This document shows, piece after piece, positions 1-44,854 of a stretch of DNA of 44,854 bases. Location: contig CAMJCC010000004.1 of assembly GCA_946404035.1 (NCBI GenBank), positions 1-44,854 on the forward strand. The letters are read 5' to 3'. The notes below the pieces were generated by a model. The model was not told the DNA's origin, did no database searches, and worked only from the letters and a program-made list of their open reading frames with translations. This DNA comes from an uncultured Clostridia bacterium. GTDB lineage: Bacteria; Bacillota; Clostridia; Oscillospirales; CAG-272. The position numbers and the translations under genes were made by a program. Within the stretch, counting starts at the first letter, position 1, and every line of letters begins with the position of its first letter.

Positions 1-10
1 GCAGTTTATT

Positions 11-39
11 ATTGTATCATAGCCGACGCGGTTTGTCAA
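11..39 (-). promoter_or_regulatory. Sigma-A promoter pointing out of the window
   Basis: Read on the minus strand there is TTGACA at 39-34 and TACAAT at 16-11 with a 17-base spacer. It would drive a gene that lies left of the window, divergent from uvrA. The target gene cannot be seen. Confidence 0.7.
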
Positions 40-194
40 CCCTCTTTTTTCAAAATAGGGAAAAAGTTTTCGTCCCCTACCCCCCCGTCCGGCGGGCGTA
101 TATAATAAGGAAAGGAAAACGCCCCGCCGGCGGCGCGGCAGGGACGGTTTTTTTGCTTTTTTGGCGTTTGGCTATGGCGTTTCGGGAAAGGATA

Positions 195-203
195 TGATAT
201 AAT
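195..203 (+). promoter_or_regulatory. Extended -10 promoter of uvrA
   Basis: TGATATAAT is a perfect extended -10 element (TG-N-TATAAT) about 70 bases before the uvrA start. No good -35 box sits 17 bases upstream (it reads TGGCGT), so the extended TG probably compensates. I found no clear Firmicutes LexA box in bases 1-272, so SOS control of uvrA is not supported here. Confidence 0.6.
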
Positions 204-272
204 AGAAAGGTAAGCGCTTTTTTCGCCCGGATACGCGCGGGCGGAAGTTTTTGCACAAGGGAAGGTCGGACT

Positions 273-3104
<2,832 letters not shown>

Positions 3105-3109
3105 AACAA

Positions 3110-3215
3110 TGCCGCCCGGCAGAAAGCAGGGCGGCAATTCACGCAAACGAAGTTTGCAATTCACGCGCTCAACGAGCGCATTTCATCGCGTCCGCGCCGA
3201 TCATGGCGCGGACGC
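3110..3215. repeat. Hairpin array A (four hairpins, TCA-containing spacers)
   Basis: Four perfect inverted repeats of unrelated sequence follow the uvrA stop. They are TGCCGCCC/GGGCGGCA (3110-3117/3129-3136), GCAAAC/GTTTGC (3143-3148/3152-3157), GCGCTC/GAGCGC (3165-3170/3174-3179) and GCGTCCGCGCC/GGCGCGGACGC (3188-3198/3205-3215). The spacers are almost the same: ATTCAC, AATTCAC and ATTTCATC. The stems differ but the spacers are conserved, so this is not a CRISPR or a simple tandem repeat. Arrays B and C elsewhere in the window have the same layout. Confidence 0.75.
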
Positions 3216-3225
3216 CGTTCTTTTT
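3188..3225 (+). terminator. Intrinsic terminator of uvrA (last hairpin of array A)
   Basis: The 11-bp stem GCGTCCGCGCC/GGCGCGGACGC has a 6-base loop and is followed by CGTTCTTTTT. It is both the last unit of hairpin array A and a usable rho-independent terminator for uvrA. Confidence 0.7.
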
Positions 3226-3238
3226 GTCCCGTCGGCGG

Positions 3239-3246
3239 CATAGAGT
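3239..3246 (+). promoter_or_regulatory. Possible sporulation-type -10 (CATAGAGT)
   Basis: CGGCATAGAGTG lies 43 bases before the small membrane protein gene. A nearly identical CGGCATAGAATG lies before the small-gene trio at 16461. CATANNNT resembles the -10 of sigma-E/sigma-K promoters, but no matching -35 is evident. This is a weak call based on the shared string. Confidence 0.25.
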
Positions 3247-3289
3247 GTTACCAAAACGCCCGCGGAAGCGGGATAACGGGAGGACGACT

Positions 3290-3715
3290 ATGAAAACCAA
3301 ACGGTTCCGGCAAGAAAGCGAGCGGTCCTTTGCGGGCAGTCTGTTGCGGGGGACGGCGCTGGCGCTCCTGGCGTCGACGCTGCTGCTTCTGCTTCTGACC
3401 CTGGTCTGCTTCAAAAACGAGGATCCGTCGCACCTCGTCAAGCCCTGCGCCGCCGTCGGGTTCGTTTGCGCGGCGTTCCTTTCGGGCTTTCTGCCCGCCG
3501 GGTTTTACCGTCGGCGGGGGCTGCTGATCGGGCTTGCGGGCGGGGCGGTGTTGGCGTTCCTATTCCTGATTTTGTCGCTTCTCCTTTCGGATGGGGGGAG
3601 CGTTCCCGCCGCCGCGCGGTGGATCGGGTATCCCGCGATCCTGTTGCTCTCGACGTTCGGGGGGCTTCTCGGCGGGGCGAAGCGGCACGTCAGACGTCCC
3701 CGTCCGCGATTTTGA
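3290..3715 (+). CDS. TIGR04086-like small integral membrane protein
   Basis: This 141-residue protein looks like the TIGR04086 (YrzE-like) family of Firmicutes membrane proteins, whose function is unknown. The layout fits: a short charged N-terminus, then hydrophobic segments at about residues 21-42, 49-72, 78-98 and 109-130, and an arginine-rich C-terminus (RHVRRPRPRF) expected on the cytoplasmic side. The ATG at 3290 is chosen because GGGAGG lies 6 bases upstream and the usual N-terminus starts here; the frame stays open further 5' but only through the hairpin array. The last 26 bases overlap the convergent murA gene. The family call rests on length and topology more than on a unique motif. 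Confidence 0.6.
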   Translation: MKTKRFRQESERSFAGSLLRGTALALLASTLLLLLLTLVCFKNEDPSHLVKPCAAVGFVCAAFLSGFLPAGFYRRRGLLIGLAGGAVLAFLFLILSLLLSDGGSVPAAARWIGYPAILLLSTFGGLLGGAKRHVRRPRPRF

Positions 3716-4952
3716 CAGAAGCGCCGAGCGACGAAAGCGTCCCGGCGTAGTCGGCGTAACCGCGTTCGATCAAATCAAAGCGGTCGATCACGCTCTCGCC
3801 CTCCGCCGTGAGCGCGGCGAGGGTCAGCGCCGCCCCGGCGCGCAGATCGGGCGCGGTCATCCTCCGCCCCGTCAGGGGCGCGCCGCCGGAAACCGTGGCG
3901 CGACCGTTCTCTGCGACGATCGTCGCGCCCATCCGACGGAGGTCGGCAACGTAGCCGAAGCGGGTCGGGAAGATCGGATCGGAGATCACGCTCTCCCCGT
4001 CCGCCGCCGTCGCGAGCGCGGTCAGTTGGGGTTGGAGATCGGTCGGGAAACCGGGATAGGGAGAGGTCGAGACCGATACCGGGGAGAGGCGACCCGTGCG
4101 GGTCAGGGCGACGGTATCTACCCCGGTCCCGATCCGCGCGCCCATCCCCGAGAGGAGCGGGAACAGCGGGGCGAGTTGCTCCGGGGGGCAGGAGCGGAGC
4201 GCGATCTCGCCGCCCGTCGCCATAGCGAAGAGTAAGTAGGTCCCCGCCTCGATCATATCGGGGCAGACGCGGTGCGACGTGCCGTGGAGCCGCGGCACCC
4301 CGTCGATCACGACGGTGCCCGGCGCGGGGAGACTGATGCGCGCGCCCGCCGAGCGCAGGAACGCGATCAGATCAAGGACGTGCGGTTCTTGCGCCGCGTT
4401 TGTCAAAACCGTTCTTCCCTCCCCCGTCGCGGCGGCGAGGACGGCGTTGACCGTCGCGCCGACCGACGCGATCGGAAAGTGAAAAGTCGCGCCTTTTGGT
4501 CTTCCTTTGACAAAAACCCCCTCCCCGGTCTCCGAAACCGCAAGACCCATCGCCCGCAGGACCGCCAGGTGCAGGTCGATCGGACGGGCGCCGAAATTGC
4601 ACCCGCCGGGGCGCGGGACCATCCGTTCGGGAAAGCGCCCGCAGGACGCGCCGAGCAGATAAAGCGAGCCGCGGAGAGAACCCGACAAGGCGGGATCGCA
4701 CCCAGCGGGCGGCACGGCGGCGCGGGGGTCGAGGATCACGCTTTCCGATCCCGCGCGCGTCACGCGGACCCCGAGCAAGGAAAGCAGGGACAAGGCGGCG
4801 GACACGTCGGTGATGGCGGGCAGGTTGGTCAACTCGATCGGCTCGGAAAAGAGCAGGCAGGAAAAGAGGATGGGGAGCGCGGCGTTCTTCGAGCCGTGGA
4901 CCCGGACCTCCCCGGAGAGCGGCTTGCCGCCGGACAGGACGAGTTGTTTCAT
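3690..4952 (-). CDS. murA: UDP-N-acetylglucosamine 1-carboxyvinyltransferase (MurA paralogue)
   Basis: MurA catalyses the first committed step of peptidoglycan synthesis in the cytoplasm, adding enolpyruvate from PEP to UDP-GlcNAc. At 420 residues it has full family length. The substrate-binding SKN is at 21-23 (Lys22), the catalytic cysteine is Cys118 in PGGCNFGARP (E. coli Cys115, the fosfomycin target), and the catalytic aspartate is Asp305 in GFPTDLQPQ. Clostridia and bacilli often have two MurA copies, so this may be the second (MurZ-like) one; the sequence here cannot settle which. GGGAGG lies 9 bases before the ATG. It is 61 bases downstream of the DUF3810 gene on the same strand, suggesting co-transcription, and its 3' end overlaps the convergent membrane protein gene by 26 bases. 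Confidence 0.93.
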   Translation of the reverse strand: MKQLVLSGGKPLSGEVRVHGSKNAALPILFSCLLFSEPIELTNLPAITDVSAALSLLSLLGVRVTRAGSESVILDPRAAVPPAGCDPALSGSLRGSLYLLGASCGRFPERMVPRPGGCNFGARPIDLHLAVLRAMGLAVSETGEGVFVKGRPKGATFHFPIASVGATVNAVLAAATGEGRTVLTNAAQEPHVLDLIAFLRSAGARISLPAPGTVVIDGVPRLHGTSHRVCPDMIEAGTYLLFAMATGGEIALRSCPPEQLAPLFPLLSGMGARIGTGVDTVALTRTGRLSPVSVSTSPYPGFPTDLQPQLTALATAADGESVISDPIFPTRFGYVADLRRMGATIVAENGRATVSGGAPLTGRRMTAPDLRAGAALTLAALTAEGESVIDRFDLIERGYADYAGTLSSLGASVKIADGDV

Positions 4953-5013
4953 CTGCCGCCGCCTCCCTTTCCCGTCGAGTGGGCGCGCGGCGAACGCCGG
5001 ATCGCACCCCTTG

Positions 5014-6048
5014 TCAGTATATGGCGGGCGGGGTCGCGGCGTCCCGCGTAAGGGACAGATAGCGGCGGCAGGCGAGGACCGGGAACAGGTCGTAGGAGGC
5101 GGACGAGCCGCCCTCGCGAAGACGTACGGCGGCGGCGTTGCCCCCGTCGACGGCGCCGGATCCGGCGGGCGGCAAAAGCCCGTCGAAAAGCGATAAGTCC
5201 TCCCGCGCGCAAGGCGCGAGGGCGGCGACGGTCACGTTCTGCGCCGCACGCGGCAGGTGCGGGAGGACGGCGTCGAGCGCCCCCATCGTCCCGGCGTAGC
5301 GGAGCGCGGGGTCGGGGGAGTTTATCAGCGCGAGGTAGGCGGCGTAGGACGCCTCCCCCTCCGAGAGCAGACCCGCCTGATGCGCCGCCTCGTGCGCCGC
5401 GGTGAACGGGAGGGTGTAGGCGGGCGCGGACGGGTCGATCACCGCCTCCCCGGTCAGCGCCGCGTGGTAGCCGAGCAGTCCCAGGCGGCGGAGCAGCCCA
5501 GAGAACAGCGTGCGCTTCACGCGAAGCGGCACGGTCGGGCAAAGACGTGACGCGGCGAGCGTTTCACAGACGGCGGCGGAGAGTTCCGAAACGCTTTCCC
5601 GGGCGGGCGGCGTCCCCTCTCCGTCGGTTTTTTGAAGCGCGGCTTGATCGTCGTTTGCCCGCTCGGCAAGCCAGAGGGCGAACGAGGCGAAGTCCTCGGC
5701 GGAGGGGGGCGACGGATCGGCAGGCGGGAAACGGCGCGCCGGAACGACCGACAGCAAGAGATAGAGCGAGAAGACCACCCCGGAAAACGCGACAGCACGG
5801 CTTGAAAGCGCGGACAGCCCCCGGCGGCGGACGAGCAGTACGGCAAGAAGCAGGAGCAGCGGGAGCGACAGGACCGCCGCCTCGAAGAGGGGGAACGGGA
5901 TGATCCCGGTGACAAACGCCAACAGGCGCCGGAGGGGGTCGGAGAGGACGCGGCAGAGGGCGTCCGCCGCCCGGGGCGACGGCGAGACCCCCGCCGTCAG
6001 AACGGCGACGGCGGCGCAAAAGAAAAAGAGCGGCGCGCGGTTTTTCAA
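5014..6048 (-). CDS. DUF3810-type membrane protein with HEXXH motif
   Basis: This 344-residue protein has hydrophobic stretches at about residues 6-22, 43-73 and 86-103, then a soluble domain. The soluble domain carries HEAAH (219-223) followed nine residues later by a glutamate in SEGEASY (Glu232). This zinc-metalloprotease-like arrangement is what is seen in DUF3810 proteins; no substrate is known to me. The start is a TTG, chosen because a GGGAGGG site sits about 6 bases before it and the membrane segment begins right after. It is probably transcribed with the downstream murA gene, which hints at an envelope role (inference). A strong terminator of the preceding CPBP gene separates it from the upstream unit. 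Confidence 0.75.
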   Translation of the reverse strand: MKNRAPLFFFCAAVAVLTAGVSPSPRAADALCRVLSDPLRRLLAFVTGIIPFPLFEAAVLSLPLLLLLAVLLVRRRGLSALSSRAVAFSGVVFSLYLLLSVVPARRFPPADPSPPSAEDFASFALWLAERANDDQAALQKTDGEGTPPARESVSELSAAVCETLAASRLCPTVPLRVKRTLFSGLLRRLGLLGYHAALTGEAVIDPSAPAYTLPFTAAHEAAHQAGLLSEGEASYAAYLALINSPDPALRYAGTMGALDAVLPHLPRAAQNVTVAALAPCAREDLSLFDGLLPPAGSGAVDGGNAAAVRLREGGSSASYDLFPVLACRRYLSLTRDAATPPAIY

Positions 6049-6069
6049 TCGTTTCCCTCCCCCGCCGAC

Positions 6070-6101
6070 AAAAAAAGCCCGGCACGGATAGTGTGCCGGG
6101 C
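6070..6101 (-). terminator. Intrinsic terminator of the CPBP protease gene
   Basis: On the minus strand GCCCGGCAC pairs with GTGCCGGGC around a 7-base loop and is followed directly by seven T. It lies 55 bases after the CPBP stop codon and just before the DUF3810 start. Confidence 0.85.
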
Positions 6102-6156
6102 GCTTTTCTCTTTATCAGGGGAAATCCGGGGACGGGTGCCGCATATTTCCGGGGGA

Positions 6157-7155
6157 TCAGTCGGCGGGATCGGTCTTCTTTCGGAACGAGGGGAAGAACA
6201 GAACGGCGATCAGGGCGAGCATCAGGATCATCGTGGCGGCAAGCCCGCCCTCGGGTCCGAACGCCCCGCCGTTGGTCATACTGCGCGTCGCGTCCGCCGT
6301 CACGGAAAAGACGCCCGCCGACGAGGTGATACCGCTGACCGAACAGCCGAAAAGATAGCCCTCGGTGAAGTTCCACGCCGTGTGGAGCGCCGCCGCGCCG
6401 AACACGCTGCCCGTCCGGAGGACGAACAGACCGAGGAACACGCCGAAAAGAAACACGTTGAAAAGCGAGAGCAGCGTCACGCCGCTGTTGCCGAGGTGCA
6501 AAAGCGAGAAGATCAGGGCGCTGACAAGCACCGACGGCAGCCAGCGCATTTTGCGGGCGAGCGACGTCATGAACAGACCGTGGATCAAGATCTCCTCCGC
6601 CGCGCCCTGGATCACGTAGCCGACGAAGAGGAAAGCGAGGAACAGATACCGGACGCTGCCGGAATAGCCGTTAAAAGTCGACGCGCGGGTGAGGCAGGAG
6701 ATGAGGATCGTGCCGGAACAGAGGGCGACGCCGAAAAGCAGCCCGATCCCGTACCGTTTGGCGGCGTCCTTTCGCTCGATGCCCATGGTAGAGAGCGAGC
6801 GGCGCTGGACCGCAAGGCAGACGAACAAGGCGACGGCGACGATCCACGCCTCGCCGAACAGTTCCGCGATACGGTAGCCGTCGCTTTGCGCGATCTGTTC
6901 GATCAGTTGTGCGACCGCCGTACTGTCCACCGTACCGGCTCCGCCCGACATCCCGGACGAAAGCGCGGCGTCAAAGAGCGAAAGGAAGCCGTTGACCCCG
7001 AGGATGACCGTTGCCGCGACGCCCGGAACGAACCCGACGAGAAAAGAGGAAAAGATCGCGATCGCCCACACGACGATAAAGTCGAACAGCAGCCGGAAAA
7101 CGCGCTCCCCGGGCGTATGCCGTGCAAGCAGGGGCGACGTTGCAAAGTTGAACAT
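6157..7155 (-). CDS. CPBP-family intramembrane metalloprotease
   Basis: Members of the CPBP (CAAX protease/Abi) family are polytopic glutamic-type membrane proteases, some linked to bacteriocin immunity or signalling. This 332-residue protein has the family motifs in order: paired Glu187-Glu188 in AAEEILIHG (here followed by His rather than the usual Arg), FSLLH with His220, and HTAWNF with His258 and Asn262. About eight hydrophobic segments are visible. The start at 7155 is preferred over an in-frame ATG at 7215, because the upstream ATG lies next to the -10 box of the promoter at 7204-7232 and would be at or before the transcription start. It is a single-gene unit with its own promoter and terminator. 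Substrate unknown. Confidence 0.85.
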   Translation of the reverse strand: MFNFATSPLLARHTPGERVFRLLFDFIVVWAIAIFSSFLVGFVPGVAATVILGVNGFLSLFDAALSSGMSGGAGTVDSTAVAQLIEQIAQSDGYRIAELFGEAWIVAVALFVCLAVQRRSLSTMGIERKDAAKRYGIGLLFGVALCSGTILISCLTRASTFNGYSGSVRYLFLAFLFVGYVIQGAAEEILIHGLFMTSLARKMRWLPSVLVSALIFSLLHLGNSGVTLLSLFNVFLFGVFLGLFVLRTGSVFGAAALHTAWNFTEGYLFGCSVSGITSSAGVFSVTADATRSMTNGGAFGPEGGLAATMILMLALIAVLFFPSFRKKTDPAD

Positions 7156-7203
7156 GGCGGTCGATCCGTATCCTTTCCCGGTTTCCCGTTTTTTTCTACG
7201 GAT

Positions 7204-7232
7204 ATTGTACCACACGCGCGGGCATTGTGCAA
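7204..7232 (-). promoter_or_regulatory. Sigma-A promoter of the CPBP gene
   Basis: On the minus strand, TTGCAC (7232-7227) and TACAAT (7209-7204) are separated by 17 bases. It lies 49 bases upstream of the ATG chosen for the CPBP gene. Confidence 0.75.
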
Positions 7233-7262
7233 GTACGTCTTAAAAAGTTTACACTTCCGCGG

Positions 7263-7877
7263 TCAGTCGAACCAGCGCGAGAAGAGTTCCAGTGTTTTGA
7301 AACGCACGCTCTTTTTGCCCTCGGTAAGCAGGCGGTATTCGGCGTCGGAAAGCCCCAGCGGCACGCCGTCAACCGACGCGGCGGCGCAGAGCGGGGGAAA
7401 GAGGACGCACCACCAGTTCTGCCCCGCCCCCACGCCGATCACGACCCGGAGCGAGAGGTAGCGCCCGGCGGGGAGCGAAAACGAACCGTAGTCGCGGGTC
7501 GGGTAGTCCTCCTCCGAGAGCGTAACGGCGACGGGCGCGGGTCTTCCCCGTTCGGCAAGCGTTTGTTCCGCCGTCGCCGTGATCCCGGCGCGAAGATCGT
7601 CGGTCAAAGCCGCCTCGGCGCCCGCGCGGTCGGCAAACGAGCGGAACAGGTCGCCGTAGTCGGAGAGGATCGCGTCGCGCACGGCGAGTTTGTCCGCCTG
7701 GTCGTCCGGGTCGTCCGACGCGGCGAGGATATGCAGGCGGATCACGTCGCGGTAGATCCCCTCCTCGCCGGAAACGGGACACGCGGCGACAAGGACCCCC
7801 GCAAGCAGGACGAGGAGCGCCGCGAGCGCCCCGCCGAAAAACCCGCCGCGTTTGGCACGGTTCTTTTCTTGTTTCAT
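7263..7877 (-). CDS. spoIIR: Stage II sporulation protein R (SpoIIR)
   Basis: SpoIIR is made in the forespore and secreted into the intermembrane space, where it triggers the SpoIIGA protease to process pro-sigma-E in the mother cell. The 204-residue protein has an N-terminal membrane/signal segment at about 14-35. The family core follows: YRDVIRLHILAASD with DDQADKLAVRDAI, then YPTRDYGSFSLPAGRY and NWWCVLFPPLC. These are highly diagnostic. GGAGG lies 8 bases before the ATG, but its GGAG falls in the arm of a hairpin (7887-7908). In Bacillus it is under sigma-F; I could not identify a sigma-F promoter with confidence. Its presence marks the organism as an endospore former or a recent descendant of one. 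Confidence 0.95.
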   Translation of the reverse strand: MKQEKNRAKRGGFFGGALAALLVLLAGVLVAACPVSGEEGIYRDVIRLHILAASDDPDDQADKLAVRDAILSDYGDLFRSFADRAGAEAALTDDLRAGITATAEQTLAERGRPAPVAVTLSEEDYPTRDYGSFSLPAGRYLSLRVVIGVGAGQNWWCVLFPPLCAAASVDGVPLGLSDAEYRLLTEGKKSVRFKTLELFSRWFD

Positions 7878-7886
7878 CGTTTTTTC

Positions 7887-7908
7887 CTCCGTATCGTTCG
7901 GTACGGAG
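7887..7908 (-). promoter_or_regulatory. Hairpin covering the spoIIR ribosome binding site
   Basis: On the minus strand CTCCGTA (7908-7902) can pair perfectly with TACGGAG (7893-7887) across an 8-base loop. The 3' arm contains most of the GGAGG used by spoIIR. A transcript starting upstream could therefore have a masked ribosome binding site. Confidence 0.45.
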
Positions 7909-8020
7909 AGGTTTGCCCGCGGGCGGCGTTTTTATTCGCAGGAAAACCGATTTTTTCACGCATAACCCGCGGGATACGGGGCATCCTCCCCTGTAAGAAC
8001 GCAAACGGGAGGAACACGAA

Positions 8021-9496
8021 ATGAAACGAGCGGTCGTGATCGGGGCGGGGGTCGCCGGGCTGGCGGCGAGCATCCGCCTTGCGGAGAGGGGCTGGGACGT
8101 AACGGTTCTGGAACAGCAGGCGGGACCGGGCGGGAACCTGCGCGCCTGGGTACGGCAGGGACATACGATCGATAACTGTCTGCATTGGCTGAACGGAACG
8201 CGCGACGGGTCTCCGCTCAACCGCCTCTGGCGCTCGCTCGGGGTGCTGGGGGACGGGGTGGGGCTGGTGCGCCAGCCGTTTTTCTGGCGCTCCTACCTTT
8301 CGGGCGGGACGGTCACGATGTGGCGCGACCCCGACCGGACAGAAGCCGAACTCTGCGAGAAAAGCCCGGACGACGCGCGGGCGATCCGGCGCTTTTTTTG
8401 CGACGCGAGGGCGCTGGCGACGGGTTCCGCCATCAAGCGCGCGAAAGTGGTCCTGCGGTGGTTCCGGGTCTCACTCGGGGACTTTGCCGCTTCGCTTTTC
8501 GACCCGGATCTCTCGACTTTCTTTACCGACTATCTCGGGGGCGAGTACGCGGCTCTGGGGCTGTTGTTCGCGTACTCCGCTTTCCTTTCCGGGGACGCGG
8601 ATCTCCCGGTCGGGGGTTCGCCCGGCGTGGCGGCGCGGATGGCGGAAAAGTTCGCGTCCTGCGGGGGAAAACTCGTCACGGGGGTGCGCGCGACTGGGAT
8701 CGTACTGAAACACGGACGGGCGGAGGCGGTTTTGACCGACCGGGGCGAGGCGTTTGCCGCCGACCGGGTGATCGCCGCGTGCGACCCGCACCTGACCTTT
8801 TCACGCCTGCTCCCGGAGGGATACGCCCCGGCGGCGCTCGGGAGGATCGACGACGACCCGCGCACGCCGCATATCTCGTCGCTGCACGTCGCGCTCTCGA
8901 TGCCCGATCCCCTCCCGCCCGGGGCGGCGTGGACCACGGTGATCGGGGGCGACCCCGCCGCGTTCCCGAAACGGACGGGCGGGCGGCTGATCCTCCGCTC
9001 CTTCGTCCACGAACCCGGCTTCGCCCCCGCGGGACGGACGGCGATGCAGGCGACCTGCTTTCTTTCGGGGACAGACGCCGCGGAGTGGCTTACGCGCGGG
9101 GCGGAATACGAAAGGAAGAAAGCCGCGCTGTCTTCGGCGGTGCTCGACGCGGTGACGCGCGCGTTCCCCTACTCGTCGCCCGAGGTGATCGACGCGTGGA
9201 CCCCCGCGACCTACCTCCGCTATACCGGCGCGGACAAGGGCGACTATATCGGCTGGCTGGTCCCGGCGGGGATGATCCCGCCGCGCCTGCCCGAGCGGGT
9301 CAGGGGGATCCCGAACCTCTCGATCGCGTCGGGCTGGTGCCGGATGCCCGGCGGCCTTCCGACAGCGGCGAGGAGCGGCGTGCGCGCCGCCGCCGACGCG
9401 ATGGCGGCGGATCCCCTGCCCCGTCGGTTCCCGGGTTTTTCGATTTTGGGCGGGCGAAAAGCGAAAAAAAGACAAAAGTTTGATCTTCCGTCTTGA
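8021..9496 (+). CDS. CrtI-like NAD(P)/FAD-dependent oxidoreductase
   Basis: This 491-residue flavoprotein belongs to the phytoene desaturase-like amine oxidase superfamily (COG1233 type). The N-terminal dinucleotide-binding fold is clear: VVIGAGVAGLAASIRLAERG at residues 5-24, with an acidic residue at the end of the second strand (VLEQQ) and GPGGNLRAW after it. No neighbouring carotenoid gene (synthase, cyclase) is present, so a carotenoid role is not supported; other clostridial members have unknown substrates. GGGAGG lies 8 bases before the ATG. The C-terminus is lysine-rich (GRKAKKRQK). The TGA stop at 9494-9496 is embedded in the TTGACA box of the lysine-operon promoter. It is divergent from spoIIR across 143 bases. 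Confidence 0.8.
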   Translation: MKRAVVIGAGVAGLAASIRLAERGWDVTVLEQQAGPGGNLRAWVRQGHTIDNCLHWLNGTRDGSPLNRLWRSLGVLGDGVGLVRQPFFWRSYLSGGTVTMWRDPDRTEAELCEKSPDDARAIRRFFCDARALATGSAIKRAKVVLRWFRVSLGDFAASLFDPDLSTFFTDYLGGEYAALGLLFAYSAFLSGDADLPVGGSPGVAARMAEKFASCGGKLVTGVRATGIVLKHGRAEAVLTDRGEAFAADRVIAACDPHLTFSRLLPEGYAPAALGRIDDDPRTPHISSLHVALSMPDPLPPGAAWTTVIGGDPAAFPKRTGGRLILRSFVHEPGFAPAGRTAMQATCFLSGTDAAEWLTRGAEYERKKAALSSAVLDAVTRAFPYSSPEVIDAWTPATYLRYTGADKGDYIGWLVPAGMIPPRLPERVRGIPNLSIASGWCRMPGGLPTAARSGVRAAADAMAADPLPRRFPGFSILGGRKAKKRQKFDLPS

Positions 9497-9521
9497 CAAA
9501 CCGGAAACGGTATGTTAGAAT
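9493..9521 (+). promoter_or_regulatory. Promoter of the lysine operon
   Basis: TTGACA at 9493-9498 and TAGAAT at 9516-9521 have a 17-base spacer. Transcription would start near 9528, just before the riboswitch. The -35 box contains the stop codon of the upstream oxidoreductase. Confidence 0.9.
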
Positions 9522-9532
9522 ACCGTGTAACA

Positions 9533-9728
9533 AGATAGAGGCGCGCCGCACCAAGAGTAACCGCGGGTCGATCGACCGACGAGGGTTTTGCCGCGGGAAA
9601 GGGGTAGGCGCCGAAGTGTCCGGTGGCTCGTTTCCCCGGATGGCTGGTCGTACGGATAAGATCCGTCCGACTGTCGCGTTTTTCCGCGGAGTGCTATCGG
9701 TGTTTTGTGTCGCTTGAGAGTTCTATCT
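9533..9728 (+). ncRNA. Lysine riboswitch (L-box)
   Basis: The aptamer is closed by P1 pairing of AGATAGA (9533-9539) with TCTATCT (9722-9728). Inside are the conserved L-box strings: AGAGGCGC then CCAAGAGTAAC, GGGGTAGGCGCCGAAG, GGATGGCTGGTCG, GACTGTCGC and GGAGTGCTATC. Lysine binding is expected to stabilise P1 and let the downstream terminator form, lowering expression of dapA-lysA. I did not resolve the alternative antiterminator pairing. Confidence 0.93.
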
Positions 9729-9730
9729 GA

Positions 9731-9770
9731 CGCCGATCCGTATCTTTTCGCGGATCGGCGTTTTCTGTTT
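9731..9770 (+). terminator. Riboswitch-controlled intrinsic terminator
   Basis: A perfect 10-bp stem, CGCCGATCCG (9731-9740) with CGGATCGGCG (9751-9760), is followed by TTTTCTGTTT. It starts two bases after P1 of the lysine aptamer and ends 32 bases before the dapA ATG: a transcriptional attenuation design. Confidence 0.92.
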
Positions 9771-9801
9771 TGATTTATATCTGTGAAAGAAGGATAGAAC
9801 A

Positions 9802-10692
9802 ATGAACAAGAAGACCGTTTTCCGCGGGATCGCCACCGCCCTCATCACGCCTTTTCGGGACGGGCAGGTCGACTACGACGCCTACGGAAAGTTCATCGAC
9901 TGGCAGATCGAGCAGGGCATCAACGCTCTGGTCGCCTGCGGCACGACCGGGGAGTCCTCGACTCTCTCGGACGAGGAGCATCGCAAGACCCTCGCCTACG
10001 CCGTCAAGCGCGTGGCGGGCAGAGTGCCGGTGATCGCCGGCACGGGCTCGAACGAGCTGGACTACGCGGTCGATCTGTCGAAATACGCCGTTTCGGTCGG
10101 CGCCGACGCGATCCTGGTCGTGACGCCCTACTACAACAAGGCGACCCAAAAGGGTCTGATCGGGATGTATACGGCGATCGCCGACGCGGCGGGCGTTCCG
10201 ACCATCCTCTACAACGTGCCGTCGCGCACCGGGGTCAACATCGAGCCGAAGACCTACGCCGCGCTCGCCGAGCACCCCGATATCGTCGCGTTCAAGGAGG
10301 CGAACGGCAACATCTCGAAGATCGTCGAGACCATGTCCTACGTCCGCGGGAAACTGGACCTGTACTCGGGCAACGACGACCAGATCGTCCCCCTGATGTC
10401 GATGGGCGGCATCGGCGCCATCTCGGTGCTGTCGAACATCCTGCCGCGCGAGACGGTCGCCATCTGCGACCGGTTCTTCGCGGGCGACGTCGCGGGAGCG
10501 GCGGAACTCCAATGCCACTATCACGCCCTGATCGACGCGCTGTTCTCGGAGATCAACCCGATCCCGGTCAAAGCCGCCGTTGCCGCGATGGGCTTCTGTG
10601 AAAACTCGCTCCGTCTTCCCCTGACCGAACTGGAGGACGGACACAAAGAGACCCTCCTTGCTCTGATGAGAAAGGAAGGGCTCGACGTATGA
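9802..10692 (+). CDS. dapA: 4-hydroxy-tetrahydrodipicolinate synthase
   Basis: DapA condenses pyruvate with aspartate semialdehyde, the branch-point step to DAP and lysine; in spore formers its pathway also feeds dipicolinate. The 296-residue TIM barrel has the Schiff-base lysine at Lys165 (VAFKEANGN). The catalytic Thr48/Thr49 are in CGTTGES, Tyr111 in TPYYNKATQKG, Tyr137 in YNVPSRTG, and Arg142 follows. GAAGGA lies 7 bases before the ATG. It is the first gene of the riboswitch-controlled operon, and its stop overlaps the dapB start (ATGA). Confidence 0.98.
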   Translation: MNKKTVFRGIATALITPFRDGQVDYDAYGKFIDWQIEQGINALVACGTTGESSTLSDEEHRKTLAYAVKRVAGRVPVIAGTGSNELDYAVDLSKYAVSVGADAILVVTPYYNKATQKGLIGMYTAIADAAGVPTILYNVPSRTGVNIEPKTYAALAEHPDIVAFKEANGNISKIVETMSYVRGKLDLYSGNDDQIVPLMSMGGIGAISVLSNILPRETVAICDRFFAGDVAGAAELQCHYHALIDALFSEINPIPVKAAVAAMGFCENSLRLPLTELEDGHKETLLALMRKEGLDV

Positions 10693-11426
10693 CCCGGCTG
10701 ATCCTCTTCGGCGCCGCCGGACGGATGGGCAAAGAGGTGGACGCCGCCGCCGCGAAAACGGGTGACGTAAAGATCGTCGCGCGGGTCGACGCGTCGGGCG
10801 CCGACGGGTGCCTCTCCTCGCTTGCCGAGGTGACGTGTTCCGCCGACGTCATCGTCGATTTCTCGCATCACGCGGCGACCAAGACCCTGACCGACTACGC
10901 CGTCAAGAACGGTATCCCGCTGCTCGTCGCGACGACGGGACAGACCGAAGACGAACTCGCTATGATCCGGGGGGCGGCTGCGAAAATCCCCGTGTTTTTC
11001 GCAGCAAACTACTCGCTCGGGATCGCGGCGCTGATCCGCGCGGCAAAGGCGATCGTCGCCCTTTATCCCGACGCGGATATCGAGATCAGCGAAAAGCACC
11101 ACAACCGCAAACTCGACGCGCCGAGCGGCACCGCTCTCTCGATCGCGCGGGCGATCTCGTCGGTACGCGAGGGCGAAACGGCGTTCACGTTCGGGCGCGG
11201 GGGGCAGGTCAAACGGCAGAAGAACGAGATCGGCATCCACGCCGTGCGGATGGGCAACGTCGTCGGGGAGCACGAAGTGCTGATCGGGACCGATAACGAG
11301 ACCATCACCTTAAAGCACGAGGCGCACAGCCGCGCGCTGTTCGCGGACGGCGCGCTCGTCGCCGCGAAGTTCCTGGTTGCCCAAAAACCCGGACTTTACT
11401 CGATGACCGACCTGGTAGGTGGATGA
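10689..11426 (+). CDS. dapB: 4-hydroxy-tetrahydrodipicolinate reductase
   Basis: DapB reduces the DapA product to tetrahydrodipicolinate using NAD(P)H. The 245-residue protein has the nucleotide-binding GAAGRMG at 8-14 and the catalytic/substrate motif EKHHNRKLDAPSGTA with His137, His138 and Lys141. The ATG overlaps the dapA TGA by four bases, which indicates translational coupling. Tetrahydrodipicolinate is then taken by DapL, encoded three genes on. Confidence 0.97.
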   Translation: MTRLILFGAAGRMGKEVDAAAAKTGDVKIVARVDASGADGCLSSLAEVTCSADVIVDFSHHAATKTLTDYAVKNGIPLLVATTGQTEDELAMIRGAAAKIPVFFAANYSLGIAALIRAAKAIVALYPDADIEISEKHHNRKLDAPSGTALSIARAISSVREGETAFTFGRGGQVKRQKNEIGIHAVRMGNVVGEHEVLIGTDNETITLKHEAHSRALFADGALVAAKFLVAQKPGLYSMTDLVGG

Positions 11427-11427
11427 G

Positions 11428-12276
11428 ATGAAACAAACGCTTCATTTTACCAAAATGCACGGGGCGGGCAACGACTACATTTACTTTGATTGCCGCGAAA
11501 AGGAGTTGGACGACCCCGCGGGGGTCGCCGTCGCCCTCTCGCCGCGGCACCACGCGGTCGGCGCGGACGGGATCGTTTTGATCTGTAAGTCAGACGTCGC
11601 CGACGCGAAGATGCGGATGTTCAACGCCGACGGGAGCGAGGGCAAGATGTGCGGCAACGCCATCCGCTGCGTGGCGCGCTACCTCTCCGAGCGGATCGGC
11701 GGTTTCCCTGACGAGTTGACGATCGAGACCCTCTCCGGGATCAAGCAACTGACGGTCAACCGCACGCCGGACGGCGCGTTTGCGTCGGTCTCGGTCGAGA
11801 TGGGTCGCGCAATCCTCGAGGGGCGGCACATCCCGGTGGACGCCGACGGGCTGATCCGGGACTATCCCCTTACGGTCGGGCGAAAAGCGTGGGATATTAC
11901 CGCCGTTTCGATGGGAAACCCCCACGCCGTGACCTTCGTTTCGGATACCTCGCGGCTGGATCTTGAAAAAATCGGACCGCAGTTTGAGAACCATCCCTTC
12001 TTCCCCGACCGGGTCAACACCGAGTTCGTGAAAGCGATCTCGGAGGACGAACTGGAGATGCGGGTCTGGGAGAGAGGAAGCGGCGAGACCTTTGCCTGCG
12101 GGACCGGGGCGTGCGCCTCGGTGGTCGCCGCCTGCATCACCGGCCGCTGCCGTTTTGATACCCCGGTGACGGTACATCTTCGCGGCGGGGATCTTGTGAT
12201 CGAGTGCCGCTCCGACCTCACGGTCAAGATGACCGGGGGCGCGGAATTCGTTTTTGACGGGACCTGTACTTTTTGA
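11428..12276 (+). CDS. dapF: Diaminopimelate epimerase
   Basis: DapF interconverts LL- and meso-DAP, giving the substrate of LysA and the meso-DAP of peptidoglycan. It is a cofactor-independent two-cysteine racemase. Cys75 is in EGKMCGNAIRC and Cys224 in FACGTGACAS. The N-terminal FTKMHGAGNDY is typical. I chose the ATG at 11428 (282 residues): AGGTGG lies 5 bases before it and it starts 1 base after the dapB stop. An in-frame GTG at 11419 is possible but lies inside the ribosome binding site. Confidence 0.96.
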   Translation: MKQTLHFTKMHGAGNDYIYFDCREKELDDPAGVAVALSPRHHAVGADGIVLICKSDVADAKMRMFNADGSEGKMCGNAIRCVARYLSERIGGFPDELTIETLSGIKQLTVNRTPDGAFASVSVEMGRAILEGRHIPVDADGLIRDYPLTVGRKAWDITAVSMGNPHAVTFVSDTSRLDLEKIGPQFENHPFFPDRVNTEFVKAISEDELEMRVWERGSGETFACGTGACASVVAACITGRCRFDTPVTVHLRGGDLVIECRSDLTVKMTGGAEFVFDGTCTF

Positions 12277-12325
12277 CGTTTCCCATCTCATAGAAAGGCG
12301 ATCCAGACGGGATCGGACCGAAACA

Positions 12326-13495
12326 ATGAAACTGCAACTGAACGACAATTTTGCGCGCATCAAGCCGTCCTACCTGTTTTCGGACGTGGCGAAACGCGTG
12401 CGCGCCTACTCGGAGGCGCACCCCGACAAGAAGATCCTTCGGCTCGGGATCGGGGACGTGACGCTCCCCCTGACGCCGACGGTGATCCGGGCGATGCACA
12501 AGGCGACCGACGAGATGGCAAACGCCGCGACCTTCCGCGGCTACGCGCCGGAATACGGCTACGACTTTCTGCGCGAGGCGATCGCGCGGCACTACGAGCA
12601 GCTCGGCATTTCGGTCGACGCGGGCGACGTGTTCGTGTCCGACGGCGCGAAGAGCGACCTCGGCAACTTCGTCGACCTGTTCGCTGACGTCCCGGTCCTG
12701 GTCCCCGACCCGGTCTACCCGGTCTACGTGGACTCCAATTTGATGGCGGGGCGGGAGATCGAGTACATCGAGGGCAACGAAGCAAACGGTTTTCTTCCGT
12801 CGCCCGCGGGGCTGTCTGACGTGCCCCGGCTGATCTATATCTGTTCCCCGAACAACCCGACCGGCGCGGTCTACTCGAAAAGGGGGCTGACCGAATGGGT
12901 GGAGTTCGCACTTCGCACCGGGTCCCTGATCCTGTACGACGCGGCGTACGAGGCGTTCATCGCGGACGGCTCGCCCTGCAGCATCTACGCCATCAAGGGC
13001 GCGGTCAAGTGCGCCGTCGAGTTCTGCTCGCTCTCGAAGACCGCGGGCTTTACCGGGACGCGCTGCGGCTGGACGGTGGTCCCCGCCGCGCTCGGCGCCG
13101 TCAAACCCATGTGGGAAAGACGGCAGGCGACCAAGTTCAACGGCGTGCCCTACGTCGTACAGCGTGCCGCCGAAGCCGCCCTCTCCTGGGAGGGGACGAA
13201 AGAATGTATGGAAAATATCGCGTACTATAAGGAGAACGCCGCACGGATCGCGGATCTGCTCACCCGGAAAGGTATTCCCTTTACCGGCGGGACCGCGTCG
13301 CCCTACCTGTGGCTGAAGTGCCCCGGCGGGATGGGCTCGTGGGAGTTCTTCGACAAACTGCTAAACGAAGCGCAGGTGGTGGGCACCCCCGGCGCCGGGT
13401 TCGGACGCGCGGGCGAGGGATATTTCCGCCTGACGGCGTTCGGATCACGCGCAGCGACGAGAGAGGCGGTGGAACGGCTTGACAAACTGCTCTGA
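12326..13495 (+). CDS. dapL: LL-diaminopimelate aminotransferase
   Basis: DapL converts tetrahydrodipicolinate directly to LL-DAP with glutamate as amino donor, bypassing acylation (DapD/C/E). It is a 389-residue fold-type I PLP enzyme: SPNNPTG at 174-180, Asp205 in LYDAAYEAF, and the PLP lysine Lys238 in SLSKTAGFTGTRCGW. The N-terminal FARIKPSYLF and RLGIGDVTLPL are characteristic of DapL rather than AspC. The ATG at 12326 gives the usual N-terminus; the preceding 49-base gap has only a poor ribosome binding site (GGAC), which is odd for this operon. The 3' end overlaps the proposed lysA start. Confidence 0.95.
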   Translation: MKLQLNDNFARIKPSYLFSDVAKRVRAYSEAHPDKKILRLGIGDVTLPLTPTVIRAMHKATDEMANAATFRGYAPEYGYDFLREAIARHYEQLGISVDAGDVFVSDGAKSDLGNFVDLFADVPVLVPDPVYPVYVDSNLMAGREIEYIEGNEANGFLPSPAGLSDVPRLIYICSPNNPTGAVYSKRGLTEWVEFALRTGSLILYDAAYEAFIADGSPCSIYAIKGAVKCAVEFCSLSKTAGFTGTRCGWTVVPAALGAVKPMWERRQATKFNGVPYVVQRAAEAALSWEGTKECMENIAYYKENAARIADLLTRKGIPFTGGTASPYLWLKCPGGMGSWEFFDKLLNEAQVVGTPGAGFGRAGEGYFRLTAFGSRAATREAVERLDKLL

Positions 13496-14798
13496 AAAAA
13501 CCATTCTCCACGACAACGTGACGGTGGGGGAAAACGGGACGCTCCGGTTCGCCGGGGTCGATACCGCCGCGCTCGCCGACAAGTACGGCACGCCCCTGTA
13601 CTTAATGGACGCGGACCTGATCCGCACGCGCTGCCGCCTGTATCAAAGCGAGATGAAAGCCGCGTTCGGCGGCGCGTCCCGTCCGCTGTTCGCGGGCAAG
13701 GCGTTCTGCACGAAGGCGATCTATCGGATCATGGCGGAGTGCGGGATGTCGGTCGATCTGGTGTCGCCGGGTGAGCTTTATACGGCGAAAGCGGCGGGGT
13801 TTCCGATGGAACGCGCCTTTTTCCACGGGAACAACAAGACCGACGCCGATATTTCGCTCGCGCTGGACAGCGGGGTCGGTTGCTTCGTCTGCGACAGCCG
13901 CGAGGAACTTCTCGCGCTGGATAAGATCGCGGGGGAGCGCGCCGTGCGCCAGCCCGTTTTGCTCCGCGTGACGCCGGGGATCGACCCGCACACCTTCGCC
14001 GCCGTGACGACCGGAAAGGTGGACTCGAAGTTCGGGTCCCCGATCGCGACCGGGGCGGCGCTGGAACTCGCGGAACTGGCGCTTTCGCTCTCCCACGTCG
14101 AACTCACCGGTTTCCATTGCCACATCGGGTCGCAGATCTTTGACGTGCAGCCCTACGTCGACGCCGCCGACGTCATGTTCGGCTTTATCAAGAGCGTCAA
14201 GGACGCGACCGGGTTCGTCGCCGGGACGCTCAACCTCGGGGGCGGGTTCGGGGTGCGCTACACCGAGAGCGATCCCGCGTTCGATTACGCCGCCGCGATC
14301 AGGTCTCTTGCCGACGCGGTGAAAGCCGCCGCAAAAAAGCACGGTCTGCCGATGCCGACCGTGTTGCTTGAACCGGGACGGAGCATCGTCGCCGACGCGG
14401 GGATGACCCTCTACACCGTGGGAACGGTCAAGGAGATCCCGGGCTTCCGCACCTACGTGTCGGTCGACGGCGGGATGCCGGACAACCCGCGCTACGCGCT
14501 CTACCGCTCGGTCTATACCGTCGTGAACGCCACCCACGCAGACAGGGCGCCCGACCGCGCCGTGACCGTCGCGGGGCGGTGCTGCGAGAGCGGGGACCTG
14601 ATCGCGGAGGGCGCGCGCGTCGCCACTCCCGTGCGCGGGGATCTTCTGGCAGTTCTCGTCACCGGGGCGTATAACTACTCGATGGCGTCGAACTATAATC
14701 GTATCCCCCGCCCCCCGGTCGTCTTTCTCTCGAACGGAAAAGACGAACTCGCGGTGCGGCGTGAGAGCTACGAAGATCTGGTCAGAAACGATCTGTAA
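13479..14798 (+). CDS. lysA: Diaminopimelate decarboxylase
   Basis: LysA decarboxylates meso-DAP to L-lysine, the last step and the effector of the riboswitch upstream. It is a fold-type III PLP enzyme of about 439 residues. The PLP lysine is Lys74 in LFAGKAFCTKA; HCHIGSQIF, LNLGGGFGVRY, LEPGRSIVADAG and RCCESGD are all present. The start is uncertain: the TTG at 13479, inside the dapL 3' end and preceded by GGTGG, gives a natural N-terminus leading into VTVGENGTLRFAGVDTAAL. The next in-frame GTG codons (13518, 13524) would trim it a little. It is the last gene of the operon, followed by hairpin array B. Confidence 0.95.
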   Translation: MTNCSEKTILHDNVTVGENGTLRFAGVDTAALADKYGTPLYLMDADLIRTRCRLYQSEMKAAFGGASRPLFAGKAFCTKAIYRIMAECGMSVDLVSPGELYTAKAAGFPMERAFFHGNNKTDADISLALDSGVGCFVCDSREELLALDKIAGERAVRQPVLLRVTPGIDPHTFAAVTTGKVDSKFGSPIATGAALELAELALSLSHVELTGFHCHIGSQIFDVQPYVDAADVMFGFIKSVKDATGFVAGTLNLGGGFGVRYTESDPAFDYAAAIRSLADAVKAAAKKHGLPMPTVLLEPGRSIVADAGMTLYTVGTVKEIPGFRTYVSVDGGMPDNPRYALYRSVYTVVNATHADRAPDRAVTVAGRCCESGDLIAEGARVATPVRGDLLAVLVTGAYNYSMASNYNRIPRPPVVFLSNGKDELAVRRESYEDLVRNDL

Positions 14799-15059
14799 GG
14801 GGTACGTCCACTTTCTTGAAAGAAAGTGGAGCAAAGAACTTCAACAAGAGAATAATAAAGCGAAACGGCGAGCGCGGCTCGCCGTTTCGCGGTTTCAAAA
14901 ACGGGACGGACAGGACGCCGACCCCTGCAACGAAACATAAACACAGCCCGTGCCGTTTCCGGCACGGGCTGTTCATCACTTTTGCCGCCCGAACGGGCGG
15001 CAAAATCATAACTGCTCCAAAAGAGCATCATCACGTTGCGCCGTGGCGCAACTCATAAC
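14799..15059. repeat. Composite hairpin repeat B
   Basis: The head GGGGTACGTCCACTTTCTT with an inverted repeat (TCCACTTTC/GAAAGTGGA, 14807-14815/14822-14830), then GCAAAGAACTTCAA, is shared with copy C at 31536. It is followed by a 14-bp stem at 14860-14873/14877-14890. Four further perfect hairpins come next: 14945-14955/14960-14970, 14980-14990/14995-15005, 15013-15017/15023-15027 and 15035-15042/15045-15052. Their spacers are GTTCATCAC, TCATAAC, TCATCAC and TCATAAC. It lies between convergent genes, and the last spacer contains the stop codon of the minus-strand gene at 15053. Confidence 0.8.
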
Positions 15060-15880
15060 TGCGAAAGCAATTTGCGTGCTGTGCTGATGCTGGTTTTCAT
15101 TTTTTCGGGTTTCCAAGAGCCGTCGAGGGACGAGAAGCAGGAACATTCGAGGGTGACCGCGCCGGAGTAGTGGATCTCACGGAGAAGCGAAAGGAAGGGC
15201 GCGAAGTCGATCTTCCCCTCCCCGATGTGCAGGACGCGGAGGTCGGAGAAGTCGCGGATCCCGCCGCCGTAGTCGTTCAAGTGGACGTGCGCGATCCTGT
15301 TCGCGATCTCGCGGCTGGCGGGCGAGCAGATCTTTCCCATCTGGTCGTGGAACGCCGCCATCTTGGTGTCAAAGGTAAAGCGGGCGGTGGGATAGCGCCG
15401 TGCGATCTCGTCGAAGTGGGTCAGGGGGTCCCGGTCCGCGCAGATCACGTTCTCGACGGTCAGGGTCAGGTCGTATTCCGCGGCGATCCTGTAGAGGTCG
15501 GAGAGCGCGTCGATATGCCGCGCGATATTTCTGTCCGAGGGGAGACCGTTCCAAAGGTGGAAGACCAAAAGACGCGAGCCGAGGGTCGCGGCGGCGCGGC
15601 AGTTTTCGCGGAAGAGGGCGAGGGCGTTTTTATACTCCTCCGGGTCGCCGGAGGAAAAGCCCTCTCCGATCATCTTATCGCAATGAAAAGTCGGAAACGC
15701 GACCCCCGTCGCCCGGAAGCGGGCAAGCATAGCGTCGAGTTCGGGGTACCACGCGCGGTACGCCATAAACTCGAAGCCGTCGCAGGCGTACTCCCGGCAG
15801 ACCGAGAGAAAACCGTCGGGCGAAAAGCCGTTTCTCCGACCGATGAACGCGCCGGAGGAAACGTAGAGCGGGCAGGACAT
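15053..15880 (-). CDS. Sugar phosphate isomerase/epimerase-like TIM-barrel protein
   Basis: This 275-residue protein looks like the xylose isomerase-like/AP endonuclease 2 superfamily. Metal-ligand type motifs are in order: TFHCDKM, LLVFHLWNG, LTVENV, FTFDTKMA, HVHLNDYGGG, HIGEGKIDF and VTLECS. Members act as isomerases or epimerases on sugars or inositols, and the substrate cannot be read from sequence. The ATG at 15880 has AAAGGAGG 7 bases upstream. The same frame is open far upstream, but only as antisense of the phosphodiesterase gene. It lies 14 bases downstream of that gene, so the two are probably one operon. Its TGA lies in the last spacer of hairpin repeat B. Confidence 0.85.
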   Translation of the reverse strand: MSCPLYVSSGAFIGRRNGFSPDGFLSVCREYACDGFEFMAYRAWYPELDAMLARFRATGVAFPTFHCDKMIGEGFSSGDPEEYKNALALFRENCRAAATLGSRLLVFHLWNGLPSDRNIARHIDALSDLYRIAAEYDLTLTVENVICADRDPLTHFDEIARRYPTARFTFDTKMAAFHDQMGKICSPASREIANRIAHVHLNDYGGGIRDFSDLRVLHIGEGKIDFAPFLSLLREIHYSGAVTLECSCFSSLDGSWKPEKMKTSISTARKLLSQL

Positions 15881-15894
15881 AGCCGCGCCTCCTT

Positions 15895-16389
15895 TCAGTC
15901 GGTGATCTCGCCGTGCGAGAAGAGCAGTCCGCCGGGCGTGACGGTCAGCAACCCGAAACTCGGCTCGCCCCGCTCGGGATAGGCAAGCGCGCCGGGATTG
16001 AAGAGCCAGAGCCCGTATTCGGGGAGAAATTCCTCGTAGCGCTCGTGCGTGTGCCCAAACAGCGCGATATCGGCGCCCTGCCGCTTTGCCGCGGCGATCA
16101 GATGCCCCAGCCCGCCTTTGACCCCGTAGCGGTGTCCGTGGCAGACGAGGATCCGGTGTCCCTCGATATCGAGGATCTCCTCGTCGCGGAGCCCACCGGA
16201 AAAGGGTCCGTCGCAGTTGCCGTGCACCGCGACGGCGGCGACGGTCGGAGGAAGCGCGGCAAAGACCTCGCAGGCGGCGCGGGAACCGTCCCCGAGATAG
16301 AGGATCAGTTCGGCGTCGGGATGGAGCGAGATCGCGCGCCGGATCTTTCGGGCTTCGCCGTGGGCGTCGGACAGGATCAGGATCTTCAT
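15895..16389 (-). CDS. YfcE/MJ0936-like metallophosphoesterase
   Basis: This small cytoplasmic phosphodiesterase (164 residues) has the calcineurin-like metal-binding motifs in order: SDAHGE (Asp9, His11), YLGDGS, HGNCDG, CHGHRYG and FGHTHERY, then NPGAL. The YfcE family is known to hydrolyse model phosphodiesters; a physiological substrate is not established. The ATG at 16389 is chosen because AAGGAG lies 5 bases before it and MKILILSDAHGE is the usual family start. It is followed 14 bases later by the TIM-barrel gene. Confidence 0.9.
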   Translation of the reverse strand: MKILILSDAHGEARKIRRAISLHPDAELILYLGDGSRAACEVFAALPPTVAAVAVHGNCDGPFSGGLRDEEILDIEGHRILVCHGHRYGVKGGLGHLIAAAKRQGADIALFGHTHERYEEFLPEYGLWLFNPGALAYPERGEPSFGLLTVTPGGLLFSHGEITD

Positions 16390-16426
16390 ATTCTCTCCTT
16401 GATCGGAACGTTTCGCCCCTCCGCGG

Positions 16427-16434
16427 CATAGAAT
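16427..16434 (+). promoter_or_regulatory. Possible sporulation-type -10 (CATAGAAT)
   Basis: CGGCATAGAATG lies 26 bases before the first of three small genes and matches the string before the gene at 3290 except for one base. CATANNNT fits a sigma-E/sigma-K -10. No convincing -35 is seen, so this is tentative. Confidence 0.28.
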
Positions 16435-16460
16435 GAACAAAAAGAACGGAGGGCAACGAT

Positions 16461-16691
16461 ATGAAACTGGATCGGGAAACGATGGAAAAACTTGCGAGAT
16501 CAGACGACGCGACGCTGTGGGGGACCGTGCGGAAGATCGCGGGTGAAAAAGGCTTTCGTCTGCCGGAGGCGACCCCGCCGCACGAAACGATGGAGCGACT
16601 GCGCGGGACGCTCTCGGGCAACGGGACCCTCTCGCTTAGCGAGGCGGTGCGGGTGATCGCGGCGTACCGCAAGGAGCATCCGAATGGATGA
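16461..16691 (+). CDS. Small protein of unknown function, first of a trio
   Basis: I do not recognise a family. The 76-residue product is soluble and helix-prone, with charged N- and C-termini: MKLDRETMEKLARSDDATLW, then a segment with the phrase LSLSEAVRVIAAYR. GGAGG lies 8 bases before the ATG. It overlaps the next gene by 8 bases, so the pair is translationally coupled. The trio stands between a divergent phosphodiesterase gene and the convergent polC. Real coding is supported by the good ribosome binding sites and the overlaps. Confidence 0.7.
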   Translation: MKLDRETMEKLARSDDATLWGTVRKIAGEKGFRLPEATPPHETMERLRGTLSGNGTLSLSEAVRVIAAYRKEHPNG

Positions 16692-17010
16692 GACGCCCGC
16701 GTTCGACCCGGCGGCGCTGATCGGGGGGCTGGCGCCGCTCCTTGACGCGGTGAAAAGCAATCCGGGACTGCTCTCCGGGGCGCTCTCGCTGCTTTCTCCC
16801 GGGTCGGGCGGGGTCGACCGTCCGGGTCCGCCGCCGCCCCCTCCGCCGCGCGGACGGAAAAGCGACCGACGACGGCTGCTCTCGGCGCTCTCGCCCTATC
16901 TCTCGCCAGAGCGGCAGCGGGTACTTGCGACCATCCTGCCTCTGCTTGAAGCGTGGGAGAGCGTTGCGCCCCTGCTCGACGGCTTGCGCCAAGCGCAAAG
17001 AAAGGAGTAG
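16684..17010 (+). CDS. Small proline-rich protein of unknown function, second of a trio
   Basis: This 108-residue protein has two leucine-rich helical parts joined by a proline hinge. Residues 9-39 (LIGGLAPLLDAVKSNPGLLS) and 65-104 (LLSALSPYLSPERQRVLATI) resemble each other in pattern, and between them is RPGPPPPPPPRGRK. The two halves look like amphipathic helices, which suggests a scaffold or membrane-surface protein, but there is no known match. AAGGAG lies 7 bases before the ATG. It overlaps the first gene by 8 bases and ends 3 bases before the third. Confidence 0.72.
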   Translation: MDETPAFDPAALIGGLAPLLDAVKSNPGLLSGALSLLSPGSGGVDRPGPPPPPPPRGRKSDRRRLLSALSPYLSPERQRVLATILPLLEAWESVAPLLDGLRQAQRKE

Positions 17011-17013
17011 ACC

Positions 17014-17241
17014 TTGTATCAAAGACCCGAACCGCTGATCCCGGAGGGGTACTCCGGGACGGCGCTGAAACGCGAGCCCGAACGTGAAAACTGTCCCCCG
17101 CCGCCGAGCGGAGGACAGGGGGATCTGTTGCTTCTGGTCCTGATCCTCCTCGTCGCGGGGGAGGGAGAGCAGAGCGACCGGCTGTTGGCGTTGATCTTGG
17201 CGGGGTTGCTGTTGTGCGCGCCGCCGGGCGGCGCGCAGTAA
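17014..17241 (+). CDS. Small membrane protein of unknown function, third of a trio
   Basis: This 75-residue protein starts at a TTG, with AAAGGAG exactly 6 bases upstream. The N-terminal half is polar and proline-rich (YQRPEPLIPEGYSGTAL). The C-terminal half has two hydrophobic segments (about 39-47 and 58-69) separated by GEGEQSDR, a possible helical hairpin. I recall similar short YQRPEPL-starting proteins in clostridia but cannot name a family. The last codons form a 9-bp G+C-rich hairpin (17215-17223/17229-17237) just before the stop. Confidence 0.68.
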   Translation: MYQRPEPLIPEGYSGTALKREPERENCPPPPSGGQGDLLLLVLILLVAGEGEQSDRLLALILAGLLLCAPPGGAQ

Positions 17242-17262
17242 CGGAACGAGGAACGGTCGGTA

Positions 17263-17285
17263 TGCGCTTCGCAAAGCGAAGCGCA
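17263..17285. repeat. Single perfect hairpin between convergent genes
   Basis: TGCGCTTCGC (17263-17272) and GCGAAGCGCA (17276-17285) form a 10-bp stem with a 3-base loop. It sits between the ends of the small-gene trio and polC. There is no T-tract on either strand, so classical termination is doubtful; the form resembles single units of hairpin arrays A-C. Confidence 0.55.
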
Positions 17286-17290
17286 AGAGG

Positions 17291-20200
17291 TCAGAAGAAA
17301 CTGATCTGGTTGGTTTCGGTCAAGCCGTTCAGGACGCCGGCGGAGCGGAGGCAATCGACGACGGCGCGGGTCAGTCCCGCGCGCTGGCGCAGATCGTCGA
17401 CCGAGAAGAACTCGCCCGCGCTACGCGCCTCGACGATCTTCTGCGCCGCGGTGTCGCCAAGACCCGACAGCGAGTTGAACGGCATCCGGATCATCCCGTT
17501 TTCGGGGAGGAACAGGGAGGCGTCGGACTTTTTGAGATCGGGCGGCAGGAAACGGATCCCGCGCGCTAAACACTCGCCGACGAGCTGCAGGGTGGTGATC
17601 ATTTCCGCCTCTTTCTGGGTCGCGTCGTTGCCTTTCTTCTGCAGTTCGGCGATGGTCGACGTGACGGCGCTCTTCCCTTTCATTACGATCCCGGCGTCAA
17701 AGCCGCCCGGCGCGACCGAGAGGAACGCGGCGTAGAACTCCATCGGATAATGGATCTTGTACCACCCGAGCCGGATGGCGGACATCACGTAAGCGGCGGC
17801 GTGCGCTTTCGGGAACATATACTTGATCTTCTTGCACGAGGCGATATACCACTCCGGCACGCCGTGCTCGCGCATCAGCGCCTCGCGCTCGGGGGTCAGT
17901 CCTTTCCCTTTCCGCACCGCCTCCATGATCTGGAACGCGTCGGCGTTGGGAAGCCCGTAACGGATCAGGTCGAGCATAATGCCGTCGCGCGTCCCGATGA
18001 CCTTGGAAATGTCGCAGGTGCCGTTTTTGATCAGGTCCTGCGCGTTGTTCAGCCACACGTCGGTACCGTGGGTCAAGCCCGAGATCTGGAGCAGGTCGGC
18101 AAAGTTCTTGGGTTTCGCGTCCATAAGCACGCCCTGGATAAAGTGGGTCCCCATTTCGGGCAGACCGTAGGTGCCGAGTTGGCACCCCCCGTTCTCCTCG
18201 GGGGAGATCCCCAGGGGTTTCGTGCTTTCAAAGAGCTGATAGACCGCGGGATCGTTCATTTTGACGTCGAGCACGCTGGTATTCGTGTAGCGCTCGAGCA
18301 TCTTGTATTTGGTCGGGATATCGTGTCCGAGCTCGTCCAGTTTCAGGATCGTATCGTGCAGATACGAGAACTGGAAGTGGGTGGTCTTGATATCCGAGTT
18401 CGGGTCGTCCGCCGGGTGCTGGATCGGGGTGAAGTCCGAAACGTCGTACTCCTTCGGCACGACGATGATGCCGCCGGGGTGCTGACCCGTCGTGCGCTTG
18501 ATCCCGCAGCAGCCCAGAACCAGCCGCTCGATCTCGGCGCGCGGGAGCGTGATCTGCTTCTCTTCGAGGTACTTCATCACGTAGCCGTACGCCGTCTTGG
18601 AAGCGAGGGTGCCGATGGTGCCGGCGCGGTAAACGTTGCCCTCTCCGAAGAGCTGTTCGGTGAACTTATGCACCTTGCCCTGCACGTCGCCCGAGAAGTT
18701 CAGGTCGATATCGGGCGATTTGTCGCCGTGGAAACCGAGGAAGGTCTCAAAGGGGATATCGTGTCCGTCCGAGATCAGGAGCGTGCCGCACACGGGGCAG
18801 TTCTTGTCGGGCAGATCGAAACCGGAACCGACCGAGCCGTCGGTGAAGAACTCGGTGTGGCGGCACTTGGGGCAGCGGTAGTGCGGCGGGAGCGGATTGA
18901 CCTCCGAGATGCCCGCCATACTGGCGACGAGCGACGAGCCGACCGAGCCGCGCGAGCCGACCAGGTACCCGAGACTTTCGCTGTAGGAAACCAGTTTCTT
19001 CGCGATCATATAGAGGACGGCGAAACCGTGCTCGATGATCGAGGAGAGTTCCTTGTTCAGACGCGTGTCGACCAGTTCGGGGACGGGGTCGCCGTACCAG
19101 TCCTTCGCCCTCTCCCAGCAGAGGCGTTTCAGTTCCTCGTCCGAGCCGGGAATGGACGGCGGATAGGTCCCCTCGGGGATCGGCAGATACTCCTCCACCT
19201 GATCCGCGATCGCGTTGGGGTTGGTGATCACGACCTCGCGCGCGAGGTCCTCCCCGAGATAGGCAAACTCGGAGAGCATCTCGTCGGTGGTGCGGTAGTA
19301 TAGTTTGGTGTCGCGGTCGCCGTCCTGGAACTTCATCCCTTTGAGCAGGATCTTGCGGTAGATCTCGTCCTCGGGGTTTAAGAAGTGCGCGTCGCAGGTG
19401 GCGACGCATGGCTTACCGGTCTTTTTTGAGAGAGCGACGATCCGGCGGTTCAGTTCCTCCAGCGCCGCGTCGTCCTTGACCTTGCCCTGCGCGATGAGGA
19501 ACCGGTTGTTGGAAAGCGGCTGGATCTCGAAATAGTCGTAGAACGAGGCGATCTCGTCGAGCGGTTCTCCCTCGATCCCGTCGAGCACGGCGCGATAGAC
19601 CTCGCCGGACTCGCAGGCGGAGCCGATGATCAGCCCCTCGCGGTGCCGCTCGATCAAACTCTTCGGCATCCGGGGGAAGCGTTTGTAGTAGTCGAGATAA
19701 CTGGCGGTGATGAGTTGGTACAGGTTCTTTAGCCCCGTCTTATTTTTCGCCAGAATGACCATATGATAGGTCGGGAGGCGGAGGGGGTCGGCGCGCTCGC
19801 TCATCGCGGCGTTCATCTCCTCGAAATTACGGATCCCCTCCTCGCGGAGACGGTCGCACATCACGAAGAAGACCCGCGCCAGCATTTCCGCGTCGTCGTC
19901 GGCGCGGTGGTGGTTGAAGTCGCCGAGTTTATAGTGCTCGGCGATCACGTCGAGTTTGTGCTTTTTCAGTTCGGGGTTGACGTAGCGCGAGAGCGCGAGC
20001 GTATCGAGATAGGTATTCGGGAACGGGATGCCCTCTTTCTGGGAAACGACCCGGAGAAAGCCCGCGTCGAAATTGGCGTTGTGGGCGATCAGCACCCGAT
20101 CTCCCGCGAAATCGAGAAAAGCCCTGAGCGCCTCGCCGGGTGTGGGCGCGCCCTTGACCATCTCGTCGGTGATCCCGGTCAGTTTCGAGATCTCGGGCGG

Positions 20201-21703
20201 GATGGGCATTCCGGGGTCAACGAAGGTATCGAAGCGGTCGAGGATCTCGCCGCCGCGGATCAGGACGGCGCCGATCTCGGTGATCCCGCAGGAACGGTTG
20301 TCAAGACCCGTCGTTTCGATATCGAAGACCACCATCTCGTCGGAGAGCGACGGCAGGGCGGTCCCGTAGACGGCGCGCTCGGTGTCGTTGACGTAGTAGC
20401 ACTCGATGCCGTAGAGGATCTTGACTTTCGCCTTTTGCTTTTTCTTGGCGAGCATCAGTTCGGGGAAACTCTGCACGTTGCCGTGATCGGTGACGGCGAC
20501 GGCGCGGTGTCCCCAACGCTCCGCCGTGGCGATCAGCTCGTCCGGGCGGATCAGCCCGTCCATCGTCGACATATTGGTATGCAGGTGCAGTTCCACCCGC
20601 TTTTCCTCGGCGTCGTCGGAGCGCAAAACCGCCTTGATCTTCGCGACCGATTTGGGCGAGAAGGTCAGTTCCCCGTCGTTATAGCGGTCGGCGAGCATCC
20701 GCCCGGCGGCGACGATGACCGTCCCCGGGGTCAGGGCGGCGAGCCAGTCCTCCTCCCCGGCGGCGACGGTACGCTTCATCTGGACAGACGAGGTGCCGTC
20801 CGAAAAGAAGACCGAATAGGTGATCCGATCGCCCGCGCGGTTGGCGCGCTTGTCGGTGGAAAAGACCGTCCCGTAGAGCAAAAGGTCGGAACGGGCGTCG
20901 GTCAGCGACGCCATCGGGGTCGGCGCGTCGAGCCGGACGGGAAGACCAAAGATCCACTCCGCCCCCTCGGTTTCAAAGACCGTGGTGCCGACGCGGAAGC
21001 GGGTGCCCATCTCGCGGGTGACCGCCGCCTTTTCCCCGCCGGTGAGCGAGGTCTTTTTGGCAAGGTTCTTTTTCTTTTCCTCTTCCTCGCGGGCTTTGCG
21101 CTCCTCTTCTTCCTGCGCCAATCGCGCGGCGTAGAGTTCGCGTTCCATTTCGCGGTTCTCCGCCTCGTAGCGGCGCTGACGTTCCGCCGTTTTCTCCTCC
21201 GCGTCGGAGCAGGAGCGGATCACGATCTTTCGCGTCACGCCGTACCGGCTGGCAAGGATGCGCTCGAGCAGGTCGGCGGTCTTGGTATCGTTGACCAGGT
21301 CGATGCCGGGGGCGAGGAACGGGATCTCGCAGACGATGGTCTCGCCGTCGTCGATATACGCCGCGTCGTAGAAAAAGCCGGGCGTCACCGCCCCGATCCA
21401 TGTCGCCTCGTCCGCCACCTCGTGCATACAGACGTCGGAACGGAAACACTCGGGGGGCATGTGCGGGAAGATGCGGAAGGACGCCGCGGAGTAGAGTTCG
21501 ACCAGCTCGCGCTCGATCGAGTGCAGAAGCCCCACGTCGACGCGCTGATCGAAATGCAGGTCGACCTCGACCCGCAGGGGATCGCGCCGGACCCGCATCC
21601 CGATCCACTCGCTCGACGCGAGAAGATCCCGTCGCGCGGGCGACGGGCTGTATTTTTGAAACCTTTTCAGAAAGGTCATTTTCTCGTTTTGGTTCTGATC
21701 CAT
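17291..21703 (-). CDS. polC: DNA polymerase III alpha subunit, PolC type
   Basis: PolC is the replicative polymerase of low-G+C-type Gram-positives, with built-in proofreading. The 1470 residues contain an N-terminal domain, a charged Glu/Lys-rich helix (about 168-216), an OB fold (about 275-350) and a PHP domain starting at ELHLHTNMSTMDG (371-383). The exonuclease is inserted in the PHP domain: DIETTG with Asp461/Glu463, HNANFD at 541-546, HHRADDD near 598-604. The polymerase active site SPDIDLNFSGD follows, and the C-terminus NQISFF looks like a beta-clamp-binding motif. GAGG lies 5 bases before the ATG. It starts 10 bases after ispG and ends the operon that begins with pyrH. Confidence 0.98.
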   Translation of the reverse strand: MDQNQNEKMTFLKRFQKYSPSPARRDLLASSEWIGMRVRRDPLRVEVDLHFDQRVDVGLLHSIERELVELYSAASFRIFPHMPPECFRSDVCMHEVADEATWIGAVTPGFFYDAAYIDDGETIVCEIPFLAPGIDLVNDTKTADLLERILASRYGVTRKIVIRSCSDAEEKTAERQRRYEAENREMERELYAARLAQEEEERKAREEEEKKKNLAKKTSLTGGEKAAVTREMGTRFRVGTTVFETEGAEWIFGLPVRLDAPTPMASLTDARSDLLLYGTVFSTDKRANRAGDRITYSVFFSDGTSSVQMKRTVAAGEEDWLAALTPGTVIVAAGRMLADRYNDGELTFSPKSVAKIKAVLRSDDAEEKRVELHLHTNMSTMDGLIRPDELIATAERWGHRAVAVTDHGNVQSFPELMLAKKKQKAKVKILYGIECYYVNDTERAVYGTALPSLSDEMVVFDIETTGLDNRSCGITEIGAVLIRGGEILDRFDTFVDPGMPIPPEISKLTGITDEMVKGAPTPGEALRAFLDFAGDRVLIAHNANFDAGFLRVVSQKEGIPFPNTYLDTLALSRYVNPELKKHKLDVIAEHYKLGDFNHHRADDDAEMLARVFFVMCDRLREEGIRNFEEMNAAMSERADPLRLPTYHMVILAKNKTGLKNLYQLITASYLDYYKRFPRMPKSLIERHREGLIIGSACESGEVYRAVLDGIEGEPLDEIASFYDYFEIQPLSNNRFLIAQGKVKDDAALEELNRRIVALSKKTGKPCVATCDAHFLNPEDEIYRKILLKGMKFQDGDRDTKLYYRTTDEMLSEFAYLGEDLAREVVITNPNAIADQVEEYLPIPEGTYPPSIPGSDEELKRLCWERAKDWYGDPVPELVDTRLNKELSSIIEHGFAVLYMIAKKLVSYSESLGYLVGSRGSVGSSLVASMAGISEVNPLPPHYRCPKCRHTEFFTDGSVGSGFDLPDKNCPVCGTLLISDGHDIPFETFLGFHGDKSPDIDLNFSGDVQGKVHKFTEQLFGEGNVYRAGTIGTLASKTAYGYVMKYLEEKQITLPRAEIERLVLGCCGIKRTTGQHPGGIIVVPKEYDVSDFTPIQHPADDPNSDIKTTHFQFSYLHDTILKLDELGHDIPTKYKMLERYTNTSVLDVKMNDPAVYQLFESTKPLGISPEENGGCQLGTYGLPEMGTHFIQGVLMDAKPKNFADLLQISGLTHGTDVWLNNAQDLIKNGTCDISKVIGTRDGIMLDLIRYGLPNADAFQIMEAVRKGKGLTPEREALMREHGVPEWYIASCKKIKYMFPKAHAAAYVMSAIRLGWYKIHYPMEFYAAFLSVAPGGFDAGIVMKGKSAVTSTIAELQKKGNDATQKEAEMITTLQLVGECLARGIRFLPPDLKKSDASLFLPENGMIRMPFNSLSGLGDTAAQKIVEARSAGEFFSVDDLRQRAGLTRAVVDCLRSAGVLNGLTETNQISFF

Positions 21704-21713
21704 TTCGTCCTCG

Positions 21714-22790
21714 TCAGGTGGGGTCGGTTTTTTCGATCTCGTCGAGCAGGACCTCGACGATCTTGTCCTGGGGATACTTGGCGACGGTCACGCCGCGGCG
21801 GAAAAGCAGCGCCTCGCCGTCGCCGCCGGCGATGCCGATATCGGCTTCGCGCGCCTCGCCCGGTCCGTTGACGGCACAGCCCATAAAGGCGACCTTCAGT
21901 TTCTTGTTTCGCAGTCCGCGCTCGTCCAGCCCCTTTTCAAAGGCGGCAAGCAGAGGGATCAGGTCGATCTTCGTCCGTCCGCAGGTGGGACAGGAGATCA
22001 CGTCGATCCCGGCTTTCGGGTCAAGCCCGAGAGCGGAGAGGATCTCGCGCGCCGCCCGGACCTCCTCGACGGGGTCGGCGGTCAGCGACACGCGCACCGT
22101 GTCCCCGATGCCCTCGGCAAGCAGGGCGCCGACGCCGATCGCCCCCTTGACGATCCCGCGTTTCAATCCGCCCGCCTCGGTCACGCCGAGATGGAGCGGA
22201 TAGTCGGTCTTTTGCGCCAAGATACGGTTGGCTTCGATCATGGTCGGCACGTCGGAGGACTTGACCGAGATGACGGTGTCGTAGAAATCCAGCGCCTCGA
22301 GGATGGCGGCGTGCCCCAGCGCGCTCTCGGCGATCGCCTCCGCCGTGGGGGCGCCGTATTTTTGCAACAGGGGCTTTTCAAGCGAGCCGCCGTTGACCCC
22401 GATGCGGATCGGGACCCCCGCGTTCCGGCACGCCCGGACCACCTCCGCGACCTTTTCGCGCGAGCCGATGTTGCCGGGGTTGATGCGGATCTTGTCCGCG
22501 CCCGCCGCGACCGCCTCCAAGGCGATCTTGTAGTCGAAGTGGATATCCGCGACGAGCGGGGTTTTGATCCCCTGCTCTTTGAGATACGAAAAGATCGCAG
22601 CCGAACCGACGTCGGGGACGGCGAGACGGATCACGTCGCACCCCGCCGAGACCAAAGCCCGCACCTGACCGAGCGTCGCCGCGCGGTCGTGGGGGTCGGT
22701 ATTGGTCATGGACTGCACTGGGACGGGAGCGTTCCCCCCGATGGTCAGCCGTCCTACCCGGACGGCGCGGGACTGGCGACGAGCGGTCAT
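21714..22790 (-). CDS. ispG: 4-hydroxy-3-methylbut-2-enyl diphosphate synthase
   Basis: IspG (GcpE) is the [4Fe-4S] enzyme that converts MEcPP to HMBPP in the MEP isoprenoid pathway. The 358-residue bacterial short form has the cluster ligands Cys267 and Cys270 (ISCPTCGRT) and Cys305 (MGCAVNGPGEA), with Glu312 nearby. The N-terminal QSMTNTDPHD and ADIHFDYK are typical. AAAGGA lies before the ATG. It follows rseP by 24 bases and precedes polC by 10; with dxr upstream it gives two MEP-pathway enzymes in one operon. Confidence 0.97.
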   Translation of the reverse strand: MTARRQSRAVRVGRLTIGGNAPVPVQSMTNTDPHDRAATLGQVRALVSAGCDVIRLAVPDVGSAAIFSYLKEQGIKTPLVADIHFDYKIALEAVAAGADKIRINPGNIGSREKVAEVVRACRNAGVPIRIGVNGGSLEKPLLQKYGAPTAEAIAESALGHAAILEALDFYDTVISVKSSDVPTMIEANRILAQKTDYPLHLGVTEAGGLKRGIVKGAIGVGALLAEGIGDTVRVSLTADPVEEVRAAREILSALGLDPKAGIDVISCPTCGRTKIDLIPLLAAFEKGLDERGLRNKKLKVAFMGCAVNGPGEAREADIGIAGGDGEALLFRRGVTVAKYPQDKIVEVLLDEIEKTDPT

Positions 22791-22814
22791 ATCCGGTTCC
22801 TTTCGTTTATCCCG

Positions 22815-23972
22815 TCAGAAAAAGGCGAGGATATCCTTTACGGTGATGAAGAGCAGTAGTCCGAAGAAGAAGAACGCGCCGATCGCGTCGATCGTCCCGG
22901 TCACCTTGCCGGGCAGACGGCGGCGCGAGATCATCTCGATCACGGTGTAGGCGAGGTGTCCGCCGTCCAGCGGCGGGAGCGGCAGGAGGTTGAAGATGCC
23001 GAGGTTCATCGAGATGATGAGCGTCAGGTATAAGAGGGTCGCCGCGCCCGACCTTGCCGCCTCGGTGATGGCGCCCGCCGTTCCGACGGGTCCCGAGACC
23101 GCGTTGATCGAGTAGCGCCCGGTCACGATGTCGAAGAGGGACTCCCAGATCATTTCGACGACGTAGGTCGATTTCCAGAAGGTCTGCTTGACCACCGTGC
23201 CGAAGGTCTTTTTGACGGCGTAGACCTTGAAGTCCGCCGCGCCGAGGGTCGTGCCCTGCTCGGTGACGGTCGGGAAAGTCACGAAGAGGTGCTCTTTGGT
23301 CCCGTCCTCGTGTTTGACGTAGAGGTCGAGCGCCTCTCCCTTGTACCCCTCGCGCAGGATCTGGTAGTAGAGCTGGTCGGAGATATGCACCTTATGCCCG
23401 TTGACCGAGAGGATGGTGTCGTTGAGTGAGAGGACGGCGGACGAGGTGATCTCGTTGCCGTTTTCGTCGACGACGGGATCCGAGAACTCGGCGATCTGCG
23501 TGCCGCCGACCCGGATGATCAGCGTTAAGATCAGCGTCAGGATCAGGGCGAGCAGGATATTCATCGCGGCGCCCGCCGCGTGGACGATCAGCCGCTGCCA
23601 GCCCGGACGGGAGATCAGCGTGTTGCCGTAATTGACGACGTAGTCCTCGTCGCCGGGTTTCGGCGGCTCCTTGACCTCGGGCCCGTGCGGGACCGCCTCG
23701 TGAGCGAACGGATTGTCAAGCGAATTCGCGTCGGTTTTCTCCCCCTCGTCCAGTTCGCCGCGCATCGAAACGAAGCCCCCGAACGGGAGCAGGCGGATCG
23801 AATAGCGGATGCCGGTCTTTTTCGATCTTCTCGAGAGGACCTTAGGTCCCATACCGATCGAAAACTCGGTGATCTCGACCCGGAAGATGCGGGCGGCGAT
23901 ATAGTGCCCGCACTCGTGGATCATGATGAGAAGACCGAAGATGAGAACGGCGAGCAGGATATAAAGGACCAT
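22815..23972 (-). CDS. rseP: RIP-type site-2 metalloprotease (RseP/RasP)
   Basis: This polytopic membrane protease cuts substrates inside the membrane; in Bacillus RasP cleaves anti-sigma factors and signal-peptide remnants. The 385-residue protein has the zinc site HECGH at 19-23 in the first membrane segment and the third ligand in PPLDGGHL near the C-terminus. A PDZ region is in between (from about NDTILSVNGHKV). FGGFVSMRGE is the family's G-rich loop. GAAAGGAAA precedes the ATG. Its place between dxr and ispG is the standard Clostridia order. Confidence 0.95.
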   Translation of the reverse strand: MVLYILLAVLIFGLLIMIHECGHYIAARIFRVEITEFSIGMGPKVLSRRSKKTGIRYSIRLLPFGGFVSMRGELDEGEKTDANSLDNPFAHEAVPHGPEVKEPPKPGDEDYVVNYGNTLISRPGWQRLIVHAAGAAMNILLALILTLILTLIIRVGGTQIAEFSDPVVDENGNEITSSAVLSLNDTILSVNGHKVHISDQLYYQILREGYKGEALDLYVKHEDGTKEHLFVTFPTVTEQGTTLGAADFKVYAVKKTFGTVVKQTFWKSTYVVEMIWESLFDIVTGRYSINAVSGPVGTAGAITEAARSGAATLLYLTLIISMNLGIFNLLPLPPLDGGHLAYTVIEMISRRRLPGKVTGTIDAIGAFFFFGLLLFITVKDILAFF

Positions 23973-23994
23973 ATCGTTTCCTTTCTGTTTCCGC

Positions 23995-25182
23995 TCAGAG
24001 AAGCGTCGCGGCGACGGCGCGTGCTTCGCTATCGCAGTCGAGCAGTTCCCCGACGGTTTTCGCGCTCCGGCGGGCAGTCAACTTCTCCACCGTGTCGCAA
24101 ACGACCCGGAAGATATCGGTAAAGCCGATCTTTTCGTTTAAGAACGCCGCGACCGCGACCTCGTTCGCCGCGTTCAAAACGGCGGGAACGCCGCCCCCGA
24201 GTTTGATCGCGCGGTAGGCGAGCGGGAGCAGCGGGAAAGCGGCGGAGGGCGGGACAAAGTTCAGCGCCCCGATAGAAAACAGGTCGAGCGGCGGGGTCAG
24301 ACCCGGCAGCCGCCGGGGATAGGTCAGGGCGTACTGGACGCAGAGACGCATATCCGGCACCGACAGTTGCGCGACGACGGCGTTGTCAATATATTCCACG
24401 GCAGAGTGGATTATACTCTCGGGGTGGACGACGACCCGCACCGCGTCGGGCGACACGTCGAAGAGATGCACCGCCTCGATCACCTCGAACCCCTTGTTCA
24501 TCAGGGTCGCGGAGTCCACCGTGATCTTCGCCCCCATCTTCCAGGTGGGGTGATCGAGGGCGTCTTGCAGGGTCACTTGTTCGAGCTGTTCCCGCGTCAG
24601 GTTGCGGAACGGCCCGCCCGACGCGGTGAGCAGGATCGACTTGACCTCGCTCTTTTGTCCCGCGTGCAGGCATTGGAAGATGGCGCTGTGCTCGCTGTCG
24701 ACCGGGATGATCTCACAGCCGGTCTTTTTCGCCTCGGCTTTGACCAGTTCGCCGGCGACGACGAGCGTTTCCTTATTGGACAGGGCGAGCCGCCGACCGA
24801 GCGACACGCAAGCGAGGGTCGGGAGCAGTCCCGCCTCCCCCAGGATCGCGTTGACGGTGACCGGGGAGTTGACCTCGCGAATGGTCTCGCAGAGGGCGGC
24901 TTCCCCGCCCCGGACGGTGATCCCGGTATCGCGGAGCCGGGTCGAGAGGTCGCGCGCCGCCAAATCGTCCGCCATCACGCAGAAGCGGGGTTTGCACTTG
25001 CGCGCGAGCGCCTCCATCCCGTTTACGTCGGTGTTGGCGGTGATGAGATCGAGGGGGATCTTATGTTCCTCCGCGACCTCGAGCGCCTGCCGCCCGACCG
25101 AGCCGGTCGCGCCGAGGACCGAAAGCGAGGCGGGGAGGGCCCCGTCGCTTTTATCGGTTGCGGCGTACGGTACGGTGTTCAT
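23995..25182 (-). CDS. dxr: 1-deoxy-D-xylulose 5-phosphate reductoisomerase
   Basis: Dxr makes MEP from DXP with NADPH, the committed step of the MEP pathway and the fosmidomycin target. The 395-residue protein has the nucleotide motif GATGSVG at 24-30, the LSNKETLV loop, metal ligands in PVDSEHSAIFQ, and MGAKITVDSATLMNKG with EVIEAVHLF. AAAGGA lies 9 bases before the ATG. It is 26 bases downstream of cdsA and upstream of rseP. Confidence 0.97.
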   Translation of the reverse strand: MNTVPYAATDKSDGALPASLSVLGATGSVGRQALEVAEEHKIPLDLITANTDVNGMEALARKCKPRFCVMADDLAARDLSTRLRDTGITVRGGEAALCETIREVNSPVTVNAILGEAGLLPTLACVSLGRRLALSNKETLVVAGELVKAEAKKTGCEIIPVDSEHSAIFQCLHAGQKSEVKSILLTASGGPFRNLTREQLEQVTLQDALDHPTWKMGAKITVDSATLMNKGFEVIEAVHLFDVSPDAVRVVVHPESIIHSAVEYIDNAVVAQLSVPDMRLCVQYALTYPRRLPGLTPPLDLFSIGALNFVPPSAAFPLLPLAYRAIKLGGGVPAVLNAANEVAVAAFLNEKIGFTDIFRVVCDTVEKLTARRSAKTVGELLDCDSEARAVAATLL

Positions 25183-25208
25183 CTCAAACTATCCTTTCCG
25201 GGGGTCTT

Positions 25209-26036
25209 TCACGAAAGAAAGGCAAAACCCCCGCCGATCTGCATTAAAAGCCAGAGCGTGACCGAGGTGGTGAGGACCGAGTCGAAACGGTCCATCACCC
25301 CGCCGTGCCCCGGAAAGATCCTGCCGTAATCCTTGATCCCGTGCTCGCGTTTGATGAGCGAGGCGATCAGGTCCCCGATCTGCGAGATTACAGCGACGAG
25401 CAGCCCGGCGACGCCGAGCATCCAGTAGTTGACCGTAAAGCCGTAGGAGAACTGCATCACCAGCCCGAAGACGATATAGCCGACGATGCAGAAGACCGTG
25501 CCGCCGACCGAACCCTCGACGGTCTTTTTCGGGCTGACCTCGGGGATCAGTTTGTGCCGACCGAAGAAACGCCCGGTGAAGTAGGCGAAAGTGTCGGTCA
25601 CCCACGGACCGATAAAGGCGAGCAGACAGAGGTAGGCGCCGAACGGCACGTCGTAGCGGATCGCAGACAGGGCGGCGAAACCGACCGAAATATAGATCAC
25701 GGTACACGCGACCGACGCCGCGTCGGCAAACGGGAACGCCCCGCGGCGAAAGACCGTCACGGAGATGACGAACAAAAGGTAGACCAGCGCCGCCGCGAGA
25801 AGGATCTTCGCCCCGACCGACGTGAAATAGAAGCCGAACGGAAGCCCGACGGCTATGATATACGCCGGGACCGAGAGCAGAAAGTCGCGCCCGCGACCCA
25901 GCGCCCGGAACATTTCGAAGATCGCCACGCCGGCAAGGATCGCCCAGGCGATCGGATAGGCGAGCGTTCCCGAGAAGAACAGGATCAGGACCAGGAGGGG
26001 GATCAGGACGCAGGCGGTCAGAATTCGTGTCAGCAT
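25209..26036 (-). CDS. cdsA: Phosphatidate cytidylyltransferase
   Basis: CdsA makes CDP-diacylglycerol from phosphatidate and CTP in the membrane, the precursor of phosphatidylglycerol and cardiolipin. The 275-residue protein has about seven or eight hydrophobic segments and the family signature near the C-terminus, SLIKREHGIKDYGRIFPGHG followed by GVMDRFDS. AAGGAG lies 6 bases before the ATG. It sits between uppS and dxr in the usual cluster order. Confidence 0.96.
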   Translation of the reverse strand: MLTRILTACVLIPLLVLILFFSGTLAYPIAWAILAGVAIFEMFRALGRGRDFLLSVPAYIIAVGLPFGFYFTSVGAKILLAAALVYLLFVISVTVFRRGAFPFADAASVACTVIYISVGFAALSAIRYDVPFGAYLCLLAFIGPWVTDTFAYFTGRFFGRHKLIPEVSPKKTVEGSVGGTVFCIVGYIVFGLVMQFSYGFTVNYWMLGVAGLLVAVISQIGDLIASLIKREHGIKDYGRIFPGHGGVMDRFDSVLTTSVTLWLLMQIGGGFAFLS

Positions 26037-26063
26037 AGTGCGCTCCTTTTCAGCAGGGCGGGA

Positions 26064-26780
26064 TCAAAGACCGCCGAAACGGCGGTGACGGCGGGCAAAA
26101 TCGGATAAGATCCGGTCAAGTTCGCGTTCGTTGAAATCGGGCCAGAGCGTGCCCGTAAAAAAATACTCGGCGTATGCCGATTGCCAGAGCAGGAAGTTGG
26201 AGGTGCGGGTGTCGCCGCCGGTACGGACGACGATATCGGGATCGGGTCTTCCCGCCGTGTCGATCGCCGCCGAGAGCGTCTTTTCGTCGCAGGGGAGTTT
26301 CCCCTCCTCGGCAAGCCGGTTGACGGCGCGGACGATCTCGTCGCGCCCGCCGTAGTTCAAGGCGATATTGACGCGGCTGGTGCGTCCGCGGCTCTCGCGC
26401 TCGAGTTTTTCCATCTTCTCGACGAGCCCGGGAGCCAGCCCATCCCGCCGCCCGATGAAGACGATCTCGACGTCGCGGTCGGCGTAGCGCGCAAAGGTGT
26501 CGTCGATGTACTTTTCGAGCAGGTCCATGATCGCGTCCACCTCGTGCTTGGGACGGCGCCAGTTCTCGGTCGAAAAGGCGTAGACCGTCACGGTCGGGAT
26601 GCCGCGGGCAAGGCAATGCTCGACGATACGCGAAAAGGTCTTCGCGCCCGCGCGGTGTCCCGCCTCGCGGGGCAGACCCCGGCGTTTCGCCCATCTGCCG
26701 TTCCCGTCCATAATAAACGCAATATGGGAGACGGCGGGCGGCGCCGTCTCCACTTTGTTGCGGCGGAATAATCCGAACAT
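26064..26780 (-). CDS. uppS: Isoprenyl (undecaprenyl) diphosphate synthase
   Basis: This is a cis-prenyltransferase that elongates farnesyl diphosphate to undecaprenyl diphosphate, the lipid carrier for wall synthesis. The 238-residue protein has the catalytic Asp25 in FIMDGNGRWAKRRG and the C-terminal RTGGDTRTSNFLLWQ and WPDF motifs (the family often has RTSGE; here RTGGD). Its GGAG ribosome binding site lies inside the last codons of frr, and only 1 base separates the two genes, so translation is coupled. Confidence 0.97.
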   Translation of the reverse strand: MFGLFRRNKVETAPPAVSHIAFIMDGNGRWAKRRGLPREAGHRAGAKTFSRIVEHCLARGIPTVTVYAFSTENWRRPKHEVDAIMDLLEKYIDDTFARYADRDVEIVFIGRRDGLAPGLVEKMEKLERESRGRTSRVNIALNYGGRDEIVRAVNRLAEEGKLPCDEKTLSAAIDTAGRPDPDIVVRTGGDTRTSNFLLWQSAYAEYFFTGTLWPDFNERELDRILSDFARRHRRFGGL

Positions 26781-26781
26781 A

Positions 26782-27336
26782 TCAGATCTCCATGATCTCC
26801 TTGTTTTTCAGATCGGTGACCTGGTCGACCAGTTTGATATACTTGTCGGTGAGATCCTGCACGAGTTTGTCGCTCTGCTTGACCTCGTCCTCGGTCATAT
26901 CGCCGTCCTTTTTCAGCTGTTTGGTCTTGTCGTTGGCGTCGCGGCGGATGTTCCGGATCGCGACCTTCGCGCTCTCGCCCATCTTGGCGATCTGCTTGGT
27001 CATCTCGCGGCGGCGCTCCTCGGTGAGCGGCGGGAACGAGAGGCGGATCACTTTGCCGTCGTTCTGTGGGTTGATGCCGAGATCCGAGGTCAAGATCGCC
27101 TTTTCGATCGCGCGGCCGATCGAGGGATCCCACGGGGTGATGGTCAGCGTGCGCGCGTCACTCACGTTGACGGCGGCGACGCCGGTGATGGGCGTGGGGG
27201 CGCCGTAGTAGTCGACGCGGATGCGGTTCAGGACGTCGGGGGTCGCGCGCCCGGCGCGCAGGACCGTCAGTTCGTTGCGGTAGGCGTCGACGGTCTTGGT
27301 CATCTTCTCTTCAAATTCTTTGGTGTCGAGTTTCAT
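26782..27336 (-). CDS. frr: Ribosome recycling factor
   Basis: RRF splits post-termination ribosomes together with EF-G. The 184-residue protein shows the typical LRAGRATPDVLNRI (the tRNA-like arm), YYGAPTPI and FPPLTEERRREM, and a C-terminal helix ending LKNKEIMEI. GAGG precedes the ATG at a spacing slightly longer than usual. It lies between pyrH and uppS, as in most Firmicutes. Confidence 0.98.
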   Translation of the reverse strand: MKLDTKEFEEKMTKTVDAYRNELTVLRAGRATPDVLNRIRVDYYGAPTPITGVAAVNVSDARTLTITPWDPSIGRAIEKAILTSDLGINPQNDGKVIRLSFPPLTEERRREMTKQIAKMGESAKVAIRNIRRDANDKTKQLKKDGDMTEDEVKQSDKLVQDLTDKYIKLVDQVTDLKNKEIMEI

Positions 27337-27376
27337 GGTCTTTTCCTCTTTTCTTATCGGTTTTCTCTTGGTCGGT

Positions 27377-28105
27377 TCAGACGTTTCCGTTGGTCGGGGT
27401 GACGATGGTGCCGAGGTGATCCCCGACGATGGCGCGCAGGATGTTTTCGGGGTCGGACAGCCCGAACACCAGGATCGGGATGTCGTGTTCCATACAGAAA
27501 GCGGTGGCGGTGGCGTCGATCGCCTTTAACCCGTGGGAGAGGATGTCGCCGCAGGAGATCTCGTCGATCTTCTCGGCTTTGGGGTCGAGCTGCGGGTCGG
27601 CGGTGTAGATGCCGTCGATGTTCTTTGCCATCAGCATCACGTCGGCGCCGATCTCGGCGGCGCGGAGCGCGCCGGCGGTGTCGGTCGAGAAGAACGGGAG
27701 CCCGATGCCGCACCCGAAGATGACGACCCGCTTCTCTTCAAGGTGGTGGATCGCTCTGTCGCGGCTGTACGGCTCGGCGTAGGGGCGGAGTTCGGCGGCG
27801 GTCATGACGCGCGCGTCAAGTCCCGCGTGGCAGAAAGCGTCCTGGAGCGCGATGGCGTTGATCGCGGTCGCGAGCATCCCCATCGAGTCGGCGCGGACCG
27901 GGTCCATATCCTTGCCCTGTCTGCCGCGCCAGATGTTGCCGGCCCCGACGATCACCCCGATCTCTGCCCCGAGATCAAGACACCGACGCACCACGTCGGC
28001 GAGTTTGGAAAGAAAGGCGTCGTCGTAGAGTTTTCCGCTTCCGGCGGAGAGCGCCTCGCCCGACAGTTTGAGGAGTACCCGTTTGAATTTCAGCTGCGTT
28101 CCCAT
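27377..28105 (-). CDS. pyrH: UMP kinase
   Basis: PyrH phosphorylates UMP to UDP and is a hexameric amino-acid-kinase-fold enzyme regulated by GTP/UTP. Motifs: RVLLKLSGEALSA at the N-terminus, GAGNIWRG, ADSMGMLATAINA, and the C-terminal GTIVTPTNGNV. The ATG at 28105 (242 residues) is preferred over an in-frame ATG two codons upstream, because GGAAGG is properly spaced only for the former. It has its own promoter (28168-28196) downstream of the tsf terminator. Confidence 0.97.
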   Translation of the reverse strand: MGTQLKFKRVLLKLSGEALSAGSGKLYDDAFLSKLADVVRRCLDLGAEIGVIVGAGNIWRGRQGKDMDPVRADSMGMLATAINAIALQDAFCHAGLDARVMTAAELRPYAEPYSRDRAIHHLEEKRVVIFGCGIGLPFFSTDTAGALRAAEIGADVMLMAKNIDGIYTADPQLDPKAEKIDEISCGDILSHGLKAIDATATAFCMEHDIPILVFGLSDPENILRAIVGDHLGTIVTPTNGNV

Positions 28106-28167
28106 AAACATCCTTCCCGGGCGCGCGCGTCGCGCGACCCGTTCGCTTTCGTTTTGTCTTCCCTCTT

Positions 28168-28196
28168 ATTTTATATTATTTTTCCTTTTTTGTAAA
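28168..28196 (-). promoter_or_regulatory. Promoter of the pyrH-polC operon
   Basis: On the minus strand TTTACA (28196-28191) and TAAAAT (28173-28168) are 17 bases apart, in an A-rich tract. It follows the tsf terminator and precedes pyrH by about 60 bases, so the ten-gene cluster is two transcription units. Confidence 0.7.
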
Positions 28197-28280
28197 CACC
28201 TTTTTTCGTTTTTTTCGTGCGCCCGTACGCGCATGACGCGAAAAACGGAGGGGGGCGGTCGCAAATTTTCCCCGGGATAC

Positions 28281-28314
28281 AAAAAGAAAAGGCCGCACGA
28301 CCGTGCGACCTTTT
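28281..28314 (-). terminator. Intrinsic terminator of rpsB-tsf
   Basis: On the minus strand AAAAGGTCGCACG pairs with CGTGCGGCCTTTT (one G-T wobble) and is followed by CTTTTT. It lies 24 bases after the tsf stop. Confidence 0.85.
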
Positions 28315-28338
28315 CACTTGTTTCGCTTGGGGTGCGGC

Positions 28339-29265
28339 TTACTTGCCGCCAACCATCTTCGCGACCTCCGCCGCGAGATCGTCCTCTCTCTTTTCGATGC
28401 CCTCGCCCTTGTCGAAGCGGATGCAGCCGGTGACCTTGATCGAGCCGCCGAACGCTTTCGCAGTCTGGTCGACGTACTTGGCGACGGTCAGGGCGTCGTC
28501 CTTGACGTACGCCTGCTCCATCAGGCAGTTCGCCTCGTAGAACTTGCCGAGCCGCCCGGTGATGATGCCGTCCAGCACCTTCTGGGGCTTGCCCGCCATC
28601 TTGGGATCCTGCGCCATCTGGGCGAGCAGGATCTCACGCTCGGAAGCGATGACGCTCTCGGGCACGTCGCTGCGGTTGACGTAGGGGGTAACGTAAGCCG
28701 CCGCCTGCAGCGCGATGTTCTTCGCGAATTCGGCGAAGCCGGCGTTGTTCTTCGCGGCGTCGTCCGCCTCGAAGCTGATGATGACGCCCGTGGCGCCGAG
28801 CCCGTGGATATAGGTGCTGACCAGCCCGTCCACGATGACGAACCGACGGACCGAGAGTTTCTCGCCCATCGTGAAGGTCTTCTCCTGCACCTCTTCCTCA
28901 ACGGTCTTGCCCGAGGAGGTCTTGCAGGACAGCAGAGCGGTCACGTCGGCGGGACGGTTCGCGATGATCGCCGCGAGGACCTCGCGCACGAAGGTGCGGA
29001 AAGTCTCGTTCTTGGCGACGAAGTCGGTCTCGGAGTTGACCTCGACCATGGCGGTCACGTTGCCCTCGGTCAGAATATCGACCAGACCGTCGGCGGCGAT
29101 GCGGCTCGCCTTCTTTGCGGTCGCAGCCATTCCCTTTTCGCGAAGGACCTTGATCGCTTCCTCAAAATCGCCGTTGGCGGCGACCAGAGCGTTTTTGCAG
29201 TCCATCATACCGCAGCCGGTCTGCTTGCGCAGTTCGGCGACGTCTTTAGCGTTGATAGTAGCCAT
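28339..29265 (-). CDS. tsf: Translation elongation factor Ts
   Basis: EF-Ts exchanges GDP for GTP on EF-Tu. The 308-residue protein has the N-terminal UBA-like segment VAELRKQTGCGMMDCKNAL, and the core TDFVAKNETF that contacts EF-Tu. AAGGAG lies 6 bases before the ATG. It is 19 bases downstream of rpsB and ends in a strong terminator. Confidence 0.98.
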   Translation of the reverse strand: MATINAKDVAELRKQTGCGMMDCKNALVAANGDFEEAIKVLREKGMAATAKKASRIAADGLVDILTEGNVTAMVEVNSETDFVAKNETFRTFVREVLAAIIANRPADVTALLSCKTSSGKTVEEEVQEKTFTMGEKLSVRRFVIVDGLVSTYIHGLGATGVIISFEADDAAKNNAGFAEFAKNIALQAAAYVTPYVNRSDVPESVIASEREILLAQMAQDPKMAGKPQKVLDGIITGRLGKFYEANCLMEQAYVKDDALTVAKYVDQTAKAFGGSIKVTGCIRFDKGEGIEKREDDLAAEVAKMVGGK

Positions 29266-29284
29266 TTTACTCTCCTTTTCCCGA

Positions 29285-30028
29285 TCACTCGGCGTCGGCG
29301 GTCTCTTCGGCAGGAGCTTCCTCCGCCTCGGTATCCACCGTCGCTTCGCCGCCCTTGCCCTCGATCACGGCGTCGGCAAGCGCGCCGGAGATCAGTTTCA
29401 GGGCGCGGATCGCGTCGTCGTTGCCCGGGATGATATAGTCGGCGTCGTCGGGGTCGCAGTTGGTATCGACGATCGCGATGACCGGGATACCGAGCTTCTT
29501 CGCCTCTTTGACGGCGTTCGCCTCTTTACGGGTGTCGGCGATGAACACGGCGTCGGGAAGACGGTCCATGTTCTTGATACCGCCGTAGATCTTTTCGAGA
29601 TCCTCGATCTCCTTGACCTTCTTCGCCGCTTCTTTCTTGGGGAGCAGGTTGAAAGTGCCGTCCGCCTGCATCTTTTCGAGTTCGTTCAGACGACCGATCG
29701 AACGACGGATGGTCTTGAAGTTGGTGAGCATACCGCCCGGCCACCGGACGTTGACGTAGTACATGCCGCACTTGATCGCCTCTTCGCGGATCGAGTCGGC
29801 GGCCTGCTTCTTGGTCCCGACGAAGAGCAGCGTGCCGCCCGCCTCGGAGAGGTAACGGACGTAGGTGTACGCCTCCTCGAACTTCTTGACCGTCTTCTGC
29901 AGGTCGATGATGTGGATGCCGTTTCTCGTGGTGAAGATGTACTCCGCCATCTTCGGGTTCCACTTCTTGGTCGGGTGACCGAAGTGAACTCCTGCCTCCA
30001 GGAGCTGCTTGATGGAAATGCCGAACAT
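29285..30028 (-). CDS. rpsB: 30S ribosomal protein S2
   Basis: S2 is a 30S head/body protein. The 247-residue sequence starts [20 protein letters not shown] and contains [31 protein letters not shown] and [12 protein letters not shown], all typical. The C-terminus is an acidic Glu/Ala tail ([14 protein letters not shown]). AGGAGG lies 8 bases before the ATG. It heads the rpsB-tsf operon with a leader of about 120 bases. Confidence 0.98.
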
Positions 30029-30153
30029 TGTGTTTTCCTCCTAAAAAAATTGGTTTTCCGCCGCAAAAGGAACCGATCGCCAACCGCCCGGGAGAAACGG
30101 ACGGCACCGGGAGATCTTCACCCTCTGCGTGAGAATTCGTGCCGCGAGGCACG
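30029..30153 (-). promoter_or_regulatory. Long rpsB leader, possibly structured
   Basis: About 120 bases separate the predicted start of transcription from the rpsB ATG. On the minus strand a hairpin GTGCC/GGCAC comes first, then G+C-rich segments with the complementary CCCGG and CCGGG strings (TCTCCCGGTGCC and TCTCCCGGGCGG), then an A/T-rich AGGAGG region. A ribosomal protein autoregulatory leader is plausible, but I cannot match it to a described class. Confidence 0.35.
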
Positions 30154-30159
30154 TCGTCT

Positions 30160-30188
30160 ATAATATCATATTATTCTTTTTTTCGCAA
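30160..30188 (-). promoter_or_regulatory. Promoter of rpsB-tsf
   Basis: On the minus strand TTGCGA (30188-30183) and TATTAT (30165-30160) with a 17-base A-rich spacer, as expected for a strongly expressed ribosomal protein operon. Confidence 0.7.
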
Positions 30189-30224
30189 GGGCTTTTTCGG
30201 GTTTTTCTTTTCGTTCACGAAAAA

Positions 30225-30515
30225 TTAACAATTACGGTGCTTTTTCTTCTGTTCGCGGGGCGGCGGAAGCGGCAGACAGCCGTCCGCGTCGACCAGAACG
30301 ACGTCCTCGCCGATCTTTTTGATCCGGCACCAGGGGATCAGGGTCTGCTCCCGTTTGCCGAACCCGAGAAATCCGGCGTCCCCCGACACGACAAGACCCG
30401 TGATCCTGCCCTCGCAGGGGTCGAATTCGAGCGCGGTGACGCATCCGATGCGTTTGCCGTCCCCGACGTCGATCACGTCCTTTTCTTCCAGGCGTTCGGT
30501 ATTCATCAACTCCAC
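30225..30515 (-). CDS. YlmC/YmxH-type PRC-barrel sporulation protein
   Basis: A 96-residue PRC-barrel protein. The core VIDVGDGKRIGCVTALEFD, then GRITGLVVSGD, LGFGKREQTLIPW and IKKIGEDVVLVD matches the YlmC/YmxH family annotated as sporulation proteins; the exact role is unknown. The start is a GTG at 30515: GGAGG lies 7 bases upstream, whereas the nearby ATG codons at 30521 and 30506 are badly spaced. It begins 2 bases after the M14 peptidase stop, so the two form an operon. The C-terminus is proline- and lysine-rich (PLPPPREQKKKHRN). Confidence 0.8.
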   Translation of the reverse strand: MELMNTERLEEKDVIDVGDGKRIGCVTALEFDPCEGRITGLVVSGDAGFLGFGKREQTLIPWCRIKKIGEDVVLVDADGCLPLPPPREQKKKHRNC

Positions 30516-30517
30516 GG

Positions 30518-31471
30518 TCATTCCTCCGTTTGATCGGCGTCGGTCCCCTCCGTCCGGGGTGCGCGCCGTTCGGCGTAGAGCGGGGCGCGGAAGAGCAGCG
30601 GGCGGATCTCGTGCCACGTCGGGATAAACGACGACGCGGGCAGCGGGTTGGTCCCCGCTCCGCATTCGACGGTGAACGAGGGGATCCCGAGGCGTCCGAC
30701 CGCCCAGTCGGTGAGCCCCCCGTACGCCGCCGCACCGGTCGGGACGGCGGCGCGGTAGCCGGTCATGGCGGCGAAGCGCGCGGCGACGGTCGTCTGACCC
30801 GGGAGCGAGCGACCGCCGGAGGTGAAGTAGATCTCGCGCCCCTGGGTGTGGAGCGAGAGGATCAGGGAGAGCGGGACCGAACGGATGAAACGGGTGAGCG
30901 CCGCGGTCTCGGGTTCGGACCCGGGGTATTCCCCGCTGTACCTGGAGGGGGAGCCGCCGAGGATGCCGAGGGAGGCTTCTACCCCTTTATAGGCGCGAAA
31001 CCCCATGTCGTAGTTGTGGTTGAGGTCGACCCCCCTGGCGTTTGCCTGCCAGGTGGAGCAGTCCTCCCGACCTCCGTTCATCCGGGCGATCCGGTCGGAC
31101 AGGAACCCCGCGGAGGCAAGACCGCGGAGCGACAGTTCGACCCCGTCGGGGTTGAGAGCGGGGACGATCCAGAGGGTGCGGACCGAGAGCAAAAACGTGA
31201 GGTCGACCCCCTCGACCGACTGCCCGGCGCGGTGGGCGGAGAGGAGTTCGGAAAGGAAGCGGAGCAGCAGCCCCGCGGTCATGCCCTCCGCGCCGTGGTG
31301 CGCGCCGACGTAGAGCAGATGCACGTCCCCCTCGCCGAGGCGGAGAAGCGGGATCTCGCGACCGAGCACCGAGCGGCCGAGCAGGGAGCGGGACAGGATC
31401 GGGTAGTCGCGCTCCAGTTCGGATATGACGGCGGCGCGCTCGGCAGCGTCGGGACAGGGCGGTATTTTCAT
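30518..31471 (-). CDS. M14-family zinc carboxypeptidase
   Basis: This 317-residue protein has the M14 zinc site: His59 and Glu62 in GAHHGAEGM, and His208 in LSLHTQG. The substrate carboxylate-binding NARGVDLNHNYD is at 144-155 and the general base is Glu269 in FTVECG. In Firmicutes, M14 proteins of this size include gamma-D-glutamyl-diamino-acid peptidases that act on peptidoglycan or spore cortex peptides; pairing with a YlmC-like sporulation gene makes that the best guess (inference). I see no signal peptide, so the protein is probably cytoplasmic. A G-rich GAGGGG site is about 9 bases before the ATG. Confidence 0.88.
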   Translation of the reverse strand: MKIPPCPDAAERAAVISELERDYPILSRSLLGRSVLGREIPLLRLGEGDVHLLYVGAHHGAEGMTAGLLLRFLSELLSAHRAGQSVEGVDLTFLLSVRTLWIVPALNPDGVELSLRGLASAGFLSDRIARMNGGREDCSTWQANARGVDLNHNYDMGFRAYKGVEASLGILGGSPSRYSGEYPGSEPETAALTRFIRSVPLSLILSLHTQGREIYFTSGGRSLPGQTTVAARFAAMTGYRAAVPTGAAAYGGLTDWAVGRLGIPSFTVECGAGTNPLPASSFIPTWHEIRPLLFRAPLYAERRAPRTEGTDADQTEE

Positions 31472-31535
31472 GGCGGCGTTCCCCCCTCGTTGTTCTTCGT
31501 CCGAGTATATGCGAAAAAGAAGCGGGAGAGAACGG

Positions 31536-31791
31536 GGGGTACGTCCACTTTCTTAAAAGAAAGTGGAGCAAAGAACTTCAATAAAAGATTATTGAAGAGC
31601 AAAACGGCGTTCCCCTACGGACTAACGCCGTTTTGCGGTTCTGTAGCCGGAACTGCAAAAGACCTCCTTGCCGTCGGAAAAACAAAACGTTGACCGCGCC
31701 GTTTGGCGCGGTCAACCCATAACGATTGCCGAGGGGCGCGCCCCTCGGCAATCTCAAAGTTCTACACGTTGCGCCGCAGCGCAACTCATAA
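31536..31791. repeat. Composite hairpin repeat C
   Basis: This is the second copy of the repeat at 14799. The head GGGGTACGTCCACTTTCTT with stem TCCACTTTC/GAAAGTGGA (31544-31552/31559-31567), and GCAAAGAACTTCAA, are the same as in copy B. The second stem is GCAAAACGGCGTT/AACGCCGTTTTGC (31599-31611/31624-31636). Then come a 12-bp stem (31689-31700/31705-31716), the spacer CCATAAC, a 28-base perfect palindrome (31725-31752) and the tail hairpin GTTGCGC/GCGCAAC (31768-31774/31779-31785) followed by TCATAA. This fills the 325-base gap between fba and the M14 gene; no coding sequence is seen. Confidence 0.8.
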
Positions 31792-31796
31792 TTCCG

Positions 31797-32660
31797 TTAT
31801 GCTTTTCCGACCGAGCCGAACAGCTCCATCTTCTCCTTGACGGTCGCCTTGATCGCCTCGACGCCGGGAGCCAGGAGTTTGCGCGGATCGAAGCCCTTGC
31901 CCTCCAGGTCCTTGCCCGCCTCGATGTACTTGCGGACGGCGGCGGCAAAGGTGAGCTGGCACTCGGTGTTGACGTTGATCTTCGCAACGCCGAGCGAGAT
32001 GGCGCGGCGGATCATATCGGCGGGGATACCCGTCCCGCCGTGGAGGACCAACGGCATCTTCCCGGTCTTCTCCTGCACGGCGGCAAGGGTCTCGAACGAA
32101 AGTCCCTTCCAGTTGGCGGGGTATTTGCCGTGGATGTTGCCGATCCCGGCGGCGAGCATCGTCACGCCGAGATCCGCGATCTTCTTGCACTCATCGGGGT
32201 CGGCGCACTCGCCCATCCCGATCACGCCGTCCTCTTCGCCGCCGATGGCGCCGACCTCCGCCTCAAGGGACATTCCCTTTTCGCGGCAGATGCGGACCAG
32301 TTCGGAGGTCTTTTCGACGTTCTCGTCGATCGGATAGTGCGAACCGTCGAACATAATGGAGGAAAAGCCGGCGTCGATGCACTTGAAGCATCCCTCGTAG
32401 GTCCCGTGGTCAAGATGGAGCGCGACCGGAACGGTGATATTGAGTTCCCGGATCATCGACTTGACCATCGCGGCAACCGTCGGGAAACCGCACATGTACT
32501 TGCCCGCTCCCTCGGAAACGCCGAGGATGACGGGAGACTTGAGTTCCTCCGCCGTCAGAAGGATCGCCTTCGTCCATTCGAGATTGTTGATGTTGAACTG
32601 ACCGACGGCGTACTTGCCCGCCACCGCCTTTTCAAGCATTTCTTTTGCCGAAACCAGCAT
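31797..32660 (-). CDS. fba: Class II fructose-bisphosphate aldolase
   Basis: A zinc aldolase of glycolysis and gluconeogenesis, 287 residues. Catalytic Asp84 and zinc ligand His85 are in LHLDHGT, with His177 in GNIHGKY and His207 in VLHGGTG. The phosphate-binding KINVNTE and GSHYPIDEN are present. The ATG at 32660 has GGAGG 8 bases upstream; an earlier in-frame ATG at 32696 lies close to the promoter and is unlikely. It has its own promoter and is divergent from the large helicase gene. Confidence 0.96.
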   Translation of the reverse strand: MLVSAKEMLEKAVAGKYAVGQFNINNLEWTKAILLTAEELKSPVILGVSEGAGKYMCGFPTVAAMVKSMIRELNITVPVALHLDHGTYEGCFKCIDAGFSSIMFDGSHYPIDENVEKTSELVRICREKGMSLEAEVGAIGGEEDGVIGMGECADPDECKKIADLGVTMLAAGIGNIHGKYPANWKGLSFETLAAVQEKTGKMPLVLHGGTGIPADMIRRAISLGVAKINVNTECQLTFAAAVRKYIEAGKDLEGKGFDPRKLLAPGVEAIKATVKEKMELFGSVGKA

Positions 32661-32701
32661 TTGTGTTTCCTCCCTGCGAAATGATGTTTTTATCACTTAT
32701 T

Positions 32702-32730
32702 ATTGTACAACACGGAAAACGAAAAAGCAA
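32702..32730 (-). promoter_or_regulatory. Promoter of fba
   Basis: On the minus strand TTGCTT (32730-32725), a 17-base spacer and TACAAT (32707-32702). Confidence 0.75.
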
Positions 32731-32809
32731 GGGTTTTTTCGCTTTTTCCGCTCGCTTTTCGACGGCTTTCGGGACCGGGTGGAAAAAGTGCAACTTTTCG
32801 CCGTTGCTC

Positions 32810-32838
32810 TTGACACGGACGAATGAAAAATATATAAT
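32810..32838 (+). promoter_or_regulatory. Perfect-consensus promoter of the large helicase gene
   Basis: TTGACA (32810-32815), a 17-base spacer and TATAAT (32833-32838) match the sigma-A consensus at every position. This is unusually strong for a 1940-residue protein and suggests that repression or another control limits it. Confidence 0.92.
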
Positions 32839-32844
32839 ATAAAC

Positions 32845-32865
32845 AACATAATGGGTGATTATGTT
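32845..32865 (+). promoter_or_regulatory. Operator-like inverted repeat at the helicase start of transcription
   Basis: AACATAAT (32845-32852), GGGTG, ATTATGTT (32858-32865) is a perfect 8-bp inverted repeat at about +1 to +20. A second 10-base palindrome, GGGTCGACCC, is at 32883-32892 before the ribosome binding site. Either could be a repressor site or form a stem in the leader. Confidence 0.45.
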
Positions 32866-32912
32866 CTTTTTTCCTATTTCGAGGGTCGACCCCGCGTCAG
32901 GAGGACTTTGGT

Positions 32913-35900
32913 TTGGATACGATCGCGACCATATCGGCGCTGTTTTCCCCGGTGATGAATTTCGCTCTTCAGCAGAGCGGGATCCCCGTGATCCGGGAGA
33001 TCAGGATCAAGAATATGACCGGCAGGGCACTGACCGGTCTGACCGTGTCGGTCACGAGCGACCCCGCGATCTTCCGCTCCGCCACTTTCCCCGTGGAGGA
33101 GGTAAGCCCGCGCACCGATTACGAGATCCTTTCGCCCGAACTCCAGATGTACGCCTCCACCCTCATCACCCTGACCGCCTCGCAGGACACCGTGGTCCGC
33201 GTGTCGCTGCTCCTGGACGGGGAGACCGTCTCCGAGACCGAGCAGACCGTCCGGCTGCTTGCCTACGACGAATGGGCGGGCGCGAAACTCTTTCCCGAAA
33301 CGACCGGCGCGTACGTGCAGCCGGGGCACCCCTACCTTGCCGACCTGATGAAAGACGCCCAATCGAACCTGAAGCGCGTCGCGCGCGAGAGTTCGTTCCC
33401 GGGCTATAAGAAAAAGGAGACCTCCTCGGTCTTAAAACAGCTGGAAGCCGTTTTCCTTGCCCTGCAGGACGAGAAGTTCCGGGTCAAGGAAACGACCGGC
33501 GGCTACGAGGAGCCGGGGCAGAAGATCCGGCTGCCCGAGACGCTGAAAGTGAAACGCGAATGCGCCACGCTCGACCTGGCGCTGCTGTTCGCCGCGTGCC
33601 TGGAAGCGGCGGACTTAAACCCCATCGTGGTCTTTGAAAAGCGCACCTGCTACGTCGGCGTGTGGCTGATCGACACGTTCTTCTCGGAGAGCATCCAGGA
33701 CGACGCGACGCAGCTGACCAAACGGACGGCGGAGGGCATCGAGGAACTTGCTTTCGTGTCGCTCTCGGGCTTCTCGGAAAAGACCGAGTTCAAGACCGCG
33801 GTCGCGGCGGCGAACGCCCGGCTCGCGGACGAGGACCGCTTCTGGTTCGCTCTCGATATCCGGCGCGTGCGCGCGGGCGGGATCCTGCCCATGCCGCTCC
33901 GTCGGCTGGACGCCAAGGGCAACCCCCTCTTCGATTTCGTTCCCTCGACGGCGAAGCGGACGGGCGACGCCGCCGAAGATACCGCGGGCGCCAAGCGTCC
34001 GGCAAAGCGGGCGGGCGCGTCCGAGATGACCCGCGAACAGCTCTGGCAGAGAAAACTGCTGGATCTGTCGCTGCGAAACTCGCTGCTCAACTTCTCGTTC
34101 TACCGCACGTCGATCCAACTGCTCGTGGGGCAGAGCGAGGAACTCTTCGACCCCCTGACGCGCGACGACGCCGAATACGCCGTGCTCGGGCGCCCGAAAG
34201 AGCCCGAGATCCCCGTCGGGGACGGCAAGGGGCTGATCAACCTGCGCCACGCCGCCGATCCCATCAAGAATTTCCTGCGCTCGGAGTTCCGGCAGAAACG
34301 GGTCCATACGACAAACGACCCGGAGGAGCTGCCGACGACCCTGAACAACCTGTTCCGCACGGCGAAGACCGGGTTGGAGGAAAGCGGCGCCAACACGCTC
34401 TACCTCGCGTTCGGTTTTTTGCGCTGGTACGAGACCGACGCGTCGCAGAAACCGCACTACGCGCCCCTGGTCCTCTTGCCGGTCGAGCTGGTCCGCGCCT
34501 CGGTCCGCAAGGACTTTTTGCTCCGGGCGCGTGAAGACGAGCCGCGCTTCAACATCACCCTGCTCGAAATGCTCCGCAACAACTACGGCGTGACCATACC
34601 CGACGTCGATCCCCTGCCCCAGAACGAAAACGGCGACCGCAGTCTGCGCGACGTGTTCTCGGCGGTGCGGAACGCGGTGATGAAGATGTCGCGTTGGGAC
34701 GTTTCGGAGGCGGTGATCCTCTCCAACTTCTCGTTCTCCAATTTCATCATGTACAACGATCTGCGCCGTCGGAGCGCGGATCTGAAAACCAACAAGGTCG
34801 TTTCCTCCCTGCTCTCGGGGCGGGTGAACTGGCGGGATACCAACGACTTCCTGCTCCCCGAACAGCTGGACGAAACGGTCGATCCCGTCGACGTGGCGGC
34901 GCCCCTTCCCGCCGACGCCTCGCAGCTCTCCGCCGTCATCGCGGCGGGCGAGGGCAAGAGCTTCGTTCTGCACGGCCCCCCGGGCACCGGGAAATCCCAG
35001 ACCATCACGAATATGATCACCAACGCCCTGTATCACGGGAAGTCTGTCCTTTTCATCGCGGAAAAGATGGCGGCTCTCTCGGTGGTGCAGAAGCGTCTGG
35101 AAGCCATCGGCATCGCGCCGTTCTGTCTGGAACTGCACTCGAACAAGGCAAAGAAAGCCGACGTTTTGGGGCAGCTTGACCGCACCCTGCAATCGGCGAA
35201 GATCAAGACCCCGGAGGAGTTCACCGCCGAGGCGGAACGTCTGCGCCGGATGCGCGCGCAACTGAACGACACGGTCAGCGCCATCGGGCGGATCCGTACC
35301 TTCGGCTTTTCGCTCTACGACGCGATCGTCCGCTTCGAGCAGTATAAGGACGCGCCGGATCTGAAGATCTTTACGAGCGAGGCGGTGGCGGCGCTCACGA
35401 GCGAAGCACCGCGCAAGCACGAAGCGATCATCGGAAAACTGCGGGTCGCCTCCGACGCTGTGGGCGGCGTGCACAAGAACCCCTTTTCGATCTATCAGCG
35501 GCGCGACTACTCGCTCCAACTGAAACAGCGGTTCGCGGAGGCGCTGGATATCCTTGCCGAGAGCGGGACCGACCTGCAAAAGAACCTGGTCGCCCTCGCC
35601 CGGCTGATCCCGTTCCGCAACCTGCACACCTATCAGCAGATCAAGTCCATTTCGGAACTCTGCCGTATTCTGGCGGAGGTCAATCTGCTGCCCGCGGGGC
35701 TGACCACCAACAAGAACCTGCCGCTCAACCGCGAGCGCATCCTGGATATCTGCCGCGCGGGTCAGGCGCGCGACGATCTGCACGCCGCGCTGCTCTCGCG
35801 TTTCTCGGAGGGCATCCTGAACTTTGACGCGGCGACCAACCTCCAGCGCATCAAGCAGGCGCAGTCCAGAAGCCCGATCACCGGGTTCTTCCGCCGCCGC

Positions 35901-38735
35901 TCGATCTGCCGCCGGCTCGCCACGTTCGGAAAGACGGCGAAGCCCTGCCGCACCCGCGAAACGGTCAAGATCTTAAACGATATCTTAAAGTATCAGGAGT
36001 CCGCCCGCACGGTGCGCGAAAGCAACCTCTGCGAGGTGCTCTTCGGGGAGGTCTGGGATCGCGGACGGTGCGATTTCCGGATGCTGGAACGGGTGTTTTT
36101 GCAGGCGGTGGACATCATCCGGCTGTGCGGCGAGATCTGCACCAATCCCGAGAACCGCTCGCTTGTGCTGGTCAAGATCGGCGCCCTGACCGAAGAGGGG
36201 ATGTTCGCCGACCGTACCGCGCTGTTCCGCGCGGTGTCGCAGTCGTTCAACCGGTTCATCGACGCGGAGGACGCCCTGGCGGATCTCTGCCAGAACGACG
36301 CCGCCCGCTGGCGCGCGCAGCCCGGCTGGATGATCAACCAAAAGAAACTTGCCGAGACCTGCCTTGCCAAGATCGACACGCTCCGCGACTGGAACGGGTA
36401 TCTCGGCGTGCGCGAGGAGGCGGAGAAAGCCGGGCTCGGCGCGCTCTGCCAGGCGCTGGAGCGCGGGAATATCGAAAGCGATCAACTGATCCCGGCGTAC
36501 CGCCGCAACCTCGCCTACTCCTGCGCCGCCTACGTCATCGACAACGAAGAAGCGCTCTCGGAGTTCAACGGAGCGCTGGTCGAGGAGAAGATCCGGCAGT
36601 TCGCCCGGATCACCGCCAACTTTGAGAACCTGACCAAACAGGAACTTGCCGCGATGCTCTCCTCGAAGATCCCGAACGCGATGGACGACGCCTCGGCGTC
36701 CTCGGAGATCTCGATCCTGCAGCGCGCGATCCGTTCGGGCGGGCGCGGGACCGCGATCCGCAAATTGTTCGACAGCATCCCCAACCTGCTTCGCTGCCTG
36801 TGTCCGTGTATGCTGATGTCCCCGATCTCGGTGGCGCAGTATATCGACCCCGCGTTCCCGAAATTCGACCTCGTGATCTTCGACGAGGCGTCCCAGATGC
36901 CGACCTGCGAGGCGGTGGGCGCCATCGCGCGCGGCAACGACCTGATCGTCGTCGGCGACCCCAAACAGCTCCCGCCGACCAGTTTCTTTATGACCGTGCG
37001 CAACGACGAGGACAATATCGAACGGGAAGACCTGGAAAGCATCCTCGACGACTGTCTGGCGCTCGGGATGCCCGAGGAGCACCTCCGGTGGCACTACCGG
37101 TCGCGGCACGAGAGCTTGATCGCGTTCAGCAACCGGCAGTACTACGAAAACAAACTCTACACCTTCCCCTCTCCGAACGACCGGGTCAGCCGGGTCAGCC
37201 ACGTCAAGGTGGACGGCTTCTACGACAGGGGAAAGACCAAACAGAACCGCGCGGAGGCGCAGGCGGTGGTCGCGGAGATCGTCCGCCGGCTGAAAAAACC
37301 CGAACTCGCCAAGCAGAGCATCGGCGTCGTGACCTTCTCGTCGGTACAGCAGCTCCTGATCGAAGACCTGCTGGAAGCCGAGTTCCGAAAGAACTCCAAA
37401 CTGGAGGAAGCGGCGCTCGGGATGTACGAGCCCATCTTCATCAAGAACCTGGAAAACGTGCAGGGGGACGAACGCGACGTCATCATGTTCTCGATCTGCT
37501 ACGGTCCCGACAAGAACGGGCAGGTCGCGATGAACTTCGGTCCCCTGAACCGCGAGGGCGGCTGGCGGCGGCTGAACGTGGCGACCTCCCGCGCGCGGCG
37601 CGAGATGATCGTCTTCTCCACCCTGCTCCCCGAACAGATCGACCTGAACCGGACGACGGCGGAGGGCGTGATCGGTCTTCGCTCTTTCCTCTCGTTTGCG
37701 ATGTCGGGCAAGAGCACCCTGCCGACCCGTCCCGGCGACAGGGCGAACAGCGATGGCATCGCCGAAAACGTGGCGGCGGCGCTCCGGCAGCTCGGATACG
37801 AGGTCGATACGCACGTCGGATGCTCGGAATACAAGATCGATATCGCCATCCGCGACCCGCTCCGGGAGGGAGAATACCTGCTCGGTATCCTCTGCGACGG
37901 GGAGAACGCGGGGCAGGAAACGGCGCACGACCGTCTGATCCTGCAGGATCAGATCCTCGCCTCACTCGGGTGGAAGATCCACCGGCTGTGGCTGCTTGAC
38001 TGGTGGGACGCACCGGCAAAGGAACTGGAAAAGATCCGCAACCTCGCCGAAGAGGCGAAACTGCGCCCGATCCTCTACGATACCCCGACCCCCTCCGCGC
38101 CCGCGCCCGCCGTGTTCGAAACGGTGGCGAGAGCCGAAAAGAAGCGGGAGAGCGACGTGTTCCCGGTCTATCCCATCACGCAGTTCGAGGATATGGACGA
38201 AACGATGGCGGGCGCCGATCTCTTCTGCGACGTCATCAACAAGACCCGGATCGTCATGCAGATGGATAAGATCCTGCACGTCGAGGGTCCGATCAGCCGG
38301 ACGCTTTTGGTCAAGCGGCTGCTGACCGCGTGGGGCATCCCGCGCACCAGCCCGAAGATCGAACGCTCGATCGACGAGAAGCTCCGCTTCATCGACCACA
38401 AGACCACCCAGACGGCAAGCAATCATTTCTACTGGCTGTCCGACCCCGAGACCACGCCGCTCTCGCCGCGTATCCCCGACCCCGCGGATCCCGAGAACAC
38501 GCGCCGTGATTTCAACAACATCCCGACCGAGGAGATCGCCGCCGCCGTGCGGTCGGTCGTCACCAAGCAGTACAGTCTGACGACCGAGGACCTCTACAAA
38601 GAGGTGTCGCGTATCTTCGGGTACTCCCGGATGGCGCAGTCGAACGTCCCGTTTTTGGCGGAGGGCGTCACCTACGCCACCTCGCACGGCTGGGTCGCCG
38701 AACTGAACGGACGCATCTTCATCAAGTTGAAGTGA
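32913..38735 (+). CDS. DUF4011/SF1 helicase/nuclease-like/DUF3320 giant protein
   Basis: A 1940-residue protein built like single-gene defence helicases (Hhe-like, from memory). An N-terminal beta-rich region (1-120) leads to a transglutaminase-like segment (ECATLDLALLFAACL at 216-230). After a Lys/Ala-rich linker (about 345-370) comes DUF4011 (REQLWQRKLLDLSLRNSLLN, 374-393). The UPF1-type SF1 helicase has a Q-like ADASQ, Walker A GPPGTGKS (688-695), Asp1324-Glu1325 in IFDEASQ, GDPKQLPP and WHYRSRHE. An MTES_1575-type restriction-fold region is near 1625-1680 (YKIDIAIRDP, GILCDG, GWKIHRLW), and DUF3320 near 1785-1830. The start is a TTG with AGGAGG 8 bases upstream. It is a single-gene unit, ended by a bidirectional terminator. 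It may equally be a housekeeping helicase; activity is inferred. Confidence 0.88.
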   Translation: MDTIATISALFSPVMNFALQQSGIPVIREIRIKNMTGRALTGLTVSVTSDPAIFRSATFPVEEVSPRTDYEILSPELQMYASTLITLTASQDTVVRVSLLLDGETVSETEQTVRLLAYDEWAGAKLFPETTGAYVQPGHPYLADLMKDAQSNLKRVARESSFPGYKKKETSSVLKQLEAVFLALQDEKFRVKETTGGYEEPGQKIRLPETLKVKRECATLDLALLFAACLEAADLNPIVVFEKRTCYVGVWLIDTFFSESIQDDATQLTKRTAEGIEELAFVSLSGFSEKTEFKTAVAAANARLADEDRFWFALDIRRVRAGGILPMPLRRLDAKGNPLFDFVPSTAKRTGDAAEDTAGAKRPAKRAGASEMTREQLWQRKLLDLSLRNSLLNFSFYRTSIQLLVGQSEELFDPLTRDDAEYAVLGRPKEPEIPVGDGKGLINLRHAADPIKNFLRSEFRQKRVHTTNDPEELPTTLNNLFRTAKTGLEESGANTLYLAFGFLRWYETDASQKPHYAPLVLLPVELVRASVRKDFLLRAREDEPRFNITLLEMLRNNYGVTIPDVDPLPQNENGDRSLRDVFSAVRNAVMKMSRWDVSEAVILSNFSFSNFIMYNDLRRRSADLKTNKVVSSLLSGRVNWRDTNDFLLPEQLDETVDPVDVAAPLPADASQLSAVIAAGEGKSFVLHGPPGTGKSQTITNMITNALYHGKSVLFIAEKMAALSVVQKRLEAIGIAPFCLELHSNKAKKADVLGQLDRTLQSAKIKTPEEFTAEAERLRRMRAQLNDTVSAIGRIRTFGFSLYDAIVRFEQYKDAPDLKIFTSEAVAALTSEAPRKHEAIIGKLRVASDAVGGVHKNPFSIYQRRDYSLQLKQRFAEALDILAESGTDLQKNLVALARLIPFRNLHTYQQIKSISELCRILAEVNLLPAGLTTNKNLPLNRERILDICRAGQARDDLHAALLSRFSEGILNFDAATNLQRIKQAQSRSPITGFFRRRSICRRLATFGKTAKPCRTRETVKILNDILKYQESARTVRESNLCEVLFGEVWDRGRCDFRMLERVFLQAVDIIRLCGEICTNPENRSLVLVKIGALTEEGMFADRTALFRAVSQSFNRFIDAEDALADLCQNDAARWRAQPGWMINQKKLAETCLAKIDTLRDWNGYLGVREEAEKAGLGALCQALERGNIESDQLIPAYRRNLAYSCAAYVIDNEEALSEFNGALVEEKIRQFARITANFENLTKQELAAMLSSKIPNAMDDASASSEISILQRAIRSGGRGTAIRKLFDSIPNLLRCLCPCMLMSPISVAQYIDPAFPKFDLVIFDEASQMPTCEAVGAIARGNDLIVVGDPKQLPPTSFFMTVRNDEDNIEREDLESILDDCLALGMPEEHLRWHYRSRHESLIAFSNRQYYENKLYTFPSPNDRVSRVSHVKVDGFYDRGKTKQNRAEAQAVVAEIVRRLKKPELAKQSIGVVTFSSVQQLLIEDLLEAEFRKNSKLEEAALGMYEPIFIKNLENVQGDERDVIMFSICYGPDKNGQVAMNFGPLNREGGWRRLNVATSRARREMIVFSTLLPEQIDLNRTTAEGVIGLRSFLSFAMSGKSTLPTRPGDRANSDGIAENVAAALRQLGYEVDTHVGCSEYKIDIAIRDPLREGEYLLGILCDGENAGQETAHDRLILQDQILASLGWKIHRLWLLDWWDAPAKELEKIRNLAEEAKLRPILYDTPTPSAPAPAVFETVARAEKKRESDVFPVYPITQFEDMDETMAGADLFCDVINKTRIVMQMDKILHVEGPISRTLLVKRLLTAWGIPRTSPKIERSIDEKLRFIDHKTTQTASNHFYWLSDPETTPLSPRIPDPADPENTRRDFNNIPTEEIAAAVRSVVTKQYSLTTEDLYKEVSRIFGYSRMAQSNVPFLAEGVTYATSHGWVAELNGRIFIKLK

Positions 38736-38753
38736 TCCGAAGGAAAAAAACAA

Positions 38754-38787
38754 GTCCCGCGCGGCGTTTGCCGCGCGGGACGGTTTT
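38754..38787. terminator. Bidirectional terminator between convergent genes
   Basis: GTCCCGCGCGGC (38754-38765), a 4-base loop, GCCGCGCGGGAC (38770-38781). The plus side is followed by GGTTTT; the minus side by TTGTTTTTTT. It serves the large helicase gene and the convergent acidic protein gene. Confidence 0.85.
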
Positions 38788-38798
38788 ATTACGGAAGA

Positions 38799-39731
38799 TC
38801 AGAGGTCGACGACGGTGACGGGGGTCCCCTCCTCGATCCGGGTAAGGAACCAGTCGCAGAGCAGTTCGGCGTCGCGGGAGAAATCGGCGCGGCGGGAAAG
38901 CGTGGCGGCGGTCAAGAGGCGTTCGGCGCGGTCGGTGGGGGCGAACTCGTAGACCGAAAGATCCGAGAGCAGTTCGCTGAACGTCGAAAACTGCCCGGCG
39001 GGCAGATCCATCAGCGGGGCAAGGAGTTCGGCGACGGCGTTGCAGTCGTCGGTCGAAAGATGCCAGACCCCGCCGTTCTGATAGCGGTCGGAGAGCACGT
39101 GCGCGATCAGCACACGGAACGGATAGAACCCGTCGCGGGTGAAGTAGAGCGAGTTTTCCCGCTCAAACCTGCCGTCGAATTCCCCGCACTGCAGCTCGAT
39201 CAGGTCGGGACGGTCGCCCCGCTCCTCCGCCGTCATCGGGAAAAGCGGCCCCTCCGGGACCTCGTGCTCGTCGTCGTTGACCCGGAACGGCGAGGGCGCG
39301 CCGATGCCGTGATCCTCGATATCGTCGAGGAAGTCCTCGATCAAGAAGAAAAACGTTTCGTCCTCTGCGATCTCGTCGTAGGGGATCAGTTCCATCCGAT
39401 GGAAGAGCAGCGCCTCGACCCCCTTGACGAGAGGGACGCCGACGCTCATCTGCACCGCCCGCCCCTCCTCGGGCTTGTTGGTCATAATATAGCCGTCGGA
39501 GACGAAATCGACCCTGAGTTCCGCCTCGTAGGCGGTGGAGAACTTGGGCTCTCCCTCCTCGGGGGGACGGTCGGCGTGGGGACGGTAGACCGAGACCGAA
39601 AGCGAACAGCCGAGGTCCTCGGCGTCCTCCATACAGTCGAGGAACCGCTCGTCGGCAAACAAAAACGAAACGACGTTCTCCTCGTGCGCGCGGAGTTCCC
39701 CGTTCGACATTTTTCCGTAGGATCGGATCAT
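38799..39731 (-). CDS. Acidic protein of unknown function
   Basis: I do not recognise this 310-residue protein. It is strongly acidic, has no membrane segment or signal peptide, and no enzyme motif stands out. Notable parts are ENVVSFLFADERFLDCMEDA near the N-terminus, an acidic central stretch with FFFLIEDFLDDIEDHGIG, and the C-terminal RRADFSRDAELLCDWFLTRI. The start at 39731 has AAGGAG 7 bases upstream; an earlier in-frame ATG lies inside the promoter region. It has its own promoter and shares a terminator with the large helicase gene, to which it is convergent. That neighbourhood is not enough to infer a shared function. Confidence 0.72.
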   Translation of the reverse strand: MIRSYGKMSNGELRAHEENVVSFLFADERFLDCMEDAEDLGCSLSVSVYRPHADRPPEEGEPKFSTAYEAELRVDFVSDGYIMTNKPEEGRAVQMSVGVPLVKGVEALLFHRMELIPYDEIAEDETFFFLIEDFLDDIEDHGIGAPSPFRVNDDEHEVPEGPLFPMTAEERGDRPDLIELQCGEFDGRFERENSLYFTRDGFYPFRVLIAHVLSDRYQNGGVWHLSTDDCNAVAELLAPLMDLPAGQFSTFSELLSDLSVYEFAPTDRAERLLTAATLSRRADFSRDAELLCDWFLTRIEEGTPVTVVDL

Positions 39732-39765
39732 TTTCGGTCTCCTTTTCTTTTCTCGGTTCCCTTTC

Positions 39766-39794
39766 AGTATACCACGCAAAGTGAAAAAAAGCAA
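39766..39794 (-). promoter_or_regulatory. Promoter built on the ABC-operon terminator
   Basis: On the minus strand TTGCTT (39794-39789) and TATACT (39771-39766), 17 bases apart. The -35 box consists of the last two bases of the terminator stem plus the beginning of its T-tract. It would drive the acidic protein gene. Confidence 0.55.
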
Positions 39795-39820
39795 CCGGAC
39801 GGAGATAACTCCGTCCGGTT
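39784..39820 (-). terminator. Terminator of the ABC exporter operon
   Basis: On the minus strand AACCGGACGGAG and CTCCGTCCGGTT form a 12-bp stem with a 4-base loop, followed by GC and seven T, directly after the stop of the second ABC gene. Confidence 0.88.
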
Positions 39821-39824
39821 TTTT

Positions 39825-41627
39825 TCAGGTTTCGCTGGTCTGTTTCTCGCCGCCCTCGAATTGCAGGCAGTAGAGTTTCCAGTAGTAGCCGTGCTGGGAG
39901 AGCAGCGCCTGGTGAGTGCCGCGCTCGATGATCTCGCCCTTTTGCAGAACGATGATCTGGTCGGCGTGCTGGATGGTCGAGAGCCGATGCGCCACGACCA
40001 GCATCGTGCCGATGGACCGCATCTTTTCAAGCGACCTCTGGATCAGGACCTCGGTCTCGGTGTCGATGTTCGCCGTCGCCTCGTCGAGGATCAGGATCTG
40101 CGGCCGGTGCAGGACCGTGCGCGCGAACGAGAGCAGCTGCCGCTGTCCCTGCGAGAAGTTCTCGCCGCGCTCGATGACCTGCGCCTCGTACTTGTCGGGC
40201 AGTTTCTCGATGAAGGTATCGGCGCCGACGTAGCGGCACGCCTCGACGATCTTCTCGTCGGGGATGGTTTCGTCGTGAAGCGAGATATTGGTTTTGACCG
40301 TTCCGCTGAACAGGAACACGTCCTGAAGCATCTGTCCGACGGCGCGGCGCAGCGACTTGATCTTGATCTTGGAGATATCCTGTCCGTCGATCTCGATCAC
40401 CCCGCGCTGGATCTCGTAGTTGCGGACGATCAGCTGCAGGATGGTGGTCTTGCCCGCCCCGGTCGCGCCGACGAACGCACAGGTCTCGCCGGGTTCGATG
40501 ACGAACGAAACGTCGCGGAGGATCCAGTCCTCGCCGACGTAGGCGAACCAGACGTGCTTGAACTCGATCTTGCCCTTGACGTCGGAAAGGTCCTTTGCGT
40601 CGGGCAGGTCGCGCACGTCGGGCTGCACGTCGAGCAGGTTGAAGAGCCGCTCGGACGCCGAGGTCGCCTTATGGATATTGTTGAGCTGGTCGGCGAGCTG
40701 CTGGACCGGGTTGAAGAACTTGCCGAGGTAGAGGTAGAACGCGACCACGCCGCCGGGAGAGAGCCCGTACCTGACCCCGAAATAGAAGATCAGGGCGATG
40801 GTCGCCACGTAGACGAAGGTGACGAAAGGACGGTAGATACCGAACCCGATGATGATGCGGAAGGTCGAGCGGCGGAGTTTGCCGTTCTTTTCGTCGAACT
40901 CCTCGGCTTTCTTTTCCTCGCGGTTGAAGATCTGCGTGATCCGCATCCCCGAGAGGTTCTCGTTCAAAAACGCGTTGAGATCCGAGAGGCGTTTGCGCTC
41001 GTCGCGGAACGCGCGGCTCTCGTAGGTGGAGAGCAGGAGCGAGGAGAGGAAGACCGCCGCGATCGGGATCAGCATCACCAGCGCGAGCTGCCAGCTGACG
41101 GCGAACATAATGGCGTAGACGCCGACGATGGTGATGAGGTTGCGGATCACCGACACGATGACGTTGGTGAACAGGTCGCACATCGACTGGGTGTACGACG
41201 CGACGCGCGTCACGAGCGAGCCGACCGGCATCTCGGAGAACTGGTTCTGGCTCATCCCCTCGATGTGGGCGAACACGTCGTTGCGGACGGTGTAGATGAT
41301 GCGCTGCCCCGCCTTTTGCAGGACCATGCTCTCGACGTAGATGAACAGGTTGTTCAGTACGCCGATGACGAAGGTCCCGACCGCGAGCATAACGACCAGT
41401 CGCAGGTCGATCACGTCGCTTGTCAGGTTGTCGGTGATGCGCGAGAAGAGAAGCGGGATCACGACGTCGAGCGCGACGTTCAACAGGATCAGGAAGCCCG
41501 CGAAGATAAACGATCCGATCTCGGGCCGCACGTAGGCGAGCATCCGGCGGATCAGGATCCGGGCGGGTATCTTTTTATCGCCTTTCAGTCGCTCTTTCTC
41601 GTCTTCTTCATCCATGATCTCAGGCAT
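39825..41627 (-). CDS. ABC exporter half-transporter, subunit with intact ATP motifs but altered signature
   Basis: This 600-residue half-transporter has six membrane helices (about 38-320) followed by an ATPase domain. Walker A is GATGAGKT (387-394). Walker B is ILILDE with the catalytic Glu516, and the H-loop His547 is in VVAHRLST. The signature motif is not LSGGQ but FSQGQ (491-495). In heterodimeric exporters such as TM287/288 and BmrC/BmrD, one site uses an altered signature together with a Walker B Asp from the partner; the partner upstream has exactly that. The two genes overlap by 8 bases. Substrate unknown (multidrug or lipid-like export are family options). Confidence 0.93.
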   Translation of the reverse strand: MPEIMDEEDEKERLKGDKKIPARILIRRMLAYVRPEIGSFIFAGFLILLNVALDVVIPLLFSRITDNLTSDVIDLRLVVMLAVGTFVIGVLNNLFIYVESMVLQKAGQRIIYTVRNDVFAHIEGMSQNQFSEMPVGSLVTRVASYTQSMCDLFTNVIVSVIRNLITIVGVYAIMFAVSWQLALVMLIPIAAVFLSSLLLSTYESRAFRDERKRLSDLNAFLNENLSGMRITQIFNREEKKAEEFDEKNGKLRRSTFRIIIGFGIYRPFVTFVYVATIALIFYFGVRYGLSPGGVVAFYLYLGKFFNPVQQLADQLNNIHKATSASERLFNLLDVQPDVRDLPDAKDLSDVKGKIEFKHVWFAYVGEDWILRDVSFVIEPGETCAFVGATGAGKTTILQLIVRNYEIQRGVIEIDGQDISKIKIKSLRRAVGQMLQDVFLFSGTVKTNISLHDETIPDEKIVEACRYVGADTFIEKLPDKYEAQVIERGENFSQGQRQLLSFARTVLHRPQILILDEATANIDTETEVLIQRSLEKMRSIGTMLVVAHRLSTIQHADQIIVLQKGEIIERGTHQALLSQHGYYWKLYCLQFEGGEKQTSET

Positions 41628-43416
41628 TCCGATCCCCCCCTTCCACTTCTTTTTCCAGTTCCTGCAGATAGACCATCTTCTGATAGGTCGGGGAGGTCTT
41701 CAGGAGGTTTTCGGGCGTGTCGAACGCCTCGAGTTTCCCGTCTGCCAAAACGATGATACGCGAAAGATGCGCGACCGTGGAGACGCGCGAGGCGACGACG
41801 ATGGTCGTCTGTCCCGCCCGCTTTTCACGGATATTCGCAAGTATTTTTTCCTCGGTCTTCAGGTCGACGGCGGAGACCGAGTCGTCAAGGATCATGATCG
41901 GCGCGTTCTTGAGGTAGGCGCGGGCAAGCGACACGCGCTGTTTCTGTCCGCCCGAAAGCGTCACGCCGCGCTCTCCGGTGACGGTCTCGTAGCCGTCCTT
42001 GAACTCCTCGACGTTCGACGCGACGTCGGCGAACTCCGCCGCCTCTTTCACCGTTTCGATATCGGGATCGTCGCGCGAGAAACCGATGTTGTTCTTCACG
42101 CTGTCCGAGAACAGAAAGCTGTCCTGCGGGACCAGGGCGACGGCGCGCCGGACCGACGCGACGTTGCACTCCATAATGTCGTGCCCGTCGATGAAGACGG
42201 TGCCCGCCGGCACGTTGTAGAGCCGGGTCAGCAGCGTGACCAGCGTGGTCTTGCCCCGCCCGATGCGCCCGACCACCCCGACGCTCTCGCCGGGTTCGAT
42301 TTTGAGCGAGATATCTTCAAGCGCGTTGACGTCGGTGCCGGGATAGGCGAAAGTGAGGTGGCGGAATTCGATGCTGCCCGCGACGTTGTCGAGAACGTGG
42401 GCGTTCTCGGGATCCTTCACGTCCTCGTCGGCGTCCAGGTACGCCGAGACCCGCTTCATCGACGCTTTCGCGCGGCTGAACATCGTGACCAGCGACCCCA
42501 GCGCGATCATCGGCCAGATCAGGGTGTCGAAATAGCCGAAGAACGTGACGAGTTTACCGGGGGTGAGCACGATCGCGTGCCCGAAGATCGAGACCGGGGT
42601 CCCCGCGACCGACGAGTAGACGAACCAGCCGCCAAAGCCGAGGATCATCGCCGCGATCAGGGCGATGATGAGTTCGATCACCACGTCGAAGAAGACCGAC
42701 ACGCGCACGAAACTGACGTTGCTGTCGGCGTTCTTTTTCGCCACTTTGGCAAAGGCGTGGATCTCGCTGGTCTCCTTGACGAACGCCTTGATGACCCGGA
42801 TGCCGGTAAAGTTCTCCTGCGCGAAATCGTAGAGTTTGTCGTAGTTGCCCTGCCGTTCCTCCCATTTCAGCGCCATATACTTCTCGACAAGGCCGCCCCA
42901 GAGGATGATCAGGACCATCGGGATCATCGCGAGGATGGCGAGCGCCCAGTCGAGTTTGAACATCCGGAGGATGACCAGTACCCCGAGGAAGAACGCGTCG
43001 ACCATCTGCACGGTGCCAAATCCGGTGAACTCCTCGATGGTCTCGAGGTCGGTCGTGAACCAGGACATGATCGAGCCGACCTTGGTCGAATGGTAGTAGG
43101 TCGGGGAGAGCCGCTCGCTCTTCAGGAACATCTCGCGGCGAAGCCCCGCCTGGATGCGGAGGGACGCGTTGAAGAGCGTGAAGCGCCAGAGCATCCGCCC
43201 GGCGAACATAATCCCCGCGACGATCAGCAGTTTGAGCGAGATCGAAACGACCGACGAAACGGTCGCGGAGCCGTCCGAGAGCGTGTCGACCAGTTCCCCG
43301 AGGAACTCGGGCTCAAACAGTTGGACGTAGTCGACGGCGACAAGCGAAAAGATCCCGATAAGGAAGAAAAACCAGTATCGGGCGTAGTATTTGTTTAGGT
43401 ACTTTGAGAATAACAT
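41620..43416 (-). CDS. ABC exporter half-transporter, subunit with degenerate ATP site
   Basis: This 598-residue half-transporter, first gene of the pair, has membrane helices at about 12-310 and then the ATPase domain. Walker A is GRIGRGKT (383-390) and the signature LSGGQ (487-491) is canonical. The Walker B reads IMILDD with Asp512 where the catalytic Glu should be, and the H-loop histidine is replaced (VASRVST, Ser543). So its own Walker site is probably weakly or not hydrolytic, while its good signature completes the active site of the partner. A strong promoter lies 74 bases upstream; a weak AGG is the best ribosome binding site seen. Confidence 0.93.
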   Translation of the reverse strand: MLFSKYLNKYYARYWFFFLIGIFSLVAVDYVQLFEPEFLGELVDTLSDGSATVSSVVSISLKLLIVAGIMFAGRMLWRFTLFNASLRIQAGLRREMFLKSERLSPTYYHSTKVGSIMSWFTTDLETIEEFTGFGTVQMVDAFFLGVLVILRMFKLDWALAILAMIPMVLIILWGGLVEKYMALKWEERQGNYDKLYDFAQENFTGIRVIKAFVKETSEIHAFAKVAKKNADSNVSFVRVSVFFDVVIELIIALIAAMILGFGGWFVYSSVAGTPVSIFGHAIVLTPGKLVTFFGYFDTLIWPMIALGSLVTMFSRAKASMKRVSAYLDADEDVKDPENAHVLDNVAGSIEFRHLTFAYPGTDVNALEDISLKIEPGESVGVVGRIGRGKTTLVTLLTRLYNVPAGTVFIDGHDIMECNVASVRRAVALVPQDSFLFSDSVKNNIGFSRDDPDIETVKEAAEFADVASNVEEFKDGYETVTGERGVTLSGGQKQRVSLARAYLKNAPIMILDDSVSAVDLKTEEKILANIREKRAGQTTIVVASRVSTVAHLSRIIVLADGKLEAFDTPENLLKTSPTYQKMVYLQELEKEVEGGDRNA

Positions 43417-43489
43417 AGCGGGTTTTACCTGTCAAGGGGTCGGGCGCGCGCCGCGTCGGTCGCGCGCGAATGCGGATATAAGTCCTCCT

Positions 43490-43518
43490 ATTATAACAGA
43501 AGATGGCGAGTTCGTCAA
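43490..43518 (-). promoter_or_regulatory. Promoter of the ABC exporter operon
   Basis: On the minus strand TTGACG (43518-43513), 17 bases, TATAAT (43495-43490). The leader of about 65 bases holds G+C-rich self-complementary stretches (CGCGCGCG, GGCGCGCGCC) before the ATG. Confidence 0.88.
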
Positions 43519-43621
43519 CTCTTTTTTCCAAAATTCGCTTTTTCGGCGATTTTGGCGTCGGCTTTACATAAAAACGCGGCGCCCCGCCGAAACTACCCGC
43601 GAAGAGAAAGGAGGGAGAACG

Positions 43622-43834
43622 ATGGAGCAGAACGAACGCCCGGAAAAGAGAAAAAAACCGATCGAGGAGTTCCCCGGCGCGACGCCGGAAACGGCGATCC
43701 CGCACGTGCCCGAGATCCCCGATCCCCCGGTCCCGAACCGCGCCTGGACCGAAATGAAACGGGGGCGGGATATCGACGAATTGACGCAGGCGGAAAGAAA
43801 CGATCTGTATATCGGGCACGACCCTTTGATATGA
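43622..43834 (+). CDS. Small polar protein of unknown function
   Basis: A 70-residue protein, rich in Glu, Pro and Arg: MEQNERPEKRKKPIEEFPGA, then a repeated proline phrase (PEIPDPPVPNR), and a C-terminus with DIDELTQAERNDLYIGHDPL. No family recognised; likely disordered in the first half. AAAGGAGG lies 7 bases before the ATG and a good terminator follows 11 bases after the stop, so it is a real single-gene unit. No clear promoter box was identified. Confidence 0.68.
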   Translation: MEQNERPEKRKKPIEEFPGATPETAIPHVPEIPDPPVPNRAWTEMKRGRDIDELTQAERNDLYIGHDPLI

Positions 43835-43844
43835 AAAGCAAAAA

Positions 43845-43880
43845 AGCGCGCCGAACTTATTCGGTGCGCTTGCTTTTTTT
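43845..43880 (+). terminator. Terminator of the 70-residue protein gene
   Basis: AGCGCGCCGAA (43845-43855) pairs with TTCGGTGCGCT (43860-43870) with one G-T wobble, followed by TGC and seven T. Confidence 0.85.
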
Positions 43881-43898
43881 GCCGCCGGGTGCTATAAT
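43870..43898 (+). promoter_or_regulatory. Promoter built on the preceding terminator
   Basis: TTGCTT (43870-43875), 17 bases, TATAAT (43893-43898). The -35 box is made of the last stem base and the start of the T-tract of the preceding terminator. It drives the EEP-family gene. Confidence 0.75.
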
Positions 43899-43933
43899 GG
43901 GGAAAAAGACACAAAACGAGGTACGTAAGCGCT

Positions 43934-44776
43934 ATGCTGATCATGTCCAACAATATCTGGAAGTGCGACGACAACCTGAAGTCCTGGAAAGAGAGGGGCG
44001 GCGACTGCTCCGCCGAGGTGCGCTCGGTCGGGTTGATCCGCGTGTACCGCGACCTGCTCCCCGACGTTCTCGGATTGCAGGAGAGTTCGGTCAAGATGGC
44101 GACCCTTCTGATGGCGGGTCTTGCCGGTTGCCCCGACGGAAACGGCGGGGTCGCCAAGTACGAGCTGATCACCGGCGGGGACACCCCGATCATCTACCGC
44201 CAGGACAAACTGAAACTGATCGAGAGCGGGTTCTTCCGCTACGACGAGGAGATCCCGGGTCTTCCCTGCAAGTACAACAACGGCGAAACCAAGTCGTATT
44301 GCTGGGGGGTTTTTGAGGATCGGGGGACAAAATCCCGGGTCGCTATCCTCTCGACCCACCTCTGGTGGCAGTCCAGCGACGCCGTGCCGGGGTCGCGCGA
44401 GGCGCGCGAATACCAGTTCCGGCAGGCGGACGCCGCCCTCACGGCGGTGATGGAAAAATACGGATGCCCCGGGGTACTGATGGGCGATTTCAACGCCGCG
44501 TCCGACACGCTCTGCATCGCGGCGTCGAAGCAGCTCGGATGGAGCGACGTCCACGATATCGCGGTGGGCGACCGTGACGAAACGCGGGGGCATCACTGGT
44601 GCGACCGCACCTGGTTCGGGCGGCGCGACGACGGCGGCACGTTCGACCGGGCGATCGACCACATCCTGGTCAAAGGGGAGAAACCCGGGGCGGTCAAGTA
44701 TTTCCGCCGGATGACCGAAGAGTGGTACGACCCGATCTCGGATCACTATCCGCTCTACTGCGAACTGGAACTGTAA
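43934..44776 (+). CDS. Endonuclease/exonuclease/phosphatase (EEP) family protein
   Basis: A 280-residue metal-dependent hydrolase of the EEP (DNase I-like) superfamily. Motifs in order: MSNNIW near the N-terminus, VLGLQES with the metal-binding Glu50, LSTHLWW, MGDFNAASD, FDRAIDHILV and the final ISDHYPLYCELE. The family includes DNases, sphingomyelinases and inositol phosphatases; the sequence does not decide between them. There is no signal peptide, so it is likely cytoplasmic. The best ribosome binding site, GAGG, is rather far (12 bases) from the ATG at 43934; the alternative ATG at 43943 is further still. Confidence 0.85.
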   Translation: MLIMSNNIWKCDDNLKSWKERGGDCSAEVRSVGLIRVYRDLLPDVLGLQESSVKMATLLMAGLAGCPDGNGGVAKYELITGGDTPIIYRQDKLKLIESGFFRYDEEIPGLPCKYNNGETKSYCWGVFEDRGTKSRVAILSTHLWWQSSDAVPGSREAREYQFRQADAALTAVMEKYGCPGVLMGDFNAASDTLCIAASKQLGWSDVHDIAVGDRDETRGHHWCDRTWFGRRDDGGTFDRAIDHILVKGEKPGAVKYFRRMTEEWYDPISDHYPLYCELEL

Positions 44777-44854
44777 ATAATCCACCTCATCCGGCGGTAC
44801 ACGCCACCTTATCCTGTCGCCGTCGAAGCCCGTTTGCGCGTCGCTCGCCGGCTC
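44777..44854. other. Right edge, no feature seen
   Basis: The last 78 bases hold no recognisable gene start, terminator with a T-tract or promoter. Confidence 0.5.

Follow-up and report, generated by a model that had tools for sequence, protein, structure and literature searches.

Organization of the intergenic element C

The element studied here, C (31536-31791), lies in a window of 44,854 nt, which is the whole stretch of DNA that was analysed, from an uncultured Clostridia bacterium. It is flanked by two genes of the minus strand. An M14 zinc carboxypeptidase gene (30518-31471) has its 5′ end toward the head of C, and a class II fructose-bisphosphate aldolase gene (31797-32696) has its 3′ end adjoining the tail. 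On the plus strand the head starts with a G-rich leader, GGGGGGTACG (31534-31543), assigned from the sequence and from compared copies and present elsewhere as tandem GGGGNACGA-like units. Four hairpins follow. H1, TCCACTTTCT-taaa-AGAAAGTGGA (31544-31567), has CTTTCTTnnAAGAAAG as its apex and, below it, a base of 4 bp that varies; in the comparison of orthologous sites the apex is invariant and the base stem covaries. The joint between H1 and H2, GCAAAGAA (31568-31575), is conserved, and the CAAAGAACTT within it belongs to a broader core motif. H2, CTTCAATAA-aaga-TTATTGAAG, occupies positions 31576-31597 and is followed by H3, GCAAAACGGCGTT..AACGCCGTTTTGC (31599-31636). The latter exists in two forms, type I (GCAAAACGGCG..CGCCGTTTTGC), which is that of C, and type II (e.g. 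GTGACTCGGCTCGTGACTCGCCGAGTCAC), which takes its place at some orthologous sites. The GGTT-led hairpin H4, GGTTCTGtagcCGGAACT (31637-31654), closes the head.

The tail is laid out as a spacer with AAAACAAAAC, the module M1, and then modules M2 to M4 joined by TCATAAC-type linkers. In C, AAAACAAAAC forms the last part of the spacer (31655-31688) and is a T-rich tract when read on the minus strand. M1 (31689-31716) is a terminator-like module of the minus strand, a 12-bp hairpin and then GTTTTGTTTT, located 81 nt downstream of the stop codon of the aldolase gene. The linker CCATAAC (31717-31723, plus strand) connects it with M2, a strand-neutral perfect palindrome of 30 nt, GATTGCCGAGGGGCGCGCCCCTCGGCAATC (31724-31753). 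M3 is reduced in C to a degenerate plus-strand remnant, TCAAAGTTCTACAC (31754-31767), at the place where the orthologues and copy B have a GCTCC..GGAGC hairpin. The strand-neutral hairpin M4, GTTGCGC-cgca-GCGCAAC (31768-31785), and a terminal linker, TCATAA (31786-31791; TTATGA on the minus strand), complete the element, 5 nt downstream of where the aldolase gene has its stop codon.

B and C are copies of one composite repeat

In a second copy, B (14799-15058, plus strand), the head immediately follows the stop codon of a gene for a pyridoxal-dependent decarboxylase, and the tail adjoins a gene of the minus strand. The heads of B (14799-14865) and C (31536-31602) match without gaps at 88% over 67 nt, so that the shared head reported in a first-pass annotation is real, but longer than the about 46 bases given there. 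The H1 palindrome occurs in the window in B and C only, with none expected from shuffling. The common tail, ACGTTGCGC..GCGCAACTCATAA, which that annotation had recognised correctly, is found at 15033-15058 and 31766-31791 and nowhere else in the window (0 expected by chance). The stem that it had listed as common, AAACGGCG..CGCCGTTT, is present in both copies, the loop of C being TTCCCCTACGGACTAA, and its 28-base perfect palindrome is indeed perfect but measures 30 nt (M2). Its description of the middle hairpins as entirely different does not hold, since these stand in the same order, use the same TCATAAC-type linkers and have common cores (TTGCCG in the second module). Folded as RNA, C reaches −127.8 kcal/mol as compared with −76.9 (sd 5.0) for shuffled sequences, that is, a z-score of −10.2; the z-score of B is −9.2 and that of C folded as DNA −10.9. 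B and C are thus confirmed as copies of one dispersed composite of about 260 nt made of 6-8 small hairpins.

Distribution of the family

A covariance model built from the head (hairpins H1-H4) was run on the genomes. It gave 33 matches in the genome of the window, 16-55 in six sister species and 0-2 in each of nine other genomes of the genus. The repeat is therefore restricted to seven related species, which form a clade of uncultured gut or rumen Clostridia; three of the genomes, G054, G065 and G066, are gut or rumen Clostridia MAGs (RGIG10200 and two uncultured Clostridia bins). When public genomes were scanned with a pattern, looser relatives came up in Desulfatibacillum and in further Oscillospiraceae. 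A related pattern is present in seven IMG/VR contigs. The phage and plasmid collections gave no match. One Oscillospiraceae MAG (JAAWCD) has the core motif opposite an inverted partner (CAAAGAACTT..AAGTTCTTTTTG), in a REPIN-like manner and in tandem rows (L051:1394-1700, L078:4680-4950 and L082:6673-7050).

No Rfam 15 family matches at the element. Elsewhere, a lysine riboswitch (RF00168, 85.5 bits) is located at 9528-9704 of the window, and a T-box leader (E 1e-13, under the Rfam gathering score) on the minus strand of L053 (1358-1570). No paper was found with the core string, and a literature search for Clostridia repeats of this design returned only REP, BOX and similar families.

The tail of B and C is present at four places in the genome of the window, all of them intergenic and with a head. 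Most heads carry other tails or arrays. C and a further copy, C64, can be aligned over 272 nt, from the head through the tail, and the module order is the same in B, C and C64. At orthologous sites, the head was absent in 22 of 91 comparisons, reciprocal and repeated pairs being counted. At the aldolase site it is present in G065 and G053, and G057, G058 and G066 lack an intact head there but have the tail.

Most heads are placed in sense orientation behind stop codons

The gene-end position, the orientation bias and the tail as part of the gene on the other strand are new with respect to the first-pass annotation. Gene context was taken from a simple home-made gene caller, a few of whose calls are wrong (for example, the minus-strand gene beside B was missed), on genome sequence examined in stretches and with small ortholog sets. 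The upstream gene is on the same strand for 71 of 77 heads (binomial p 3e-15, species pooled), a value that overstates independence because copies in different species are partly orthologous; in the genome of the window alone the proportion is 19/21 (p 2e-4). Convergent genes flank 49 of the 77 heads. H1 starts at most 100 nt from the stop codon in 73 of 81 sense heads, with a median of 25 nt. C is one of the six orientation exceptions: its head runs antisense to the two flanking genes, those of the M14 peptidase and of the aldolase. The head of C is probably a passenger, and only the tail half would have a client gene, that of the fructose-bisphosphate aldolase.

The tail as 3′ flank of the gene on the opposite strand

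Read on the minus strand from the aldolase stop codon, the tail consists of M4, M2 and M1, and then GTTTTGTTTTTCC. In a simple terminator scan M1, with its 12 pairs followed by GTTTTGTTTT, was the sole terminator-like match in the region scanned, and on the aldolase strand it displays the GC-rich stem and T-rich tract of an intrinsic terminator. Because 0.8 such sites are expected by chance per scan region, M1 taken alone is weak evidence of a terminator. The T-rich tract is present again in other arrays, but these were selected for the tract. Terminator-like sites in the sense direction show no enrichment downstream of heads (0.33-0.45, versus 0.34-0.54 downstream of other gene ends).

The minus-strand neighbour of B has its TGA stop codon inside the last linker, GTTATGA. 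Other arrays begin at a stop codon or a short way behind it, and each array keeps to one linker, such as TCGATAT, GCGATAT, ATGATG or TGAAT; similar arrays with constant 7-nt linkers stand behind other stop codons. Linker identity is 0.71 within arrays and 0.49 between them (0/2000 permutations), the corresponding values for the hairpin arms being 0.36 and 0.30. One possibility considered was that palindromes were inserted serially and that the linkers may be their target duplications. An array without a head, with AATTCAC linkers, is found at 3105-3202 of the window, from 5 nt after the stop codon of a plus-strand gene (gene end 3104). A further dispersed array family in G054 (L203, L204, L225, L195 and L239) has GCGATAT linkers and, immediately after stop codons, a GAGAGCCGACCGT..ACGGTCGGCTCTC hairpin that is conserved.

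Pairing is kept while the sequence of the stems changes

The alignment of H1 contained 46 double-change cells, compared with 16.8 after shuffling. In the type II heads 98.7% of the cells are paired and there are 52 double changes versus 16.9 expected; the type I heads have 36 versus 10.7. In 15 orthologous head pairs, the changes of the H1 base stem comprised 20 compensated, 1 one-sided that remained paired, 4 one-sided that broke the pair and 3 double that broke it. At the aldolase site M1 reads, depending on the species, GTTGACC.., GCAGACC.., GTTTCCC.., GTTGTCC.. or GTCGTCC.., and every variant has an arm of its own to pair with, in some species with a single mismatch or wobble. The apex and the foot of H1 do not vary, and its base is only required to pair, which suggests that a factor with sequence specificity reads a folded strand of either RNA or single-stranded DNA. 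In the head copies L019, L023, L026, L027, L070, L192 and L195 the loop of H1 contains a further GC-rich hairpin (..GCGCGCCCGC..GCGGGCGCGGTAAGG..), and at L059:7507-7649 and L081:2580-2724 a unit of H1 plus CAAAGAACTTCA is duplicated in tandem inside one head.

G·U pairs are scarce, about 1.7% of the counted head-stem pairs. The comparison of G·U with A·C pairs gave 18 versus 6 in favour of the head-sense strand, its H3 part being biased by the scoring, and 9 versus 2 for the fixed-register H1 alone. The scarcity of G·U pairs would fit a constraint acting on both strands, either through convergent transcription or through a process at the DNA level, and it keeps alive the mobile-DNA alternative discussed below.

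Inner hairpins are exchanged between copies

The two forms of H3 replace each other wholesale at the orthologous sites L204/L187 and L177/L067, and modules of the tail are likewise replaced as a whole between orthologous sites. In G054 three copies lie at unrelated loci, with unrelated flanks and with tails up to 99.3% identical over 147 nt, and one of the three has a different H3. Each of the three near-identical segments reaches the end either of a contig or of the stored sequence, so that one boundary of these recent copies is unread; such repeats break assemblies, a warning for work on MAGs. The swapping of inner hairpins between copies is thereby confirmed, as had been supposed for B and C when they were first described as modular, with inner hairpins exchanged, gained and lost. 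The swapping process would be recombination.

Comparison with known repeat families

Among known systems, BOX elements of Streptococcus pneumoniae (boxA-boxB(n)-boxC; PMC3049150) are likewise composite, intergenic and dispersed, with constant ends and variable middle modules, and strong folding at the RNA level is common to both; the likeness is one of architecture, not of homology. In contrast to BOX, the middle modules described here differ in sequence and not just in number, the heads are strongly sense right behind stop codons, and the other end is terminator-like. REP, BIME and REPIN elements (GTAG/CGTC palindromes with RAYT; PMC3733652, PMC3116915) are also small palindromes that lie downstream of coding regions, where the neighbouring genes are convergent or codirectional, and sometimes supply the stop codon, as occurs in B. 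Membership in this group fails in the genome of the window because neither a Y1 transposase (PF01797/RAYT) nor the tetranucleotide tag is found there: no GTAG or CGTC stands at the foot of the palindromes, the foot of H1 being variable in alignment A3 (45 copies). The sole Y1 transposase (IS200/RAYT-type) detected in the seven-species clade is at L259 (G057 C182). Four different head hairpins, orientation specificity and few G·U pairs are further differences, so that the BIME-like character given to the element at first stands as an analogy, not as membership. With regard to MITE features, no clean empty site with a target-site duplication was seen among the 22 absences, and the recent G054 copies, at contig ends, have one boundary unread. 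The pneumococcal repeat SPRITE (PMC3049150), which resembles a Rho-independent terminator, is also dispersed, but it is a single hairpin; in the present element the terminator-like hairpin belongs to an ordered array as one of its modules. A bidirectional intrinsic terminator between convergent genes similarly provides a 3′ region that serves both strands, but the element described here is repeated genome-wide, modular and exchanged between loci. It is best read as a mosaic gene-end cassette analogous to BOX and BIME and belonging to neither.

A model for the composite element

On balance we favour, with a moderate degree of confidence, a model in which C is a copy of a mosaic, two-sided gene-end cassette that spread as a unit and whose modules are swapped by recombination. 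In the model, the head (H1-H4), normally in sense orientation right behind the stop codon of the left gene, would form a hairpin cluster in its 3′-untranslated region. On the other strand, the tail (M1-M4) would be the 3′ flank of the right gene, consisting of the stop codon, hairpin beads joined by GTTATGA, and M1 with its T-rich tract, which resembles an intrinsic terminator. With the head serving the left gene and the tail the right gene, the cassette would be best suited to convergent genes. Copies would spread as units within one clade, and non-reciprocal recombination between them would swap single hairpins (H3, M1, M2) with preservation of base pairing. Both halves may be transcribed and may act in termination or in the stability of mRNA 3′ ends. 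Against this reading, G·U pairs are fewer than a purely RNA-level constraint would predict, the head of C has no gene to serve, and the presence of the head varies at orthologous sites.

A less probable alternative, although one to be taken seriously, is that the repeat is non-autonomous mobile DNA, and that a putative recombinase or transposase acts on its head as a folded single strand of DNA, in the way that RAYT recognises REPs. The clade-specific amplification, the near-identical composite segments at unrelated G054 loci, the scarcity of G·U pairs, the invariant apex and foot of H1 on a merely paired stem base, indicative of a folded strand and a sequence-specific factor, and the occurrence of the core motif in other Clostridia, in Desulfatibacillum and in IMG/VR contigs would all be accommodated. 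The gene-end position would then reflect target choice or the purging of harmful insertions. However, the 22 absences of the head include no clean empty site or target duplication, six of the seven clade genomes have no Y1_Tnp, and the strong sense orientation, the proximity to stop codons and the sharing of the head by most orthologous sites speak against it. More speculative, and in our opinion rather unlikely, is that a dedicated machinery reads the folded H1 apex together with CAAAGAACTT and spreads and remodels the arrays, with their array-specific constant linkers and freely replaced hairpins, which would make them a new class of mosaic 3′-end element distinct from REP, BOX and MITE.

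Replication template switching, by copying one arm onto the other, could generate neutral palindromes with no selected function. We regard this as improbable. Near-perfect pairing with very few one-sided changes and the replacement of whole stems over a short evolutionary distance would be its expected outcome, but it leaves unexplained why the H1 apex and CAAAGAACTT are invariant, why the linkers are constant, and why heads are in sense orientation and the module order is repeated at unrelated loci. Hardly any weight can be given to head and tail being separate repeat families, adjacent at gene ends by chance, with B and C not one element: the other tails that most heads carry and the aldolase sites with a tail and no intact head would agree with it, but the unlinked occurrence of head and tail, raised in the first-pass annotation as the finding that would separate them, is not what the genome of the window shows, where 4/4 tail places share their region with a head, and C and C64 align from head to tail. 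The likeness to integrons suggested there, taken as a cassette array with attC-type recombination, can be practically discarded. Tandem hairpins with a constant short linker resemble attC arrays superficially, but the hairpins carry no genes, attC core sites differ from the array linkers, and no integron integrase (TIGR02249) passed the curated cut-off in any of five genomes, with only Xer-like partial matches below it.

If the two-sided cassette model is right, untranslated gene ends can be assembled from interchangeable, recombining parts. The repeat would also provide a natural series of paired stem changes, at the same site in seven species, by which selection for folding could be separated from mutational copying of one arm onto the other. 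Moreover, given that the core motif, often sense behind stop codons, is present in other gut Clostridia as well, one mechanism could explain a common and apparently unnamed class of intergenic repeats.
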